Shown here: piece by piece, positions 1-64,000 of the stretch | Layout: the number at the start of each line of letters is the position of its first letter | Position numbering within the stretch: position 1 is the first letter of the stretch | Assembly (NCBI GenBank): GCA_003165595.1 | Contig: PLWQ01000031.1 | Location: 1 to 64,000, forward strand | Origin: Fibrobacterota bacterium | Lineage (GTDB): Bacteria > Fibrobacterota > Chitinivibrionia > Chitinivibrionales > FEN-1185 | Length of the DNA: 64,000 nt | Direction: 5' to 3' | The notes under the pieces: model-generated | Told to the model about the DNA's origin: nothing | Database searches by the model: none | Seen by the model: only the letters and a program-made list of their open reading frames with translations | Position numbers and translations under genes: made by a program

Positions 1-2
1 GG

Positions 3-968
3 GGGCCTTTATCTATAATATCAGCTCAGCCAAGCCTGACCTATTACTATTACGTAGAAGCGGTAGATGACAATGCTTCTTACATGTCCACTTTGGCCGC
101 CATTGCGAATGTGTCCGCGCAATTGGCACAACCCTTATCCCCAACACTTACTCCTGGAACAAACGCAATTACCGTCTCATGGGTTTACATCAGCAGCGAA
201 GACGGGATGAAAATCTACAGGTCAACCAATTTTGGTCAGTATTACTTAGTAAACGCCGTCACGAGTCCCTATACCTCATCATGGGTCGACTATGGCGTGG
301 TTCCCGGTAATTCGTACTCATACGAAATCACCGGCTACAACGGGTGTGGGGAAAGTCAGGCGAGTATGCCGTCAATCGCCTTGACTATCCCGGCATTGCC
401 GGATCTGGTTGTCGACTCCCTTTCGGTGATTGCGCGGAAGGACAGTCTGATCGGGAGATTCATCGTTGCGAATCGCGGCAGTAACACGGCAATTCTGCCT
501 TTTAGAGTTGGCGTCACCTGCAACAGCGTTATGGTCGCGGACTGGCAAACAACCGGAAACCTTCTCAACGGCTGGTACCTCACATTTAACTTCCGATACA
601 AGACAGCGTCTATGAAGAACGCACTCTTGGTTTGTGCAGACTATACCCAAGTAATCAATGAGACCAGTGAACTGAATAATTGTCTCACCGATACCATTTA
701 CGCCCTGCCGGTCATAAATGGGATTCACGCGTCAAGCCTCTTGCAAAGACCCGAAATAACATACAAAGAAAACGAAAAGACTTTGAAGATTGTCTGTAAG
801 GGCGATTTCTCGGCAGACCTGTTCGACTCGAAAGGTCGGGCGATCCTCTCAAAGCCCGGTGCAAACGAACAAACCATTGTCTTGCGCCAGGTTTCCGTCG
901 GTACTTACTTACTGAGGGTAAACTCAAACTTGTGCGGGGTGTCATCGAAACTACTGGTAGTAAGGTGA
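3..968 (+). CDS. Exported FN3/CARDB surface protein, 3' part of gene
   Basis: The reading frame is open from the left edge, so the gene starts outside the window and about 321 residues are visible. The first residues (LTYYYYVEAVDD) are the end of a fibronectin type III repeat. A second FN3 repeat follows (YSYEITGYNGCGES), then a CARDB-like segment (PDLVVDSLSV... FIVANRGSNTA). The last 70 residues form a small beta domain ending LLRVNSNLCGVSSKLLVVR, which resembles the Por-secretion (type IX) C-terminal sorting module, so export to the cell surface is likely. No catalytic domain is visible in this part. The only in-frame ATG (position 84) lies inside an FN3 repeat and is not a credible start. 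Confidence 0.75.
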   Translation, partial: GPLSIISAQPSLTYYYYVEAVDDNASYMSTLAAIANVSAQLAQPLSPTLTPGTNAITVSWVYISSEDGMKIYRSTNFGQYYLVNAVTSPYTSSWVDYGVVPGNSYSYEITGYNGCGESQASMPSIALTIPALPDLVVDSLSVIARKDSLIGRFIVANRGSNTAILPFRVGVTCNSVMVADWQTTGNLLNGWYLTFNFRYKTASMKNALLVCADYTQVINETSELNNCLTDTIYALPVINGIHASSLLQRPEITYKENEKTLKIVCKGDFSADLFDSKGRAILSKPGANEQTIVLRQVSVGTYLLRVNSNLCGVSSKLLVVR

Positions 969-1112
969 AAATCGATCCGATCTGCAAATGCAACTGGTCC
1001 TTTGGGATAACGGCCACGAGGGAGAAAAGGGTGCAAAGGCGGTTAAGGCTTTCAGAGGGATATGCGGGACATTGAGGCAATGACTTTCCCAAAACAGATT
1101 CGGTGAATTGCA

Positions 1113-1892
1113 ATGCACAGCATCGTTGATAATTGCTTCTGTAAAGAGGAAAACGACAATATTTGTAATATTTGTCTGAAGAATGTGCCCGCTTTGGAAA
1201 AGGACCACGTACCGCCAAAGTGCACCGGTAATTCACGGAACTACTGTTTTCAAAATTTCTTTCCACTGACGCCGGAAGAGTCCTTCAAGATTGTCACAGA
1301 GGGTATAGGATTCAAGACAATTTGTCCATGGTGCAATAGGCAACTTTCGAGGTATGACAGGACCCTATCAAAGGTGTACAAGACAATTCAACAATCGCGA
1401 CGAGATGAGAGATATGTTCAGTTGAACATTCAGCCTTACGATTTTGTCCGAGGCGTATTCGGACATTTTCTATCTGCCAAGGACACTCACACAACCTCAA
1501 GAATGGATGAATGGTTGCGAGACGCTGTGATTGGCCAAGATCATGAAATAAATCCCGAACTCAACATGTATGTGACGCATTATCCGCATGCTCAAGTGAG
1601 AGTAATCAGGGATTTGGCCTTTGCTGTCCCCACCAAAGAAGGGCTTTTCTTCACCTATAACTGCATCAAAATATGGCCTCTAGCCATTTTGTTGAGCGAT
1701 TATCCATTCCTCAAGCAGGAAGAATGCAATTGGAAGAGGTACTTCTCGCTAAAAAGGGGATTCAACGCAACAGTTACTTTCGACAAAAGTGTTGTTAACA
1801 GCGTAGATTGGCCTGAGGGGGACACAGCAATACCGAGACTTCTTGGGGGCTACGCGTGTAAGTCAATTATCGGCTGGCCTTCGGTTATTTAA
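1113..1892 (+). CDS. HNH-like zinc-binding protein, function unknown
   Basis: This 259-aa protein has the residue pattern of a treble-clef HNH domain in its first 80 residues: C18-x2-C21, then D31-H32 in EKDHVPPK, then C71-x2-C74 followed by N75. The order C-x2-C, D-H, C-x2-C-N is that of HNH endonucleases. The rest (residues 90-259) is not recognised and has no membrane segment or signal peptide. It stands alone between a surface-protein gene and a helicase remnant, and the region is richer in A+T than the core genes downstream, which suggests an accessory gene. The ATG at 1113 has only a weak ribosome-binding site (GGTGA). A DNase role, for example in defence, is plausible but is inference from the motif. 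Confidence 0.6.
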   Translation: MHSIVDNCFCKEENDNICNICLKNVPALEKDHVPPKCTGNSRNYCFQNFFPLTPEESFKIVTEGIGFKTICPWCNRQLSRYDRTLSKVYKTIQQSRRDERYVQLNIQPYDFVRGVFGHFLSAKDTHTTSRMDEWLRDAVIGQDHEINPELNMYVTHYPHAQVRVIRDLAFAVPTKEGLFFTYNCIKIWPLAILLSDYPFLKQEECNWKRYFSLKRGFNATVTFDKSVVNSVDWPEGDTAIPRLLGGYACKSIIGWPSVI

Positions 1893-2031
1893 TTAGTGTG
1901 ATGTTAACCCAGGTCCAGCAATTATTCGGGAGCCAATGTGCCTCACGCAGAGTAGTGCCGCAATTGAGCCGTAATAGTGCAACCGGCGTAGTTCAGACGA
2001 TCAACATGAAAGAAACAATGACAACTAACCT

Positions 2032-2232
2032 ATGACCCCAAACTCCCTCACCCCCCTCCAACTCTCCGCCGTCTCTCACTCCTCCGGCCCTCTGCTCCTC
2101 ATTGCCGGTCCGGGTGCGGGCAAGACCCGCGTGATAATCGAAAAATGCGTTCAACGATTCGCGGCTGCAGACATCTCAGATGTCCGGGCCGATCACCCTG
2201 GAAAAGAGATTCTATTCCATGCACCTCACTAA
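2032..2232 (+). pseudogene. Truncated duplicate of the UvrD helicase 5' end
   Basis: The first 122 bases (2032-2153) are nearly identical to 2861-2982, the start of the full-length helicase gene, with about six substitutions of which five are synonymous. The copy includes the start codon and the complete Walker A motif (GPGAGKT). Homology stops abruptly after the codons for EKCV, and the frame then runs through unrelated sequence to a stop at 2232. Only 66 residues would be made, lacking every other helicase motif. The similarity begins exactly at the ATG, while the upstream sequences of the two copies differ. It is best read as the remnant of a diverged paralogue or of an insertion that duplicated the gene start. 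Confidence 0.75.
2170..2184. repeat. 15-bp near-perfect palindrome at the end of the helicase duplication
   Basis: GACATCT-C-AGATGTC has 7-bp arms around one central base. It lies 17 bases past the point where the duplicated helicase sequence stops, and so close to the left junction of the inserted sequence. It could be part of the junction or an operator for the following gene; nothing else supports either role. Confidence 0.4.
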
Positions 2233-2800
2233 CGGCACCATCCCTTTTCTCACCGCCGCTTCTGACGACAGCCTTGTCGCCATTGACATCGGCTTCGCCT
2301 CCGGGAGCAACAGTTCTTGCGGCATTTCAAAACGTCAGGAAGGTGGTTTCGAAAGCTGGAACTCGGCCTACGGCGACATGGTCTTGTTCCTCGCCAAATG
2401 GCCGCTTCCCGAACTGCATTTGATCCTTGAGGCGCCCTTGTTCTTCGTCTTCGATGAAAATGGCAACCCGGCAGGCAGATTACCTTTCGAGGATCCATCT
2501 CATTATTGGTATCTACGAGCTGGGATAACCGTGGCTTTCGCTGCCGTCAATCTGCTGCATGAACTCCTGCGTGCAGGCGCGGATTACCGTTTGATCCTTT
2601 ATGAGGGATACATGCCGAATTTCGGCGGTCGGCGGCGAGCCCACGCGCTCGATGCCACCGGCCTCCTTGCTTCGGCCGGGGATAAAGGCAATATCGTTCA
2701 GCATGAACGCTCGCAATTTAAAGGTACGGTCAGATGCATTCAATATTACCTAGGCCTGCCGGAGCCGATCGGCCTTGCACCGGTTGTGCAGCCCTTATGA
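2219..2800 (+). CDS. Possible RNase-H-fold (DUF429-like) nuclease, orphan
   Basis: This ORF of about 193 aa lies between the two copies of the helicase 5' end. The ATG at 2219 is chosen because GGAAAAGAG (2200-2208) precedes it; an in-frame ATG at 2180 would add 13 residues. Several motifs are laid out like DUF429 RNase-H-fold proteins: VAIDIGFASG near the start, then ILEAPL, then LYEGYMP and HALDATGLLAS near the end. Each carries an acidic residue where that fold places metal ligands. No full-length family match was checked, so the assignment is inference. The size, lack of a signal peptide and position in a rearranged locus fit a mobile or accessory gene. Confidence 0.45.
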   Translation: MHLTNGTIPFLTAASDDSLVAIDIGFASGSNSSCGISKRQEGGFESWNSAYGDMVLFLAKWPLPELHLILEAPLFFVFDENGNPAGRLPFEDPSHYWYLRAGITVAFAAVNLLHELLRAGADYRLILYEGYMPNFGGRRRAHALDATGLLASAGDKGNIVQHERSQFKGTVRCIQYYLGLPEPIGLAPVVQPL

Positions 2801-2854
2801 CGGAGATTTGACAAACGCGAGTATTTATTGACATAGTATGGAATTGAGGCAACA

Positions 2855-5749
2855 ATGCCAATGACCCAAAATTCCCTCACCCCCCTCCAGCTCTCCGCCG
2901 TCTCTCACTCCTCCGGCCCTCTGCTCCTCATTGCCGGTCCCGGAGCAGGCAAGACCCGCGTGATAATCGAAAAATGCGTTCATCTTATTAACGAATGTCA
3001 CATTGCCCCGGAAAACCTTCTTGTCACCACGTTCACGAACAAAGCCACTCTCGAATTGTACGACCGTTTGTACAATTCGCTCGGCCCCATGGCGCAGAAG
3101 ATCACGGTTTCGACCATACATTCGTTTTGCAAGTCGCTGCTTTCTTCTTTTCCCGGCCACAATCCGCTGGGCGCTCATTTCGAGGTGCTCGATGGGGAAG
3201 AGCAGTTCCTTTTTGTGTACGACAACTTGAAAGCGCTCGGGCTTTCAAGTTTTCCCAAGAAGCGTCTTGCGGAGTTTATTCACGACGTGATTTCATTCTT
3301 CAATCTTTGCACGGAGGAGTGTGTTGACCCGGGGAAGCTTGCCGTAGTTGCGAACCTGAACCCAAAAGAGCTTCTTGGCCTCAAGGTTTGTTCGGACGAG
3401 GCGGTCGACGAATATTGCTCGGTGGCGGAAGCCTATGGCGAGTACAGGGACCTGTTGAAAAGCGAGCGGCTCGTGGACTTTGCCTTGCTTCAGGAGACCG
3501 CATACGCGATGGTGCGCGACAATGCGGAGGTGCGCGACGAGCTACGGCGGAGGTACAAGTACGTTCTTATTGACGAATACCAAGACACCAACCGTTTGCA
3601 GGTTTTGTTGTTTAAGGAGATCACGGCGCCAGAGCACAATATTTGCGCTGTGGGTGACGACGACCAGTCGATCTACGGGTTCCGCGGAGCTAGCGTGCAT
3701 AGCTTCCGGAACTTCACGGAAGATTTCCCGAATGCCAAGGAAATCCCGCTTGCGGCGAATTTCCGCTCAACCCCCGTGATTGTCGATGCAACATCCAGTC
3801 TCATCGAGCACAATGCGCCCGACCGCAAACCCAAGAAACTCGAATCCGCCCGCAATGATTATTCGGCAACGCCGGTCAATTGTCACGAGCCCACTGCGCC
3901 CAAAGAGGCCCAAACCGTTATCGACGCATTGTACTCGTGGAAGAACAAGGGCATCATTTCGTCTTGGAACGACGTTGCGATTCTATTGCGAAGCGTGAGG
4001 AGTCATGCAGGCCCGTACATTGAGGAATTGCAAAAGAGCGAGATACCTTATGTTGCATTCGGGCAATGCACATTCTTCGAGCGCCAGGACATGGGCGAGC
4101 TGCGAGACGTTCTCCGGTTCTGCGGAAACAAGAGCAAATGCCCGGTTTCCGGCATCCGGCAGCCGCTATTCGACTTTGCAAACGAAACACTGGAGGTGAT
4201 TGCCGGGCTCAAGGACAATCCGGCTGTTTGGAACAATGCGGATGCAATCGACGGCCTTACCATACCGGACAAAGACTTGCCGGTTCTCAAACGCCTGGCT
4301 CGTATCAGAAAAGGTGCGCTTGACGGAGAGTACAAGCATCATATGCTTGGCCTGTTTTACGACGTTCTGGATTGCAGCGGCTATCTCAAAAGGATTCTCA
4401 CGCAATGCTCCAAACCCGGCGGCGATTCCGCCGAATCCGCGCTGTTCAACCTCGCAGTGTTTTCCGGTCTCATCAGCCGGTTCCAGAAGAGAGTTCGCAG
4501 CTCCAATCTCTACAAGCTCAACGAGTACCTCTATTTTATCAAGGAGAGCATTGCCGAAGCCGGGGTTGCCCGGCCCGGCGCGGAAGCGGTGCGCATCATG
4601 ACCGTGCACCAGGCCAAAGGCCTGGAATTTCCGGTTGTGGTAATCGGCGCGGCCATGGAGCAGCGGTTCCCTGTGGGTTTTAGAAGGCCCAAATACCCGG
4701 TGCCCGCGAGCCTGCGGATTTCCGGAAACGTCGAAGACGAACCAACGCATCGCCGCGACGAGCGCAGGCTTTTCTATGTAGCCATGACCCGAGCCCGGGA
4801 TTTGCTGGTTATCGGCTCAGCGGACAAGGTCAATGTGCGGGGAGGCGGGCCGTCAAAATTCATACAGGAAATCAAGCAGGGCGCCATTGTAAAGTCGATT
4901 GGCGACATAAAGGAAAAACCGCCGCGGAACCGGCAGAAAGCCAAGGCGCCGGACCGCAAGCGGCTTTCGTATTCCGGCCTTCACACGTACGTCTTGTGTC
5001 CGCTTCAGTACAAGCTGATTTACGAATGCGGCTTTAGCGTGCCGCAGGTGTATTGGGCATACTTTGGCGGGGCAGTGCACAACGTGCTCGAACATATCCA
5101 CAAGCTGGCGTTGCACGGCAGCATTCTTACGCCCGGCGACCTGCCCGAACTCTGGAAGACCATGTGGAAGCCGCCCCAATCCTGGGATAACGATCGCAAG
5201 GAAACCATGGGTAACACGGGTCTTTGGTATCTCGATCGCTACATCAAGAATTATGGACATCGCCTCAGCACCGTGTACTGGGTGGAAGAGCAAATCGAAA
5301 TTCCTGTTCCGGAAACCGACGTGCTTCTCACGGGCAGGCTCGATCTTGCGTGCAAGGTGAGCGGCGGCATCCAGATCATTGACTTCAAGATCCGCAAGCG
5401 GATCGGCCTTGAGGTGATGCGCGAGGACCTGCAGGTGCAGGTGTATGCGCTCGCCGCGAAACAGGCGAGGGGCGAAACCGTAAGCGGCATCACCCTGCAT
5501 CTTTTGGGCGAAAAGCCGGGCAACGAGGTACTCAATTTTGCGTGGGATAATTCCATTGAGAAAGACGTTGATTTGACTATACGGAAAGCCTGCCGGGGCA
5601 TTCAAGACGGCAAATTCGACGCGCGGCCCGGTATTCATTGCAGGTTCTGTGATTTCCGATCGTTATGCACATTCTCAGCGGAGCCGGAAAGAAAAAAGGA
5701 GCAAGACGATGAAATCGCCCTTGGTACGGAAGCTCAAAAGATCGGTTGA
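2855..5749 (+). CDS. UvrD/PcrA-type superfamily 1 helicase with C-terminal Cas4/AddB-like nuclease
   Basis: This 964-aa protein is an ATP-dependent DNA helicase-nuclease. The helicase motifs appear in order: Walker A GPGAGKT (about residue 30), Walker B VLIDEYQDTN (about 235), VGDDDQSIYGFRG, LAANFRST, MTVHQAKGLEFPVVV and FYVAMTRARD. From about residue 710 there is a PD-(D/E)XK nuclease: LSYSGLHTYVLCPLQYK, GGAVHNVLE, LTGRLDLA, IIDFK and QVYALAA. The early Cys and the final cluster CRFCDFRSLC would hold a 4Fe-4S cluster as in Cas4 and AddB. All key residues are present. GAGG (2846-2849) supports ATG 2855; ATG 2861 is the alternative. The next gene overlaps the 3' end by 41 bases. Repair is the default role, but such helicases also occur in phage-defence systems. 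Confidence 0.85.
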   Translation: MPMTQNSLTPLQLSAVSHSSGPLLLIAGPGAGKTRVIIEKCVHLINECHIAPENLLVTTFTNKATLELYDRLYNSLGPMAQKITVSTIHSFCKSLLSSFPGHNPLGAHFEVLDGEEQFLFVYDNLKALGLSSFPKKRLAEFIHDVISFFNLCTEECVDPGKLAVVANLNPKELLGLKVCSDEAVDEYCSVAEAYGEYRDLLKSERLVDFALLQETAYAMVRDNAEVRDELRRRYKYVLIDEYQDTNRLQVLLFKEITAPEHNICAVGDDDQSIYGFRGASVHSFRNFTEDFPNAKEIPLAANFRSTPVIVDATSSLIEHNAPDRKPKKLESARNDYSATPVNCHEPTAPKEAQTVIDALYSWKNKGIISSWNDVAILLRSVRSHAGPYIEELQKSEIPYVAFGQCTFFERQDMGELRDVLRFCGNKSKCPVSGIRQPLFDFANETLEVIAGLKDNPAVWNNADAIDGLTIPDKDLPVLKRLARIRKGALDGEYKHHMLGLFYDVLDCSGYLKRILTQCSKPGGDSAESALFNLAVFSGLISRFQKRVRSSNLYKLNEYLYFIKESIAEAGVARPGAEAVRIMTVHQAKGLEFPVVVIGAAMEQRFPVGFRRPKYPVPASLRISGNVEDEPTHRRDERRLFYVAMTRARDLLVIGSADKVNVRGGGPSKFIQEIKQGAIVKSIGDIKEKPPRNRQKAKAPDRKRLSYSGLHTYVLCPLQYKLIYECGFSVPQVYWAYFGGAVHNVLEHIHKLALHGSILTPGDLPELWKTMWKPPQSWDNDRKETMGNTGLWYLDRYIKNYGHRLSTVYWVEEQIEIPVPETDVLLTGRLDLACKVSGGIQIIDFKIRKRIGLEVMREDLQVQVYALAAKQARGETVSGITLHLLGEKPGNEVLNFAWDNSIEKDVDLTIRKACRGIQDGKFDARPGIHCRFCDFRSLCTFSAEPERKKEQDDEIALGTEAQKIG

Positions 5750-6500
5750 CCGTTTCTTTCGGATGCCGGTTGTTGACGCCTGCATCATGGCAATCATCTT
5801 CGCCAGCGTGGTGCTCATTCTCATCGAGTTCTACCACGGCCTCGATGCGCAGAAGCTGAAAATCATAATGCTTGTGAGCGACGTGATTACGGGAGTTTTC
5901 ATCGTCGAACTGTCTCTTCGCTGGTTTGCCGCTCCTTCGACAAAGGCGCATTGGAGGGAATTCTGGATCGATTGGATAAGCGTGATTCCGGTCTTTCGCC
6001 CTATGCGTATCTTGCGGTTCTTTAGGGCGCTTCGGCTTCTCAGGCTTTTCAGGTTCGGGCTTCTTGCGCACCGGTTCGCGCGCACGTTCGAGCCGCGTCA
6101 ATACGGAGACGCGCTGCGCGAGGAAATTGCGCATTACACCGGCAAGCACTCGGAGTTCATTCTGCTGGTCCCGGATCTGTTCGACATGCTGTCGAGATTG
6201 CTGGAAGACGGCCGCGTGGAAAGAACCGGCCGCCAAAAGGTGTGCCAGGCAATCGCTTACTTCATCACGCCCTTCGACGTCTTGCCCGAAGAAGTTTACG
6301 GAGTGGAAGGGTATATTGACCAGTGTTACGTGGCCCTGCACGTTCTTTCCAGTCTCAAAGCCGAGCTTCCGGATTTTGTTGTCGACGAGGCATGGGAAGG
6401 CGAGGGAACGTTTGCCGAAGTGGCGGCCATGCTGCCGGCATTGCGGGCGAAATTACAGCCGGAGAACGTTGATAAGGTGCATCGGTATTTGGGGCTTTAG
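5709..6500 (+). CDS. Pore-less voltage-sensor domain fused to DUF1232
   Basis: The start is ATG 5709, seven bases after AAAGGAG (5695-5701), giving 263 aa; the longer frame from 5649 lacks such a site. Four membrane segments form an ion-channel-like voltage sensor: S1 at 24-41, S2 at 52-74 with E67, S3 at 84-97 with D88, and S4 at 97-116. S4 has arginine at every third position (R97, R100, R103, R106, R109, R112, R115). No S5-S6 pore follows. Residues 175-211 instead resemble DUF1232 (AIAYFITPFDVLPEEVYG... YIDQ). The gene overlaps the helicase by 41 bases, so the two are probably translated together. Its function is unknown; a membrane-potential sensor or a proton-channel-like protein are possibilities. 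Confidence 0.75.
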   Translation: MKSPLVRKLKRSVDRFFRMPVVDACIMAIIFASVVLILIEFYHGLDAQKLKIIMLVSDVITGVFIVELSLRWFAAPSTKAHWREFWIDWISVIPVFRPMRILRFFRALRLLRLFRFGLLAHRFARTFEPRQYGDALREEIAHYTGKHSEFILLVPDLFDMLSRLLEDGRVERTGRQKVCQAIAYFITPFDVLPEEVYGVEGYIDQCYVALHVLSSLKAELPDFVVDEAWEGEGTFAEVAAMLPALRAKLQPENVDKVHRYLGL

Positions 6501-6537
6501 CACCTGGAGGTGGCTTCGTCAAACAACGGTCTGTGCT

Positions 6538-6562
6538 GATATACGCAATATCTATTTTTTTC
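6538..6562 (+). terminator. Weak Rho-independent terminator after the voltage-sensor gene
   Basis: GATAT-ACGCA-ATATC forms a 5-bp stem followed by TATTTTTTTC. The stem is short and A+T-rich, so efficiency is doubtful, but position and T-run fit the end of the helicase/voltage-sensor operon. Confidence 0.35.
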
Positions 6563-6569
6563 TTGTCTA

Positions 6570-7031
6570 GTGCAACTTGACATTTGTGGCAATGGCCTCC
6601 CGCCCAGCGTTAGCTGGACCGGAGTGCGCGCTGGAGCGCGTTGCCGGCCGCCCCGGCCCACAGGCATAGGGCGGACCGGCAACGAGGCCGAATGGCCGAG
6701 CACGTCGCTGGCAACAGAGCAGCGGCGCAACTGGATTCAATCGTTCGAGGCAACGTCGGGGAACCCCCAAAGCGCTGCCTTAACGCTCGCTGCGGGTACA
6801 ACGAGGGGCATTGAGATTGACAATTCCGGCAGGGTAGGGATAAGTTGCAGCGATCCGGCAGGTGCATTGGATGTAAGCGCGGATAGGATAAGGGTGAGGT
6901 CGTCCATATCCTGCGCGCCGGCGGCTTCCTCGGATATTTCGGGGAATGTCGGTGATATCGCGTACGATTCTCTCTACATATACATAAAGACGTCGAGCGG
7001 ATGGCGGAGAGCGACTCTTAGCACTTTTTGA
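6570..7031 (+). pseudogene. Orphan C-terminal piece of a tail-fibre-like surface protein
   Basis: The frame codes for 153 aa, but only the second half looks like real protein: RGIEIDNSGRVGIS, DPAGALDVSADRIRV and GDIAYDSLYIYIKTSSGWRR. This resembles the ends of collar or tail-fibre-like proteins, where NGNVGIGT-type repeats precede a short C-terminal domain. The first 50 residues are translated from the dispersed repeat at 6575-6646 and are unlikely to be native. No ribosome-binding site precedes the ATG at 6570. The sequence is best read as a remnant whose 5' part was lost or replaced. A second orphan piece of a similar protein lies at 16965-17264. Confidence 0.5.
6575..6646. repeat. Dispersed repeat, copy 1 (44-bp core 6603-6646)
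   Basis: The core starts CCCAGCGTTAGCTGGACCGG and ends GGAGCGCGTTGCCG. It recurs at 43730-43773 with two mismatches in 44 bases, and weaker similarity extends about 28 bases upstream (CTTGACATTTGTGG against CTTGTCAACTGTGG). It contains the hairpin CGCGCT-GG-AGCGCG. No coding sense is apparent. It looks like a REP- or MITE-type element. Confidence 0.75.
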
Positions 7032-7076
7032 GAGTCAACAGGGACGCTTGGGCAGGGCATTTGAGCAGGGCTTTAT

Positions 7077-7103
7077 GAATGGCCGTCGATAAGATGGCCA
7101 TTC
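7077..7103. repeat. Inverted repeat with 8-bp arms between convergent genes
   Basis: GAATGGCC (7077-7084) and GGCCATTC (7096-7103) are perfect complements around an 11-base loop. It lies between the fibre remnant and the 3' end of the lipoprotein gene on the minus strand. Without a T-run on either side it is only a possible terminator or RNA stabiliser. Confidence 0.35.
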
Positions 7104-7160
7104 GTTGATTCTGGGTGTATCTTGAGTCTTTCCCAAAGAATCGCACAGATCGGCAAGCCC

Positions 7161-8906
7161 CTACCATGGGCAGCTCATCTTTACAACTTTTCCCTCTAAG
7201 AATTGCGACCCGTAGAGACTGCCGCTCCGATCGAGTGCCAACCCCATGATAGTTTGGGGAAAGCGTGATCTTCCGACAAATGAGCCGCTCACATCGAATA
7301 TGAAAAGCTGGTTGGATTGCGTTTCGAGAACCAGCGTGTTCCCAATCTTGTCGGAAACCACGCTTCCAAAGATCGGACCTGACCCTTGCTTGCCGGCAAA
7401 CCCTGGAGGCAATGCACACGTAGTGCCTATTTGTCCATTCCGGTTCGATAGGTCGATGCAGTTGGTGCCACAAACGTCAATTCTTGAGTTGGTTCCGATG
7501 GAAATGGAGGTCGGATCGTCACAGGTTAGCCAGTTTGTCAATATACCGCCTATTGAATCAAATACGAAAACTTCCCCGCTTTGACCAATCGGCTTGGCGA
7601 TAGCGTAAACCATTCCATCAGAATCAACCGCGACACCCTTGAATATCCCGGCCGAGGTGGCAATAGAGGCCAAAGAATCTCCCTCGTTGTCGTCTTTCAA
7701 AATCACCTGCGGCTGTCCTTCGGCAATAAAGACATTCCCCATCTTGTCAACGGCAACGCCGTTCACGTCAACAAAGGTCTGCCCGAATCCCAGGACAAAT
7801 GTTCCGCTCGCCGAAAACTTCTGGACCCTTGTCCGCCCGTCGTCCACCACGTACACATATCCCGAATCATCAACTGCAATCTTGTACGGCTGCATCAACT
7901 GCCCCGGTCCCGTTCCCGAATCGCCCCAACTCGAAACAATGCTGACAACACTCGTGATGGTTACTGAAACTTTCGGGCCCATGTTTCCCGTTTTTCCGGT
8001 CGAATCCACGCACGCCACGGCATATTCATATTTCCTGCCTTGCACGCCAAACGAATCCGCGAACGTTGTATCCGCGGACGGCACCCGGGCAATAGGGTTC
8101 AAAATGTTGTTCGAATCCACATCGCGCCGGTAGACAATGAAAGCCGCGTAATTGTTATTCGATGTGGGCCTTGTCCACGAGAGCAAAACGATCTCCTTGA
8201 GCGAATCGTAGGAGAGCGAAACATTCGTCGGCGTCGGCACCCCGGTAAACATGAGCTTGATTGTTCCAACGTCTGTTGTTTCGGCCGAGTTCACGGCAAT
8301 TGATCCCGTGTCGAGCGCGGTGTAGTCCGGCAGGAGCGGCAGAATGTGGAGCCTGTATTTGCTCCGGGCGAAATTTCCGGCCCTGAAGGTGCCATCCGAG
8401 TTTGCCCACGATGGGTTGTCTGTGCCATATGCAAGGATAAGGATCTTTGAGGCGTCGCCGCCTTCCGAAAGAAGCACCTTGCCTCGTATGGTACCGGTAG
8501 GTTCGAGCGTATCGGCTCCAAGCAGGACCTGGCTCGTTGGACTTACCACATGTACGGAATCTATAATCGCCCTGTTGTTGGAGTTGTCTATGCCTTCCAC
8601 CACATAAAGGCCCGTATCGATGTTTCTAATGGAATAGCTGCCTTTGGCGTCTGTCCGGACCAGGGCCACATCCGGGGAAGACCCCAAGGAAGTGTCGGCA
8701 AGGGCCTGCGCGTAGCGCAGGTGAACTTGCGCGCTTGCCGATGGGTTCGCGCCCTTGGGTCCGTAGAGACTGCCTTCGACCCCGTTGCCGGTGTTCGTAG
8801 CGCCCGCAAGAGGCTGATTTGTGCAGGAAAGGAATGCGCCCGTTGCTGCCGCGACTACCGTTGCGAGAATCCCAAGCCGGAGGCGGGCGAAACGGTGTTT
8901 CTTCAT
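7161..8906 (-). CDS. Lipoprotein with carboxypeptidase-regulatory-like, FN3 and NHL-repeat domains
   Basis: This 581-aa protein begins with a lipoprotein signal peptide (cleavage before Cys in GAFLSC, residue about 28). Residues about 40-210 contain two carboxypeptidase-regulatory-like folds (GSYSIRNIDTGLYVVEG, GTFRAGNFARSKYRL). An FN3 domain follows (VLLSWTRPTSNNNYAAFIVYRR), then NHL-type beta-propeller blades (PYKIAVDDSGYVYVVD, GVAVDKMGNVFIAEG, GVAVDSDGMVYAIA). It is likely an outer-membrane-anchored binding protein; no catalytic residues are seen. Its ATG overlaps the stop codon of the upstream TIGR02147 gene by four bases (ATGA), so the two are translationally coupled and share the promoter at 9780-9808. 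Confidence 0.8.
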   Translation of the reverse strand: MKKHRFARLRLGILATVVAAATGAFLSCTNQPLAGATNTGNGVEGSLYGPKGANPSASAQVHLRYAQALADTSLGSSPDVALVRTDAKGSYSIRNIDTGLYVVEGIDNSNNRAIIDSVHVVSPTSQVLLGADTLEPTGTIRGKVLLSEGGDASKILILAYGTDNPSWANSDGTFRAGNFARSKYRLHILPLLPDYTALDTGSIAVNSAETTDVGTIKLMFTGVPTPTNVSLSYDSLKEIVLLSWTRPTSNNNYAAFIVYRRDVDSNNILNPIARVPSADTTFADSFGVQGRKYEYAVACVDSTGKTGNMGPKVSVTITSVVSIVSSWGDSGTGPGQLMQPYKIAVDDSGYVYVVDDGRTRVQKFSASGTFVLGFGQTFVDVNGVAVDKMGNVFIAEGQPQVILKDDNEGDSLASIATSAGIFKGVAVDSDGMVYAIAKPIGQSGEVFVFDSIGGILTNWLTCDDPTSISIGTNSRIDVCGTNCIDLSNRNGQIGTTCALPPGFAGKQGSGPIFGSVVSDKIGNTLVLETQSNQLFIFDVSGSFVGRSRFPQTIMGLALDRSGSLYGSQFLEGKVVKMSCPW

Positions 8907-9769
8907 GTCCTTTTCTTTCCCCGGCTTAATCGTCTCTTGCTTGGTTCCCGGGTCAGGGAGAATATCTGCACATTCACCTGAAACACCTTTGCGCCCTTAC
9001 GGCACGGTTCCATGAGCGACACGACCCTGGCCCGAAAATCGTTTGCTTCCTTTACAAGGCGGTTGAGCTTGTCGGCAGAGATGCTCAAGGTGACCGAAGT
9101 TATGTTCCGCTCGTTGCTCTTGCATCTGTCGAATGAGGAGGCGGCGAGCGACGACATTTGGCGATGGTAGTTGATTACCGCAAGGGATTTGACTTCCGGG
9201 CCGGTGGTCACCACCGCATTGGTCTGCGTATAGCGGCCTCCGCTCTTGCGCACCATCCGCAGCTTAAGGAGAAGTTCCACGGAGTTGCGGGCCTGCGATT
9301 GGGAAATGGGCGGCGAGATCCTCAGGCCAAGTTCGCGAAAGTCTTCTTTGAAGTCCGGAGATGTAACCAGTTCCCGAATTACGGGATTGTACCAGTTGGA
9401 GTAATATTCATAGTGCCGCTCATCAATTACGTTTGCCCCAAACGGCCTTCGCATCTCCATCATGCGTAAAAAACAGCGGTCTTTCTCCTCGTGTGTCTTT
9501 GCTTGAAGAAAATCGATCATTGTCCCGAAATACAGGGCCTTGCGCTTGGTAAGCCGTAGGAATCTTATCAGTCTGTCGCGCACGTCGTCCGTGAGGTTGC
9601 GTTTCCCTTTGATCACGAGCCAAATGAGGTTGGGTGTGGAAAGACTGAGCCTTGAAGCGAGGTACCGGTGGGAGAACAGCGGGTTCGCCTTCTTCGATTC
9701 CTCAAAGAAGTCCGCCAGAAATTCCCGGAAGTTCGTGTATTCAAAGATACTTTTTAACGGTGCCGCCAT
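8903..9769 (-). CDS. TIGR02147 family protein (Fibrobacter paralogous family)
   Basis: This 288-aa protein matches the layout of TIGR02147: the N-terminal SIFEYTNFREFLADFFEE, a helix-turn-helix-like stretch (LASRLSLSTPNLIWLVIKGKRNLT), the FRLTKRKALYFGTMIDFLQA-type region, and the C-terminal SADKLNRLVKEANDFRARV. The family is poorly characterised and often regarded as regulatory because of the HTH-like part. ATG 9769 is chosen because the family starts at about this residue, and because a longer frame from 9808 would begin inside the -35 box of the promoter at 9780-9808. The downstream lipoprotein gene overlaps by four bases. The pairing suggests the protein regulates or senses something connected with that lipoprotein, which is inference. 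Confidence 0.85.
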   Translation of the reverse strand: MAAPLKSIFEYTNFREFLADFFEESKKANPLFSHRYLASRLSLSTPNLIWLVIKGKRNLTDDVRDRLIRFLRLTKRKALYFGTMIDFLQAKTHEEKDRCFLRMMEMRRPFGANVIDERHYEYYSNWYNPVIRELVTSPDFKEDFRELGLRISPPISQSQARNSVELLLKLRMVRKSGGRYTQTNAVVTTGPEVKSLAVINYHRQMSSLAASSFDRCKSNERNITSVTLSISADKLNRLVKEANDFRARVVSLMEPCRKGAKVFQVNVQIFSLTREPSKRRLSRGKKRT

Positions 9770-9779
9770 GGTGATCAGG

Positions 9780-9808
9780 AATATAGTATAATCCGTGCAC
9801 ATTGTCAA
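9780..9808 (-). promoter_or_regulatory. Near-consensus sigma-70 promoter, apparently leaderless
   Basis: On the minus strand TTGACA (9808-9803) and TATATT (9785-9780) are separated by exactly 17 bases. The expected start of transcription is about 9773, only some four bases before ATG 9769 of the TIGR02147 gene. No Shine-Dalgarno sequence is present, so the mRNA would be essentially leaderless. Confidence 0.7.
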
Positions 9809-10019
9809 CCCAAAACGCGCAGGCGTATTCGGCCCTTTGGGAAGGTGCGAAATTCCACATTATCCCGGCCTTGGCCGCTCCGGAGCAAATGAATGGCAAA
9901 TCGCGTACATCTGAGCCCGCACTATTTGTATTCAAGATTAATTTAATAAACTATATTAGTGAGTGCCAAGGCTTCTGGTTGGCGCAACTCGTACATGTGC
10001 ACACAGGAAAAGCCACAGC

Positions 10020-10445
10020 GTGGACTCAACATCTCTCGTTGTCGTCGTGGACGACGAACCGGAAATCCGGGAAATCCTTGACCTCATACTTGCCAATGCG
10101 GGGTATCACGTTGAAATAATCGCAGATGGCGTTGAGGAAAACGTTCTTGGATCAAGAATCCGGGCAAGGCTGTTCCTTATAGACCTTGATGTTCCAAACG
10201 GTAGCCGTCTTGAGCTCGTGCGAAAACTTAACGTGAATGACAGTCCGTACGAGGTCATTGTCATGGCCGGAGGGCGCGAGCTTGACAGGTTCGAGGAGGC
10301 GCGAAACCTGGGAGTAATCGGATGTCTCCACAAACCCTTTTCCTCAAAAAAACTGTTGGGGCATGTGGAAAGTGCCCTTGAATCGGCCGCGCGCAAAGCC
10401 AAAAAGCTCGCCGGAGCCGGTCAAAGAGACGCGGGAATCACCTGA
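10020..10445 (+). CDS. Single-domain response regulator (receiver only)
   Basis: The protein is a stand-alone receiver of about 141 aa when started at GTG 10020, which has AGGAAA ten bases upstream. An upstream start at 9963 would add 19 residues of no receiver character. The acidic pair is in VVVVDDEPEI, the phosphoryl-acceptor Asp lies in LFLIDLDVPNGSR, and the conserved Lys is in CLHKPF. The usual Thr/Ser after the fourth strand is replaced (IVMAGG), which may alter signalling. There is no output domain, so it probably acts by protein-protein contact. No histidine kinase is adjacent; the nearest is at 27118-29205. Confidence 0.8.
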   Translation: MDSTSLVVVVDDEPEIREILDLILANAGYHVEIIADGVEENVLGSRIRARLFLIDLDVPNGSRLELVRKLNVNDSPYEVIVMAGGRELDRFEEARNLGVIGCLHKPFSSKKLLGHVESALESAARKAKKLAGAGQRDAGIT

Positions 10446-10473
10446 GGGGATTTCTCTATTCGGTAAGAAGTTC

Positions 10474-10530
10474 TGTCATCCCCGACTTGATCGGGGATCC
10501 ATTCGTTCTTCAAAGGGAAAATGGATTGGA
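10474..10530. repeat. Palindromic intergenic element of the TGTCATCCCCG type
   Basis: CCCCGA-CTTGA-TCGGGG (10480-10496) forms a hairpin just after TGTCAT. A second pair of arms, ATCCATT (10497-10503) and AATGGAT (10520-10526), surrounds a short loop. Elements opening TGTCATYCCCG are common in bacterial intergenic DNA, and a related one lies at 21703-21817. It sits between converging genes and may help terminate both. Confidence 0.6.
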
Positions 10531-10545
10531 AAACCTCCGCTCCCG

Positions 10546-13500
10546 TCACTTCGAAAACACGATTCTTATTGTCTTGGTGAATTTCGAGTCTCCATCGTCC
10601 GAATCCGCCGCTTTGAATCTGCAAAAGTAAATCCCACGTGAAAGATGCGAACCGTCCCAGGAGAACTGGTATTCGCGCGGATTCTGCATGCCCTCGAGCG
10701 GTCGTTCGATAAACCTTCCGATGGCGTTGTAGGCATCCAGGGAAACATGTGAAGCGGTCGGCAGTGCATACCTGAAGACGACGCACCTTCCGGAGACGGA
10801 CGCTTCCTGAAACGCGAAGTCCTTGGGTGCGGCGGCGGGAGCCGGCTGCGCCGCCGCGGCCCCGAACTTTCCAAAAAGGAAAAGGGTGTCCAGCGGCGTC
10901 GCGCAATTACTCTTGAGGAGGAACATTGCACTGTAGGCGCCAGCCTGCCTGGGCGCGAATTGCACGGTATCGACGCAGGAATCGCCGGGCGCGAGGCAGG
11001 GGATTTGCGAGACGGTGAACAGGGTGTCGGAAACATACTCGGCGGTTGCAAGACGGGTAATCTGCGATATTCTGAGCGTGTCGTTGCCCGTGTTCTTTAT
11101 TACCACGGTGCGGTACGGCGCGCGAGCGGCGGCGGCAACATCGAAGCTGACGGTATCCGGAATCGCGCAAAGCCGCGGCGCAGTTCCGAACCCGACCACT
11201 CGAATCGTGTCCGGACTCGACAGTGCGTTGCTTACAATAACAATCAAAGCCGAATCCGCGCCTTGCTGGCGCGGCCTGTACGCAAGCGTGTCGAAAATTA
11301 TCTGCCGGGGGGCAATCCTGCAGGAGTCAAGGCTGCTGGAAAAGGCCGGTGAGGTCACCAGTACGGATGACACGACCAACGTGTCGGCGCAGTTGTTCCA
11401 CAGCGAGATCGCGCTGTCGGCCGCTATGCCGATGGAAACGTGTGCGAACGACACGCGGGCTGCGCCCATCCCCAACAGGCCCGAATCCGGCGTGGCGCTC
11501 ACCACGCCGGAGACGGCGCTTTCCGCGCCGCTGCTGTCGACCACGGTGACGCAAAAGTAATAGGGCTGCCCGTTTGTCAGTTTCAAAAAGGTTCGCGCGG
11601 TATCCCCGGGAGAATCGGTTGAGTCGCGTTTTGTCAATGAGGATGCGGCGGTTCCCGAGTAAACATAATAGCGCAGTGCGTCGGGAGCCTCACTCCGGTT
11701 CCAGATAACGGCAACGGCCCCGTTTCCCCGTCGGGCCGAAATACCGGCGGGCGGCACCGGCTTGTTGGAAAAGACCCAGTTGCCGTTTCCCAGGCTGTCG
11801 ACGCATTTGCTCGCCATTCCTTTTTGGGCCGCTGCCTTGCAGTTTCTGAGGACAGCGTACCGTGCTTTGAGTGTTCCCGAGGCGCTGAGCGTGCAACCAG
11901 CGGCGCTGGAAACCGAAAGGTAGCGCTTTATGCCGCCGCACAGCAGCACCGAACCCAGGGCTTCCGCCTTCCATCCGTGCTTCGAAGGAACAATTGACGT
12001 GTCGGAACCGTTGACGATGGAAAAATCTCCCTCGGTGTAAACCGCGTTCCCGTTGAAATCGAGCGTCCCGCCCGTTTGCGCGAAGGAACGGCATTTGACA
12101 TTGGAGAGCAACTGCAAAGTGCCGGCGCCGCAATGGGTCACGTCGCCGAGGGGGAGAGGCGCCGAAAGCGTCTGTGTGCCGGTATCGGCGGTAAAAACGA
12201 TTCTCGAATTGTCGCGAGCGTAGTTTGCCAGCGCCAAATCTCCTCCAAACGTCCAGGTGCCGTTTCCCATGTAAATGCAGCCTTTGTCGGCGCCGGCTCC
12301 CCCGACCAGGATCGTGGCGGAATCGCGCACCGCAAGCGACGCGTTGTTCTGCCGGAAATCGAAAATGGCGCTGTCTTGAGAACGGTTCCACGCAAAAGTG
12401 CAATGGCCCGCGTGATGGGCGCCGGGCGCAACCAGTATCCGGGCGCTGCCCCCCGTCCCGCCGGCGAACAGAACCAGGTTGCCGATCTCCTGGCTGCCGC
12501 AGGAAAATATTGAGACCGGAGTGACGGCCGACGTTCTCACGACCACGGGACCCGCCCCGGTGGTAATGCCGCTGAGGCCCGAGAACAGGGCGTTCCCGGC
12601 TACGATGAGACTGTCCGAGCCCACGGCGAGCGAGCCCCCGATGGCCGAAAACCCCGTGAGTTCGCATTTGTAATTGCCGCAATCGAAGGTGCCGCCGGAA
12701 ATCCAAAGTTTCTTGGCGGAACAGGGACCGCAGAGCACAACGGTTCCCGCGCGAGCCTTGATGATATTCGGGAGGAGAACCCCCGGTTTCGGAACAAAGA
12801 ATTGCACGCCGGAGGCTTTGGTAAAAGACAAGGTCCCGTTGCCCGGCACAACGGATGCCGCGCAGGACAAATCCGCCGAATCGGCCGCGGCCGAGAGCGT
12901 GGAGGCGCCGAAATCGAGGCAACCTTGCACAAGCAGCCGTGAAGAAACCGCGTGCGACAGGGCAGTGCCCATATGCAGCGCGCCGGAAACGACGGCAAGC
13001 CGTGCGCACGAAAAGCCGGTTGACGAAATGGTGGTCCCGCCGAGGCCGCTCTGGATGATCGAAGGGTACGGCGCGCCTGCCCTGGGAACAAAAACCTGCG
13101 CGTTTGCGCCGCCGAATTCGATGCCGCCGCCCGCCTGTTGCGGAGTGATAGACAACTGGGAAAGATCCGCAGTGTCGCCGGTGAACGTTATGGTGGAGCC
13201 GCCGAAAGTCACACCGCCTCCGGCCGCGGTGATGGAGCGGACGACCACCGTCGACGAGGCAGTCGAACCGGCCCCCAGGTCCAGCGTACCGGACAGGATG
13301 ACGAGTGTGTCAATTGTCAACATTGCACCTGCCGGGGCGATCAGGGAAGTGCCGACCGCATTCCTCTGCACCAGCTTCACGATGTGGAAAGTCTTCGGAA
13401 GCCGGAGATCCTGCCTGGCTCCCGAAAGCTCCAGACGGACATCTCCGGCAACGGAAAGCTGGTCGAGGCTCACGTTACCCCGCGCGCGGACCAATGACGG

Positions 13501-14421
13501 CGCAGCCGTGCCGAAGCTGAGCGTGTCGCCGGCGGAGGCGGAATCGCCTGCCAGGGCGACGACGGTTGCGGAATACCCGTTCATCGCGAGGGTCCCGGCG
13601 CGGATGAGAAGGGTGTCGGCCGCCAGGTCGCATTCGGAAAGCGTTGTACCTCCCGGGCCGTTCTGCACAACGCAATGAAACGTTTGCGAGTCGGCGGGGA
13701 AGCTCGCCTTCTGGGGCAGGGCGCCGGTGAAAACCAGGGTGCCGCCCGCGCCTGAAAGGGAATTGAGGCCGGACAGATTTATTGCCGCGCCTTGGAGGAA
13801 AAGGGTCGATGAGTCGAGATCAAGGCCGCCGCCGGCGGTCTGTACCGAGCCCACCGTATGCGAGAGGTTTTGCCCGCAATGAAGTGTACCGGACGCGATG
13901 GCAAGGGTGTCTGTCTTGAGGCCGGATCCAAAACACCACACCTTGCCGCCCGGCTGGCAGCGAATGACAACGGAAGGAAGCGCACTTTGGGCACCGGGAA
14001 AGAAGACCTGGGACCCGGCACCCGCGAACTCAACGCCGCCTCGTTCGCTTCCGTCAACAACAGGTCCGCCCGAGCGGAGGTCGCAGGTGTCGCCGGTTAT
14101 GGAGAGGAAGTGGCCGTCAAAGTCGAAGCTCGGTGTGTAGCTCGCGCGGAAAATGATTCTGGCAACAACTGCATCGGCGTCGAGATCGCACGAGGCCGGC
14201 GATTTGCCGGTCGAGCCGAAAACAACCGAATCTCCCGGCAGGGGCGCCTTGCCCGTGCTCCAATTGGCGTCATTGCTCCACCTGCTATCTCCTCCGGCCG
14301 GGGCTGTCCAATACGCGGTGGCGGAAAGAAGCGCATGCGCGCCAAAAGCCACTACCAGGGAGGCGCGGGCAAGAAGTTTACATATGCACAGGTCGCCGGT
14401 GTGTGAAAATCCGCACTTCAT
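10546..14421 (-). CDS. Large secreted repetitive surface protein with FN3 domain and sorting tail
   Basis: ATG 14421 gives 1291 aa with a signal peptide (LLARASLVVAFGAHALLSATA). An upstream in-frame start at 14547 would bury it. The mature protein begins YWTAPAGGDSRWSNDANW, the opening seen in autotransporter-like repetitive adhesins. About 750 residues of beta-helix-like repeats follow, with many SGTL/GGGL/FTG motifs. An FN3 domain comes next (GNGAVAVIWNRSEAP), then two ASPM/HYDIN-like Ig domains (LRISQITRL... SCVDTVQFAPRQAG). The end, YQFSWDGSHLSRGIYFCRF, is a FlgD-like or type IX sorting module. G+C is high in the repeats. It is probably a cell-surface adhesin or matrix protein; no catalytic site is visible. 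Confidence 0.8.
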   Translation of the reverse strand: MKCGFSHTGDLCICKLLARASLVVAFGAHALLSATAYWTAPAGGDSRWSNDANWSTGKAPLPGDSVVFGSTGKSPASCDLDADAVVARIIFRASYTPSFDFDGHFLSITGDTCDLRSGGPVVDGSERGGVEFAGAGSQVFFPGAQSALPSVVIRCQPGGKVWCFGSGLKTDTLAIASGTLHCGQNLSHTVGSVQTAGGGLDLDSSTLFLQGAAINLSGLNSLSGAGGTLVFTGALPQKASFPADSQTFHCVVQNGPGGTTLSECDLAADTLLIRAGTLAMNGYSATVVALAGDSASAGDTLSFGTAAPSLVRARGNVSLDQLSVAGDVRLELSGARQDLRLPKTFHIVKLVQRNAVGTSLIAPAGAMLTIDTLVILSGTLDLGAGSTASSTVVVRSITAAGGGVTFGGSTITFTGDTADLSQLSITPQQAGGGIEFGGANAQVFVPRAGAPYPSIIQSGLGGTTISSTGFSCARLAVVSGALHMGTALSHAVSSRLLVQGCLDFGASTLSAAADSADLSCAASVVPGNGTLSFTKASGVQFFVPKPGVLLPNIIKARAGTVVLCGPCSAKKLWISGGTFDCGNYKCELTGFSAIGGSLAVGSDSLIVAGNALFSGLSGITTGAGPVVVRTSAVTPVSIFSCGSQEIGNLVLFAGGTGGSARILVAPGAHHAGHCTFAWNRSQDSAIFDFRQNNASLAVRDSATILVGGAGADKGCIYMGNGTWTFGGDLALANYARDNSRIVFTADTGTQTLSAPLPLGDVTHCGAGTLQLLSNVKCRSFAQTGGTLDFNGNAVYTEGDFSIVNGSDTSIVPSKHGWKAEALGSVLLCGGIKRYLSVSSAAGCTLSASGTLKARYAVLRNCKAAAQKGMASKCVDSLGNGNWVFSNKPVPPAGISARRGNGAVAVIWNRSEAPDALRYYVYSGTAASSLTKRDSTDSPGDTARTFLKLTNGQPYYFCVTVVDSSGAESAVSGVVSATPDSGLLGMGAARVSFAHVSIGIAADSAISLWNNCADTLVVSSVLVTSPAFSSSLDSCRIAPRQIIFDTLAYRPRQQGADSALIVIVSNALSSPDTIRVVGFGTAPRLCAIPDTVSFDVAAAARAPYRTVVIKNTGNDTLRISQITRLATAEYVSDTLFTVSQIPCLAPGDSCVDTVQFAPRQAGAYSAMFLLKSNCATPLDTLFLFGKFGAAAAQPAPAAAPKDFAFQEASVSGRCVVFRYALPTASHVSLDAYNAIGRFIERPLEGMQNPREYQFSWDGSHLSRGIYFCRFKAADSDDGDSKFTKTIRIVFSK

Positions 14422-14751
14422 GATACGTCCATGGTTGTGGAGCCGGGCGAAAGCAGAAAGGACGGGGGCGGGGAAGAACGACCCGTCCCGGGCAGGGAAC
14501 GGGCGCTTGGATACACGATGGCCGTGACAAAACACGTTCCGTTTCAAACGCTCCTGGCATGGCGCAGGACGCGCGTGAGCGGAATTCCAGTCCAGCCCCC
14601 CTTCACGTGTTTCAATATAAGGAAAAAGATCACGTGTGGCTTTTTTTTGTTGGCAAAGCGCAAAATGCCGTTAATCGCGTAAATCGGGGATCGCGGGTTT
14701 CTCGTAGGTGACAAGCGCAGGAGAATATCTTTGCAAAATGACCGGACGCAC
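14422..14751. other. Intergenic region upstream of the large surface-protein gene
   Basis: About 330 bases without a gene separate two minus-strand genes. It must hold the promoter of the surface-protein gene; a TATATT hexamer (minus strand, near 14615) lies between two identical ACACGTGA sites. An eight-base T-run (plus strand, about 14641-14648) is also present. The frames that cross it look non-coding. Confidence 0.5.
14603..14637 (-). promoter_or_regulatory. Paired ACACGTGA sites around a possible -10 box
   Basis: TCACGTGT occurs at 14603-14610 and again at 14630-14637 on the plus strand, 27 bases apart; on the coding strand both read ACACGTGA. Between them the minus strand reads TTATATTG, a possible -10. 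The spacing, between two and three helical turns, and the exact repetition suggest operator half-sites for a dimeric regulator, but there is no independent support. Confidence 0.3.
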
Positions 14752-15600
14752 TCACTGCCCTTGCGTATCAAACCGCAGCTGGAAAACGCCCTGGGGCAGC
14801 CTCGAAGGCGTGGTAACGGTACAACCGCCGGCGCACCGGCATTCCCAGATCTTTTTTCCAAGAACGGAATACAATTCAATCCGGTCGATCTTGTCCGGAA
14901 CGCGGAGCAGGGAAGATGTCACGCCGGGAACGACCAGGAGCATGCGGGGAGTTGCGGCGCCACAGAGGGCGGTTCGAGCGGACGGCGGCGTTGCCGACGT
15001 CGACGGGTCGTATCCCCAGACCTGGACTTCGGTGAAGGCACACCACTTGGTGGAATCGCTTGGAACGAGATCGGTGATGGAGAGCGAGGTAACGGTCCTG
15101 CTTGCGAACGAAAATTCCTGGCCGCTCTTGACGGAGTCGACATGGATGGTATCGCGGCTGTTGTCGGAGAAGACCAGGGTCGCGCGTTTCCAGTAGCTGT
15201 CGTGCGACGGGATGCCCGCCCAGTCGGCGCGGAGCCAGAGTTTTACTTTGTCAACGGACACGTTATGGCCGAAGTCGATTTTCCAATACAGACCGGGGAC
15301 GTGAAGCTGCGGCCCCCACGACGCGTAGTAGAGGGAACCGTGGCTGGTGTTGAACGTGTCGCCGTTGATGGCGCTGAGGGCGAGAAACGTGGTGTCGGGG
15401 GAGCAATGGTTGCCGCCCGTGGTGTCCTGGGGATAAATGCACGAATATTCGCTGTTGGACGACGCGTGAGGAAAGCCGTGTCCCGGCGCGCGCACGTCGT
15501 TGGGGTTGAGGGCGATATTGCGGTATTGCCCGAAAGCAAGGATGAAGCACCCGACGATGATTGAAAGGACGGTTGGGATGAATCTTTCTGCGTTCTTCAT
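14752..15600 (-). CDS. Exported discoidin-like (F5/8 type C) binding protein with sorting tail
   Basis: The start is ATG 15600, preceded by GAGGA, giving 282 aa; the longer frame from 15663 adds a non-signal leader. A signal peptide ends near FILAFG. The body resembles a galactose-binding or discoidin fold: RNIALNPNDVRAPGHGFPH, LYWKIDFGHNVSVDKVKLWLRAD, ATLVFSDNSRDTIHV and CAFTEVQVWGY. The last 70 residues (RIELYSVLGKKIWEC... GVFQLRFDTQGQ) form the same kind of C-terminal sorting module seen in neighbouring exported proteins. It probably binds a carbohydrate at the cell surface. No catalytic domain is present. Confidence 0.75.
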   Translation of the reverse strand: MKNAERFIPTVLSIIVGCFILAFGQYRNIALNPNDVRAPGHGFPHASSNSEYSCIYPQDTTGGNHCSPDTTFLALSAINGDTFNTSHGSLYYASWGPQLHVPGLYWKIDFGHNVSVDKVKLWLRADWAGIPSHDSYWKRATLVFSDNSRDTIHVDSVKSGQEFSFASRTVTSLSITDLVPSDSTKWCAFTEVQVWGYDPSTSATPPSARTALCGAATPRMLLVVPGVTSSLLRVPDKIDRIELYSVLGKKIWECRCAGGCTVTTPSRLPQGVFQLRFDTQGQ

Positions 15601-15923
15601 TTTTTCCTCACGTTTTGTCTTTCGCGACAAAAGGAATTTGTCAACCTTTGAAAGTGTCTCCATTGTATGCCACTAACAGTCTTGTGCCGCATCTGCCCGA
15701 CCCTTCGTGGCGAAGAAATCGTCTATGGACTAAATATATCTTCATTTACCCGATTAAACGGAAAAAATGTTCGTCTTTCTCACTTGTCTGTTGTTTCTAC
15801 CTTTATCCCGAAGGATATTTCATTTATATTACCAGTCATGAGCCGCCGCATCGTGAGGGGCCTGCGACTGCAGCAATACATAAGATAAATGGCCTTCAAA
15901 TTACTTTTTATTAAGGAGTTGTT

Positions 15924-16721
15924 ATGCGCAATTTTCTTCTGGTTCTGTGCCTGTGCGCTGTCCCCTTTTCAACCATCCAGGGACAGGAACTCGTTACGAA
16001 CGGGGACTTCTCGGCCCCATTGTTACCGGAATGGATCGTTGGAAACTGGGGTACTGGATTCAGCAGCTATGGAGTTACGGCCGGCGTTTTCCACTTGACG
16101 GTAACCGCTATCGGTGCTGCCGCCTGGAATGTGTTCTTCTACCATTTCGAAGACATCAAACTTACGGGTGGTGTGAACTACGTCTACAAATTTACTTCTC
16201 ATGCTACGGCCGCCTCCCTCATCGCAACGCAGGTAAAGACGGTGGGACAGCCGCCGGCCGCGCCGGTTTGGTTCTCAGACTCAGCGGTGTCCATCGGCGC
16301 CACCGATTCCACCTACTCCTTTCCCTTTTCGCCCATGGCAGACGATGATTCGGGCCAGGTCAACTTTTCTCTCGGGTTCGGAAACGTTCCGCTGGGCGCG
16401 ACCATTTACATCAGCAATGTTTCCATTCAGGAGGACCAGACACCGGTGGTTTCGAAAGTAAATACGGCATCGGCAAAGTCGTTTTCGCAAATGACAAGAA
16501 ACGGCGTTACCGTCAATCTTGTCCGGCCCGACAAAGCCGCGATGAAACTGTACGATCTGCGCGGCGTGCAGGTTGCAGATTATTCCCCGGCGCTCAGGTC
16601 AATGAGCCCCGGTTCCCACCAGATCAATTTCGGTACGCGTACCGTTTCCAACGGAACATACGTACTCGCGGTGAATAATGGCGCGCGAGTTCAATGCGCC
16701 ACCGTTACGCTCGAAAAGTAA
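15924..16721 (+). CDS. Exported carbohydrate-binding-like protein with sorting tail
   Basis: This 265-aa protein has a signal peptide (NFLLVLCLCAVPFSTIQG) and starts at ATG 15924 behind AAGGAG. Residues 23-165 have the look of a CBM4/9-like jelly roll: ELVTNGDFSAPLLPEWIVGN, VYKFTSHATA and NVPLGATIYISNVSIQED. The last 70 residues (VNLVRPDKAAMKLYDLRGVQ... GTYVLAVNNGARVQCATVTL) are a type IX-like sorting module. It stands alone, transcribed rightwards, with a strong terminator at 16746. A substrate-binding role at the surface fits, but the ligand cannot be told. Confidence 0.75.
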   Translation: MRNFLLVLCLCAVPFSTIQGQELVTNGDFSAPLLPEWIVGNWGTGFSSYGVTAGVFHLTVTAIGAAAWNVFFYHFEDIKLTGGVNYVYKFTSHATAASLIATQVKTVGQPPAAPVWFSDSAVSIGATDSTYSFPFSPMADDDSGQVNFSLGFGNVPLGATIYISNVSIQEDQTPVVSKVNTASAKSFSQMTRNGVTVNLVRPDKAAMKLYDLRGVQVADYSPALRSMSPGSHQINFGTRTVSNGTYVLAVNNGARVQCATVTLEK

Positions 16722-16745
16722 TCCGAGTCGACTTTCGCACTATAG

Positions 16746-16773
16746 AAGGGGAGCTTCGGCTCCCTTTTCTTTT
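16746..16773 (+). terminator. Rho-independent terminator with UUCG tetraloop
   Basis: GGGAGC (16749-16754), TTCG, GCTCCC (16759-16764), extended by AAG/TTT pairs and followed by TTTTCTTTT. The stable tetraloop and T-rich tail make this a confident terminator for the exported-protein gene ending at 16721. Confidence 0.85.
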
Positions 16774-16964
16774 GGCGGTGAGGCTGGCGACGCCTCTATG
16801 CCGTCTTCCTACTATGAGGTCGACGATGTGACGTGGAAGTCTGCTCGGTAAGGCCGAAATCCTAGAAGTGCTTTGTGCGCAGGGTGGAAACATCCTGCGT
16901 TTGTTTTTGCTCTGGTCGCATGCCAAGGCTCTCCATCAAGTGATGAGACATTGATGTCCTATGC

Positions 16965-17264
16965 GTGTTGGGAAGGCTTTATGCGAGTGCCATTATGGTG
17001 ACTGCCTCGCTTCCATGGCCCGACTATGTTTTCGACGCGAATTACAAAGCAACGCCGCTGTCGGCAACAGAATCGTATATTAGGAAGAACGGCCATCTGC
17101 CCGGCATGCCTTCTCAAAAGGACGTCGCAAAGAATGGAATAAATGTGGCTGAGATACAGGCAAAAATGTTGAAGACAATGGAAGAAATGACACTGCAGAT
17201 GATTGCGCTCAAGAAAGAGAATGACAAACTCAAAATGCGGTTGGAGAAAATAGAGAAGAATTAG
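16965..17264 (+). pseudogene. Orphan C-terminal domain of a tail-fibre-like protein
   Basis: The frame codes for 99 aa ending in a domain typical of the extreme C-terminus of Bacteroidetes/Fibrobacter collar or tail-fibre-like surface proteins: WPDYVFDANYK, then YIRKNGHLPGMPSQKDV, then NGINVAEIQAKMLKTMEEMT and a coiled coil. Such domains normally follow several hundred residues of repeats, absent here. The preceding sequence (16780-16965) does not continue the frame, and there is no ribosome-binding site. It is most likely a gene remnant, with the trigger for loss unknown. The fragment at 6570-7031 is the other piece of this sort. Confidence 0.6.
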
Positions 17265-17343
17265 AAGGATCATCAATGATAGGCTATTTCTTTGTAAAGA
17301 AACGCTAGTCACATAATTTAATTATTTGAGAAAGGAATCGCAG

Positions 17344-18405
17344 ATGGTAACAAACATACACTTGAAGGCATTTCATGCCATTGTGGCACTTGCCTGCATT
17401 TGTCTGCTGTCTCCTGTAACTACGAATGCACAATCGTGTGTGGGAGATACAGGACAGTGGCAAACCTACTCCAGCAAATTGATGCAGATTTCATTTTCGT
17501 ATCCCGAGAGCTGGACCCTGATAAAAGAATGCCCAGACTATGTTGGTGGTGCGAAACTTTATCTAAGCAACGGCGGAATCTTGATGTGCCTCAGTCGAAA
17601 ATATGATACAGTGTGGAGTCGACACACAGAGACTGAAATTGTCGAACGGGAAAAGAGCAGATCAGAAGGAGATTCTTTGTTTTTTCATGTGAAGACAACA
17701 GTTGGCGATAATACTTGCTTGAAAGTTGTGCACATTAAGAGAGCAAACTATAGGTTTGACGACGAAATCCAATATTTCTGTCCTGAAAAGATGTTCTCCA
17801 TTAGCATCAACTATAAGAGGCAGGAAGGAAACCAGACTTCGAAGTGTACACTGACAGTTGACAAGATCCTTGGCTCTTTCGTAGTGAAAGGCGATGGTGT
17901 TTCCTATTACGTGTATATTAATGACGGTAAGTGCAGAGACTGCAAGGATAGCAGCCTGTCGGGGTGGAGAACATACGAAAATAAGGAAATCGGAATTTCG
18001 TTTGCCTACCCGGCCACATGGAAAATTACTCCGGTGGATCACAGTTCAGACGACATCGTTGAACTTGTCGGGAATAGGGTAAAGTTGCGCCTAGGTAAGC
18101 CCTCCGATTCTGCTGGTCTCCACCGCTTCTATGGCTCAGCCTCATTATTTGGAAACATGATTGCAAAGAACCCGACACTCAAAAAACGCCTAACTAAATT
18201 TGCCGGTGATACCTGCACGGAATTTAGCTATATCGAGCAACGGAAAACTGAAATCACAAAAATACAGAACCTATGGAGCCTTAACCGCGGTATCCATGCA
18301 TCAGTATCTTGGCACAATTATTCTGCGGACCGGGATACAGTTGCCGCACCGGTAATTGACAGGCTCCTATCTTCCGTTTCTGTAAGAAAGCGAGGCGCGC
18401 AATGA
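17344..18405 (+). CDS. Exported protein with two PsbP-like repeats
   Basis: ATG 17344 has AGAAAGGAA upstream and gives 353 aa; the longer frame begins with TTG 17326. A signal peptide ends at TNAQS. Two similar domains follow, each opening alike: WQTYSSKLMQISFSYPESW (about residue 40) and WRTYENKEIGISFAYPATW (about residue 215). This resembles the PsbP-like fold of secreted bacterial proteins of unknown role. Cysteines recur in pairs, so disulfides are likely. Its stop overlaps the start of the next gene by four bases (ATGA), so the two are coupled. Base composition is A+T-rich compared with the flanking regions, hinting at transfer. Confidence 0.65.
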   Translation: MVTNIHLKAFHAIVALACICLLSPVTTNAQSCVGDTGQWQTYSSKLMQISFSYPESWTLIKECPDYVGGAKLYLSNGGILMCLSRKYDTVWSRHTETEIVEREKSRSEGDSLFFHVKTTVGDNTCLKVVHIKRANYRFDDEIQYFCPEKMFSISINYKRQEGNQTSKCTLTVDKILGSFVVKGDGVSYYVYINDGKCRDCKDSSLSGWRTYENKEIGISFAYPATWKITPVDHSSDDIVELVGNRVKLRLGKPSDSAGLHRFYGSASLFGNMIAKNPTLKKRLTKFAGDTCTEFSYIEQRKTEITKIQNLWSLNRGIHASVSWHNYSADRDTVAAPVIDRLLSSVSVRKRGAQ

Positions 18406-19691
18406 AACGTCAAAATTACACATTGTTAGTCGCAAACATCATGTTTCTAACTTTCGGTTTTGTAAGGCCATGTTTATCCCTTCAAATGCCATCTATCATC
18501 AGGGTGGCTGTGGTAGACGCCAACGACAATGTCACAAGCGTCCAAAAACCTGCCTTCCAGGCTTATGTTGACAATTCTTTAGCCAGTGAGTGGCCGACTA
18601 CACCAGCATACGCACCAGACGATGCACTGAAAGCAGGGGCAATTGCCGTCAAAGAAAACGGTTGGTATCGGGTTCAACACCCTGACGATGTCGATTATGA
18701 TATTCAAAACAATGTAATGGATCAGTTTTGGACGGCGAAGGGCAAAGATATCCCAACCTTTGATGCCGCAGTCACAGCTACTTGGAACAACGAGATGCTA
18801 ACCGGAAGTGGTAGTATCTTTTGGGCTTCTTACACTGCGGGGACATTAGGTGATATTTCGTTTCTTACTAAGGTTAAGTCCTTTGGGCACATGTGGCAAC
18901 TTGCAACTTGCATCATGGCCGACCCGACGAGCTGCACTTGGTATCCGCCACAATGCGGTCCTCAGTGCATAACTGATGTGGACGATCCGGATTACGATCC
19001 GAGCTGCGTTCCGCCTCCAGGTCCGCCATGCGACCCTATGAGCTGGTCTGATATCTTGCATTACTCCTACGATTATGCGTCTGACATTGATGCTAACAAC
19101 CCAATAACCATTGACGATAAGGCCACCGACCCGCCTCAAACGCCTTGTGTTGGGTGTTCCCCAGATGGTACCGGTGTACCGCCAACCCAGGTCACTGCAA
19201 CAACAGTTTCAACTGGCGTGAGCCTTACCTGGGATCAACCGCAATCCGGAAGTTGGACCGGGTGGGTGACAACCTGGGTCCTTTACAAAAGGCCCAGCAC
19301 CACCTCCAGTATCTCCAGCGCACAGCCATTCGCTCGTGTTGCTGCCAATAACACTACACCGCCAAGCAATTTGACTTTCATCGATAATGTTGCGGCCAGC
19401 ACTTCCTTGCCCAGCGCCAAATATTACTATTCAATCGCGGGCATCAACGATATCGGTGAGGGACCCAACAGTGTTGAAGTGACGGGAACAATGCCTGCTG
19501 TTTCTACCTATACTCTATCAGGGCGCAACTTCGTAAGCCCTGTGGGTACGGTCACTTCATCCGGTGCGATGACTGTTCAAGGCGTCGACGTTTTCAACGG
19601 TGCAAGTGTCACTTTTCATGGGTCACCTATCAATATTCTACCCGAAACAAACATCTATCCGAACAGCACAGTTAAACTTATTGCGCCCTAA
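18402..19691 (+). CDS. Exported SpoIID/LytB-like protein with FN3 domain
   Basis: This 429-aa protein has a signal peptide (LLVANIMFLTFGFVRPCLSL). Residues 30-170 follow the SpoIID/LytB pattern: IIRVAVVDANDNV, AYVDNSLASEWP with a Glu at the position of the SpoIID catalytic residue, DDALKAGAIAVKENGWYR, and SGSIFWASYTAGT. A Cys-rich, Pro-rich stretch follows (WYPPQCGPQCITDVDD). An FN3 domain spans about 255-360. The end (PVGTVTSSGAMTVQGVDVFN) is a surface-display-type repeat. SpoIID proteins cleave peptidoglycan glycan strands. The gene is coupled to the preceding PsbP-like gene. A further repeat lies downstream in another frame (see 19692-19846). Confidence 0.55.
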   Translation: MKRQNYTLLVANIMFLTFGFVRPCLSLQMPSIIRVAVVDANDNVTSVQKPAFQAYVDNSLASEWPTTPAYAPDDALKAGAIAVKENGWYRVQHPDDVDYDIQNNVMDQFWTAKGKDIPTFDAAVTATWNNEMLTGSGSIFWASYTAGTLGDISFLTKVKSFGHMWQLATCIMADPTSCTWYPPQCGPQCITDVDDPDYDPSCVPPPGPPCDPMSWSDILHYSYDYASDIDANNPITIDDKATDPPQTPCVGCSPDGTGVPPTQVTATTVSTGVSLTWDQPQSGSWTGWVTTWVLYKRPSTTSSISSAQPFARVAANNTTPPSNLTFIDNVAASTSLPSAKYYYSIAGINDIGEGPNSVEVTGTMPAVSTYTLSGRNFVSPVGTVTSSGAMTVQGVDVFNGASVTFHGSPINILPETNIYPNSTVKLIAP

Positions 19692-19846
19692 GGGAAAAAG
19701 AGGGAGCAAAGCTGAACAGGAGGCAGCCCATTCCTTCGACAAGGACGCAGACATTTACAAGCGGCGGAACGATAACGTTGGATCCGTCAACGACAATACA
19801 AAAGGGCGCAACCGTTAACTTCAACGTGGATTCAAAGTTCTACTAG
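19692..19846 (+). pseudogene. Displaced C-terminal tail of the SpoIID-like protein (other frame)
   Basis: After the stop at 19691 a different frame reads RTQTFTSGGTITLDPSTTIQ then KGATVNFNVDSKFY and ends at TAG 19844-19846. This has the same motif style (SGGTITLDP / KGATVNF) as the last residues of the SpoIID-like protein (SSGAMTVQGV / NGASVTF). The frame lacks an obvious start. The simplest reading is a frameshift near 19690, real or from sequencing, that removed the final repeat. Confidence 0.5.
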
Positions 19847-19947
19847 ACGGGGCGTAGATGCAGGAGTTGTACCCAACTGTAGCCCTCGATTGAAAAATGA
19901 TTGGTGATAGATCGTTTGCGTCAAGGGTGAACGCAGGAACCGGGAAC

Positions 19948-19983
19948 AAAAAAACGGCGGCGTGAATCCCACGCCACCGTTTT
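19948..19983 (-). terminator. Bidirectional Rho-independent terminator between converging genes
   Basis: AAAACGG-c-GGCGTG, AATC, CCACGCC-a-CCGTTTT forms a long stem with one mismatch. On the minus strand the stem is followed by seven T (19954-19948), so it ends the SpoIIE-phosphatase transcript; the T-run on the other side is shorter but may serve the plus-strand gene. Confidence 0.75.
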
Positions 19984-20006
19984 CGTCCCGACAGGTCAAT
20001 CCTTGC

Positions 20007-21536
20007 CTACAAATCAATCACCAGCAGGGTAATGTCGTCTTCGGGCACCAGGTTGGTTCCGCAGAAGGCTTTCTGCTTCGCAAGAATCCTGTCCACCGCC
20101 TGGTTGGGCCCCAGTTTGAGCGTCGCCTTTGCGGCGTCGGTAAGCTGGCTCAATTCGAACATGTCTTCCGAAGGGTTCCTCGCCTCTGTCAATCCGTCGG
20201 TATAGAGCAGCAGGCGTTCGGCGCCCGGCGCATACGAATACCGCGTCTCTTTGAGCATCATGTCGGGGAAAATGCCGAGGAAGAGCCCGTCGGCCTTTAT
20301 CTGAGAACAATCTCCGGTCAATTTGTTGAGCATGAGCACGGGGCAGTGGCCTGCCGACGTGTACGAAATGGTGTGCGACGCCGTGTCGAGCAGCGCGTAG
20401 AAAATGGTGACGAAATTGTCGGTCTTGATTTCGCTCAGGAACGTCTCGTTGATTATTTCGAGCGTTTTCTGCGGCGACCGCTGGCTTGTCGCATGCGTCT
20501 TGAGCAGCACCTTCACCATCGACATGATAAGCGCCGAAGAGATGCCGTGGCCCGACACGTCGGCGACAACGATTCCGTACACATTGGGGGCGATTTCGAA
20601 AACGTCGTAGTAGTCGCCCCCCACCGCGTCCGCGGGTATGTACTTCGCTCCGGCGCTGAATCCCGGCGCGCTCAAAATGCCTTGCGGAAGCAGGCCCTGC
20701 TGGATGGAGCGAGCGTGCTCGAGGTCGGTATTGATTTTTGCCTGAGCGACGCGCAATTCCTGGTTGAGGGCGGTCAGCTGCGAATTGGCGCTCTGGAGAT
20801 CGAGGTTGGCCTTTTCCAGAGCGTTGAAGATCCTGAAGTTTTCCAGGATGAGTCCCGCCTGGTTGATCACGCCGGAGAGCGTTGTGATGTCGTCGCTCGA
20901 TATCGGCAGGTCGCGGCCCGCCCTGTCCATCCAGAACACGCCCTCGACCTTGAAACAAGCGCAGCCGATGCAGCCTTTTCGCTTTTCGTCCTCGGATGTC
21001 GCGTTGAGCAATTGCCCCGAATTCGGAATGCTCCAGCAATAGGGGTTGTATCCGCCGTAGGCGGGACACGACTTTTTGTTGCAGTTGCGCACCTCCCAGC
21101 ATTTTCTGGTGACCTTGTTGATAAGCGGAATAACCAGATAGTCGGAGGAATTGAATCTGCTTGCGAATAGATCCGAGGTTTTGTCCGGCTTTTCGACAAT
21201 CAGGTGCCGGTTGAGGAAGACCGCGTCGGTGATGTCTCCGCCCTCGAAACCGAGAGGAATCGAAAGGTCTTTCACTTCCGCATCCTGCATGCCCACCCAC
21301 GACTTGGGTTTGAGCGTGAAGTCCTGCCGGTCGATTTCAAAGAGAATTACCCTGTTGAAATTGATGATTTCCTGAATGCCGAGAAGCACGGTCTTTATGA
21401 TGCCGTCCTGGTCGGTGCACGAATGCAACACCTTTGTCAATTCGTAAATGAGCGAGTAGCTCATGAGCTGCGTTTTGAGCTGTTCGTTGTGCTGCTGGAG
21501 CGTGGAGTACTGCTGGCTGAGTTCTGCGAAATTCAT
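20007..21536 (-). CDS. SpoIIE/PP2C-type serine phosphatase with GAF-like sensor and Cys cluster
   Basis: This 509-aa cytoplasmic protein starts with a coiled coil (QQYSTLQQHNEQLKTQ) and a GAF-like domain (residues about 30-240). The GAF region contains a Cys-rich insert: CWEVRNCNKKSCPAYGG (about 146), YCW, and GCIGCACF (about 191). That layout resembles two-CW or metal-binding clusters and may sense redox state or bind a metal. The C-terminal half is a PP2C phosphatase of the SpoIIE/RsbU type: PADAVGGDYYDVF, VVADVSGHGISSALIMSMV, SAGHCPVL, LLLYTDGLTEARNP and PEDDITLLVI, with the metal-binding Asp residues present. Such enzymes usually control anti-anti-sigma factors, but none is in the window. 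Confidence 0.9.
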   Translation of the reverse strand: MNFAELSQQYSTLQQHNEQLKTQLMSYSLIYELTKVLHSCTDQDGIIKTVLLGIQEIINFNRVILFEIDRQDFTLKPKSWVGMQDAEVKDLSIPLGFEGGDITDAVFLNRHLIVEKPDKTSDLFASRFNSSDYLVIPLINKVTRKCWEVRNCNKKSCPAYGGYNPYCWSIPNSGQLLNATSEDEKRKGCIGCACFKVEGVFWMDRAGRDLPISSDDITTLSGVINQAGLILENFRIFNALEKANLDLQSANSQLTALNQELRVAQAKINTDLEHARSIQQGLLPQGILSAPGFSAGAKYIPADAVGGDYYDVFEIAPNVYGIVVADVSGHGISSALIMSMVKVLLKTHATSQRSPQKTLEIINETFLSEIKTDNFVTIFYALLDTASHTISYTSAGHCPVLMLNKLTGDCSQIKADGLFLGIFPDMMLKETRYSYAPGAERLLLYTDGLTEARNPSEDMFELSQLTDAAKATLKLGPNQAVDRILAKQKAFCGTNLVPEDDITLLVIDL

Positions 21537-22019
21537 GGACTGGTTTTTCCCGGTTGTCGTTTGGCCCTCACGGGGAGAACGGGGACCCGTTCAAAAGACT
21601 TATTACATTATATCTTTCCCGGTTCCGGGAAGTTACAAAAAAATGCAGGGCCGCGCACGCGCGTGACCTGCTCGTGCGCTGTCCCGGAAATACCTGCACA
21701 AATGTCATTCCCGCGAAAGCGGGGCCGCAACTTTGACCGCATGCGCACAACGGGAGTAGAGGCCTTGCCAATCCAGCCGTTGTTTTTCACTGGATGCCCG
21801 TTTTCACGGGCATGACACCAGCAGGATATAGTGAGAGAACTTAGGGGACATCACGCTAGGTGAGCCTGTTAACAACCATTCCTTGTTCGGGACGTCCGGC
21901 CCTTGCCGATGCAGGGGAACTCCGCTTGAACCGCCGCAAGGCTGGAATGTATTTTAAGAACTTTGGCGAATGGGACACTTTTTGCATAACCGTTGCATCG
22001 GCAAAGTCGGGAGGACATT
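21537..22019. other. Intergenic region with a palindromic element
   Basis: Nearly 480 bases lie between divergent genes. It contains the inverted-repeat element at 21703-21817 described separately. The rest must carry promoters for the phosphatase (leftward) and the TPR gene (rightward), but no clear -35/-10 pair was found. The small frames across it look non-coding. Confidence 0.5.
21703..21817. repeat. MITE-like element with 22-bp terminal inverted repeats
   Basis: The left arm TGTCATTCCCGCGAAAGCGG (21703-21722) is matched by the reverse complement of 21796-21817, reading TGTCATGCCCGTGAAAACGG. Each arm is itself a hairpin, and ATCCAG lies inside the element near 21771. The family, with TGTCATTCCCG termini, is widespread in bacterial genomes and has no coding capacity. 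Confidence 0.7.
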
Positions 22020-22709
22020 TTGGAAATAAAGTACAGCAAGAAAAAACAAGAGATCAGGCAAGATCCGGTCATGGACTTTCTCGCTCAAGCGAAGGATTTC
22101 GCCATAGCGAGAAGCAACACGCTTATGGTGGCCGGTATCGCTGTGTGTCTGGTAGTGGCCGGCGTCCTGGTATATGGCTATTTGCAGAGGAACGGGGAAG
22201 AAAAAGCCGTTGATGCATTTGGTAAGGCCATGGTGGCCTACAGCGCAGGCGATGAGAAAAGGGCCGTCGAGGCGTTCAGGACGGTTGTGGACAACAGCAA
22301 GAGTTCTCCCCAATCTGTCTACAGCGCGTATTTGCTGGGATCAATGTTACTTCGGCAGGAAAAGTTCGACGAAGCTATGACCTGGTTCACGATGGCTGCC
22401 TCCGGCAGTTCCAAATCGGCGTTCGTCGCTGCCGATGCCCAGGAGGGTTTGGCCGACTGCTACGAAGCAAAAGGGAACCGCGAGGAAGCGCTCAAGTGCC
22501 TTTCCAAGGCCCTTTCCGACACCAGGCTTGCCTACCGGTATCCGGCGATTGCCTGGAAAGCTGCTCTCATAAGCAAAGAAATGGGCCGCGCAGACGATGC
22601 CAAGCGTTTTTGCGGCCGAATCCAATCGGACACCACCGCTCAGGCGGCCGAGTACCGGCAGAAAGCCGAGAATCTTGTTGAGGAGATTGCGGTTTCCCGT
22701 TCGAATTAG
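22020..22709 (+). CDS. Membrane-anchored TPR protein (YfgM-like)
   Basis: TTG 22020 is chosen because GGGAGGA lies five bases upstream; no comparable site precedes other starts. The protein is then 229 aa. Residues 1-20 (EIKYSKKKQEIRQDPVMDFL) match the N-termini of membrane-anchored TPR proteins. A single membrane helix spans about 38-56 (LMVAGIAVCLVVAGVLVYGY). Tetratricopeptide repeats follow outside the membrane: SVYSAYLLGSMLLRQEKFDEA, AADAQEGLADCYEAKGNREEA and AIAWKAALISKEMGRADDA. The relatives act in envelope biogenesis as chaperone partners. It precedes a receiver-like gene and the ParA-M23 fusion, though a 340-base gap makes an operon uncertain. Confidence 0.75.
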   Translation: MEIKYSKKKQEIRQDPVMDFLAQAKDFAIARSNTLMVAGIAVCLVVAGVLVYGYLQRNGEEKAVDAFGKAMVAYSAGDEKRAVEAFRTVVDNSKSSPQSVYSAYLLGSMLLRQEKFDEAMTWFTMAASGSSKSAFVAADAQEGLADCYEAKGNREEALKCLSKALSDTRLAYRYPAIAWKAALISKEMGRADDAKRFCGRIQSDTTAQAAEYRQKAENLVEEIAVSRSN

Positions 22710-23051
22710 CGGGGAGAGGCCCTCGGCCGCGCAACGGGCGGGGTGACTCGTATGCTGGAATCTTCGCGGACGACATTGTACACTTAACTTGGGACCGGCA
22801 AGGAGGTGCTCCCGTCAGGCGGCGCAGAAGCCCGCTGCAATGCCGCAGTGGTGCGCTTGCCGGGAAATTCCCATCCGGGCATCCTTCGCAATCTGATTTT
22901 CGCACACGCTGCTTTGTACATCCCGAAACCATTGTTGGGGCAACAGGTACCAGCGAAAATATGTGTGTTTCCGCTTAAATGTTGTCCCAATCAATCCGAA
23001 ATATCCAATAGGGCGACGGCGCCCCCAACAAGAGAAACTGGAGGAAGATCG
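22710..23051. other. Intergenic region upstream of the receiver-like gene
   Basis: Some 340 bases without a credible gene. An inverted repeat with arms TGTTGGGGC (22933-22941) and GCCCCCAACA (23021-23030) could fold the 5' leader, ending a few bases before the Shine-Dalgarno sequence of the next gene. No clear promoter or terminator was found. Confidence 0.4.
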
Positions 23052-23405
23052 ATGGACGTACTCATTCTGGACGAACTGAAAAGCAGAAAAGACAAGCTTG
23101 CCGAAACGCTTGAGAAGCGCCGTTACAAAGTGGTGCAATGCGGCACGAGCAACGATTTTATAACCTCGGTGAACAACGCCCTGCCTAACCTTATTCTCTT
23201 GGACCTGGACACCTGGCATCGCGGCAGGTCGATGTATTCCTATTTTCAAATCGGAAAGAAGATCGAGCACGTGCCGGTTGTATTCTATAATGCTCCGCCG
23301 AATTTCGTGGCGCTTCCCGATCGCAACAGGAACGAGAAAGACTATGTCCTGCCAAAGCCTTCCGAAGTCGAATCCGTGGTTGATGCCGTTTCGCACAGCC
23401 TGTAG
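23052..23405 (+). CDS. Receiver-like single-domain protein
   Basis: ATG 23052 follows GGAGG and gives 117 aa; an upstream frame from 22806 is non-coding in character. The fold is that of a response-regulator receiver: VLILDE at the first strand, LPNLILLDLDTWHRGRS with the likely phosphoryl-acceptor Asp, VPVVFYNAPPNF at strand four, and YVLPKPSEVES with the conserved Lys. The first acidic pair is reduced to one Asp (ILDEL has D and E). No output domain follows. It ends 15 bases before the ParA-M23 gene, so the two are probably co-transcribed and the receiver may control the ATPase. Confidence 0.75.
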   Translation: MDVLILDELKSRKDKLAETLEKRRYKVVQCGTSNDFITSVNNALPNLILLDLDTWHRGRSMYSYFQIGKKIEHVPVVFYNAPPNFVALPDRNRNEKDYVLPKPSEVESVVDAVSHSL

Positions 23406-23420
23406 TAGTGGAGAAACGAG

Positions 23421-25268
23421 ATGATCAGCCGCGTCCCGAAGTCGCTCATATTTGCCGACTGCGATAACGGCGGCGTCATTCATGTCGCCAATATCAAGGG
23501 CGGAGTCGGGAAATCGACGGTTGCAACCAATCTCGCCGCCGCGTTTTCGAGAAAAGGCCCCACTCTCCTTATCGATCTGGACGTTCAGGGAAGTGCGACG
23601 GTCGCGCTCGGGAAGGATCCGGCGGCGGTATCGAATTCCTCGTGGCAATTGTTTCGCAGAAGGTTTGCCGCCGGAAGGTCGCCCGGCGGCCTCCAGCAAT
23701 CCTCCCTGAAGGCGCGAGCCGGAGAATGGCTCTGCCGCGCCGAGTCGCGCCTGTTTTCCCAGATTGTGGGACACGGCGAAATAACGGATGTCGCGCTCCC
23801 GATTCGTCCCTGTCTCGACCTTATTCCGGCGAATTCCGATCTGTTCAAGCCTGCGCTGTTTTTTCACCTGCAGAACTTTTTGTACAACCTTGATTTGTGC
23901 CGTACCTACTACACGTACATCGTGCTGGACACGCCGTCGGTTTGGAATACGCTTACCCGGTCCCTGTACATGCGCAGCAGCCTCAACCTTATTCCCGTAA
24001 CGCTCAACGCACTCGCCACCAAGAGTCTCAAGGACTACTTCCATAATGTGAGAATCATGGCGCAGAAGAATCCGAACGTTCGCGTGCGGATCATCAAGAA
24101 CGAGGTCTTCGGCAGGGAAGATTCGAAAATAAAGGGCAAGACCCGCACCATGAACGAAAACCGCAGATATCTCGATGGGTTGTGCGAGCAGGTGCAGGTC
24201 AAAACACGCTCGGGCCTTTCCACCATTCCGCAATCGGTGATGTTCGACCTGGAGATTCCCGAATCGGCGGTCATCCGCGATGCCCAGGACGAAGGCAAAA
24301 CCGTGCACGAATTTCACCAGTACAGCGCGGCGACAAGGGCGTTTGAAGAACTTGCGCGGCGGGTCCAATATGTTCTCAACAGCCCGCCGGCGGTGCAATC
24401 GCGGTCTGTACCGCAACGGATCGCCGACATCCCCGCCTTTGTTCCAAGGTTCCTTGCCGGCTGCCTCATGTGTGCCGTGCTCGGGTTCAACCTGCCGGCC
24501 ACCAATTCCCTGGCGCCCCGTCCGGTTGCTCCGCAACAGCTCATAGAGCCGTCGCGGCCGCTGGTAACGCATGCGTTTCTGCCGGGAGAATCGATTTACA
24601 AATACGCAAAGTTTCTCATTTGCCGGTACCGTGCCGTCGTGCCCGGTCCCGAAGACGTTCATCGCTATGCGCAGGAAGTGACCGACGTATACAACAAGAC
24701 CCGCTTGCCCGGCGAGCCGCGCATCGCGAACGTCGACGCAGTGCCCCCGGGCGTCACCGTGATGTTTTATCCTCCGTCAAGTCTCGTTAATCCGCGCGAA
24801 AAACAGCTTCTTCCGGTGTATGAATATTTTATGGCCATGGTCGACGATCCGTGTTCCTACATTACCGGCGACTGGTGCGATCGCGGCATGGGCGGCGGCA
24901 CGCCTCACTACGGCATCGACGTGGCCGCGAGGCTGGGATCGAACATTATCACTCCCATCGAAGGAGTGGTTGTAAACCGCGAGAGCGCGTCTGCCGGTCA
25001 CACCCTTGGCGTGGCGCGCGAAGGCATGATCCTTACGTTTTCGCACATGGACAAACGGTTCTTTCAAACCGGCCAGACGGTTAGGAAGGGCACGGCCGTG
25101 GGCACGGTGGGCCTCACGGGCCAGACCAGCGGTCCGCACGTTCACGTGGGCTACGGCGTAAAAACCGTCGGAACCGACGGGATCGATTATGGCAGGTTCT
25201 ACTATAAATTCACCGATCCAAAGCTGTTCTTCTACCGCGAACAATACCTCGCCAACGTCAGTCGTTGA
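23421..25268 (+). CDS. ParA/MinD-type ATPase fused to a membrane segment and M23 (LytM) peptidase
   Basis: One uninterrupted 615-aa frame joins two unrelated enzymes. Residues 20-320 are a ParA-type ATPase: deviant Walker A KGGVGKST (26-33), the switch motif LLIDLDVQGSAT (D52, D54) and the Walker B-like YIVLDTPSVW (about 166). Residues 339-360 (FLAGCLMCAVLGFNLPA) are a probable membrane helix with arginines on its N-terminal side, implying a cytoplasmic ATPase. Residues 385-455 resemble a degenerate LysM domain. Residues 490-590 are an M23 metallopeptidase with HYGID (H497, D500) and HVH (H573, H575), the zinc ligands and catalytic His. M23 enzymes cut peptidoglycan peptides. Start ATG 23421 has GGAGAAACGAG upstream. 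The function is inferred to be localised wall hydrolysis. Confidence 0.85.
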   Translation: MISRVPKSLIFADCDNGGVIHVANIKGGVGKSTVATNLAAAFSRKGPTLLIDLDVQGSATVALGKDPAAVSNSSWQLFRRRFAAGRSPGGLQQSSLKARAGEWLCRAESRLFSQIVGHGEITDVALPIRPCLDLIPANSDLFKPALFFHLQNFLYNLDLCRTYYTYIVLDTPSVWNTLTRSLYMRSSLNLIPVTLNALATKSLKDYFHNVRIMAQKNPNVRVRIIKNEVFGREDSKIKGKTRTMNENRRYLDGLCEQVQVKTRSGLSTIPQSVMFDLEIPESAVIRDAQDEGKTVHEFHQYSAATRAFEELARRVQYVLNSPPAVQSRSVPQRIADIPAFVPRFLAGCLMCAVLGFNLPATNSLAPRPVAPQQLIEPSRPLVTHAFLPGESIYKYAKFLICRYRAVVPGPEDVHRYAQEVTDVYNKTRLPGEPRIANVDAVPPGVTVMFYPPSSLVNPREKQLLPVYEYFMAMVDDPCSYITGDWCDRGMGGGTPHYGIDVAARLGSNIITPIEGVVVNRESASAGHTLGVAREGMILTFSHMDKRFFQTGQTVRKGTAVGTVGLTGQTSGPHVHVGYGVKTVGTDGIDYGRFYYKFTDPKLFFYREQYLANVSR

Positions 25269-25269
25269 T

Positions 25270-25464
25270 TTAAGGGGACCTCTAAATATTCAAAAACGCG
25301 TTTTGTCATTGCGAGCAAAGCGAAGCAATCTCGCGTTTTTGCAAAGAATTACGGGAGATTCGCAGGAGCGGCTACTCAGTAGGGCTGTATGCGGTTGTAG
25401 TCGTGGTGCCGCGTCGCTACGCTCCTCGCAATGACATTGGGACAATTTTCAGAGGTTCCCTTAA
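25270..25464. mobile_element. MITE-like element with nested inverted repeats
   Basis: The outer arms are TTAAGGGGACCTCTAAA (left) and TTCAGAGGTTCCCTTAA (right), complementary except for two positions. Inside, TGTCATTGCGAGC (left) pairs with the reverse complement of CTCGCAATGACA (right), a motif repeated in many bacterial genomes. The centre carries the shared motif GCGGCTACTC...GTCGTGGTGC (25368-25410). It has no gene and begins directly after the ParA-M23 stop codon, so it may affect that mRNA's 3' end. Confidence 0.75.
25368..25410. repeat. Shared motif GCGGCTACTC..., copy 1
   Basis: GCGGCTACTCAGTAGGGCTG then TATGCGGTTGTAGTCGTGGT. It lies in the centre of the MITE-like element at 25270-25464 and recurs at 48095-48150 and 58913-59010. 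Confidence 0.65.
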
Positions 25465-25570
25465 GGGATTTTTGCGGCCGATGGGCACGCACTGGCATGC
25501 CGTTGGGCAGAATTGTATACTCTACTCCTGACAGCACTTGCAATGCCAACACCTTCCAGGGGAGTCACGA

Positions 25571-26122
25571 ATGAAATACTATCCCATCCAGAAGAAGAAA
25601 TTCCGCGCGGGCGAGGTCGTCTTTTCGGAGGACAGCGAAGGCGATGGGATGTACATCATAGAATCGGGAAGGGTGAGAGTTTACAAAAAGGTTATTACGG
25701 GCGACAGCGAGAAGGAAATCGAACTATGCACGCTGGGGCCCAAGGGAATGTTCGGAGAGATGGCCATCATCGACGACAATCGCCGTTCGGCCAGCGTCCA
25801 GGCCATTCTGCCCACGGTGTGCACCGTGATAACGCGCAAGGTTTTCGAAGAGCAACTGCAGCATATCCCTGTCTGGATGGTGAACATGATCAGGATCCTC
25901 GTGACGAGGCTCAGGGAAACCAACGACAAGCTCCGGGGCATCATCGAGCACTACGGCCCGACGCCTCTTGACGACACCGGAAGGGTCATCACCGTCGACG
26001 AGGAACTGTCGGGCTTCGGCGATGGCGGCGGCCGGTATCGCGCATCGGGAAAGGGGAGGGCCGGCGCCGGTCAACGCCGGTACAAATCCGACGACATTGT
26101 CAAGGAACTTCTGAACCTGTAG
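25571..26122 (+). CDS. Cyclic-nucleotide-binding domain protein without DNA-binding domain
   Basis: ATG 25571 follows GGGGAG, giving 183 aa; a longer frame from 25538 lacks support. Residues 1-120 are a cyclic-nucleotide-binding domain of the CRP/FNR fold: FRAGEVVFSEDSEGDGMYII, SGRVRVYKK, and the phosphate-binding cassette GEMAIIDDNRRSASV with the Glu and Arg that contact the nucleotide. The helix after it (VTRLRETNDKLRGI) could be a dimerisation helix. There is no helix-turn-helix, so it is not a transcription factor of the usual type. The C-terminal 50 residues are Gly/Arg-rich and perhaps disordered. Its partner is unknown. Confidence 0.85.
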   Translation: MKYYPIQKKKFRAGEVVFSEDSEGDGMYIIESGRVRVYKKVITGDSEKEIELCTLGPKGMFGEMAIIDDNRRSASVQAILPTVCTVITRKVFEEQLQHIPVWMVNMIRILVTRLRETNDKLRGIIEHYGPTPLDDTGRVITVDEELSGFGDGGGRYRASGKGRAGAGQRRYKSDDIVKELLNL

Positions 26123-26159
26123 CATCCGGCACCGGCACAGACGGTCCGCAGGAAACCTC

Positions 26160-26975
26160 ATGCCTCCGCGACTCCTCGCATTCGATCTCGACGGCACGCT
26201 CCTTACATCAGACAAACGGCTGTCGCGCGCCAACGCGTCGGCGCTCAACGACATGGCGCGGTGCGGCGCCGTCGTGGTGTTCGCGTCGGGCCGGATCGGC
26301 TCGAGCATGATGCACTATGCGGCCGGACTCTCCTGCGACCCGGCGCTGCTCACCCTCAACGGAGCGGCGGTATTTACGGGAGCGGCACGGGGCTCCCGGC
26401 GTGTGTATTCGGCCCCGCTCGCACCTGAGTTCGCCGAGGCCCTTGTCGACCATTCCGAACGGGCCGACTACGCGGTGAACTACTACCTCGACGGATTGCT
26501 GTACACGGTGCGCAACGAGCGGACCGCCCGCTGGAACGATCTCTACTATGCCCAGACGGCCTCCGCATATGTCCTGGTGGAGTCGCTGCGGGCATTGCGC
26601 GGCAGCGCGCCGCATAAGATAATTTTTGTGGGCGACCCCCTTGTGCTTGACAAAGAAGAACACGACCTGCGAAATCGGTGGGGTGCCGATTTGTACATCG
26701 TGCGGACATGGGACTATTACCTCGAATTCCTGAGCCCCGAAGCCGACAAGGGCAAGGGTCTGGCGGTTCTTGCGAAGGAATACGGTATCCCGCTCGCCGA
26801 AACTGCCGCGTTCGGCGACGCCAATAACGACATTCCGCTCTTTAAGGCTGCGCATACCGCGATAGCGGTGAAGAACGCCTCTCCCGAGGCAAAGCGGGCC
26901 GCGACGCGCGTTTCGGAGTGGACGAACGACGAAGATGCGGTGGCGAGAGAGTGGGAGAGGATAAAGAAATCGTAG
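26160..26975 (+). CDS. HAD-superfamily hydrolase, Cof/YidA type
   Basis: This 271-aa protein has all HAD motifs: motif I LLAFDLDGTLL (nucleophile Asp), motif II VFASGR, a Lys in DKGKGLAVLAKEYGI, and motif IV AAFGDANNDIPLF. The large cap between motifs II and III is of the C2b (Cof) type. Such enzymes dephosphorylate sugar or nucleotide phosphates in the cytoplasm; the substrate cannot be told. It starts 37 bases after the cyclic-nucleotide protein and likely belongs to the same transcript. Confidence 0.9.
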   Translation: MPPRLLAFDLDGTLLTSDKRLSRANASALNDMARCGAVVVFASGRIGSSMMHYAAGLSCDPALLTLNGAAVFTGAARGSRRVYSAPLAPEFAEALVDHSERADYAVNYYLDGLLYTVRNERTARWNDLYYAQTASAYVLVESLRALRGSAPHKIIFVGDPLVLDKEEHDLRNRWGADLYIVRTWDYYLEFLSPEADKGKGLAVLAKEYGIPLAETAAFGDANNDIPLFKAAHTAIAVKNASPEAKRAATRVSEWTNDEDAVAREWERIKKS

Positions 26976-27061
26976 ATCGAAGGCAGGGCAGGCGTTCATG
27001 CTCTTGTCCTGTGCGCCGCTGCAACCGCCGGCGCATACTCACTTTTATTTTGTGCAGCCTT

Positions 27062-27117
27062 CCTTTGCGTACCTTAGCGTACTTTGCGCCTTTGCGGTGA
27101 ACTGAATTTTTTGGGTT
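27062..27117. repeat. CTTTGCG-type dispersed repeat, copy 1
   Basis: CCTTTGCGTACCTTAGCGTA leads into CTTTGCGCCTTTGCGGTGAA. Nearly the same sequence occurs at 39258-39312, and its complement-related arms at 37469-37601. It ends one base before the histidine kinase stop codon (27118-27120). Confidence 0.75.
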
Positions 27118-29205
27118 TCATGGCGAAAGAGGCGTCTGTTGGCTCGGTTTCCCGATCGCCTGCGCCACAATCTGGGAAAGCCTTGCCGTATCGAACGGTT
27201 TCTGCAGCAGGCCGCTGATTCCCTCGGCTGCAATTTCCGCTCGATCGTTTTCGAAACTGTAGCCGCTCGACAAAATGGCCTTCACTCGTGGGTTGATTTT
27301 GAGGAGTTCACGGAAGCATTCTCTGCCGTTCATCCCCTGCATGATCATGTCGATGATGAACAAATCCTCGGTGATCGGGTGGCGGCTATAGTACGCCACC
27401 GCCTTGACGCCGGTGTCGAATTCCGTTACCGTGTACCCCATGGCCGACAGCATTTCACGGCAGATAGAGCGAATTGCCTCATCGTTGTCGATGACGACTA
27501 TTGTGCCTGTCCCGCTCATGACGCCGGGTCCTACACCGCCCAAAACATGCGCCGGTGCGTTGAGGTTCACGGGAAAATACACGGTGATTGCCGAGCCGCG
27601 GCCCTTCTCGGAGTTGACCCCGACGTACCCGTTGTGGCTTGTAACCGATCCGTACACGCTGGCAAGCCCCAGGCCGCTGCCCTGTCCGATGTCCTTTGTT
27701 GTAAAGAACGGCTCAAAAAGTCTCGCCTTGGTGTTCTCGTCCATTCCCACGCCCGTATCGCTTACGCATATGGCCACGTAGGGGCCGGACGAAGCCTCGG
27801 GATGTGATTTACGAAGCAGGTCGTCCAGGTCGCTGTTTTTGGTGGCGAACATGAGCGTTCCGCCGTCGGGCATGGCGTCGCGGGCGTTCATTGCCAGATT
27901 GAGAAGAATGTTCTGCACCTGCGTGGGATCGCCGAAGACAAACGGATTTTGCGCCTTCAAATCGAATACGAGTTTCGTTTTCTCGTCGAGCGTATGCTGA
28001 AGAAGGAGCGAAATGTGAGAAATCAATTCGTGAATGTCGAGATTTGTCTTCTGGAATTTCCCTTTTCTCGCAAACGCGAGCAATTGCGACGTGAGTTCGG
28101 CCGCCCTGCGCGCGCTCGAGAGAATGGCCGACGAATACTTTTCGAGTTTCGGGTTGTCGGCGGAGAATTTCTGCCGTATCATTTCGGCGTAGCCGGAGAT
28201 CGCGCCGAGAATGTTGTTGAAATCGTGAGCCACGCCTCCCGCGAGCTGTCCGATCGCTTCAAGGGTTTGGGCATGCCGTAACTGGCCTTCGAGCACCGAT
28301 TTCTCCTGCTCCGTTGTGAGTTGATCGACGCGAATTCGCACGATCCTCATCATTTCGAGAATGAGCGCGGTTTCGGTTTCGGTCCACTCGCGTTCGCGCT
28401 CGCAGTCGGAAAAGGAGAAGAACGAACGGTTCGCCCGGTCGAAAAGTACAAGGAGCAGAGACCGGATCGCGTGCTTGTCGAAATACAATTCGAGAGGCGC
28501 CCGGACGGGCTCCGGGATCGTGTCCCGGTTGAGCCGGGCCATGTCGGCGTTGAAAAACGATGTTGTACCATAAAAGATCGACGAAGGAATTCTGTCTCCG
28601 ACGTAACGATCGAGGCCGGCGGCGCACCATTGCACCTTGCATTCCACTACGTCGCCCTCGTTGCCGGACTCGTAGTAGCTTGCGCGGCTCACATTGAGAA
28701 AATGACCGAGAATGGAGATCAGCCGCTGGATGAGTTCCTCTTTGGCAAGAGATTTGTCCGCAGCCGCCTTCCAGATTTCGGCCCGAATGGAATTGTACCT
28801 GTTTTCGTCGAAGTAGAGATCTGTCCTCCATTCCTCGATTGCGGGATCGAGCACGATTTCGACAAGGCCGGTAATTTCCTTCCGGTCGGTAGTGCGCGGA
28901 ATCTGCTGCACAAGCCGATGAATACCATCGGGGAACACGACCGTTGCGGAACAGGCATGCCCCGAGGCAAGCGCCTGGGCGGCCGGGCACGCTTCACACG
29001 GCGAGGTACGGGAATGCCACACTTCGTAGCAGAAACGGCCCGCTATTTCTTCGAGCGGAAGTCCACGCTCCCTGAGTGAGGCACGGTTGGCCCATTGGAC
29101 GCGGAGGTCTTTGCCGAGAAACAGAATGTTTTCGGAAACGGCATTGAATATGTCGCGATGGACATCCGGGAAATCCTGCGGCTGCGGCAATTGTTCGGCT
29201 GTCAT
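27118..29205 (-). CDS. Hybrid histidine kinase (PAS-GAF-HisKA-HATPase-REC)
   Basis: ATG 29205 gives 695 aa; a TTG at 29235 would add ten residues. An N-terminal PAS domain (FNAVSENILFLGKDLRV) includes a CYEVWHSRTSPCEACPA cluster of the kind that binds metal or responds to redox. A GAF-like domain spans about 140-310. The kinase core follows: H-box LAGGVAHDFNNILGAISGY, N-box NILLNLAMNARDAM, G1 VSDTGVGM and G2 GQGSGLGLASVYG. The C-terminal receiver has TIVVIDNDEA, the acceptor Asp in LFIIDMIMQGMNG, and LLQKPF. There is no membrane segment, so it is a soluble sensor. Its partner regulator is not adjacent. Confidence 0.9.
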   Translation of the reverse strand: MTAEQLPQPQDFPDVHRDIFNAVSENILFLGKDLRVQWANRASLRERGLPLEEIAGRFCYEVWHSRTSPCEACPAAQALASGHACSATVVFPDGIHRLVQQIPRTTDRKEITGLVEIVLDPAIEEWRTDLYFDENRYNSIRAEIWKAAADKSLAKEELIQRLISILGHFLNVSRASYYESGNEGDVVECKVQWCAAGLDRYVGDRIPSSIFYGTTSFFNADMARLNRDTIPEPVRAPLELYFDKHAIRSLLLVLFDRANRSFFSFSDCEREREWTETETALILEMMRIVRIRVDQLTTEQEKSVLEGQLRHAQTLEAIGQLAGGVAHDFNNILGAISGYAEMIRQKFSADNPKLEKYSSAILSSARRAAELTSQLLAFARKGKFQKTNLDIHELISHISLLLQHTLDEKTKLVFDLKAQNPFVFGDPTQVQNILLNLAMNARDAMPDGGTLMFATKNSDLDDLLRKSHPEASSGPYVAICVSDTGVGMDENTKARLFEPFFTTKDIGQGSGLGLASVYGSVTSHNGYVGVNSEKGRGSAITVYFPVNLNAPAHVLGGVGPGVMSGTGTIVVIDNDEAIRSICREMLSAMGYTVTEFDTGVKAVAYYSRHPITEDLFIIDMIMQGMNGRECFRELLKINPRVKAILSSGYSFENDRAEIAAEGISGLLQKPFDTARLSQIVAQAIGKPSQQTPLSP

Positions 29206-29381
29206 GGTGTGGTCCGGAGTGAAGGTCCACCCCAATCATAGACTCGCGCCTGAGGTGTGTCAACAGATAATGGTTGAAGACTCAAAAGACGATCCGGCGG
29301 GGAACGGGCTTTGATCCTGCCCGTTTACGCAAATGCATCGCATTCTTCTCTGCGACCGTTGCGCTTCTGCGGCAGAACCTG

Positions 29382-30146
29382 CTAGATTTTCCCTATCGAT
29401 GAACTCTGCACCCATCCGCCGAGCCCGGTGGGGAGGCTCACAAATGACCAGTCGTTGATGGCCTTATGGACCCGGAATTTGGTTCCTTCGTGGACGGTGA
29501 AAATCACCTTTGAGCCGTTCGGTTCGTTCTTGGCGTCGAGCGATGGCGAGAGAACGATGGCATATTCGACACGTTCGCTTCTGTAAATTTTTACCCCCGC
29601 CGACGTCCCGATGGTCGCGGTAACGAGCAGCAGCAGGCCCGACAAATAAATGATCCACAATCGCATGTTGGAAGACACGTATAAACCGGCGGCGAAGAGG
29701 ATACCGAGGGCAAGCAGGAGAAAGAACAGGATCCACAACTGGGCGTTGAGCGACAGAACCGTGTGAAGCCGCGTGAGCACGGCTTCAAAAAAGGTCTGTT
29801 CCGGAGCCGGTATCCGGTCGATAATCGCCGAGGAGGCGAATTTTATGTTTGCCTGAATATCGGGGTCGTTCGGCGAGAGCCGGTGCGCCCGCTCGTAGGC
29901 GAGAAGGGCGAGGCCGACCTTCTTGAGCCTGAAATACGAATTGCCGAGGTTGTAATAGACTGCGCTGTTTGTAAACCCTGCTGCAAGAACCTGCTCGTAG
30001 TAGAAAGCCGCGCTGTCGTAAGCCTGGTGTTCGTACAGCGCGTTGGCCTTGTCGAACCAGACGTTTACGGGAGCGCAACCAGCCCGGTGCGGGGCGAGCG
30101 CCAGGAAAAGCAGCACGGCGCAAGGGATAACGTGCGGCAGTTTCAT
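29382..30146 (-). CDS. batE: BatE-like TPR/SH3 membrane protein
   Basis: This 254-aa protein is the last gene of the bat operon. It has a signal peptide, TPR repeats (DKANALYEHQAYDSAAFYYEQ, SAVYYNLGNSYFRLKKVGLA), two membrane helices (about 140-165 and 170-190) and a C-terminal SH3-like domain (VIFTVHEGTKFRVHKAINDWSFVSL, LGGWV). This layout matches BatE of aerotolerance operons. The ATG shares one base with the stop codon of the BatD gene (TGATG), so translation is coupled. Its role is unknown beyond being part of the envelope complex. Confidence 0.8.
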   Translation of the reverse strand: MKLPHVIPCAVLLFLALAPHRAGCAPVNVWFDKANALYEHQAYDSAAFYYEQVLAAGFTNSAVYYNLGNSYFRLKKVGLALLAYERAHRLSPNDPDIQANIKFASSAIIDRIPAPEQTFFEAVLTRLHTVLSLNAQLWILFFLLLALGILFAAGLYVSSNMRLWIIYLSGLLLLVTATIGTSAGVKIYRSERVEYAIVLSPSLDAKNEPNGSKVIFTVHEGTKFRVHKAINDWSFVSLPTGLGGWVQSSSIGKI

Positions 30147-31978
30147 CAGGATCCCCGTTTCTGTTTTGCCAAGTCCCGAACCAATTGCGTCGCCTGCTGG
30201 AGCATGGCGGCGCGTGACGCCGCGTCGAGCGACCGCCTGCCGAAGCGGAAGGTGTCCATGCTTTCGAGCAGCCCGGCCAGCCTGCCGATAACGCCCGTTT
30301 CCACATGGCGGGCCGCAAGCTGCTGCCGGAGTTCGTCGAGCGTCGTCCCCGTCGCGGAAAAGCCGTACTTGTGCGTAACAAAGTCTTCGAGGCAGGCGGC
30401 GATGCGCGCCAGAAAATCCGTCGCGGGCATGGCATCGGCCTTTTTTCTCACCTGCGCAATGGTGCGGAATGCCCTTCTCGCCGCTTTCTGGCGCAGGGCG
30501 AGCGAGGCGTCTTTTTCGTAGCGCTGCGCCTGTATCTTGTACAAAAGGGAAAAACCGGCTATGAGAAAGGGAATCGGGAACAGAATCAGGAAGAGGGGGT
30601 TCTTGTAGGGCTGGTCGGTTTGCCGGCCGCCGGGGACGCTAGTCTTGATATAGCGGATATCCTGCCCGACTTGGCGGATTTCCTCCTGGGTAAGGTATCG
30701 CGTCTGGCCCGCCTGCGTCGCCTTTCCCTTGGTGACGGCAATCGTTATGGGATCGGAGCGGAGTGTCTTGTATGAGGCTGCGGCCGGGTCGAAGTATTCC
30801 CACGTGAGAGAGGGGATCGTAAGTGTTCCTTCCTGCCGGGGGATAAGCAGGTATTTGTACCCTTTCTGGCAGGATATGCCGTTTTGCGTTGTGTCAACCG
30901 ACACGTGCTTTTCCGGGGTGAAGACCTCGCAGTCGGACAGTTGCGGCAGGGCAATCTCGCCCATGCTGCCCGGCCTGGTGCTGCCGCGGATAATAACCGA
31001 CAGCGTGACGGCCTCGCCCGACGGAACGGTTTTCGGGTCTGCGCCCACGTTCATGCTGAAGGAACCCACCGCTCCCGAAAATCCGGCGGGAGAGGGGGGC
31101 AATTGGACCGAATGGATGGTGAGTCCGTTGGACACGACACTTCTTGACACCTGCTGCACGCCGCCGCCGAAGAATTCGTCTGCGTCCGGGAAAAAGTCTT
31201 CGAACGGGTTGACGCCGCGGCGGGACTGCACCCTTTTGAGTGATACGTATTCGAATGGCACGGGCGCAACGGCGATATCGCCCGCCGTGATGGGAAAGAG
31301 GGCATACTGCGCTTTGACAACCACGCTCTTTTCGCCGTTCTCCACTTCCATGACGCCTTTGAGCTGATTGAACAGCCGCACAACCGCGAAATCCTTGCTG
31401 AGCTCCTTTTCGAGTTTGTCGAAAAATGCCATGAATCCCTGTTGAGACAACTGGACCTGCGCTCCCGCTTTCTGGACAACCTTGATCGTGAGGAATGCCT
31501 GCTCTCCCTGGTACAGGCTTTTCTTGGAAACCGAGAGGATCACGCGGACGTCCGAAGCCTGGGCCGTTTCTTTGCCCACCGTAACGGTGAACGGGTTCGA
31601 GGTGTATGTTTTCCCGTCGATCACCGTCTTGAGCGCGGGAAAAGTGAAGGAGCCGGTTTTCTTGGGAGCAATGGAATAATAAAAGAAGTAGGTAATGTTG
31701 ACGGTTTGCGTCATCTTGCCGTTGATTACCTGGATCGATGTCGATTGCGATGAATTCTGGTTCATGCCGAGAACGTCGAAATCTTCGCTCTTTGTCACCT
31801 GGGGAGCAAAAGAACCGGAAAGCTGCTTGTTGCTGACGATCTGCGCCGTTACCTGTATCCTCTCGCCGAGCATTGCCGATGTCCTGTCGGCCGACACGGA
31901 GAAGGAAATGTCCTGGGCCTGCGCAGCGGCGCACAATCCGATAATGAGCATTGGAGCAAGAAGTCTGATCACCGCCAC
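30146..31978 (-). CDS. batD: BatD, exported oxygen-tolerance protein
   Basis: This 610-aa protein has a signal peptide ending AAAQA and the tandem Ig-like BatD domains: SFSVSADRTSAMLGERIQV, KSEDFDVLGMNQNSSQSTS with TYFFYYSIAPKKTGSFTFPA, and VSLKRVQSRRGVNPFEDFF. A membrane helix lies near residue 450 (FLILFPIPFLIAGFSLLYKI), with a cytoplasmic tail of about 140 residues (DFLARIAACLEDFVTHKYG). Length and order fit BatD (about 600 aa). It starts six bases after the preceding gene's stop and overlaps BatE by one base. BatD acts with the VWA proteins BatA and BatB. Confidence 0.9.
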   Translation of the reverse strand: MAVIRLLAPMLIIGLCAAAQAQDISFSVSADRTSAMLGERIQVTAQIVSNKQLSGSFAPQVTKSEDFDVLGMNQNSSQSTSIQVINGKMTQTVNITYFFYYSIAPKKTGSFTFPALKTVIDGKTYTSNPFTVTVGKETAQASDVRVILSVSKKSLYQGEQAFLTIKVVQKAGAQVQLSQQGFMAFFDKLEKELSKDFAVVRLFNQLKGVMEVENGEKSVVVKAQYALFPITAGDIAVAPVPFEYVSLKRVQSRRGVNPFEDFFPDADEFFGGGVQQVSRSVVSNGLTIHSVQLPPSPAGFSGAVGSFSMNVGADPKTVPSGEAVTLSVIIRGSTRPGSMGEIALPQLSDCEVFTPEKHVSVDTTQNGISCQKGYKYLLIPRQEGTLTIPSLTWEYFDPAAASYKTLRSDPITIAVTKGKATQAGQTRYLTQEEIRQVGQDIRYIKTSVPGGRQTDQPYKNPLFLILFPIPFLIAGFSLLYKIQAQRYEKDASLALRQKAARRAFRTIAQVRKKADAMPATDFLARIAACLEDFVTHKYGFSATGTTLDELRQQLAARHVETGVIGRLAGLLESMDTFRFGRRSLDAASRAAMLQQATQLVRDLAKQKRGS

Positions 31979-31984
31979 CGCTCC

Positions 31985-32548
31985 TTACCAGTCTTTCGCA
32001 TTTTTCCTTTCGACCGCCGCTCCCTGTTTTTCGGGCTTCTTGTTGAGTTCCTTGTCGTCATCGGAATATTGCTCTATGAGCCGCTTTGCCTCTTGCTTTT
32101 TCATGTCTTCCTGCTTCTGCTGCTGCGGTGTCGGCTCAGGCTTCTGATTTTCCTGATTATCCTTGTTTTCCTGACCTTGTTGCTGATCCTGCTTCTGTTG
32201 GTCTTTTTTCTGGTCGTTCTTGTCTTGCTCGTTTTTATCTTGATTTTGTTTGCTATTATCGTTTTTGTCGTTACCTTTTTGCTTGTCTTGTTTGTTTTTG
32301 TCCTGATTGCCTTGATTTTGTTTTTTCTGGTCTTCTTCCTTGATTTTCCCTTTTAGTGCGTTCATCTTCGGGTCTCCTGGATACTTTGCGAGACCTTCCG
32401 CAAGGGTAGCTTTACATTCCTGATTTTTTTCAAAAACGTAAAATTGCGCGCCAGTGTGAAAGTAATCGTTTGCCGTCTGCCCGAGACAAGAGCCTACGAT
32501 TGCAAAAATCTGGAATGCGGTTCTAATTGCCAACGATCTCGACAACAT
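31985..32548 (-). CDS. Exported N/K/Q/D-rich low-complexity protein (second BatC-like)
   Basis: The start is ATG 32548, giving 187 aa with a signal peptide (LAIRTAFQIFAIVGSCLGQ). A half TPR follows (AQFYVFEKNQECKATLAEGL). Residues about 60-150 are almost only K, Q, N, D and E, with patterns such as QNQDKNEQDKNDQKKDQQKQ. The gene overlaps the preceding BatC-like gene by 26 bases, so the two may derive from one longer protein. BatC proteins often carry a charged low-complexity tail. The composition suggests a disordered, soluble periplasmic linker. Antisense frames here encode long runs of hydrophobic residues and are artefacts of the same composition. Confidence 0.65.
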   Translation of the reverse strand: MLSRSLAIRTAFQIFAIVGSCLGQTANDYFHTGAQFYVFEKNQECKATLAEGLAKYPGDPKMNALKGKIKEEDQKKQNQGNQDKNKQDKQKGNDKNDNSKQNQDKNEQDKNDQKKDQQKQDQQQGQENKDNQENQKPEPTPQQQKQEDMKKQEAKRLIEQYSDDDKELNKKPEKQGAAVERKNAKDW

Positions 32549-33245
32549 CCTTGAGCCTCTTGATATAATCGTTGTACGCAGCGGCAGTTTTATCTTTTTG
32601 CAAACAGTCATTCATTATTTGGAATGCCCCTTTGTAGTTTTTCCGGGCAACTTCGTCGTCAGCCAAAGCCTTCATTTTTTTTGCATATTCGCTTGGTTCA
32701 ATATTGCTACCATTTTGGTCGTTCTGTTGTTGCTGTTGCTGCATCTGCTTAATTTTCTTTTGCACCAGCTGCACATTCCATTTTGAATCTTTGTCCGACG
32801 GCTGTACATCGAGGGATTTAATATAATTCTCAAGCGCTCCCTTGTATTTGTCCATTGCCTGCTGGTTGTTCTGGGCGGACAATTGCTCGCCCTGCATGTA
32901 AAGCGCGTTGCCGAGGTTGTAGTACAAGGAAGAAAGTGCCCTTTTGTCCTTTGTCTCTTTTGCCTGGTTGTAGGCTTCTTCGGCCTTGTCGTACTGTCCG
33001 AGCCGGTACAGTGCCGAGCCTTTGTTCATTTTGAGCTTAGGTTCCCCGGGGTATTCGAGGATGAGGTTGTCGTAATCTTTGAGCGCCTGTTCGTAGTTCT
33101 TGGTGCTGTACTGTTTGTTGGCGACGCTGTTTTTTGAATGCAATTCGTCGGAATGCGCCGCTGCGGCAAGCACGGCAATACACGCGCCTGCCAGGATGAT
33201 GGCGCAGGGCACAACGGGTGCGTGAGTTGCTGTCCGCAGAGACAT
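32523..33245 (-). CDS. batC: BatC-like TPR protein
   Basis: ATG 33245, two bases after the BatB stop, gives 240 aa; an upstream ATG at 33269 lies within BatB. A signal peptide (AIILAGACIAVLAAAAHS) is followed by TPR repeats: ANKQYSTKNYEQALKDYDNL, LYRLGQYDKAEEAYNQAKE and LYYNLGNALYMQGEQLSA. A Q-rich coiled stretch (QKKIKQMQQQQQQNDQNGSN) and a last TPR-like unit (DEVARKNYKGAFQIMNDCL) close it. BatC proteins link the VWA and BatD parts of the Bat complex in the periplasm. Confidence 0.8.
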   Translation of the reverse strand: MSLRTATHAPVVPCAIILAGACIAVLAAAAHSDELHSKNSVANKQYSTKNYEQALKDYDNLILEYPGEPKLKMNKGSALYRLGQYDKAEEAYNQAKETKDKRALSSLYYNLGNALYMQGEQLSAQNNQQAMDKYKGALENYIKSLDVQPSDKDSKWNVQLVQKKIKQMQQQQQQNDQNGSNIEPSEYAKKMKALADDEVARKNYKGAFQIMNDCLQKDKTAAAYNDYIKRLKDVVEIVGN

Positions 33246-33247
33246 TG

Positions 33248-34270
33248 TTACTCGATTCTGCCTTTCCATTGAAGTTCAGATTTGACAATCTCAGGAACGA
33301 AGAACTCCAGCAGGAGGAAGAAAAGCGCAATCGCGAGAAACAGCTGATATTGCTCCTCGAAGATGTTCATCCGGTCGGTGCCGAGCTGGTTCTTCTCCAT
33401 CTTTGCAATTTCACCGTAGATGGCCGGCATGTCGAGCGAGGTACCGGCATGAAAGTACTTGCCGTTTCCTTCGGTTGCGACTTTCTCAAGCATCATCGAA
33501 TTGAGCCGCGTCATTACCAGGTCGCCGTTTTCGTCCTTCTTGTAGGCAATGTTCCCTTTGCCTTTGTTCACCGGAATGGGAACCCCGCTCTCCGAGCCGA
33601 GGCCCACGGTGTAGATCTTGATGCCGAGTTGCGCGGCTTTCTGCGCGGCAATCACCGCGTCGCCTTCGTTCTCCTCACCATCCGAAAGCACGATGAGCAC
33701 GCGCGATTTGCTTTTTTGCGAACGAAACGCCTCAACCGACAGGTTGATGGCGCCGGCGATATCGGTCCCCTGGCTCTGGACCCAGTCGGTGGAGAGGACG
33801 CTCACGAACATTTTTGCGGCTCCGTAGTCGAGCGTAAGCGGGCACTGCACAAAGCTTTCACCCGCAAATACCACAATGCCGATGCGGTCGCCCTTGAGAA
33901 GGTCTATGAGCCTTCCGATCTCGAATTTTGCCCGTTCGAGACGGCTGGGTGCGATGTCCTCCGCAAGCATGCTTCTGGAAATGTCGAGCGCCACGATCAC
34001 GTCGACGCCCTTGCGTTCCACCACTTCCGTTTTCACGCCGAACCTGGGCTGGGTAAGCGCGACAACCGCGAAGAACACGAAACACAAAAACAGCGCCCAT
34101 TTGAGTACCTGCTGGTGGAGAAGCTTCTCCGGCGTCAACCTTTTCATGAGCGCAAGCTGCGCGAAGCGCGCGAGGGCCGCCTGCTTCCACTGATGGGCGA
34201 GAATAAAAAGCCCCACCAACGCGGGAATCATGAGCAGAAGCCAGAAATATGCCGGACAGCCGAATCTCAT
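33248..34270 (-). CDS. batB: BatB, membrane VWA protein
   Basis: This 340-aa protein is made of two N-terminal membrane helices (FWLLLMIPALVGLFILAHQW, KWALFLCFVFFAVVALTQP), a VWA domain and a C-terminal helix (YQLFLAIALFFLLLEFFVP). The VWA domain has an intact MIDAS motif DISRSM, followed by GTDIAGAI and IVLSDGEENEG. Length and topology fit BatB. GAGGGG precedes the ATG. It sits 55 bases after BatA and just before BatC, as in other bat operons. Bat proteins contribute to aerotolerance or envelope stress resistance in Bacteroides and Leptospira relatives; the exact activity is not settled. Confidence 0.9.
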   Translation of the reverse strand: MRFGCPAYFWLLLMIPALVGLFILAHQWKQAALARFAQLALMKRLTPEKLLHQQVLKWALFLCFVFFAVVALTQPRFGVKTEVVERKGVDVIVALDISRSMLAEDIAPSRLERAKFEIGRLIDLLKGDRIGIVVFAGESFVQCPLTLDYGAAKMFVSVLSTDWVQSQGTDIAGAINLSVEAFRSQKSKSRVLIVLSDGEENEGDAVIAAQKAAQLGIKIYTVGLGSESGVPIPVNKGKGNIAYKKDENGDLVMTRLNSMMLEKVATEGNGKYFHAGTSLDMPAIYGEIAKMEKNQLGTDRMNIFEEQYQLFLAIALFFLLLEFFVPEIVKSELQWKGRIE

Positions 34271-34325
34271 GGCAGAAGCCCCTCGGACCTGAATGGGAAC
34301 AAGTCAACTCGTATACACGTGCAAT

Positions 34326-35330
34326 TCACGGAATCCTCCGGAACCACGTATGCGAGAGCAGGCTTTCCGCAAAAAGCAACAAGCAGCCCGCGATGAGCCA
34401 CGGGAAAAACCTGTCCGCGTAACTGGTATACAGCTTTGTCTTTATCTGCGTTTTTTCCATTTTGTCTATTGTGTCGTAGATTTCCCTGAGTTTTTCCGCG
34501 TTCTGGGCGCGAAAGAATTTGCCGCCCGTCGCGCCGGCAATGTCGGCAAGCAATTGTTCGTCGAGGTCGGATTGAATCATCTGTATCTGCGTTCCAACAA
34601 CCTTGCCGGTAAATTGGTCCACCATCTGGGCCGGATAGGGAACCTGCCCTTCCTTGCCAACGCCGATGGTGTAGATTTTTATGCCAAGTTCCGCCGCCGC
34701 CTTGGCGGCTGCTACCGGCGCGATCTCGCCGAAATTGTTCCCGCCGTCGGTGAGCAGGATCATCACCTTGCTCTTCGCGGGCGTGTCCTTGATGCGATTG
34801 GCCGCAGTGGCTATCGCCGTACCTATTGCGGTTGCGTCGCCGAAGTCTTCGAAGTCTATTTTGTCGACAAATTGCGTGAGAACGTTGTAGTCAAGCGTGA
34901 GCGGGCACTTGGTGTAAGCGCGCTTGGCGAAAATCACCAGTCCGATCCGGTCGTTGTGCCGCTTCTTGATAAAATCCTTTACCGTCTCTTTGGCCACAAA
35001 AAGCCTGTTGTTGGGTTGGAAATCGAGCGACCGCATGCTGAACGAAACGTCGAGCACGAGCACGATATCGACGCCCTCGGTGGTCACTTCCTCCTCGGAT
35101 GTACCCTTCTCCGGCCGCGCCAGGGCAACCACAAGCAAGCCAATGCCCGCGAGCCGCAGCGCAAACGGCGCGTGGCGCAGAAGAAGAAAACGCGATGCCG
35201 GTATCTTTTTGATTGCGGACAAATCGGAAAAGCGCACTGCCGGACGGCTTCTTTCCCGGCGGATATACACCCATGCCATGGGAATCCACGCGAGCAGCAG
35301 CAGCAGGAGCCACGGGTTTTTAAGATGCAC
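34326..35330 (-). CDS. batA: BatA, membrane VWA protein
   Basis: GTG 35330 is preceded by GGAGG with a six-base gap, giving 334 aa; the longer frame from 35405 would lie inside the preceding gene. The protein starts VHLKNPWLLLLLLAWIPMAW, a membrane helix typical of BatA, with a second at about 58-75. The VWA domain has DVSFSM (MIDAS), then GDATAIGTAIATA and ILLTDGGNNFG. A C-terminal helix follows (WLIAGCLLLFAESLL). It overlaps the preceding gene by 11 bases, so translation is probably coupled. Confidence 0.9.
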   Translation of the reverse strand: MHLKNPWLLLLLLAWIPMAWVYIRRERSRPAVRFSDLSAIKKIPASRFLLLRHAPFALRLAGIGLLVVALARPEKGTSEEEVTTEGVDIVLVLDVSFSMRSLDFQPNNRLFVAKETVKDFIKKRHNDRIGLVIFAKRAYTKCPLTLDYNVLTQFVDKIDFEDFGDATAIGTAIATAANRIKDTPAKSKVMILLTDGGNNFGEIAPVAAAKAAAELGIKIYTIGVGKEGQVPYPAQMVDQFTGKVVGTQIQMIQSDLDEQLLADIAGATGGKFFRAQNAEKLREIYDTIDKMEKTQIKTKLYTSYADRFFPWLIAGCLLLFAESLLSHTWFRRIP

Positions 35331-36282
35331 TGCCGGCCTCCGTCTTTGCTGCCGCGGCGGGCGTTTGGACCGGCTTGGTCTTTTCCACGAATGCCCGCAT
35401 GTCAACTCCGAACCGAGACACCGTGTCGTTGTCGGGCAACCACTTGGCGAATTTTACGGGGTCCGTGGTCGAGAAGAACCAGTCGACCGTCTTTCGTTCT
35501 GCAAGACCGAGCGGCGACGCCTTCACCCAATCCAGGATTTCCTGGGTGGTGAACTCGGCGATCTGCACGGCGAACCGCCTTTCGAGGTATCGCTTGATAA
35601 TTTCGGAAAGTTCGAACACGTATTCGCGGATCATGCCTTTGGCGACGTAGTTCTTCGCTTCGAGCCGGCTCAGGGCCTCCAGAGCCTCTTCGTAGGGAGG
35701 TTTGGGCGGGGCGGATTGCGCCGGTTTTGCCGCCTTTGCAAAGAACCGGCGGCCAAAGAAAATCGCGGCGGCGAGGAGGGCCGCACCTGCAATGATCCAC
35801 AGCCACGCAAGCGACGGTTTCCCGGCGTTTTGCTGCGGCTTGAGGTCCTTGATGGCCGCGGTATCGGGCGAAGAAACCAGAAGCACCCGCATTGGAATCG
35901 GTTGGGTGCGCAGCGTTTCGGTTGTCTTGTCTTTCGTTACGATGAAATCGAGGGCGGGCAGGGTGCACGGCTCGGCAGTGTAGGTCGTTACCGCATAATG
36001 AAAAGAGAGGCTGTCCGCCGATTTCTTCTCCGTTTTGTCGGACGTCCATTCCTTTACCGATAGTTTTCCGAATCCGTTGTCGGTCGGAGGAGGAGTAACC
36101 TGGCTTCCCGGGGGCACGACAAGGGCCACGCCGACATGCACTCTGTCACCGATGTAAAGGCTATCCTGGCTTGCCGAATAAAATATCATGCTGCCGAAGC
36201 AGAGTGACGAGTGCGCGGCAATAGCGAGAAAAAGAACCCGGGAAATTGATTGAAAATCCATGGCGGCAGATTTAAGATTCAT
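35320..36282 (-). CDS. DUF4381/BatD-like membrane protein, first gene of the bat operon
   Basis: About 320 aa from ATG 36282; ATG 36285, ATG 36261 and a TTG at 36300 are alternatives and no ribosome-binding site decides. A signal peptide (ISRVLFLAIAAHSSLCFG) leads into a BatD-like beta domain (IFYSASQDSLYIGDRVHV). A helix at about 165-185 (WLWIIAGAALLAAAIFFG) is followed by a cytoplasmic domain like DUF4381: YEEALEALSRLEAKNYVAKG, REYVFELSEIIKRYLERRF and TTQEILDWV. In other genomes an AAA (MoxR) gene and a DUF58 gene precede bat operons. Neither is upstream here, where a 250-base gap and a plus-strand gene follow. Confidence 0.7.
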   Translation of the reverse strand: MNLKSAAMDFQSISRVLFLAIAAHSSLCFGSMIFYSASQDSLYIGDRVHVGVALVVPPGSQVTPPPTDNGFGKLSVKEWTSDKTEKKSADSLSFHYAVTTYTAEPCTLPALDFIVTKDKTTETLRTQPIPMRVLLVSSPDTAAIKDLKPQQNAGKPSLAWLWIIAGAALLAAAIFFGRRFFAKAAKPAQSAPPKPPYEEALEALSRLEAKNYVAKGMIREYVFELSEIIKRYLERRFAVQIAEFTTQEILDWVKASPLGLAERKTVDWFFSTTDPVKFAKWLPDNDTVSRFGVDMRAFVEKTKPVQTPAAAAKTEAGSAS

Positions 36283-36435
36283 CATAGACCATACAGTCAA
36301 TGGCTGTCAGTGTGTTGCGGGAAAATCTGTACATTACGTTCCGGTAACTTCGTTTATTATCAAACGTTATGCGCCGCACCGGAAACCCCGGCGGCGCGTT
36401 TCGAAGATTGGTAAAAATAAATAAAGGAAGGTCGT

Positions 36436-36510
36436 ATGCCGCTGATTATCGAATCCAATTTGGGCGTAGATAGGCGGATGGCTTCCAGGGCGTCCGTGGC
36501 CATATTGTAA
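36436..36510 (+). CDS. Possible 24-codon leader peptide
   Basis: AAGGAAGG precedes ATG 36436, and the frame codes for 24 residues (MPLIIESNLGVDRRMASRAS...) before TAA. It lies 30 bases upstream of the next gene. The start resembles the first residues of flagellins (xLIIxxNL), but the rest does not. It may be a leader peptide, a remnant or chance. Confidence 0.25.
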   Translation: MPLIIESNLGVDRRMASRASVAIL

Positions 36511-36541
36511 TTTCTGTATCCCACTTTTCCACGGGAGGAAC

Positions 36542-37444
36542 GTGCAGATTCACGGTTTGAGACATGTTCTGGGCGCAGTGCTGGCGATTGCCATGGTTCT
36601 GCCCGTTTGTGCCAAAGACGGTTCGGATTCGCCGTCGCAAGAACCCTGCGGCGGCTTCCGGATAGCGCCCGAGTATCATTTCGACGAGGACGTTCATTTC
36701 TTCTTCAACCAGAAGGATTCGACTTTCAAACGACTTTACTTTGTAGAATGGAATACCTTCGCGGAACTTGCCTTTTTTTCAATCGACAACCGTTTCTTCT
36801 TCTTCTTCGACATGCAGGCCGCGATTGATCTCGGCAGGTGGCCCGACAAGGCGATTCTGTTCGATCCCAACCAGGTTGACATAGGGTTCGGCCCAACGTT
36901 CGAATACAGGTTTAATCGGCTCAACGTGGCGCTCGGGCTCGATCATCACTGTTTTCACCAAATAGACACGCTGGTTACCGCCCCGGATTTCGGGCCGATG
37001 TATTGGAACAAACTGATGCTCAGCGTTTCTTCGCCGCAGTTTCGGCCGGAGGCATTCAGGGAGGCCATAGGGCATGGTGCGGAGCTTACCTGGGACCGGA
37101 GGATTGCCTGGCAGGCAGGGATTGCATATACGCTGCACGATTTTTTCGGAATGGACACTTCGATAGTGGGCTGGAACCAGGTCTACATGATTGACCTTAC
37201 CGGAGAGGCTCGCTGCGCGGCATTCCGGTTCAAAGGGTTCGCTGCGATTCTGGACGGCAAGACGGGAGCGTATTTTACCCGGACGAACCAGACATTATGG
37301 AACCAGCAGCTTCGCGCGGAACTGCTTGCCACCGAGGGAAAATTCGGGCTTGATCTTTTCGTTAATTGGGTCGTTGTCGACCAGTTGCAGAAACGCCTGA
37401 ACAAGGACAGGCTTGTGGCGATCGGAATTGACGGTTTCAGGTGA
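36542..37444 (+). CDS. Probable outer-membrane beta-barrel protein, unknown
   Basis: GTG 36542 sits five bases after GGGAGGA, giving 300 aa with a signal peptide (LGAVLAIAMVLPVCA). The body alternates short hydrophobic strands with aromatic and charged turns (FGPTFEYRFNRLNVALGLDHH, AWQAGIAYTLHDFFGM, ELLATEGKFGLDLFVNWVVV), as in outer-membrane barrels. FFFFF near residue 85 is unusual. The last residues are DGFR rather than a strand ending in Phe, so membrane insertion is not certain. No family was recognised. It lies between the bat operon and the dGTPase gene. Confidence 0.6.
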   Translation: MQIHGLRHVLGAVLAIAMVLPVCAKDGSDSPSQEPCGGFRIAPEYHFDEDVHFFFNQKDSTFKRLYFVEWNTFAELAFFSIDNRFFFFFDMQAAIDLGRWPDKAILFDPNQVDIGFGPTFEYRFNRLNVALGLDHHCFHQIDTLVTAPDFGPMYWNKLMLSVSSPQFRPEAFREAIGHGAELTWDRRIAWQAGIAYTLHDFFGMDTSIVGWNQVYMIDLTGEARCAAFRFKGFAAILDGKTGAYFTRTNQTLWNQQLRAELLATEGKFGLDLFVNWVVVDQLQKRLNKDRLVAIGIDGFR

Positions 37445-37468
37445 TAATTTAATTATTTTTGGAATGGT

Positions 37469-37601
37469 TTTCACCACAAAGACGCAAAGGACGCAAAGAA
37501 GAGAAAATGGAGGCGAAGGATTGTGGAAACGCCACGCTATTTGCACCTTGCAATCCTCGCTTAACTTTCAAGAAATCTTTGCGCCTTTGCGGTGAGTCTT
37601 T
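37469..37601. repeat. CTTTGCG-type dispersed palindromic repeat, copy 2
   Basis: The left arm TTTCACCACAAAGACGCAAA is complementary to the right arm CTTTGCGCCTTTGCGGTGAG. It lies between the barrel-protein gene and the dGTPase gene and belongs to the family at 27062 and 39119. Confidence 0.75.
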
Positions 37602-37623
37602 GTTTAAGCCGGTCGAGTGAAAC

Positions 37624-38790
37624 ATGAAAACCGAATTCGACATTATCCGGATTCTCAGCGAGAACGAGGAGAAGCTTTCTCCTTTTGCAAAGAAAAGCTC
37701 GCAGTCGCTCGGAAGAAAATTTCCCATGAAGCGGGACCCCTTCCGCCTCGAATTTTCCCGCGACGAGACCAGGATACTCCACAGCCCGCCGTTTCGGCGC
37801 CTCAAGCACAAGACGCAGGTATTCCTGTCGCCGGACAACGACCACATCTGCACGCGCATGGAGCATGTGCTCCACGTTTCCAGCATCGCCTACGTGATCG
37901 GCCGGTGCCTCAATCTCAATATAGACTTGATAAATGCGATTGCAAAGGGACACGATCTCGGGCACCCGCCGTTTGGCCACGCGGGCGAGCGCGAGCTCGA
38001 CAAATTGCTGAGAGACCACGGCATTGCGCACGGGTTCCAGCACGAGGTGCACGGCCTGCGCGTCGTGGACAAGCTCACCAACTACGGGGCCGGCCTCAAC
38101 CTGACGTATGAGGTGAGGGACGGCATCATCACGCATTGCGGCGAAAGCTTCGACCGGGTTCTTGCGCCGGACCGCGCACGGGATCTCACCAAGCTTGAGG
38201 AAATCGACGATCGCGATTCCATGCCCTCAACGCTTGAAGGATGTCTCGTAAGAATGGTGGACCGCATCGCCTACCTCGGACGGGACCTCGAAGACGGCAT
38301 CAAGGCGGGCATCATCCGCAAGACCGACGTTCCCGCAACCGTGACCAAAGACCTGGGCGCCGACAACGGAGCCATAATAGGACGGTTTGTCAACGACATC
38401 ATCGCTAACAGCATCGACAAGGATGCCATAATGATGAGCAAGGAGGTCCTTGCGCTTATGGAACGTCTCAAGGATTTCAACTACGAATGCATTTACAACC
38501 ATCCCGAGGTAGAGATCAAGGCGAAAAAATCCGGGCACATCATAGGCCTCCTGTTTAGCGAACTCATGGAGATTCTCAAGAAATCCGATCGAGGCAAGGA
38601 CGCGGCCAACGTGCACGCGGTGGTGCGCGAGGCGCCGAGCATGGAGGTTTTCTTCCATTTTATCAAGAACACGAATTATGTCGACGAAACGCCGGCCTGG
38701 CGGATCGCCGCCGACTACATAGCGGGAATGACCGATCACTTCGCAGAAAGGACGTACATCCAGCTTTTTGTGCCCACACCGGTTATCTGA
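37624..38790 (+). CDS. dgt: dGTPase-like HD-domain triphosphohydrolase
   Basis: This 388-aa protein is of the deoxyguanosine-triphosphate triphosphohydrolase type, which hydrolyses dNTP to nucleoside and triphosphate. HD motifs are present: RLKHKTQVFLSPDNDHICTR, RMEHVLHVSSIA (H), KGHDLGHPPFGHAGE (HD) and RMVDRIAYLGRDLED. The N-terminal RDPFRLEFSRDETRI fits the family. Dgt proteins balance dNTP pools and have been tied to phage resistance. The gene follows the repeat at 37469-37601 directly, with a weak GAG ribosome-binding site before the ATG. The activity is inferred; whether it prefers dGTP is not known. Confidence 0.9.
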   Translation: MKTEFDIIRILSENEEKLSPFAKKSSQSLGRKFPMKRDPFRLEFSRDETRILHSPPFRRLKHKTQVFLSPDNDHICTRMEHVLHVSSIAYVIGRCLNLNIDLINAIAKGHDLGHPPFGHAGERELDKLLRDHGIAHGFQHEVHGLRVVDKLTNYGAGLNLTYEVRDGIITHCGESFDRVLAPDRARDLTKLEEIDDRDSMPSTLEGCLVRMVDRIAYLGRDLEDGIKAGIIRKTDVPATVTKDLGADNGAIIGRFVNDIIANSIDKDAIMMSKEVLALMERLKDFNYECIYNHPEVEIKAKKSGHIIGLLFSELMEILKKSDRGKDAANVHAVVREAPSMEVFFHFIKNTNYVDETPAWRIAADYIAGMTDHFAERTYIQLFVPTPVI

Positions 38791-38838
38791 GTGACCGGCG
38801 GTTGCACGCGCTTTTGACGCACAGGCTGGAAGACTCAC

Positions 38839-39102
38839 ATGGCTTCACATCAAATCATTCGGTCAAACGGCAAACAGGAATACCAGTCGTTTTTCGCGGA
38901 GTTATGGGATTCATTCTGGAATCCCCCTCGGCTCAATTGCCCAAAATGCGGCGGCACCGGCGTGGAGTATTACGACCCTTTTTTCTTTTCGCCGATTCGA
39001 ACACTCAAGGGGCATCGCCGCGTCAGATGCCCCGCCTGCCGGTTTATCTGGCGGCCTAGCAGAAGGCGCAAGCCGTTCTGGAAGGGAGACAGGCCTTTTT
39101 GA
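38839..39102 (+). CDS. Small zinc-ribbon-like protein
   Basis: An 87-aa basic protein with two C-x2-C pairs: LNCPKCGGTGVEYYD (C34, C37) and VRCPACRF (C64, C67). The spacing fits a zinc ribbon. The C-terminus is rich in Arg and Lys (WRPSRRRKPFWKGDRPF). It starts 48 bases after the dGTPase gene. RNA or DNA binding is possible but not shown. Confidence 0.65.
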   Translation: MASHQIIRSNGKQEYQSFFAELWDSFWNPPRLNCPKCGGTGVEYYDPFFFSPIRTLKGHRRVRCPACRFIWRPSRRRKPFWKGDRPF

Positions 39103-39118
39103 TCCTAAATTCCACAGA

Positions 39119-39312
39119 TGCCATTCACCGCAAAGACGCAAAGGCCGCAAAGAAATGGCCTTATAGACTTTTTACCATTGTCGACTCATTAACCGACAGC
39201 ATTTCGAACTCTCATTTTCGTTGTCTGCACGTTGTTGACTTTCAATCTGCTTTCGTTCGCGTACCTTAGCGTACTTTGCGCCTTTGCGGTGAACTGTATT
39301 TTTTAGGTTTGA
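39119..39312. repeat. CTTTGCG-type dispersed palindromic repeat, copy 3
   Basis: The left arm CCATTCACCGCAAAGACGCA (39121-39140) is complementary to the right arm CTTTGCGCCTTTGCGGTGAA (39273-39292). The right arm plus flank, GCGTACCTTAGCGTACTTTG onward, is almost identical to copy 1 at 27062-27117. The centre (about 39160-39250) holds no gene. Confidence 0.75.
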
Positions 39313-39391
39313 TGTATATTCCACGGTAGAGGGCATGCGGGCAATAAGAAATTGCGGTTTCCGTATTTTTAGAGGGATTGCCGGAGGGACT

Positions 39392-39886
39392 ATGAAAACG
39401 ACGGCTGTGGTGATAGGTCTCTGCCTTGTGTCGCTGGCTTTGGGTCAGGATGCGGACTCTTACAAGTCTACAGGCGATTCCCTCAAGGGCGGGTGGCTCG
39501 ATCCTTCACGCTTTTCCTTCCATAATTCCGTGAGTTTCGGCATGGCAAGCGCCAGCGGATCATCACTGCAATCCCAGGGCCTCTACAGTACCATGCTCAC
39601 CTACAAGTTCTCGCAGCCCATAACGCTCAATCTCAATTTTGGATTGCCCTTGTTTTCCACGTTTGCTGAGGGACAGAATCTTAGTTCTCAGAACCTGACC
39701 TCCATGGAGTATTTCCGGAACATGCCCATCGATGTTTCCCTGGCGTGGAAAGCCACGGACAACATGTTTTTTCTCCTGAGCTTTGAGCGTGCGCCCGCGG
39801 GATATTACTCCGACTTCAATTCGCCGCTTTACTATCTGCCCGTCAACAGGGGGGCAATGTTGTCGCCCGCAGCAGGGGTTCATTGA
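39392..39886 (+). CDS. Exported protein with beta-barrel character
   Basis: ATG 39392 has GGAGGG upstream, giving 164 aa with a signal peptide (TTAVVIGLCLVSLALGQ). The rest is rich in amphipathic strands (SFHNSVSFGMASAS, GLYSTMLTYKFSQPITLNLN, IDVSLAWKATDNMFFLLSFE), which suggests a small outer-membrane protein. No family was recognised. Its stop overlaps the stop region of the converging small gene by seven bases. Confidence 0.6.
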   Translation: MKTTAVVIGLCLVSLALGQDADSYKSTGDSLKGGWLDPSRFSFHNSVSFGMASASGSSLQSQGLYSTMLTYKFSQPITLNLNFGLPLFSTFAEGQNLSSQNLTSMEYFRNMPIDVSLAWKATDNMFFLLSFERAPAGYYSDFNSPLYYLPVNRGAMLSPAAGVH

Positions 39887-40131
39887 TCTGGCCGCTCTTG
39901 CCGGCCCAGGTTCTTGATTCTTTTTTCCAAATGCATGCCGACTTTTTGCCATAGCTCGCTGGTTCGGATCGTCTGTCCCTTCCGCAGCCTGAATGACTTC
40001 GTTGCCTGCGCTATTTCTCCTTCAACAAGCTTCTTATTCAAGCCATAGTGGATGCTGAAGTAGTCGCACAGCTCCTGTTTGGAATGCCACCGGAAAGAGC
40101 TTCTGCGCTGCTCCAACGCTTCTTCGTTCAT
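39880..40131 (-). CDS. Small protein of unknown function downstream of ispE
   Basis: ATG 40131 lies seven bases after AGGAGGG, which decides it over the ATG at 40137, giving 83 aa. It opens NEEALEQRRSSFRWHSKQEL. It is basic and mostly helical, ending RIKNLGRQERPDQ. No domain was recognised. It begins 14 bases after the ispE stop codon and is surely in the same operon. Its 3' end overlaps the 39392-39886 gene on the other strand. Confidence 0.65.
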   Translation of the reverse strand: MNEEALEQRRSSFRWHSKQELCDYFSIHYGLNKKLVEGEIAQATKSFRLRKGQTIRTSELWQKVGMHLEKRIKNLGRQERPDQ

Positions 40132-40145
40132 GCGCATCCCTCCTG

Positions 40146-41021
40146 TTAAATGACCGGCACTTGTTCGGGACAGGAAGAAACGAGAATCGATCGCATTCCT
40201 ATTTCGCGCCGCACGCGCTCGAAATCGTCCGGCGAATTGAGAAAGCCTATCATCGTGGAACCGGAACCGCTCAAGACCGCGCCGGCGCAACCCGCGTCGA
40301 GCAGGCGCTTCTTGATAACCGGCAAAAGGGGATAGCGGGAGAAAACCGTTTGTTCGAAATCGTTATGCATGGCGGCAAGAACACCGTCGCGATCGCCCCT
40401 CAGCAGACAATCTTTCATTGCCAGCGTCTTCTGCCTGTCGCGGCCGATTCGTGAGTAATCGATGTTGGCATAGGCCTGTTTCGTGGAGACGCCGAAGCCG
40501 GGCGTTACCAGAACAGCATCAAAACGGAGCGGCGTCTCCAGAGGAACAAGCGTACCGGCCGCCTCGGTGTCCAGGGCCGTGCTCCCGGCAAAATAGAAGG
40601 GCACGTCCATTCCCACTGTGCGGGACAGCGACATCAGTCTGCTTTTGTCAAGATTGAGGCCCCACAGGTCCCGCAACAAAAGAAACATGGTGGCCGCGTT
40701 TGCGCTGCCGCCAGCCAGCCCCCCCTGCACCGGAATGTGCTTTTCTATAACAATCGTGACGTTACTCGAAATGCCGAATTCGGTCTTGAGCAGGTCCGCA
40801 ACTTTCCAGCAGATGTTCGATGCGTCCAGAGGCACCTCTGGATTGTCGCACACGACCCTCATGCGGGAAGATTCCGTAACCGTGAGGAAATCGTGCAGGC
40901 TGATCTTGTGCTTTATGGCTGAGAGCTCGTGATACCCGGCGCACGGGCCCTTTTCGATTCTTCCGACAATATCAAGCGCCAGGGTGATGCGGGTAAAGCA
41001 TTGTGCGGAAACCGTCTTCAT
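40146..41021 (-). CDS. ispE: 4-diphosphocytidyl-2-C-methyl-D-erythritol kinase (IspE)
   Basis: This 291-aa GHMP kinase phosphorylates the 2-hydroxyl of CDP-methylerythritol in the MEP isoprenoid pathway. The N-terminal motif FTRITLALDIVGR stands where IspE has AKINLxLxVxGR, and GYHEL follows. The ATP-binding GHMP motif is IPVQGGLAGGSANAATM; VLSGSGSTMIGF is the third motif. The N-terminal Lys of AKIN is replaced by Arg. ATG 41021 is preferred to TTG 41030. The Dxs gene of the same pathway is at 43837-45717. A PilZ gene is divergent, 48 bases away. Confidence 0.85.
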   Translation of the reverse strand: MKTVSAQCFTRITLALDIVGRIEKGPCAGYHELSAIKHKISLHDFLTVTESSRMRVVCDNPEVPLDASNICWKVADLLKTEFGISSNVTIVIEKHIPVQGGLAGGSANAATMFLLLRDLWGLNLDKSRLMSLSRTVGMDVPFYFAGSTALDTEAAGTLVPLETPLRFDAVLVTPGFGVSTKQAYANIDYSRIGRDRQKTLAMKDCLLRGDRDGVLAAMHNDFEQTVFSRYPLLPVIKKRLLDAGCAGAVLSGSGSTMIGFLNSPDDFERVRREIGMRSILVSSCPEQVPVI

Positions 41022-41069
41022 GCCAATCAAAATATATCATTGCGAATCACCATTATTTATCTTACAGAC

Positions 41070-41429
41070 ATGCAAGGAATCGAACGCAGACGCTATCCCC
41101 GTGTCAGCCTCAATCACGTCACCGTGGAGGTGTATTCCTCGCTCGGAGAACTCGAAAGCCCCGAATTCTGTTTTATAATTAACGTGAGCGAAAACGGCCT
41201 GCTTTTCAAGTCGGAGAGCAAGGATACATCGTTTGAGTCCGGCACACTGCTGCGTGTCACGTTTGTTCTTCCGGACGGCAATATCGTTGTCCGCTGCGAT
41301 GCCACAGCGATCCACGTGCGGGTCACAGACCTGTCCCAATACATCGGCGTACAGTTTAAGAACCTCGGGCTCGCCGAGGCAAAACTGCTGCGGGAATATG
41401 TGGCAAAGTCGCTGGATGAACAGGGATAG
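41070..41429 (+). CDS. PilZ-domain protein
   Basis: ATG 41070 gives 119 aa made of a single PilZ domain. The c-di-GMP-binding residues are in ERRRYPRV (RxxxR) and NVSENGLLF (N/D-x-S-x-x-G). These match the consensus, so cyclic-di-GMP binding is likely. There is no other domain. It would act in the cytoplasm as a small receptor, for example for motility or polysaccharide export. The ribosome-binding site is weak. It is divergent from ispE. Confidence 0.85.
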   Translation: MQGIERRRYPRVSLNHVTVEVYSSLGELESPEFCFIINVSENGLLFKSESKDTSFESGTLLRVTFVLPDGNIVVRCDATAIHVRVTDLSQYIGVQFKNLGLAEAKLLREYVAKSLDEQG

Positions 41430-41631
41430 CACCTCTTTGACTCCGCAACTATTCAACGTTCCTTTCTTCTTCATGGCTTCCGAGTCCGTTCCGGGCTGTA
41501 ACTGAATCGGGAACTTCACCGCCGAGACTGACCTTTCGTTCAGATTCCGAGATTCGGAGTGTTCGGCGGACGGCGTCCTGTGCACCACCGCTGAACCTTG
41601 TTTTTGGCCGGTAAAAGAAAAGGAACCGAAA

Positions 41632-42501
41632 ATGAAAGCTATTCATGACAAATACTGCTACGTAATTCTGCTCACTGTTTACGGATTGGTTTGCGGAGGG
41701 ACGGTATATAGAAATGATTCAACAAAGGAGTCACTGCAAATCATTTTTCCGGACTCAAATCAGACTATTTCCAGTCCCTTTAATATTTCGGGGACAGGCA
41801 ACCTGTTTGAAAGTAAAGTGCTCAAAGAATATGTAGAAAAGGGATATTGGAAAGACACTTTCGTTGGGATTGAGGTTGTTGACAATAGTGAGCATGTTCT
41901 GGGAGGGGCTCACATTGACACAAAGGACGGCGGCTTGACCGGACAGTTTAGCCAAAACATTTCTTATTTCCGCCCTTTCGCCCAGAAGGGCTATGTAAGG
42001 ATTTCAAGATATTGTCCCACTGATCGATTTCAACCAGGCAAGTATTCTCCAACATCTCTATCCGGAAGGGTGTTTGCGGAAATTCCAGTAATCTTCTCAG
42101 AACGATTAGACTCAAGCAAGTGCCCCAATATTGTATTTGAAGACTACCGCACAAACGACATTTATAAAGGCAAGATTGCGAAAGTTGATTTCAAGAGTTA
42201 TCCCGGCGCCTATCAATTCCGCAGCCGGATAAGAGAAGGTGTTAGGGGTGGACCCAATTTTGCCGGGCACTATACTCTTGTAATCTGGGGCTGCGGTACG
42301 CAGTGCGGAAACTTTGCCATAGTTGATGACGAAACCGGAAAGATAGTGGTTGTTGATTTTGATGAGTCTTGTTATCACCATTTCAAGAAGAATAGCAGGC
42401 TGTTAATACTGAAGACCGTATGCATGGGAAATGAAAATAGTGCAGGCGGTGATTACTACGAATTAAAAGATGGAAAGCTAAAGCGCGTTTGCAAATATTA
42501 A
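41632..42501 (+). CDS. Exported protein with Gmad2-like domain and WGCGTQC motif
   Basis: This 289-aa protein has a signal peptide (YCYVILLTVYGLVCGG). Residues 35-150 resemble the Gmad2 Ig-like domain: LQIIFPDSNQTISSPFNISG, GIEVVDNSEHVLGG and AQKGYVRIS. Residues 195-289 form a second domain with VRGGPNFAGHYTLVIWGCGT followed by QCGNFAIVDDETGKIV; this is a recognisable conserved family of unknown role. AAAGGAACC precedes the ATG. A+T content is well above that of neighbouring genes, suggesting recent arrival. No catalytic site is proposed. Confidence 0.65.
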   Translation: MKAIHDKYCYVILLTVYGLVCGGTVYRNDSTKESLQIIFPDSNQTISSPFNISGTGNLFESKVLKEYVEKGYWKDTFVGIEVVDNSEHVLGGAHIDTKDGGLTGQFSQNISYFRPFAQKGYVRISRYCPTDRFQPGKYSPTSLSGRVFAEIPVIFSERLDSSKCPNIVFEDYRTNDIYKGKIAKVDFKSYPGAYQFRSRIREGVRGGPNFAGHYTLVIWGCGTQCGNFAIVDDETGKIVVVDFDESCYHHFKKNSRLLILKTVCMGNENSAGGDYYELKDGKLKRVCKY

Positions 42502-42862
42502 AAAGCCCATATCGGTGATTTTAAAGGACGCCCATTTCGTGGATTCACTAGGAACGGACACCGTATTCATTCGCGAAATGCAATTTGATACGGTTCGGGT
42601 GGGCTGGTTGGCTGGATAGGGCGCGAAGCGGGAAGCGTGATGGTGAACAACGCCGGGTGCCCTTAACATCTGCTCATACGACAAAAGAACAAGAAACAGT
42701 CATGTGCCATCGATCTTTGATCGAGGTTCTTTTGTTTGAGATGAAGCAGATGAACCTGGATCACAGATCCAGGCCATACCGGTTGCGTGGTGCGTGTTTG
42801 GTCACTCGGAGGACCCGAGCACGCTTTATGCCCATGTTCAGTTCCAGGCTTTTGGGGTGCAG
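42502..42862. other. Intergenic region with a possible short coding remnant
   Basis: About 360 bases. From 42524 a GTG-started frame reads VILKDAHFVDSLGTDTVFIR and on to VRVGWLAG before a stop near 42620. It looks protein-like but is only about 34 residues and matches nothing recognised. The remainder shows no promoter, RNA or repeat that could be named. Confidence 0.35.
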
Positions 42863-43465
42863 TCATTTCCTTTTGGGGACATCGCACCTTGACAAAAAAT
42901 CACTAAAACAATCATTCACCGCGTTTGAAAGACATTCCATGTAGTTGTCATATGAATAGACGCGGCCGAATCGGTTCGACGTACCGATGGCGGTACAACT
43001 GGAAAGCGTGTCGTTGTTCTTGTCGAGGATTGAGAAGTCTATCGTTACTTTTCCTCTGTACAGGTCCTTCTCGACCACCTCAAATTGCAGAAGTCTTCCG
43101 GATATTTTATAGTCGAAGGCCGGCGACGATGAGGTTGAAAGGCCGAATATGGCAAAGACCTTTGGAAAATTGGTCATGATAAAAGAAGAAATATCCGTCT
43201 TTGTCGTAACCCAGTAGATAAGCCGATTGTCCCAGGTGTGAGGGCCGTGATCGGTCCAAATGATTGTATCTTTCTTCTGAGATCTGCAATCCACGATTGT
43301 GTCCAGTTTGTACGTGCGCCCCGCGAAATTTGGGAGATTCCTCGGAGAATAGTTCCCGGAATCGTCTGTCGACCTCCATGCCATCTCGACGTCCTTAAGA
43401 TGCGCGCAACCGGCAAAAAGAAACAACGAAGCAAGAATGGCAATTGGAATAGAGATGTTTCGCAT
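42863..43465 (-). CDS. Lipoprotein of unknown function
   Basis: This 200-aa protein has a lipoprotein signal (LFLFAGCAH, Cys at about residue 20). Residues 110-195 (FDYKISGRLLQFEVVEKD, GKVTIDFSILDKNNDTLSS, YSYDNYMECLSNAVNDCFSDF) resemble the auxiliary lipoproteins of ABC-type envelope transporters, in which a domain with this order of strands and a long helix is found. No transporter genes are adjacent. The assignment is tentative. Confidence 0.55.
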   Translation of the reverse strand: MRNISIPIAILASLFLFAGCAHLKDVEMAWRSTDDSGNYSPRNLPNFAGRTYKLDTIVDCRSQKKDTIIWTDHGPHTWDNRLIYWVTTKTDISSFIMTNFPKVFAIFGLSTSSSPAFDYKISGRLLQFEVVEKDLYRGKVTIDFSILDKNNDTLSSCTAIGTSNRFGRVYSYDNYMECLSNAVNDCFSDFLSRCDVPKRK

Positions 43466-43836
43466 ATGGATTTCGGCTCCCTGCTAAAAGGCAATCAATT
43501 CATCTCGCAGACGATAAAACAAGATGATACTACATTGTACACTTAATGATTGCTCTTGTCAATAACCGGGCATGCGTTTTGCCTGATATGTAAATCCTTC
43601 GACAAGCTCAGGATGACAGCTCGGGAAGTTGACAGGTGAAAGTTGACAGTGGAAGAGGTTGAAGAACGCAAGATCTACAATTTCTGCATTTCTGAAGCGG
43701 ACCTTGTCAACTGTGGTAACCATCTTCTGCCCGGCGTTAGCTGGACCGGGGTGCGCGCTGGAGCGCGTTGCCGCCGGACGACCCTTGGAAGCACCCGACG
43801 GGGCGCCCGGATCCATATCGTGAACCTGCTAAGATA
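43466..43836. other. Repeat-rich intergenic region upstream of dxs
   Basis: This 370-base stretch holds the palindromic sequence ATCCTTCGACAAGCTCAGGA (43594-43613) followed by TGACA, known as a recurrent bacterial intergenic motif, and the 44-bp dispersed repeat at 43730-43773. The rest has no clear function, and small frames across it are not credible genes. Confidence 0.5.
43702..43773. repeat. Dispersed repeat, copy 2 (44-bp core 43730-43773)
   Basis: The core begins CCCGGCGTTAGCTGGACCGG and ends GGAGCGCGTTGCCG. It differs from copy 1 (6603-6646) at two of 44 positions, and the upstream 28 bases are weakly alike. The hairpin CGCGCT-GG-AGCGCG is conserved. Confidence 0.75.
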
Positions 43837-45717
43837 CTATTTGTGTACGAATTGTAAAACCTGTTCCGCAATCGACTTCGGATCAAGCTTGATTTTCTCC
43901 AGGATCTTGGCGTTGCTCCCGTGTTCGAGGAAACAGTCGGGGTATCCAAGTCGCAGGAATTGGGAGAGGGAAACACCCATTGCGGCGGCCAGTTCGAGCA
44001 CGCCGGATCCGAACCCTCCGGCCAGCGAATTGCTTTCCAGCGTTACAATGTGCGAATGCGAGGAAAACAGGGTGCCGTAAAACTCCGCTGAGAGCGGCTT
44101 GACAAAGCGCGCGTTCACCAGCGTCGGCGTGATGCCGCGCTTCTCGAGAATGTCGCACGCGGCTGCGGCGTGCAAAAGCATGTCGCCCGCGCACACCAGG
44201 GCCACCGTGGCGCCCTTCCTCACAACTGCCGGTTCCGGGATGGCCAGAGGCGAGACGTCGCCGCCGGCGAGGTCGTCCGGTATGCACCCGCGGCAATAGC
44301 GGATGAACACCGGACCGGCGGTATAGGTCATAGCCGTTATGAGCATGCGCTTGAGTTCGGTGCCGCTCGCGGCCGCCATGATGAGCGCACCCGGTACCGT
44401 GCGAACGAACGACAGGTCCAGCGCGCCGTGATGCGTGGGGCCGTCTTCTCCGACGAGCCCGGCGCGGTCTATGCAGAAGGTAATATTGAGGTTGTCAAGT
44501 GCAACGTCGTGAACAAGCTGGTCGAACGCGCGCTGTAGAAACGTGGAGTACAGCGCGACCACCGGTTTGAGGCCTTTGAGGGCCAGGCCGGCGGCAAACG
44601 TCACCGCGTGCTCTTCCGCAATGCCCACATCGAAAAAACGATCGGGGTAGGCGTCACGGAAAAACGAAAGTCCGGTCCCGTCGGGCATTGCGGCGGTAAT
44701 GGCCACCACGTCGCTTCGCCGCGCGCCGATTTCAACGAGCGTCCTGCCGAATACCTCGGAATACGACGGCCGGGACGCCGGGGAACACACGACGTCTCCA
44801 GTGTCAAGTGAGAACTTCGAGATCCCGTGATACTTGGTGGCGTTGTTCTCGGCGAAACTGTAGCCCTTGCCTTTGGTGGTTATCGCGTGAACCAGGACCG
44901 GACCGGTGGTATGATCTTTAACAAAACGGAAAATCTCCACCAATTTTGGAATATCGTGTCCGTCAATAGGGCCAAAATAGCGGATGCCCATGTCTTCAAA
45001 AAGCTTGCCGGGGATCACGAAATGCTTGACGGTTTCGTCTATGTTGTGAAGGAGGTTGCGGATGCGGCTGCCGAACGTGGCGAGACGGCCGGTGAGTTCC
45101 CACACTTCGTCTTTGAGTTTCTTGTACCGTTTGTCGGTGAGCACCCTGGTGAGATAGCGCGACATTGCGCCCACGTTTTTCGAAATGGACATCTTGTTGT
45201 CGTTGAGCACGATCACCATGTTCGTCGACAGGCTTCCAAGGTTATTGAGCCCTTCAAACGAAAGGCCGCCCGAAAGCGATCCGTCTCCGATGATGGCGAC
45301 CACCGCGTGTTTTTCTTTTTTCAAGTCGCGGCCGATGGCGAGCCCCAGCGCCGCCGAAATCGACGTGGACGCATGTCCCACGCTCACCGAGTCGTATTCG
45401 CTTTCGGAAATCCTGGGAAAACCGCTGATGCCTCCGAACCGGCGCAGGTTCTTGAACTGATCTCTCCTGCCGGTGAGGATTTTGTGGGCATACGCCTGAT
45501 GGCCCACATCCCACACGAGTTTGTCAACGGGGGTGTTGAAGCAATAGTGCAGGGCAACCGTGAGTTCTACGGCGCCCAGGCTCGACGCAAGATGGCCGCC
45601 GCTCTGACTCACATGTTCGAGCATGAAGGTGCGGATTTCTTCGGCGACTTCCGCCAGCTTTTCGGGCGGAAGGTTCCTCAAATCTGCGGGGCTGTTAATG
45701 GACTGTATGAGGTTCAT
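43837..45717 (-). CDS. dxs: 1-deoxy-D-xylulose-5-phosphate synthase (Dxs)
   Basis: This 626-aa protein makes 1-deoxyxylulose 5-phosphate from pyruvate and glyceraldehyde 3-phosphate with thiamine diphosphate, the first step of the MEP pathway. The order of domains is standard: SGGHLASSLGAVELTVALHY, DVGHQAYAHKILTGR, GDGSLSGGLSFEGLNN (thiamine diphosphate), the transketolase-type pyrimidine-binding domain with VGIAEEHAVTFAAG (catalytic Glu) and LVGEDGPTHHGALD, and a C-terminal domain (TLESNSLAGGFGSGV). The length matches the usual 620-640. The gene is divergent from tgt and upstream of no other MEP gene. Confidence 0.95.
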   Translation of the reverse strand: MNLIQSINSPADLRNLPPEKLAEVAEEIRTFMLEHVSQSGGHLASSLGAVELTVALHYCFNTPVDKLVWDVGHQAYAHKILTGRRDQFKNLRRFGGISGFPRISESEYDSVSVGHASTSISAALGLAIGRDLKKEKHAVVAIIGDGSLSGGLSFEGLNNLGSLSTNMVIVLNDNKMSISKNVGAMSRYLTRVLTDKRYKKLKDEVWELTGRLATFGSRIRNLLHNIDETVKHFVIPGKLFEDMGIRYFGPIDGHDIPKLVEIFRFVKDHTTGPVLVHAITTKGKGYSFAENNATKYHGISKFSLDTGDVVCSPASRPSYSEVFGRTLVEIGARRSDVVAITAAMPDGTGLSFFRDAYPDRFFDVGIAEEHAVTFAAGLALKGLKPVVALYSTFLQRAFDQLVHDVALDNLNITFCIDRAGLVGEDGPTHHGALDLSFVRTVPGALIMAAASGTELKRMLITAMTYTAGPVFIRYCRGCIPDDLAGGDVSPLAIPEPAVVRKGATVALVCAGDMLLHAAAACDILEKRGITPTLVNARFVKPLSAEFYGTLFSSHSHIVTLESNSLAGGFGSGVLELAAAMGVSLSQFLRLGYPDCFLEHGSNAKILEKIKLDPKSIAEQVLQFVHK

Positions 45718-45841
45718 GTGGTGAAACGTATTTTAAAAACGGCAGGACGCTGCCTGTTTGTACGATCGGGCAATTCTATAAGATACCTGAAATTGTCCCG
45801 AATTTCAACAACTACGTCTTGTGCGGGCGAGATATTTGACC

Positions 45842-47041
45842 ATGGAAACCGAATCGAAACGCGATTTTTTTGAATTGGTGGGCACCGATCCCGGTTCGCA
45901 GGCCCGCGCCGGCATTTTGCGCACCGCGCATTCCGTTGTCGAAACACCGGTGTTCATGCCGGTGGGAACCCAGGCAACCGTCAAGGCGCTGTCCCCGGCC
46001 GAACTCGACGCGTGCGGGTGCTCCATTATCTTGGCGAATACCTATCATCTGCACCTGCGGCCGGGCGATGCCCTCGTTGCCGAGGCCGGCGGGCTCCATA
46101 CCTTTGAAAGCTGGGGAAAATCGCTCCTCACCGACAGCGGCGGCTTTCAGGTGTTCAGCCTTCGCGACATTTCCAAAATAACCGAGGACGGGGTGTGGTT
46201 TCAGTCGTACATCGACGGGTCGAAACATTTCTTTTCCCCGGAGCGGTCCATTGAGATCCAGCGCAACCTCGGCGCCGACATCATCATGATGTTTGACGAA
46301 TGCCCGCCGGCCCGGGCGGGCGAAGAGGCGATCCAACGGGCGGTCGAAAGAACCGTGCGCTGGGCGCTGCGCTGCCGTGAGGCGCATGCGACGCTTCCGT
46401 TTGCGCACGGCAGGGAGCAGGCGCTTTTCGCAATTGTCCAGGGCGGGACCAGCAGGGACCTTCGCAAGAAGTGCGCCGAACAACTGATGGCGCTAGACAT
46501 GCCCGGCTATGCCCTGGGCGGGCTTGCGGTAGGAGAGTCAACCGCCGAAATGTACGACATCGCGGCCTGCACGTGCGGGTTCCTGCCGAAATGCAAACCG
46601 CGTTACCTCATGGGCGTGGGCATGCCCGAGAACATCCTCGAATGCATCGAGCGGGGGGTCGACATGTTCGATTGCGTCCTTCCCACCAGGAACGCGCGCA
46701 ACGGAACCGCGTTTTCGTGGAACGGGCCCATTCACATAAGAAACGCCCGCAACACCCGGGATTTCAGCCACGCCCTCGATGATTCCTGTGCCTGCTATGC
46801 CTGCCGGAATTTTTCCCGGGCCTACCTGCGCCACCTTTTCTGCGCCGGCGAAATACTTTCCCTGCGGCTTCTCACGCTGCACAATGTTTATTTCTATATG
46901 GATCTGGTGCGCCGCGCGCGCGCGAGTATCCTGTCCGGGACGTTCGGACAGTTCAAGGAACAGGCGCTGCGCCGTCTGCAGCAGGCCGGCGCCGAGGAAC
47001 CCGAAACCGCTCAGGGGGTCACCAATGATGGATCCGCTTGA
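45842..47041 (+). CDS. tgt: Queuine tRNA-ribosyltransferase (Tgt)
   Basis: This 399-aa enzyme exchanges guanine 34 of certain tRNAs for the queuosine precursor. ATG 45842 is used; a GTG at 45821 would add seven residues. The motifs are VFMPVGTQATVKALSP, LTDSGGFQVFSL with the catalytic Asp, GGLAVGEST, YLMGVGMPEN and FDCVLPTRNARNG, with the zinc site at SCACYACRNFSRAYLRHLF. The length fits the family. The 3' end overlaps the aminopeptidase gene by 17 bases. Confidence 0.95.
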   Translation: METESKRDFFELVGTDPGSQARAGILRTAHSVVETPVFMPVGTQATVKALSPAELDACGCSIILANTYHLHLRPGDALVAEAGGLHTFESWGKSLLTDSGGFQVFSLRDISKITEDGVWFQSYIDGSKHFFSPERSIEIQRNLGADIIMMFDECPPARAGEEAIQRAVERTVRWALRCREAHATLPFAHGREQALFAIVQGGTSRDLRKKCAEQLMALDMPGYALGGLAVGESTAEMYDIAACTCGFLPKCKPRYLMGVGMPENILECIERGVDMFDCVLPTRNARNGTAFSWNGPIHIRNARNTRDFSHALDDSCACYACRNFSRAYLRHLFCAGEILSLRLLTLHNVYFYMDLVRRARASILSGTFGQFKEQALRRLQQAGAEEPETAQGVTNDGSA

Positions 47042-47978
47042 AGAATGCGCACAAATTGCGCTGTCGGAATGTCTCAACCTGGGCCGTCAGGAGCAGCTTC
47101 TTGTCGTGTGCGATCCGCCCTGCGCCGAAATCGGCGATGCGTTTTGGCGGGTGGGGTCGGCCATGTGCCGAGAGGCCGTGATGGTACGGATATCACCCCG
47201 CAAACAGAACGGCAATGAGCCACCGCTCCCGGTGGGTGAGTGGTTTGGCCAGTTCGACGTGGCCGTGATGCCCACGTCGCGCTCGCTCTCGCACACGCAG
47301 GCGCGCAGAAAAGCATGCGAAGGCGGTACGCGCATCGCCACACTGCCCGGTATCACGCCGGACGTGTTCGTGCGCACCTTGCGCGCGGATTGGAAGAAAC
47401 TGGGCAGTCTCACACGTAAATTATCGGGACAGCTTTCGGCCGCTTCGTCGGTGCGGATAACCACCCGGGCCGGCACGGAGCTGTCGTTCGGGACCGGAGG
47501 CCGCCAGGCCAAGGCCGATGACGGGCGGCTCATTTACAAAGGCGCATTCGGCAACCTGCCGGCCGGGGAAACGTACATGGCCCCGCTGGAAGGGACGACG
47601 GAGGGCACGCTCGTGGTAGACGGGTCGTTTCCGCTTACGGGACTCCTTCAGACGCCACTCGTTTTGAAGATTCGAAAAGGCAAGGCGGTCGATGTTGCGG
47701 ATCATCCTTGCAAGGCCGAACTCGAACAATTGTTCAAGAAATACGGCCCGTTTGCCCGCAACATTGCCGAGTTCGGGGTGGGCACGCTCGACAGCGCCAG
47801 GATTACCGGCAATACGCTGGAAGACGAAAAGGTCAAGGGAACCTGCCACATTGCCTTGGGCGACAACGCTTCGATGGGCGGAAATGTGCGGGTGCAGATG
47901 CATTTGGACGGGATACTGCGAGAGCCGACAGTATGGCTCGATGATAAAATGTGGATGCGGGACGGCAGGATGGAATAG
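47025..47978 (+). CDS. Peptidase M29 / leucyl aminopeptidase-like protein
   Basis: ATG 47025 (or 47028) gives 317 aa and overlaps tgt by 17 bases. The C-terminal part has the thermophilic M29 pattern: IAEFGVGTLDSARITG (Glu), LEDEKVKGTCHIALGDN (Glu, His) and VQMHLDGILREPTVWLDD (His, Asp). These supply the metal ligands of aminopeptidases. The N-terminal domain (QEQLLVVCDPPCAEIGDAF) is the usual Rossmann-like part. No signal peptide is seen. It likely cleaves N-terminal residues from peptides in the cytoplasm, but the usual M29 length is around 400 aa, so this is a short form. Confidence 0.8.
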   Translation: MMDPLEECAQIALSECLNLGRQEQLLVVCDPPCAEIGDAFWRVGSAMCREAVMVRISPRKQNGNEPPLPVGEWFGQFDVAVMPTSRSLSHTQARRKACEGGTRIATLPGITPDVFVRTLRADWKKLGSLTRKLSGQLSAASSVRITTRAGTELSFGTGGRQAKADDGRLIYKGAFGNLPAGETYMAPLEGTTEGTLVVDGSFPLTGLLQTPLVLKIRKGKAVDVADHPCKAELEQLFKKYGPFARNIAEFGVGTLDSARITGNTLEDEKVKGTCHIALGDNASMGGNVRVQMHLDGILREPTVWLDDKMWMRDGRME

Positions 47979-48180
47979 GAGTTCCAGATTCCAGAGTTCA
48001 GATTCCAAATTGGGATGCCTGCTGCCTGCTTTTGCAACCGCTCCGTTTCACCCGTAGAATCCCATTGCCGACAAATCCCGGCAGGTTCCCTTGCGCGGCT
48101 ACTCCCGTAGCTCTGCATCCAGTCGCAGTCGTGATGCTGCGGGGTTCTTCAATTTGCATTCTGGAATTTGGAATGTGGAA
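47979..48180. mobile_element. MITE-like element with 32-bp inverted ends
   Basis: The left end GTTCCAGATTCCAGAGTTCA and the complement of the right end (ATTCCACATTCCAAATTCCA) match at about 25 of 32 positions. The centre holds the shared motif GCGGCTACTCCC... (48095-48150). It separates two converging genes and encodes nothing. Confidence 0.6.
48095..48150. repeat. Shared motif GCGGCTACTC..., copy 2
   Basis: GCGGCTACTCCCGTAGCTCT then GCATCCAGTCGCAGTCGTGA, followed by TGCTGCGGGGTTCTTC. It lies inside the element at 47979-48180. The last block is also present in copy 3. Confidence 0.65.
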
Positions 48181-48675
48181 TTACTTTATCAGCCCCATCA
48201 TCCTCGCCGCGACGTCCGGTTCAACCCTGTACGGGCTTCCCTTGCCTTGGAAGAAACCGTGTTTGTCAATAAGGTGCAAAGAGAGCGGCGTCAGGGAAAA
48301 CGACGCGCCGGACGCTGCGAGGGTAAACACGGTCTCGCCTTTTGCAAACGTCCCCTCGTTGGCGAACGGTGACGGAATTTTGCCGCGGGCTCCGCAGTGC
48401 ACGGCCACGCATCCTGCCGACACGGTAACCGGCGCGCCCAGCGCCTGTTCGGCGGCGTCGTACGCCTTGCGCAATGTGTCAACGAGACGCTCTTTGTCGA
48501 CGCCGAGGCCCGCAAGCATTGCAGCATCGTCGCTCATGATGTCTTCGGGCCGCCGCGGGTCGGCGCCGAGGAATCCCGCCGCGGAAAACCGCGACGGGCC
48601 AAGGATTTTCCTAAGGTCCCGTTCGTCGGCAACTGCTTGCACGGGTTGTTTGTTGCTTTCAGGCGAATTTGTCAT
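48181..48675 (-). CDS. Unknown protein coupled to the 2Fe-2S reductase
   Basis: ATG 48675, with AAGGAT upstream, gives 164 aa; 48690 is a longer alternative. It overlaps the end of the reductase gene by 17 bases, so the two are co-translated. The sequence has PEDIMSDDAAMLAGLGVDKE, VTVSAGCVAVHCGARGKIPS, ETVFTLAASGASFSLTPLSL and LIDKHGFFQGKGSPYRV. No domain was recognised; two Cys residues (AGCVAVHC) are notable. The tight linkage points to an accessory subunit or a substrate of the reductase, which is inference. Confidence 0.7.
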   Translation of the reverse strand: MTNSPESNKQPVQAVADERDLRKILGPSRFSAAGFLGADPRRPEDIMSDDAAMLAGLGVDKERLVDTLRKAYDAAEQALGAPVTVSAGCVAVHCGARGKIPSPFANEGTFAKGETVFTLAASGASFSLTPLSLHLIDKHGFFQGKGSPYRVEPDVAARMMGLIK

Positions 48676-49681
48676 AAAATATCCTTGCATCCGGCAGGCC
48701 GCACTGTGTGAGCACCGCGATGCATGCGTTGATCATTCCCGGCGACCCGCAAAGGTATGCTTCGAATCGGGAACAATCCGGCACATTGCGCCGCACCACT
48801 TCCGTTATAAGGCCCCGCTCGCCGGTCCAGCCCCCGCTTTCCGGCTCGCTGGAAAGGGCGGGGATAAACTTGAAATCCGCTAGCCCGGTTTCCAATTTGT
48901 GAAGTTCTTCGACCATAAAGAGGTCCTTCTGCGAGAGAGCGCCGAAAAAACACCGGATGGTGCGGTTGCATTTCTTTCGAACCAGGTCCTGCAGAATGGA
49001 CCAGATCGGGGCCAGGCCGGTACTGCCGCACACCATCAGCATGGGCGCCGCACTTTCGGACGCCCGGAATGCGCCATACGGTCCGGAAAACGAAATTGCG
49101 TCGCCTTCCTTGAGAACGTCGAATGCCCACCGGGTGAAGATTCCGTTTTTCGTCCTGCGGATCAATAGATCCACGCCCGACGAGTCGGACGGCGGCGACG
49201 CGATCGAAAAGTCGCGGAGTACCGCATCCCTCCCCAGATAGGACATAGACTTGGCCTGGATGTACTGGCCGGCCGTGAACTCGATGGTCTTTGGATTTGT
49301 CAATTCGATGCTGAGGCCGAGTATGTCGTACGTCACCAGCGTTTTGCGGGCGATCTTCCCGGAAAAGCGCTTGACGGAAAACAGTTCGTCGGGGACGGCT
49401 ATGGCGAGGTCTCCAACCGGCTTGGTCTGGCAGGCAAGCCGCATGCCCGCGGCAATTTCGCTTTCGGAAAGGAGCGGCAATTCGGCGGCCAACGGCGGAG
49501 TCGCGCCGCCGACAACCTTCACCTTGCAGTAGCCGCACCGTGCATTGCCGCCGCACGCGGAAGGAAGGAAGAGACCGTTCCGCGCGCACCCGGCAAGCAG
49601 CGACGTTCCGGGTTTCACCCGGATGATCTTTTTACCGCCGTTGATGTCGATCGCCACGGTTGGTGCCTGGGCTGTTTCCAT
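48659..49681 (-). CDS. 2Fe-2S ferredoxin-flavin oxidoreductase (NqrF-like)
   Basis: This 340-aa protein has an N-terminal plant-type ferredoxin: SACGGNARCGYC plus LACQ give the four Cys that bind a 2Fe-2S cluster. Then come an FAD-binding domain (RDFSIASPPSD, FSGPYGAFR) and a NAD(P)-binding domain (MLMVCGSTGLAPIWSIL, AYLCGSPGMINACIAVL). It moves electrons from NAD(P)H via FAD to the iron-sulfur centre or back. The layout matches NqrF and small phenol-hydroxylase reductases, but there is no membrane helix as in NqrF. CAGGAGCTTC precedes the ATG. The next gene overlaps the 3' end. Confidence 0.85.
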   Translation of the reverse strand: METAQAPTVAIDINGGKKIIRVKPGTSLLAGCARNGLFLPSACGGNARCGYCKVKVVGGATPPLAAELPLLSESEIAAGMRLACQTKPVGDLAIAVPDELFSVKRFSGKIARKTLVTYDILGLSIELTNPKTIEFTAGQYIQAKSMSYLGRDAVLRDFSIASPPSDSSGVDLLIRRTKNGIFTRWAFDVLKEGDAISFSGPYGAFRASESAAPMLMVCGSTGLAPIWSILQDLVRKKCNRTIRCFFGALSQKDLFMVEELHKLETGLADFKFIPALSSEPESGGWTGERGLITEVVRRNVPDCSRFEAYLCGSPGMINACIAVLTQCGLPDARIFYDKFA

Positions 49682-49872
49682 GAAGCTCCTGTGACCTTGG
49701 ATTGTTGTGCGGCGACCAGTAAAATTACCTCATGAGATTGGGCATTCCAAACGGTAATGCGCCGTCTCCGGCCAACGCGGCCGAGGACAAGGGTTAATAT
49801 GAGGCCAGGGCGTCCGTATTTTGTGGAATGGGGCTCTCTCAGAGGAATGTATTTTTCAAGTGAGGGAAATTC

Positions 49873-50679
49873 GTGGACGCTGCGGTTCTGAAGACAACAC
49901 TTGATGGCTGGTATGCGGCATATCATGATCCGTCGTACCTGCGCTACGATCCCCTTGAATTCGTACGTCGCATGCGCGGCAGGGAGAACCGCGAGATCGC
50001 CGGCCTCATGTTCTCGTCAATTGCATACGGCCGGGTTGAGCAGATACGGGCGAGCATCAGGAATATCCTTGCCGTAACCGGCGCAGAATTGTTCCGCTTT
50101 GCCGTGGATACGCCGCTGGCAAAGAAAGTGCGGCTATTCGCGGGTGTAAAACACCGGTTCAACACCGGGACCGACTTCGCGGTCCTGCTGGAATGCGCCG
50201 CCCGGGCTCAATTGCGCTATGGGTCACTCGAGACTCTATTTTGCGAGGGCTTGAGGCAATCGCACCCGACGGTGGAACAGGCGCTAGACGTATTCGCGCT
50301 CCATCTTCGGGCCCAGGCCGCAAAAACACGGGGCGCGAGGTCGCGGTATTTCGATTTTCTTCTTCCGTCTCCGTCATCGGGCAGCGCGTGCAAGCGGTTG
50401 ACCCTGTTTCTGCGGTGGATGGTTCGCCCCGACGACGGAATAGATCTTGGCGAATGGAAACGGGTTTCGGCATCGCAGCTCGTGATGCCCGTCGACACCC
50501 ACGTCGCAGCCGTGTCCAGAAGCCTGGGGATAACGTCACGAAGGACGGCCGACTGGGCCATGTCTCGGGAGATCACCTCCGTTATGAGAACGGTGTGCCC
50601 GCATGACCCCGTGAAATACGATTTTTCTCTGTGCAGAACCGGCATGATTGATTTTAGAAACATAACCGCGGCTGCCTGA
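49873..50679 (+). CDS. TIGR02757 (DUF2400) family protein
   Basis: GTG 49873 lies behind GAGGGA and gives 268 aa. The motifs match the family: YDPLEFVRRM, NREIAGLMFSSIAYGRVEQI, and CKRLTLFLRWMVRPDDGIDL followed by SQLVMPVDTHVAAV. This region resembles helix-hairpin-helix DNA glycosylases (HhH-GPD fold), and the terminal Cys and Asp (PHDPVKYDFSLCRTGMI) fit. A DNA-repair role is possible but not established. Confidence 0.85.
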   Translation: MDAAVLKTTLDGWYAAYHDPSYLRYDPLEFVRRMRGRENREIAGLMFSSIAYGRVEQIRASIRNILAVTGAELFRFAVDTPLAKKVRLFAGVKHRFNTGTDFAVLLECAARAQLRYGSLETLFCEGLRQSHPTVEQALDVFALHLRAQAAKTRGARSRYFDFLLPSPSSGSACKRLTLFLRWMVRPDDGIDLGEWKRVSASQLVMPVDTHVAAVSRSLGITSRRTADWAMSREITSVMRTVCPHDPVKYDFSLCRTGMIDFRNITAAA

Positions 50680-50775
50680 CGCGCAACGGCTGGGCATACG
50701 GCGTTGTGGGGTGGCCCGTGATGAAAAGAAGAAAAGTCCAAAAATGGAAATGCAATTAGATTCGGGGTTATCCGC

Positions 50776-52437
50776 ATGAGAGAGTTCGATGGACTCGCCG
50801 TCAATTCCGGCAAAGTGCTCGCACCGGCGTGCCTGTATTCGTCAAATTTGCACAAAGCCATTGACGAATACGATATCACCGGTGGGCAAATCGAGTCGGA
50901 ACTGCTTCGTTTCGACAAAGCCCTTATAGACAGCTCCCGCGAGCTCGAAACGATTTCGCTCCGGGTAGCCGACAAAGTCGGGAACGTCGAATCGGAGATA
51001 TTCATGGCGCAGAAGCATATCATGAACGACGATTCCATCGTGAGGCAGATTCGCGAAGGTATACGCGGAAAAAAGAAGAACGCGGAGGCGGTGATTTTCC
51101 AGGTCTATCGCGAGTTCGAAGAAAGATTCAAGGCCATGGACAACGTCTATCTCCGCGAGCGGGGCGCCGACATACGCGAGATACGCCGAAGGCTCCTGGA
51201 CAACCTGAAACAGGAGAAGCGTGGTTTCGCATGCGAAGGTCAGTCACACTGTCAGCGAGGCGCAAACAGGATCATCGTTGCCGAAGAGTTTACCGCAGAT
51301 ATGATGGCCCACATGAATTTTGAGCGGGTGCGCGGTTTTGCCACCGAACACGGCGGTGTGTCATCGCACGCGGCGATAATCGCCCGGGCGCTGGGAATCC
51401 CGGCGGTTTCCGGATTGCACGGCATCACACAGACTGTAAAGTGCAGCGACATCGTTCTTGTCGACGGCGACAGCGGCCGCGTCTACCACATGCCTTCCGA
51501 GGAAACCATTAAGAAGGTGATCACCGTTGTCGACGTCCAAGCCCGCGCAAAGTGCATGATTGCGTCGCCGCCCGGCACGGAAGTTCTTGCCAACGCAAGC
51601 ATTTTCGAAGACGCGCACCAGGCCCGCCTGCTCAAGGCCGACGGCATCGGGCTTTTCAGGACGGAAATCATGTTCATCCGCGAAGACCGGCTGCTCACCG
51701 AAGACGAACAGTTCGAGCGGTACAAGAATATCGTCGGCGAAATGGGAAACAGGCCGGTCACGTTCCGCCTGCTCGACGTGGGCGGCGACAAGCCGCTTCC
51801 GTTCCTCAGAATACAAAAGGAATCGAACCCGTATCTGGGATGGCGAGGAGCGCGGTTTCTCCTCGGAAACCCGGACATCTTTCACATTCAGGTACGCGCA
51901 CTCGCGCGGGTAGCGCTGTTGGGAAAGATAAAGATCCTTTTTCCCATGGTAGTTGACGAACGCCAGCAGAAGGAGCTGGTGGACGGCGTTCGAGGTTTTG
52001 TGCAGGCGGTCCCGGGCGCCGCAGAGAATCTGCAACTCGGCGCTATGTTCGAAGTGCCGAGTGCTTGTATGCAGGCACAATTGATCTTCAAGCATGTCGA
52101 TTTCGGCAGCATCGGGTCCAACGACCTCATTCAGTACCTGTTTGCGGTCGACAGAAACAACGAGCAGGTCTCCGCGGACTACAACCCCGAGCATCCCATA
52201 CTGTGGAAGCTGCTCGCGGACCTTGTTGCGGCCTCTTCCGAAGCAGGCAAGCCATTGTCAATCTGCGGCGAAATGGCAGGCAGGGAGGGATTCGCCAAGC
52301 GTCTTCTTGACATAGGAATAAAGTCGCTTAGCGTGAGCCCACGGCTCATTCCGCAGGTAAGAACCGAAATGATGGAGTACTACGATGACGGTGCTTCAGT
52401 CGGGAAACCGGAACATCGCACGGAGGCGCGCGCGTAA
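50776..52437 (+). CDS. ptsI: PTS enzyme I (phosphoenolpyruvate-protein phosphotransferase)
   Basis: This 553-aa enzyme takes phosphate from phosphoenolpyruvate to a His and passes it to HPr. The active His is H198 in TEHGGVSSHAAIIARALG. The PEP-binding barrel shows GIGLFRTEIMFI, FRLLDVGGDKPL and the catalytic ICGEMAGR (Cys). There is no N-terminal GAF domain, so it is of the PtsI rather than PtsP type. No HPr or sugar-specific enzyme lies in the window. The C-terminus is slightly shorter than in E. coli (575 aa). Confidence 0.9.
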   Translation: MREFDGLAVNSGKVLAPACLYSSNLHKAIDEYDITGGQIESELLRFDKALIDSSRELETISLRVADKVGNVESEIFMAQKHIMNDDSIVRQIREGIRGKKKNAEAVIFQVYREFEERFKAMDNVYLRERGADIREIRRRLLDNLKQEKRGFACEGQSHCQRGANRIIVAEEFTADMMAHMNFERVRGFATEHGGVSSHAAIIARALGIPAVSGLHGITQTVKCSDIVLVDGDSGRVYHMPSEETIKKVITVVDVQARAKCMIASPPGTEVLANASIFEDAHQARLLKADGIGLFRTEIMFIREDRLLTEDEQFERYKNIVGEMGNRPVTFRLLDVGGDKPLPFLRIQKESNPYLGWRGARFLLGNPDIFHIQVRALARVALLGKIKILFPMVVDERQQKELVDGVRGFVQAVPGAAENLQLGAMFEVPSACMQAQLIFKHVDFGSIGSNDLIQYLFAVDRNNEQVSADYNPEHPILWKLLADLVAASSEAGKPLSICGEMAGREGFAKRLLDIGIKSLSVSPRLIPQVRTEMMEYYDDGASVGKPEHRTEARA

Positions 52438-52588
52438 TTGTCCACCGCAGTGCGCGAAAAATGCGGGTGGTTGCGCGGCCGGCCATAGTTTATTTTGCTT
52501 GTTCTTGACGCCGCATCGGAATAGTCTATATGAACACCGTGTCCCGGAGCCGGCGACCAGAATCCACTGCCACAAGGAGCGATTCCGT

Positions 52589-53818
52589 ATGTTGACACAA
52601 AGAGAGAACCACTCGTTTTCCGGTATCACGCTGGGACTGATCCTGTGGTGTGCCATCGCTGCCGGCGCTTCGGACGCAGACAGAGTGCAGCAGCTTGTCG
52701 ACATTATCAAGAGCGGCCCTTCCTTGTATCGGACTCCCGAAGCCGCTGCCGCCTATGCCAGGTTCAATGCCCAGGGCGGTATTCCCGCGGTTTCCACCGA
52801 CGACGGACTTGCGGCAATCAAACAAAGCCTGCGCGCCGCCATCAATCTTGCCGACTACGGAGACAAAGCCAGGGTCGCGGTGCCAACGCTCATCGAGGTT
52901 TTCCCGCAGGCAGAATATCTCGCCGTTGTCACGAATGCGCAGTTTGCCCCCGGAATGGGTTTCTTTGACGACTGGGTCCAAACTTACGTCATAAGTTCTA
53001 AGAACAAGTTTCTTCTGTCGTCGCCGTTCGTGGACTATCAGACGCTTTCCCGGTGCGAACAGTTTGTCGAAGCTTCGGGCACAACGGACATTCACCAGAA
53101 ACGGATGGCGGGGAGTAAAATTGTTGAAGCCAACGCCGACATATACGTTACCATCAGGATAAACGCTGCTGCATGCGCGCTTTCGCGGATCACGGGCACG
53201 GATGCGGGAAGAACGCGCGAATCGTGGCGGTCGTGGTATGCCCAGAATAGCGGCGCACCCGCGCCTGCCGCGCTTTCCGCCGCTCCCGTAAAAATAACGG
53301 TGGTAAATACTCCCGCGAATCCGCCCAACGTTTATGTCGTTGGCGCGCGGTACCAGATCTCCCTTACCACGGGTGATGTCGTCTCCGGGATTATCGAATC
53401 GTCAGACGACGCATCATTTACAATACGGGTTGACGGCGGGGGAAGATACAGCTACGACAAGAGCTTTGTCAAGAGCCAGCTCATGCTGTCCGCGCCTGCG
53501 TACCAGGGCGGTTCCGCCGCGCCGGCCCCTGCCGGCGCGCCTGCGCCTGCGCCGGGTTCGGTCCCGTACGAAGACCTGATGAACTTTTCCTATTCGGGAA
53601 GGACCATGGAAGTCGTCATGCTCAACGGTACGGTCATGCGGGGCGCGCTCGGTGTCGTCGACGCCTCGATTCTGCACCTGACCGTGGACGGCGCGGAAAT
53701 GCCCATTTCGCGCAGCCTTATCGCGCGGGTCTCGGTCGTTGTCGATCCGGCGGATACAAGATCAACCGATAGGCCGTCGGCCGCGCCGGCGCAGAACTCC
53801 GCGCCCCAGCCGTGGTAG
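52589..53818 (+). CDS. Exported protein of unknown function with Pro/Ala-rich linker
   Basis: ATG 52589 has AAGGAGC upstream, giving 409 aa; the longer frame from 52385 overlaps ptsI. A signal peptide (SGITLGLILWCAIAAGASDA) is followed by a helical HEAT-like part (LVDIIKSGPSL, LRAAINLADYGDKARVAVPTL). The C-terminal half has two short beta-rich units with VVSGIIESSDDASFTIRV and VVMLNGTVMRGALGVVDASI, which look like Sm/Hfq-like or PRC-type barrels, separated by a PAPAGAPAPAPG linker. No known enzyme was recognised. The first P-II gene begins 43 bases downstream. Confidence 0.7.
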   Translation: MLTQRENHSFSGITLGLILWCAIAAGASDADRVQQLVDIIKSGPSLYRTPEAAAAYARFNAQGGIPAVSTDDGLAAIKQSLRAAINLADYGDKARVAVPTLIEVFPQAEYLAVVTNAQFAPGMGFFDDWVQTYVISSKNKFLLSSPFVDYQTLSRCEQFVEASGTTDIHQKRMAGSKIVEANADIYVTIRINAAACALSRITGTDAGRTRESWRSWYAQNSGAPAPAALSAAPVKITVVNTPANPPNVYVVGARYQISLTTGDVVSGIIESSDDASFTIRVDGGGRYSYDKSFVKSQLMLSAPAYQGGSAAPAPAGAPAPAPGSVPYEDLMNFSYSGRTMEVVMLNGTVMRGALGVVDASILHLTVDGAEMPISRSLIARVSVVVDPADTRSTDRPSAAPAQNSAPQPW

Positions 53819-53861
53819 GCCGATACGATCCACCGCGCAGGCACATGAAGTGGCGGAACAT

Positions 53862-54170
53862 ATGAAACTCGTGATCGCGATAATCCGTCCCGCAATGCTC
53901 CCTGATGTCAAGGAAGTCCTTTTCGACGAGAAAGTGGAAGGCTTTTCCGTCACCGATGTCATGGGCTGCGGTAACCAATGGGGCCACACCGAAAGCGAAA
54001 AAAACACGACGGTGGAGTCGAACCTTATCAGGAAAATCAAGATTGAATTTCAAGTGGCCGGGACGCGAGTCCGGCCGGTTATCGACAAAATCATAGGCGT
54101 CTGCCGTTCGGGCCGTATCGGCGACGGCAAGATCTTTGTCCTCAATGTGCCGAACAGCGTTGCCATGTGA
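53862..54170 (+). CDS. P-II-like signalling protein, first copy
   Basis: ATG 53862 gives 102 aa with the ferredoxin-like P-II fold: KLVIAIIRPAMLPDVKEVLF, TDVMGCGNQWGHTESEKN, LIRKIKIEFQV and GRIGDGKIFVLNVP. The T-loop is present, but the Tyr that is uridylylated in GlnB (in RGAEY) is replaced. The C-terminus is shorter than GlnB, lacking RIRTGE. A tandem second copy follows after seven bases. No ammonium transporter or glutamine synthetase is adjacent. The ligand is probably ATP/ADP and possibly 2-oxoglutarate. Confidence 0.85.
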   Translation: MKLVIAIIRPAMLPDVKEVLFDEKVEGFSVTDVMGCGNQWGHTESEKNTTVESNLIRKIKIEFQVAGTRVRPVIDKIIGVCRSGRIGDGKIFVLNVPNSVAM

Positions 54171-54177
54171 TGGAACC

Positions 54178-54516
54178 ATGAAGCTCGTTACCGCGATAAT
54201 CCAGCCTTCCAAGCTGTCTGATGTCAAACAGGCCCTGTTCGACGCATGCCTGGGAAAGATGACCGTGTACAACGTAAGCGGGTCGAGCCAGCTTACGCAC
54301 TACCCGGACATCCACCGGGCCAACGACTACGAACCCAACCTTATCGGCAAAGTGAAGATCGAGCTTGCCGTCAATGACGACAGTGTTCGCCAGGTTATCG
54401 ACATCATCAAGAAATACGCGCGCAACGAAAACATCAGCGGCGGAAAGATTCTCGTGCTCGACATCGAGCAGTGCGTAAGAATTCGCACCGGTGAAGAAGG
54501 ACCCGCGGCGATTTGA
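54178..54516 (+). CDS. P-II-like signalling protein, second copy
   Basis: ATG 54178 gives 112 aa. The fold is again P-II: KLVTAIIQPSKLSDVKQALF, GKVKIELAV, ISGGKILVLDIEQCVRIRTG and the GlnB-like ending EEGPAAI. The T-loop (SSQLTHYPDIHRANDYEPNL) differs from that of the first copy and has no clear uridylylation Tyr in the usual place. The two copies share only the core, so they are ancient paralogues and may form mixed trimers. The partner protein is unknown. Confidence 0.85.
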   Translation: MKLVTAIIQPSKLSDVKQALFDACLGKMTVYNVSGSSQLTHYPDIHRANDYEPNLIGKVKIELAVNDDSVRQVIDIIKKYARNENISGGKILVLDIEQCVRIRTGEEGPAAI

Positions 54517-54593
54517 GGAATCCCGTTGGGGCCGGCGCCGTTTCTCGGTGAGGAGCCGGCAGCGCGGTCGGCGGAGAACCTCCGGCCGAAAAA

Positions 54594-55073
54594 CTATCCA
54601 GCAAGCACTGCCTCCATAGCCGCCTTAAGAACAACCTTTCGAACCTGCGATTCCGATTCCAGCATGCATTGCGGCCGATGGATTTCCCCGGGATACAGTA
54701 TTGCATACATTCCGCTTGCCAAAACAAGGTCGGTTTCGCCGGCCACACTCCTAAAGAGTATCGTGTCTTTGGTCGCGGAAAGGTCCTCGCCGATCTCCGC
54801 GGACACGCCTGCGGGCGCAAAACCGAGAATTTCGGTGCCGCTCAAAACATATTGAACGTCGACGTACTTGACATGCGCTTCCGCATTTTTCGCCGCTTTG
54901 GGCCTGGTCCGGTATTCCTGGACAAGCGCAAACATTCTTGCCCCGTCGATTTCGTATCTGCCGATTGCCATTGCGGAAAAATCGGTGTTCTTGAGAACGT
55001 CGAGGCCTTTTACCAGATAGGCGGGTAACACAAGTTTGTCGGCGCTAAGCCGGGCGAGGCTGCTGCAGAACAT
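54594..55073 (-). CDS. YhcH/YjgK/YiaL family protein
   Basis: This 159-aa protein belongs to TIGR00022: RYEIDGARMFALVQEYRTRP, AEAHVKYVDVQYVLSGTEIL and ILYPGEIHRPQCM with the cupin-type metal His and Glu. Members are linked to sialic acid or beta-galactoside catabolism. It converges with the P-II gene and is divergent from the GH2 enzyme at 55727, which may be a functional link, though a mobile-element-like stretch lies between them. Confidence 0.85.
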   Translation of the reverse strand: MFCSSLARLSADKLVLPAYLVKGLDVLKNTDFSAMAIGRYEIDGARMFALVQEYRTRPKAAKNAEAHVKYVDVQYVLSGTEILGFAPAGVSAEIGEDLSATKDTILFRSVAGETDLVLASGMYAILYPGEIHRPQCMLESESQVRKVVLKAAMEAVLAG

Positions 55074-55100
55074 CGGAAGTCTCCTTTGGTTTTGTGTGCG

Positions 55101-55293
55101 AGTAAAGAACCACGGCCATCGGCCGTGGCTTTGATGAGGGGGTGAAAAGGGGCTTTGCTACAATGGATGGTGCGAAGCGCCACTGCCAAACCCTTACGAA
55201 ACGAGAGTGAGAAATCCCCGAAATCAAAGAAAGCACGTCAGTGCTTTTTCGTAACGTTGTGCTCCACGCCTCTAGGGCGTGGTCTCTTTTCAA
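55101..55293. mobile_element. Probable MITE derived from an IS200/IS605-type element
   Basis: Left end: CCACGGCC-ATC-GGCCGTGG (55110-55128), a perfect 8-bp hairpin. Right end: CCACGCC-TCTAG-GGCGTGG (55264-55282), followed by TCTCTTTTCAAG with the TCAA used at the right end of some IS200/IS605 elements. Subterminal imperfect palindromes of this size are typical of that family. There is no transposase. A third hairpin, AAAGCAC-GTCA-GTGCTTT plus T-run, lies inside. Confidence 0.5.
55230..55249 (+). terminator. Possible terminator inside the IS200/IS605-like element
   Basis: AAAGCAC-GTCA-GTGCTTT gives a 7-bp stem with TTC after it. The T-run is short, so efficiency is uncertain. It may be part of the element rather than a gene terminator. 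Confidence 0.35.
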
Positions 55294-55500
55294 GAAAACG
55301 CCGCAGGCTTCCCTCACATGCTTATACATGCGGCACAAAATGATGCAGGAAGAAAATACCTTCTTGCATCGGAGACCGTGTCACCGAGGCCTTGGCCGAG
55401 CCTGGAGATTCGTCGCCGCGCAGCGGCGGGGCGCCCGCATCCATTTTCGCGGGCGGGAGCTCGTCGCCATTCTTACTTTCGGTAAGATTCCCGCTCAACA

Positions 55501-55529
55501 TTTCCGACCGTTTTTTAGTTATATATAAT
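55501..55529 (+). promoter_or_regulatory. Possible sigma-70 promoter for the GH2 gene or a leader RNA
   Basis: TATAAT (55524-55529) is a perfect -10; 17 bases upstream is TTTCCG, a poor -35. The gene start is 197 bases away, so a long leader or a small RNA would be made. Confidence 0.4.
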
Positions 55530-55726
55530 AGACAGGGGAGAGAAGAACCGCGCCTCAGGAGCGAAAAGCCCGCACTATTCGGCCATTATTCGTCGTTGAC
55601 TTTCTACCGTATTTCTTTCCCCGGATACGCTGCCTCAATGCATTGGTTGCCTTCGAGGCGTCGGTTGTTGATTTCAATGTCGTGTGGTAATTTGTAACGC
55701 TTAACTGTCCAAGAGGGAGGGATGGC

Positions 55727-58558
55727 ATGCATCTTCACAAGATTATCTCGCCGGTCATTTCATGCTTGATCGTTGCGGCGTCGCTTGGTTTTGCGGAGAC
55801 CTACACTCCGGAACCGAGCAACAGAGTAAAAATCAATCTGGGGGAAACGCCCTGGAAGTTCACCAAGACCGATCCGGTGGGCGGCGCTCAGGCCATAACC
55901 TACAGCGACGCCGCATGGAAGGATGTCGGCATTCCCCACACCTGGAACGACACCGACACCTTTATCAACCAGCGAAGCGGCGGCGGCGACGGGTCGATGA
56001 AGGGGGGCACCTGCTGGTACCGAAAGCACTTCACCCTCGACGGTAAATATGCAGCGGAAAAAATCTTCGTTGAATTTGAAGGCGTTCATATGGGAGCGGC
56101 GGTTTACATCAACGGTACGTTCCTGCCCGGGAACAGTCCCGAGAATCCGACCGCAACGCACGTGATCGGCTTTATCGGGTTTGTGGTGGACATCACGCAG
56201 TATGTGCAGTTCGGCGGCGCAGATAACGTTCTTGCGGTGAGGGACGGCATGAGCGGCGGGTTCTACACGGCCCCGGGATTTTCCTCAGTTTTCAGGTTCG
56301 GGCAGAATGACGGCGGCATCTTCCGGCCCGTGTGGATGCACATCACCGACAAAGTTCATATTCCCGCCAACGTGTATTCGGTTCTCAATCAGTGGGGGAC
56401 CTACGTTGCGACGCTTGCCGCGTCCGACGCCGGCGCAACGATCCGGATGCTCACGAATGTTCAGAACGAGGGCACCGCAAGCCAGAGCGTTTCCCTCACC
56501 ACGAAAGTGGTGGATGCTTCCAGCAACGTGGTGTTGACTTTACAGAGTACCCAGACCGTGGGCGCGGGCCAGAGTTACGTGTTCGACCAGAAGGGCGACA
56601 TAACGAATCCCACGTTGTGGTATCCGAACAACAGCATCTACGGGAAGCCGTACATGTACAAGGTATACTCAATAGTCAAGGTCGGCGCGACCACGGTCGA
56701 CGTTTTCCAGACGCCGCTCGGCATACGGACCATCACCTGGGACAGCGATTATCCATATATCAACGGCAAGAAACAGTATTTGTGGGGGGCATCGGCGCGG
56801 TACGATTATCCCGCGCTGGGAACCGCGCTGCCGCCCGAAGTTGAGTGGCGCGATGCGCAGTTGCTCGCGAACATGGGCGGCAACCTGTGGCGGCCCGGCC
56901 ATTCCGCTTGCAGCCCCGGATTCGTGAGCGCCTGCGACAATACCGGCGTCATGCTAATCCAGCCCAGCGGCGACGGAGAGGGTTCTTTCGATGCCGCCAA
57001 TCTGGGAAATCCGCCCATAAAGGCTGCCGTCAAGCAGGAAGTGTGGCGCGACGGCATCGTGAGGGACAGAAACAATCCTTCGATATTGGCATGGGAAGCC
57101 TGCAACGCGACCATTGATCCAACGTTCGTGGACGGACTGCGCGCCATGAAGAACGTGTGGGACTCGCTGACTCCGCGAAAGATATCCGTGAGAGGCGGCC
57201 CGGAATTCGCGCCCGGCGACCTGGTGGGCTGCACCTTGACAGGCTGCGAGGTCGGCCGCAAGTCTGCTAATCCTTTGATGCCGGCCTGGGGCTCGGAAGC
57301 CTGGGGCAGGCAATCGGCGCGGTTCGAGTATGATTTCGAAATCGCTTTCATTGCCGAATTTCTCCAGAACTGGAGAAAGAGCCAGCAGGGAAATTGTTTC
57401 GGACTGTGCCAGTGGTATCTGGCTGAGACTCCCGGCGAAGTGGGTAATTTTCTCGAGATGCAGGCTGGAGTGGAGGCCAATGACCCTCGGTCCTTCGGTT
57501 CATCCATGACGGATTTCAACCGCATTCCCAAGATGCTGTATTACGCGTACAAGGCCGCATGGAGGCCGTATTCGCTTGAGCCGGTAGTTGCGATAGCGCA
57601 TCACTGGAACCGTTCGGGTGCTGTTGCGGTCAATGTATTCAGCAACTGTCCCGGCGTGCGCCTTCTCATTAATGGCACGAGTCAAGGAACCAAGATTCCG
57701 AATCCCTGGACCGGCGCCGGAACCAACAACGACCTTACGGAGACCACCACCCAGTTGCCGTTTGAGTGCACGTGGAACGTGACCTGGGCCGCAGGAACGC
57801 TCCGGGCCGAAGGCCTTGATGCAAACGGCAACATGGTGTGTTTCGACGAGAAGAAAACAGCCGGCGCTGCCGACCACATTGTGCTCACCGTTGATCCGCA
57901 CGTCGTGAAGCCCAGCGGCGAGGTTTTCGATTTCCGGGCTAATGGAACCGATGCCGCCCTGATTCTTGCTACCGTTGTAGATGCCAACGGCGTGCGGTGC
58001 CCCCTTGACAGCCACAATGTCACTTTCAGCGTTTCCGGGCCGGGAAACTACCGCGGCGGTTCCGACCAGTTCGTGACACCCACCCAGCCTCTCGGTTACC
58101 ACGCGCCGCTCGACCCCGAGCTGCGGGCCGAAGGCGGCATGTGTAAAGTGGCGGTGAGAACCACGTTCACCCCCGGCGTGGTGACCGTTTCGGCTACCGC
58201 ACCCGGGCTCGCGGGCGCGGCTTCAACTTCGTTTGCCGTGCTCGCTCTGGATGCTCCTGTGTCAATAGGCGGACCCGCGCTGCACGGAGCGGCCTCGTCC
58301 ATGGTAACCGCACGATTTGCCGAGTTCGGCAGGACAATCAGGTACTTCCTCAGCGGGCCGGCGTCCGTGACCATCGAGATCCTCACAGCAAACGGAAGGA
58401 TCGTTCGCCGCGTGGCCAACGATATGCTGGCCCAGGGATGGCACACCCTTCCGCTTGAGACAACCCCGGCCCTTGCAGCCGGCAACGGCGTGTACGTGGT
58501 TCGTCTCGCCGTCGCGGGAGGATCGCAGTTCGTCAAGCGGTTCGTCTGCATGCGGTAA
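55727..58558 (+). CDS. Secreted glycoside hydrolase family 2 enzyme with sorting tail
   Basis: This 943-aa protein has a signal peptide (ISPVISCLIVAASLGFA) and GGGAGGG before ATG 55727. The GH2 layout is clear: sugar-binding domain (INLGETPWKFTKTDP, VGIPHTWNDTDTF, GGTCWYRKHFTLDGKY, FVEFEGVHMGAAVYINGTF), Ig-like domain, then a catalytic barrel (LGIRTITWDSDYPYINGKKQ, RNNPSILAWEACNATIDP). GH2 galactosidases have NE after this strand; here it reads NA, with Glu two residues earlier, so the acid/base is displaced or altered. DUF4982-like and Big-like domains follow. The end (IEILTANGRIVRRV... GVYVVRLAVAGG) is a type IX-like sorting module. The substrate may be a galactoside, but that is not shown. 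Confidence 0.8.
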   Translation: MHLHKIISPVISCLIVAASLGFAETYTPEPSNRVKINLGETPWKFTKTDPVGGAQAITYSDAAWKDVGIPHTWNDTDTFINQRSGGGDGSMKGGTCWYRKHFTLDGKYAAEKIFVEFEGVHMGAAVYINGTFLPGNSPENPTATHVIGFIGFVVDITQYVQFGGADNVLAVRDGMSGGFYTAPGFSSVFRFGQNDGGIFRPVWMHITDKVHIPANVYSVLNQWGTYVATLAASDAGATIRMLTNVQNEGTASQSVSLTTKVVDASSNVVLTLQSTQTVGAGQSYVFDQKGDITNPTLWYPNNSIYGKPYMYKVYSIVKVGATTVDVFQTPLGIRTITWDSDYPYINGKKQYLWGASARYDYPALGTALPPEVEWRDAQLLANMGGNLWRPGHSACSPGFVSACDNTGVMLIQPSGDGEGSFDAANLGNPPIKAAVKQEVWRDGIVRDRNNPSILAWEACNATIDPTFVDGLRAMKNVWDSLTPRKISVRGGPEFAPGDLVGCTLTGCEVGRKSANPLMPAWGSEAWGRQSARFEYDFEIAFIAEFLQNWRKSQQGNCFGLCQWYLAETPGEVGNFLEMQAGVEANDPRSFGSSMTDFNRIPKMLYYAYKAAWRPYSLEPVVAIAHHWNRSGAVAVNVFSNCPGVRLLINGTSQGTKIPNPWTGAGTNNDLTETTTQLPFECTWNVTWAAGTLRAEGLDANGNMVCFDEKKTAGAADHIVLTVDPHVVKPSGEVFDFRANGTDAALILATVVDANGVRCPLDSHNVTFSVSGPGNYRGGSDQFVTPTQPLGYHAPLDPELRAEGGMCKVAVRTTFTPGVVTVSATAPGLAGAASTSFAVLALDAPVSIGGPALHGAASSMVTARFAEFGRTIRYFLSGPASVTIEILTANGRIVRRVANDMLAQGWHTLPLETTPALAAGNGVYVVRLAVAGGSQFVKRFVCMR

Positions 58559-58588
58559 CCTGCATTCATACGCCGCGTTCGCAAAACG

Positions 58589-58619
58589 AGAGGCATCCGT
58601 CAAGGATGCCTCTTCTGTT
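58589..58619 (+). terminator. Rho-independent terminator of the GH2 gene
   Basis: AGAGGCATCC-GTCAA-GGATGCCTCT is a perfect 10-bp stem, 30 bases after the stop codon, followed by TCTGTTA. The T-run is poor but the stem is strong. Confidence 0.7.
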
Positions 58620-58689
58620 ATCAGGGCTTCGGAGTCTCGAATCCGGCCGGAGTTCCCCATTTTGCCGGCAATACCACCGCCCTTGGGGG

Positions 58690-58865
58690 CGTAATTTCAA
58701 TAAGAGAAGCGGCCGGATAATGAGATTAATTGGGGCGAGGTTTTGAGGAGAGGAATTTGTTTGTGACTCACGGTGAATCTGCTGTGGCCTGTAGTGGTTG
58801 TGCAGGCGCAGTGGGTCGGAAAGCCCGGGCGCAGTTAAAGATATGCGCCGGGCTTTTCGCTTTTT
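58690..58865 (+). ncRNA. Candidate small RNA ending in a strong terminator
   Basis: The segment has no open frame of note, and ends in AAAGCCCGGGCGCA (58820-58833), a ten-base loop and TGCGCCGGGCTTT (58844-58856) with TTCGCTTTTT. A terminator 300 bases past the last gene, preceded by another terminator, implies an independent transcript. No known RNA family was recognised, and no promoter was located with confidence. Confidence 0.3.
58820..58865 (+). terminator. Strong Rho-independent terminator in intergenic DNA
   Basis: A 13-bp G+C-rich stem with one bulged G, a ten-base loop and a T-rich tail. It follows no gene, hence the small-RNA suggestion at 58690-58865. Confidence 0.65.
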
Positions 58866-58912
58866 GGAAGACCTGAATCCCAAAGTTTGCGCATTTCCGA
58901 AGGTTCACTGTC

Positions 58913-59010
58913 GCGGCTACTCCTGTTGTGTTGTATGCAGTTGTAGTCGTGGTGCTTCAAGGTTAGCAACCGACCAAAAACTTCCGCAGCTTGCTGCGGG
59001 GTTCTTCACT
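58913..59010. repeat. Shared motif GCGGCTACTC..., copy 3
   Basis: GCGGCTACTCCTGTTGTGTT then GTATGCAGTTGTAGTCGTGG aligns with copies at 25368-25410 and 48095-48150. A block GCTGCGGGGTTCTTCA (58994-59009) also occurs in copy 2 directly after the motif, but is separated here by a 35-base insertion. Confidence 0.6.
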
Positions 59011-59227
59011 AGTGAAGAGAGTGGAGATAGGCTCTTGCCCGAACCCGGGATCTCAAGGGTTTTCCCGGTTGTGCCCTGAATGCACGGCGGGAGAGCGCGG
59101 GGCCACGTTCTCCGGAAACCGGGTCATAACGTATTTTGTCGGGGTGTGGTTGGTGCGTACGCCAGGTTCATCTGCGCGGGATGGGGATCTGCAAAAAGCT
59201 GAACACCGTGGAACAAGCGAGGGAATC

Positions 59228-59938
59228 ATGCCGTCCTCCGTTGTCGCAAGCATCCGTAAAGCGCTTGTCGAAAACAGCACCGAAAAAACAAGAAAGTCCG
59301 CCGCGACCTTCTTTAAAGAGGGGGTAAAGGCTCATGGCGCTCCGTCGGCCGCCTATCAGCGAATCGGCCGTGAGCATTTTGCCCTTGTCAAGAAACTGGG
59401 CAAGGCCGAAATCTTCTCGCTATGCGAAGAACTCCTCAAATCGGGCTTTATCGAGGAAGCAATCGTCGCGTACGAATGGGCCGACAAACTGCGCGCCTCC
59501 TTTGAGGAAGCCGACCTTGCGGTATTCGAACGCTGGCTCACGACCTACGTGAGCAACTGGGCCGAATGCGATACGCTGTGCAACCACGCGGTAGGATCGT
59601 TTATTGAGGCATATCCCGAGTATGTAGGGCGACTCAGGAAATGGGCAAAATCCGCCAATCGTTGGGTACGCCGAGCTTCGGCCGTGTCGCTCATTCTTCC
59701 GGCACGCCACGGCGAATTTCTCGTCGATGTTTTTGAAATTGCCGATATCCTGCTCCTGGACAATGACGACCTGGTTCAAAAGGGCTACGGATGGATGCTC
59801 AAAGAGGCGAGCAAGGTCCACACGAAGGAAGTCTTTGGGTATGTCATGAAGCACAAAGAGGTGATGCCGAGAACCGCGTTGCGCTATGCGATTGAGAAGA
59901 TGCCGCAGGAGATGAGGGGAAAGGCAATGGAGAAATAA
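59228..59938 (+). CDS. DNA alkylation repair protein (AlkD-like)
   Basis: ATG 59228 follows GAGGGA, giving 236 aa; the longer frame from 58991 is not coding in its first part. The HEAT-like helices match AlkD: KSAATFFKEGVKAHGAPSAA, FSLCEELLKSGFIEEAIVAY, VSNWAECDTLCNHAVGSFI, SANRWVRRASAVSLILPARH and LVQKGYGWMLKEASKVHTKE. AlkD enzymes remove bulky alkylated bases by capturing extrahelical DNA. The residues WAECDTL and RRASAV agree with the active groove. Confidence 0.9.
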   Translation: MPSSVVASIRKALVENSTEKTRKSAATFFKEGVKAHGAPSAAYQRIGREHFALVKKLGKAEIFSLCEELLKSGFIEEAIVAYEWADKLRASFEEADLAVFERWLTTYVSNWAECDTLCNHAVGSFIEAYPEYVGRLRKWAKSANRWVRRASAVSLILPARHGEFLVDVFEIADILLLDNDDLVQKGYGWMLKEASKVHTKEVFGYVMKHKEVMPRTALRYAIEKMPQEMRGKAMEK

Positions 59939-59989
59939 TCGGACGAAACAGCTATTGTCTGATGTGACAATGAAAAGGAAAACGGCCCC

Positions 59990-60691
59990 ATGCCAAATAC
60001 AATCAAGACCGAGACGCTGGGCTTTCTCAGAAGCCTCAGATCGCACAACAACCGCGAATGGTTTATCCGGAATAAACAGAAGTATCTGGCCGCAAAGGAA
60101 AACTTCATCCTGTTTGTGCAAACGGTCCTGGACGAGGTGTCGAAATTCGACGAATCCGTTGCCGGGACCGAGGCGAGCACCACCATATACCGCCTATACC
60201 GTGACATGCGGTTTTCCCGGGACCCAACGCCCTACAAAACGAATTTCGGGGCCTCTCTCACCGGCAAAGGGAAAGAGGCGCCGCTGGCGGGTTACTACCT
60301 GCATCTGGAGCCCGGATCAAGTTTCCTGGCCGGAGGCGTTTACATGAGCGAGCCGCGGCAGTTGGCCGCGATCCGGGAGCGTATCAGCGGACGGGCCGAG
60401 GAATTCCTCTCAATCGTCAACACGAGGGCGTTTAAGAAGAACTTCGTGATCGACGGAGAAAAACTTTCCCGGGTGCCGCAGGGGTTCAGCAAGAGCAACC
60501 CGATGGCCGAGTACCTCAAATTCAAACAACTCGTTGTCCTCCGCTCGCTTGACGACAAAGAGGTTGTTTCAAAGGATTTTGCCGCAACGTGCGCACGAGT
60601 CTTCCGGCTGATGGCGCCGTACAACGGATTCATGAACAGGGCCGTACTCGGGCTTGCGCCGGTGGTCCGCGGTATTTTTCTTGAAGGATGA
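59990..60691 (+). CDS. DUF2461 (TIGR02453) family protein
   Basis: This 233-aa protein matches TIGR02453: TLGFLRSLRSHNNREWFIRN, YRLYRDMRFSRDPTPYKTNF, GYYLHLEPGSSFLAGGVYMS and RVPQGFSKSNPMAEYLKFKQ. Members are cytoplasmic and of unknown function. It lies 51 bases after the AlkD-like gene and may be co-transcribed. Confidence 0.9.
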   Translation: MPNTIKTETLGFLRSLRSHNNREWFIRNKQKYLAAKENFILFVQTVLDEVSKFDESVAGTEASTTIYRLYRDMRFSRDPTPYKTNFGASLTGKGKEAPLAGYYLHLEPGSSFLAGGVYMSEPRQLAAIRERISGRAEEFLSIVNTRAFKKNFVIDGEKLSRVPQGFSKSNPMAEYLKFKQLVVLRSLDDKEVVSKDFAATCARVFRLMAPYNGFMNRAVLGLAPVVRGIFLEG

Positions 60692-60719
60692 TTTGCAGGT
60701 GGCCCGCCCGCACAAAAGC

Positions 60720-62252
60720 TTACTCTCCTCGCACCACTACCTTGATTGCCGGCTGAGCGTCGGCCCTGCAGAAATATAGCCCGGCCGGCAGTCTTACCTG
60801 CCGAATTGGCGCGTCGCCGTCGAGCACGAACGAATTCATCAGCCGCCCCGAGATATCGTACAACCGCATGCGCGTACGGCTTGACGCATGCGACGAAACC
60901 ACGAGCATACCGCCCGAGGCTCGAACGTCCGGCGTACGGCGCAAAAATGTCTCGTGCGCTACGCATGGAACGTCGCTGGCCGAGGACAGCTTATTGAAGA
61001 TCAAACTCGTCAGCGTCGAGCCCTTTGAGGGATAATCGCCTGTGAATTCCCAGAAGAATACGCCGCCGAGCTGGTTGCTTGCGGTATAGTCGCATTTGTC
61101 GGAAATAGATTGTTCGTTGTCGTAGGTATAGAACAGCTTTGCCGATGGGTTGTAGAGATAGGGCGCCTTCGCGACGCTGTCATATCGGTACGTGTATTCG
61201 CTGTTCGTTTCCCATCCTCTGAGCGTGTAATACGGCTCAACTCCGTAGTTCCAGGTTGTCTCGTAGAAATCGCGGGGAAGGCCTGGCTGAAACAGGCCGC
61301 TTGTCCCGCCATCGTCCACCTTTTTCCAACTTCGTCCGTAGTAAGCGGCGCCGATGTCTATCTTTGCGGACGGGACGCCTTTCGACTGGTAGAACCGAAC
61401 AATCACATCGCCGTTATATTTGTCCTTGATGTCAACCGGTGAGGTGGGGAACGGGTCACGAGGATTCTGGTACAAGGCGGCAAGATGTCCCGTTGTTGAG
61501 TCCCATCCGCCGTGAAAATCGTACGACATCACGTTCATCCAGTCGATGTACCGGTTGTATTTGTCCGGTTCCTGAAATGTTACCGGGCCGTCGGTCTTGT
61601 CGTAGCCTCCGGGTGCGGCGATCGAAATGTAGTAGGTTGTTCCGTCGGCCTTGCCCGCTGAATCCAGCGTGGTCCTCAGGGTTTGGAGCATCAGTGTGTA
61701 ATTCGATTTGTCGGCCGCCACCCCGTTGCATCCCTCATCGCCGGTGAGGTTGGGATCGGGTGATCGCACAAAGCAAGGATATTCCCAGTCGATGTCCACG
61801 CCGTCGAAGCCGTACTGTTTGATGTACTTTGCGCAGCTTCTCGCGAAAGCGCACCTCCCGCCATCCGTGGCCGCCATGGCGCTGAAATTGCCGCTTCGCG
61901 TCCATCCGCCAACGGAAATCATCGTCTTGACGCCATATTGTTTTTTGAGAGTGTTGATCTGGCCGATCTGGCCGTTCTGCAGTGTCCCGCACTGGATGTC
62001 GGCCCAGTCGTCGGTGCCCTGTAGTGCCCAGGTGCTGGTCACAATTTCGGCAAAGGCGTAGTTGATATGCGTGATTTTTGTCCATGGAATGTCCTGCGGG
62101 CTGTACTGGTTGTGCGCGGCGTACATTCCCCAGTTGATGTAATAGCCGATGATTCGTTTGGACAGAGCCGCCTCTCTGGCCTGCACGGGGGCGTGCAACG
62201 ATGCCGACAGGCACAGGGCGGCGCATACCGCAATCGTTGTCATCCGTTTCAT
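60720..62252 (-). CDS. Secreted GH18 chitinase with sorting tail
   Basis: ATG 62252 gives 510 aa with a signal peptide (TTIAVCAALCLSASLHAPVQA). The catalytic motif of GH18, DGVDIDWEYP (D-x2-D-x-D-x-E), is intact. Other family strands are KRIIGYYINWGMYA, TMISVGGWTRSGNFS, NVMSYDFHGGWDSTTGHLAAL and GGVFFWEFTGDYP. The end (MRLYDISGRLMNSFVL... GLYFCRADAQPAIKVVV) is a sorting module. It hydrolyses beta-1,4-linked N-acetylglucosamine chains outside the cell. It lies head to tail with a second GH18 gene, 26 bases away. Confidence 0.92.
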   Translation of the reverse strand: MKRMTTIAVCAALCLSASLHAPVQAREAALSKRIIGYYINWGMYAAHNQYSPQDIPWTKITHINYAFAEIVTSTWALQGTDDWADIQCGTLQNGQIGQINTLKKQYGVKTMISVGGWTRSGNFSAMAATDGGRCAFARSCAKYIKQYGFDGVDIDWEYPCFVRSPDPNLTGDEGCNGVAADKSNYTLMLQTLRTTLDSAGKADGTTYYISIAAPGGYDKTDGPVTFQEPDKYNRYIDWMNVMSYDFHGGWDSTTGHLAALYQNPRDPFPTSPVDIKDKYNGDVIVRFYQSKGVPSAKIDIGAAYYGRSWKKVDDGGTSGLFQPGLPRDFYETTWNYGVEPYYTLRGWETNSEYTYRYDSVAKAPYLYNPSAKLFYTYDNEQSISDKCDYTASNQLGGVFFWEFTGDYPSKGSTLTSLIFNKLSSASDVPCVAHETFLRRTPDVRASGGMLVVSSHASSRTRMRLYDISGRLMNSFVLDGDAPIRQVRLPAGLYFCRADAQPAIKVVVRGE

Positions 62253-62278
62253 ACTTCTGCCTTGTGTGCTGATGTTGT

Positions 62279-63616
62279 TCACCGCGCAACGGTAAATTTG
62301 AGTAGCCGGGTTTCGCGGGGCGATACGACGCGGGCCAGGTAAACCCCATTTGCAAAATCGAAAATGGCGATGGCGTCGGACGCTGGCATGCTTCCGGCAA
62401 ACACGACGTTCCCCCGGATGTCCAGGATGCTCACCTGTAACGCGTCGCGTCCCGCATGAAGCCATTGTCTGCCGGCAACAACCGATTGCGGGCCGTCTTT
62501 CGCCTCTGGCGGAACCGGCGCGCGGGCTGCGGTCTGCGAAGCAATGCCGAAATAGCTTGAAAACGCTTTCCCGAACGCGTACGAATTCGTATTATCCCAG
62601 TTGATCGACCAGGTCATGATGCCGCGCAGGCCGGGATAGCCGCCGCTCTTTCGTATTGTGTACTTGCCGCCAAACGAGATGCCTTTAGTCAGATAATCGA
62701 GCGCCCTGGTGACGTCGGAAATCTGCGTGTAGCCGCCGCCGGCCGCGCCTTGCGTTGCGGGAAGTCCGAATGCCACCTGGGTCTCGGGAAAACCCGGGAA
62801 AATGTTGGTGGTAGAGCCGGCCAACCCGAACCCGCCGATGAGCATGTCTGTCATGGCGACGACAAAGTCGGCCGTGCCCTGATTGTAGGTGTTGCCGTCG
62901 GGCGCGAGGTTGCCGCCGCAATTATAATATTGAACATGCACATACGTGAGGATGTCGCGAAGACCGTACAGCACCGGCAAATAGGCGCCCCATATGCCGG
63001 CGAACGCCGAGATGCCGCCCTGGACATACGCGATTTCCGGGGCCGCGGTGACCCAGAAATCCGCGCCGCCGTTATTGGTTCGGAGGGTCTTCACCGCGTC
63101 AATAAGATTGACGAGCCTGGCTGATACCGGATTCTTGAAATCGGTGTCCCCGGCGCCCAGCTGCACATCGCCGTTTTCGAGATCCAAATCAATGCCGTTG
63201 AATCCGTATTTTTTGATGAGCGCATCCATGGTGGTGAGAAAGGTCTGCTTGTCGGCGTCGGCCGCGAGGATCACGGTTCCGTTCTGGCCACCCAGGGACA
63301 AGAGCACTTTGGTACCTCGCGCCTGCAATGTCTTGACATCTGCAATGAATTGCGCGTCGGATTCGATGCTCGGATCGGGCGAAAACGACATGGTCATGTC
63401 CGACGGCGAGGCTGAGGATGCGAATGCCACGCACACGACGTTGTAGTACGTCGGCACATCGGCGAGCTTGATTGCGGGAACACCTGCAAGGCCCCAATTG
63501 TGCCAATAACCCACGACAACGTGTGAGGCGGCGCTTGAGGAGTTTGACGGATACATGAGAAGAAGAAACGCTGCAAAGGCAAGTGAATATACGATTGAGT
63601 TGCGCTGGCGATTCAT
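62279..63616 (-). CDS. Secreted GH18 family protein (ChiD/ChiC-like) with sorting tail
   Basis: This 445-aa protein has a signal peptide (YSLAFAAFLLLMYPSNSSSA). The GH18 active-site strand reads FNGIDLDLE: the catalytic Glu and the two inner Asp are present, but the first Asp of DGxDxDxE is Asn. SHVVVGYWHNWG, KVLLSLGGQNG and IMTWSINWD are the other conserved strands. It ends in a sorting module (VSILDIRGNVVFAGSM... GVYLARVVSPRETRLLKFTV). With the neighbouring GH18 gene, this is an extracellular chitin-degrading pair; cooperation between an exo- and an endo-acting enzyme is plausible. Confidence 0.88.
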   Translation of the reverse strand: MNRQRNSIVYSLAFAAFLLLMYPSNSSSAASHVVVGYWHNWGLAGVPAIKLADVPTYYNVVCVAFASSASPSDMTMSFSPDPSIESDAQFIADVKTLQARGTKVLLSLGGQNGTVILAADADKQTFLTTMDALIKKYGFNGIDLDLENGDVQLGAGDTDFKNPVSARLVNLIDAVKTLRTNNGGADFWVTAAPEIAYVQGGISAFAGIWGAYLPVLYGLRDILTYVHVQYYNCGGNLAPDGNTYNQGTADFVVAMTDMLIGGFGLAGSTTNIFPGFPETQVAFGLPATQGAAGGGYTQISDVTRALDYLTKGISFGGKYTIRKSGGYPGLRGIMTWSINWDNTNSYAFGKAFSSYFGIASQTAARAPVPPEAKDGPQSVVAGRQWLHAGRDALQVSILDIRGNVVFAGSMPASDAIAIFDFANGVYLARVVSPRETRLLKFTVAR

Positions 63617-63638
63617 AAAAAAGTCCTTTGGGTGGAGA

Positions 63639-64000
63639 TCATCGCACCAAATCGTTTAGGCGGATACCATGGATGCGCATATCATCCAGCCAGCAGTCCG
63701 TCCCTCCAGCGCACACAAAATGAATAGCGTTTATCGCAACGCACATTTGGGACCATTGCGTGGGCGGCGCGGTGTAGCGAGGCAGCCCGAGATGGGCGAG
63801 CGTGTCCTGCAGGCCGGAGGCCGGACTCGGAAACCAGTCTGTGATCACCGAAAGGTCGGCCGGCGTGAATTTTACCTGCGTCCAGGCCGCAGTCAGTGCG
63901 GTTTGCGCCACGGCCCGGATCATGACGCCCGGGACCTGCTGGATGAGCTCCACCATCACGCTGCCGCTGCCTTTTGCAAAGAAACTCAGCGTGTCGAGGC
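63639..64000 (-). CDS. Exported carbohydrate-binding protein, 3' part
   Basis: The frame is open to the right edge of the window, so at least 120 residues of the C-terminus are visible and the gene continues beyond. The end resembles a CBM11/CIA30-like domain: WTQVKFTPADLSVITDWF, WSQMCVAINAIHFVCAGG and TDCWLDDMRIHGIRL (D in the WLDD turn is typical of calcium- or ligand-binding in such modules). The position next to two chitinases suggests a polysaccharide-active enzyme or scaffold. The GTG at 63959 is not credible as a start because coding sense continues upstream. Confidence 0.65.
   Translation of the reverse strand, partial: LDTLSFFAKGSGSVMVELIQQVPGVMIRAVAQTALTAAWTQVKFTPADLSVITDWFPSPASGLQDTLAHLGLPRYTAPPTQWSQMCVAINAIHFVCAGGTDCWLDDMRIHGIRLNDLVR

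Follow-up and report, generated by a model that had tools for sequence, protein, structure and literature searches.

A pore-less voltage-sensor domain fused to DUF1232 in a Fibrobacterota bacterium, encoded in overlap with a UvrD-like helicase-nuclease

What might a voltage-sensor domain (VSD) do in a bacterium when no channel pore follows it? According to a 2023 review that consulted databases, each known prokaryotic VSD is accompanied by a pore domain, and prokaryotes have no known Hv channel (PMC10377628). We analyzed a 64,000-nucleotide stretch of DNA from a Fibrobacterota bacterium (hereafter, the window), in which an open reading frame (ORF) on the plus strand at 5709..6500 encodes a protein of 263 aa with a VSD at its N-terminus and a DUF1232 domain at its C-terminus. 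A previous sequence-only reading of this DNA had called a stand-alone bacterial VSD unusual, in agreement with the review (PMC10377628).

The fusion gene was delineated from its ORF, Pfam matches, an AlphaFold model and codon bias. It runs from an ATG at 5709 to a stop codon at 6500, and a Shine-Dalgarno-like AAGGAG on the same strand (5696..5701), recognized from the sequence, lies 7 nt 5' of the start codon. The GC content at the three codon positions is about 0.54/0.38/0.70 in the VSD half and 0.67/0.35/0.68 in the DUF1232 half, and both resemble the upstream UvrD gene described below (0.58/0.39/0.68). At the sequence level, the pore-less VSD-DUF1232 ORF is very probably real.

The VSD half (S1–S4, residues 20–126; 5766..6086, plus strand) was assigned from a Pfam Ion_trans match, alignments and AlphaFold2 helices. 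Ion_trans (PF00520) matched with an E-value of 1e-10 and 41.7 bits against a cut-off of 25, and the match covers positions 3–108 of the 241 in the profile, which corresponds to S1–S4 only. The S4 segment (MRILRFFRALRLLRLFRF), which lacks Trp, carries seven arginines at every third position (R97, R100, R103, R106, R109, R112 and R115; 5997..6053, plus strand). A run of this kind appeared in 3 of 200,000 shuffles of residues 1–135, and the next-best R-x-x-R run in the window, among other ORFs of at least 150 aa, was four. F64, E67 and R71 in S2 and D88 in S3 occupy positions that we equate with the charge-transfer centre of Kv channels. In an alignment with prokaryotic channels, D88, R109 and R115 form invariant columns, while R71, P94 and R112 are nearly invariant. 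Basic S4 residues at every third position, combined with F64 and E67 in S2 and D88 in S3, identify the domain as a VSD by sequence. All seven arginines, as well as E67 and D88, were found exactly where the sequence-only reading had placed them.

AlphaFold2 modeling of the whole protein, run on a 12-row alignment, predicted an amphipathic pre-helix (residues 4–17) and four further helices corresponding to S1 (20–42), S2 (47–74), S3 (78–91) and S4 (101–126), followed by an all-helical C-terminal domain, with an overall pLDDT of 81. Confidence was lowest around residues 110–130 (pLDDT 55–59), at the junction of S4 and DUF1232; this is exactly where coupling between the two halves would occur, and it therefore counts against a coupling model. 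In a Foldseek search against the PDB, each of the 50 listed ranks was taken by a voltage-gated channel (Na, Ca or K), with no match below an E-value of 1e-3 and only the VSD half able to match. Structure prediction, the check that the sequence-only reading had proposed, thus gave a four-helix sensor rather than none, and the charge set and the predicted fold agree with its claim of a true voltage sensor. Judged on sequence, the domain is a complete, true-looking Kv-type VSD.

We compared the protein with the known families built on such a domain. Prokaryotic Kv-type six-transmembrane (6TM) channels (PF00520) share the VSD sequence and fold and contribute its nearest VSDs in the tree described below, but they continue into S5, a selectivity filter and S6, which are missing here, with DUF1232 in their place. 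A Kv or Nav channel was rejected since the S5-P-S6 pore is absent and the ORF ends after DUF1232; neither the Pfam match nor the AlphaFold model contains S5–S6, as the earlier reading had held. The proton channel Hv1 is likewise a pore-less VSD, with a conserved S4 Trp as one of its features (PMC10377628). However, Hv1 has Asp112, this S4 Trp and three S4 arginines, whereas the present protein has Ser33 aligned to D112 (PDB 5oqk and 3wkv), no S4 Trp and seven arginines. The proton-channel comparison drawn in the sequence-only reading fails at these positions, and Hv1 was discarded as a candidate. Voltage-sensing phosphatases (VSPs; Ci-VSP/TPTE) offer the closest layout, in which a cytosolic domain follows S4 of a pore-less S1–S4 sensor; they are, however, of eukaryotic design and carry a PTEN-like phosphatase, while the partner here is a bacterial DUF1232. 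With no PTEN-like Pfam match and no Cys-X5-Arg in the protein, a VSP was also rejected.

In a tree of 42 VSDs, whose long branches make it indicative only, the sensor clustered with same-order Kv-type channels (support 0.81); two channels whose filter is atypical joined it less firmly (0.74), and Nav-type and Hv1 sequences were placed elsewhere. By sequence, the VSD looks derived from the Kv-type 6TM channels of this order. Ion_trans matches were surveyed in 81 genomes from the phylum (26 matches) and in 138 from the phylum to which the Bacteroidota MAG introduced below belongs (about 125 matches); the present one alone covers S1–S4, ends there and is uninterrupted. Two short Ion_trans matches that we inspected are decaying Kv genes, one interrupted by a stop that separates S2 from S3 and the other with its pore region lost; such decaying VSD fragments of Kv genes occur in Bacteroidota.

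Further VSD-DUF1232 fusions were sought widely. None was found by protein search in the 168 genomes of the phylum (source included), by tblastn on plasmids or phages, or on viral contigs, and BFVD held no viral relative of the whole protein. The DUF1232 profile detected no VSD fusion in genomes related to the Bacteroidota MAG (396 from its phylum and 123 from its order) or in 393 genomes from the phylum that includes a Spirochaetales MAG. A pattern search of genome contigs with strict patterns yielded two DUF1232 loci, both without a VSD. Two made-up variants served to widen the search patterns only and are absent from all evidence; in the joint VSD and DUF1232 alignment that was used, some VSD tails are misplaced, and two misaligned versions were discarded. 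A 272-aa DUF1232 protein in another genome (G235) was considered as a second fusion and rejected, its N-terminus being non-membrane. In total, one fusion was recovered from about 960 genomes screened with the whole protein or the DUF1232 profile; a single case is too few to measure selection on the VSD, and this is the chief weakness of the functional model proposed below.

The DUF1232 half (residues 130–263; 6096..6497, plus strand, with the Pfam core at 6249–6320) was assigned by Pfam, alignments and AlphaFold2, which modeled the domain alone with a pLDDT of 90. DUF1232/YkvA (PF06803) was matched with an E-value of 2.4e-6, scoring 27.6 and 28.8 bits in two scans against the curated cut-off of 23, in line with the sequence-only reading, which had placed this domain after the sensor and taken it for an effector, a role that is putative. 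From about residue 130 to its end, the protein aligns over the full length of stand-alone proteins of 140–160 aa, among them relatives on plasmid pFV1 of Methanothermobacter, in the Spirochaetales MAG and in the Bacteroidota MAG. These form a subfamily, PEE-YG, with P-x-D-x-x-P-E where the usual DUF1232 has P-D; 14 out of 14 subfamily proteins score as DUF1232. They share the whole ~130-residue domain with its P-D-PE-YG-GYID and W motifs, but have no N-terminal VSD. Of the conserved acidic DD after G-Y-I, the fusion has the first residue as D204, while the second Asp, kept in nearly all relatives, is Q205 here, a departure that speaks against the model favoured below. A strong transmembrane (TM) helix was found in none of 15 compared PEE-YG members, and the DUF1232 homologues carry no pore; a pore in homologues is what the sequence-only reading had said would refute it. 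No relative of the domain was detected in the PDB by sequence or by fold. The pFV1 relative adjoins an NgoPII restriction-modification (R-M) gene; many PEE-YG members sit in ordinary chromosomal settings, so DUF1232 itself is no defence marker. Our literature searches returned nothing linking DUF1232 to voltage or defence, and nothing joining 'voltage sensor domain' and 'anti-phage'.

The start of the fusion gene overlaps by 41 nt the end of a gene for a UvrD/PcrA-like SF1 helicase with a C-terminal PD-(D/E)XK nuclease (964 aa; 2855..5749, plus strand), identified by Pfam and by homology to the UvrD of the Bacteroidota MAG. The sequence-only reading, sound as to the sensor, the absent pore and DUF1232, had overlooked this overlapping helicase-nuclease. 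Sequence comparison also uncovered, at 2029..2153 (plus strand), a stretch 94% identical to the initial 125 nt of this gene, which is the remnant of a second, diverged UvrD copy.

The closest UvrD homologue found, at locus L036 of the Bacteroidota MAG, is 33–35% identical over its full length and is followed directly by a DUF1232 gene and then by genes matching DrmA, DrmB and DrmC. At locus L035 of the Spirochaetales MAG, only the final codons of a closely similar UvrD are present, followed by DUF1232, BrxHI and PDC-S68. Both DUF1232 proteins are soluble and belong to the same subfamily as that of the fusion. They are 92% identical to each other and hence represent one lineage, so that the UvrD-DUF1232 pairing rests on two independent lineages. 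The Bacteroidota MAG contains two further DUF1232 copies: one follows an 845-aa gene where the DISARM-like locus of L036 ends on its other side, and one follows the end of an SF1 helicase. Five plasmid records carry more distant full-length UvrD homologues (25–27% identity). In 4 out of 4 plasmid loci examined, a DNA methyltransferase gene lies downstream of UvrD together with another large gene, which in most cases encodes a restriction-type helicase, and DUF1232 is absent; where scanned, the neighbours match N6_N4_Mtase, ResIII and TnsA-like models. It is these neighbourhoods, in the two MAGs and on plasmids, that mark the helicase family as defence-associated.

The ORFs scanned around the pair in the window include neither DrmA/DrmB nor a methyltransferase nor any other core defence gene, which counts against a defence role. 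DISARM was therefore rejected as an assignment, since DrmA and DrmB, present beside the Bacteroidota pair, are not among these ORFs; DISARM-like and R-M-associated modules resemble the pair in gene order, but differ in their core genes and, where DUF1232 follows UvrD, in its lacking a VSD. The helicase region of UvrD is hit by the PADLOC models for GajB, and Gabija was set aside because no GajA-like gene lies among the scanned neighbours and UvrD carries a PD-(D/E)XK domain. For both genes of the pair, comparable relatives are absent from the remaining 167 genomes of the phylum, which suggests that both were gained horizontally, as expected of mobile defence genes. Because the DUF1232 behind the homologous UvrD is soluble and located in defence loci, the VSD appears to be a membrane module added to a defence-associated partner protein.

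The VSD, the missing pore, DUF1232, the gene overlap, the recurrent UvrD-DUF1232 pairing and the defence neighbourhoods of the homologues, all read from sequence, can be brought together in one model. We infer its functional steps: voltage sensing itself, an S4 movement reaching DUF1232, coupling of DUF1232 to UvrD, the trigger and an anti-phage outcome. The fusion occupies the position that a free DUF1232 gene holds behind UvrD elsewhere. In the resting cell, the negative-inside potential would keep S4 down; a drop in potential, caused by phage DNA injection or membrane damage, would let S4 move outward and pull on the directly joined DUF1232, by analogy with S4 acting on the phosphatase in VSPs. 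The resulting change in DUF1232 might alter how the membrane-located helicase-nuclease binds or how active it is, and the DNA entering the cell would be attacked. We tentatively favour this reading, a membrane-anchored, voltage-sensing form of the DUF1232 partner of UvrD, over its rivals, while regarding the whole chain down to DNA attack as somewhat doubtful. Phage-caused depolarisation is a possible but rather unlikely trigger, and the full picture of a voltage-gated immune sensor, in which a true S4 sensor without a channel switches on an intracellular DNA-attacking defence enzyme upon phage-entry depolarisation, is similarly speculative.

The strongest competitor holds that the VSD is a mere membrane anchor for DUF1232, and with it UvrD, its capacity to sense voltage being a relic of a Kv channel that is no longer used. 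Membrane tethering is frequent among DUF1232 proteins, with a TM-like helix outside the motif in 15 of the 23 canonical ones of the phylum, so tethering alone may suffice, and the apparent origin of the VSD from same-order Kv-type channels fits such an inheritance. Yet a single helix would be enough for tethering, while the S4 arginines, seven in number, and the charge-transfer residues F, E and D have been kept, and we consider a mere anchor possible but rather unlikely.

A further possibility is that UvrD senses foreign DNA and, through DUF1232, makes the VSD leaky, leading to depolarisation and abortive infection. RexA/RexB, in which a sensor that binds DNA acts with an effector in the membrane (PMC12894663), provides a precedent: it too comprises two genes, for a DNA-acting and a membrane protein, a likeness in working with no sequence relation shown. 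VSDs can also conduct through the gating pore once S4 arginines are replaced (PMC13095418). However, the protein lacks what characterizes a conducting VSD, given Ser33 and the absent S4 Trp, the gapless arginine array favours a sealed gating pore, and the nuclease domain of UvrD makes a second killing device unneeded, which renders this scenario improbable.

Also to be weighed is a chance or decaying fusion, in which recombination or misassembly joined a Kv gene fragment in frame to DUF1232 and left a functionless product. Its presence in one genome only, the past rearrangement of the locus evident from the UvrD remnant, and the decaying Kv fragments of Bacteroidota are compatible with this. 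On the other hand, the ORF is uninterrupted, with equal codon-position bias in both halves and a good ribosome-binding site, and it combines the UvrD overlap with a complete residue set, whereas decaying fragments carry stops or deletions; we regard an accident of this kind as quite improbable. Finally, a VSD-only regulator of membrane potential or ion homeostasis, independent of UvrD and modeled on the non-conducting VSD protein TMEM266 (PMC13095418), would suit the non-defence settings of subfamily relatives, but is very improbable in view of the tight UvrD overlap and because other phyla also have the UvrD-DUF1232 pair.

Overall, the fusion is a counter-example, at the level of sequence, to the statement that a pore domain accompanies every prokaryotic VSD (PMC10377628). 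It also provides a bacterial parallel of the VSP design, with a VSD on a cytosolic domain and a new partner; a VSD driving a cytosolic domain is already known from VSPs, and what is new is the DUF1232 partner and the setting in bacteria, where pore-less VSDs had been reported as absent. The analysis brings to light an overlooked pair, UvrD-PD-(D/E)XK and DUF1232, in DISARM/BREX-type loci, and gives functional context to DUF1232, for which our searches turned up no relative of solved structure. Through the link to a defence-associated helicase-nuclease, membrane potential as a trigger of bacterial immunity becomes directly testable.

In the Bacteroidota MAG locus L036, the UvrD-DUF1232-DrmABC cluster is preceded, at a distance of 138 nt, by a divergently oriented 6TM channel gene (838-1599, minus strand) with the atypical filter TVAGSSD. 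In this locus a voltage-sensor gene adjoins the UvrD-DUF1232 pair, which in the window is fused to a voltage sensor. The adjacency in L036 could be a coincidence. In G001 (locus L102), a genus-mate of the window's bacterium that lacks DUF1232 and a UvrD of the window's kind, a 6TM channel carries AIAGDAYP in place of TVGYGD.

The window's DUF1232 subfamily gave five matches, one of them a fragment, in a single Bacteroidota MAG, G169 (contigs C98, C346 and C260), and several adjoin helicase or defence-type genes. On the Methanothermobacter plasmid pFV1, the DUF1232 protein WP_010889849.1 (L004, 786-1226) is flanked by genes for NgoPII restriction and the Mig DNA glycosylase.

Upstream of the window's UvrD gene, the gene start (2858-2982) is duplicated at 2029-2153 (125 nt, 94% identical); this partial copy, which breaks off and gives way to an unrelated ORF, may mark a site of recombination or be what is left of another copy of UvrD. 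Between it and the UvrD gene, a 206-aa ORF in the same direction (2180-2800) had no match in Pfam, PHROG, PADLOC or NCBIfam; the stretch 'VAIDIGFAS' close to its start gives an impression, and only that, of an RNase H-like fold. A 259-aa ORF (1113-1892) matched phrog_21495, of unknown function, and HNH_5 weakly, below the cut-off.

Plasmid operons of Blastomonas, Nitrosomonas and Spirosoma (L115, L116, L117 and L118), with more distant UvrD homologues, encode a UvrD-PD-(D/E)XK protein, an N6/N4 methyltransferase and a ResIII helicase with a TnsA-like end, an order that is a recurrent restriction-modification-like arrangement.
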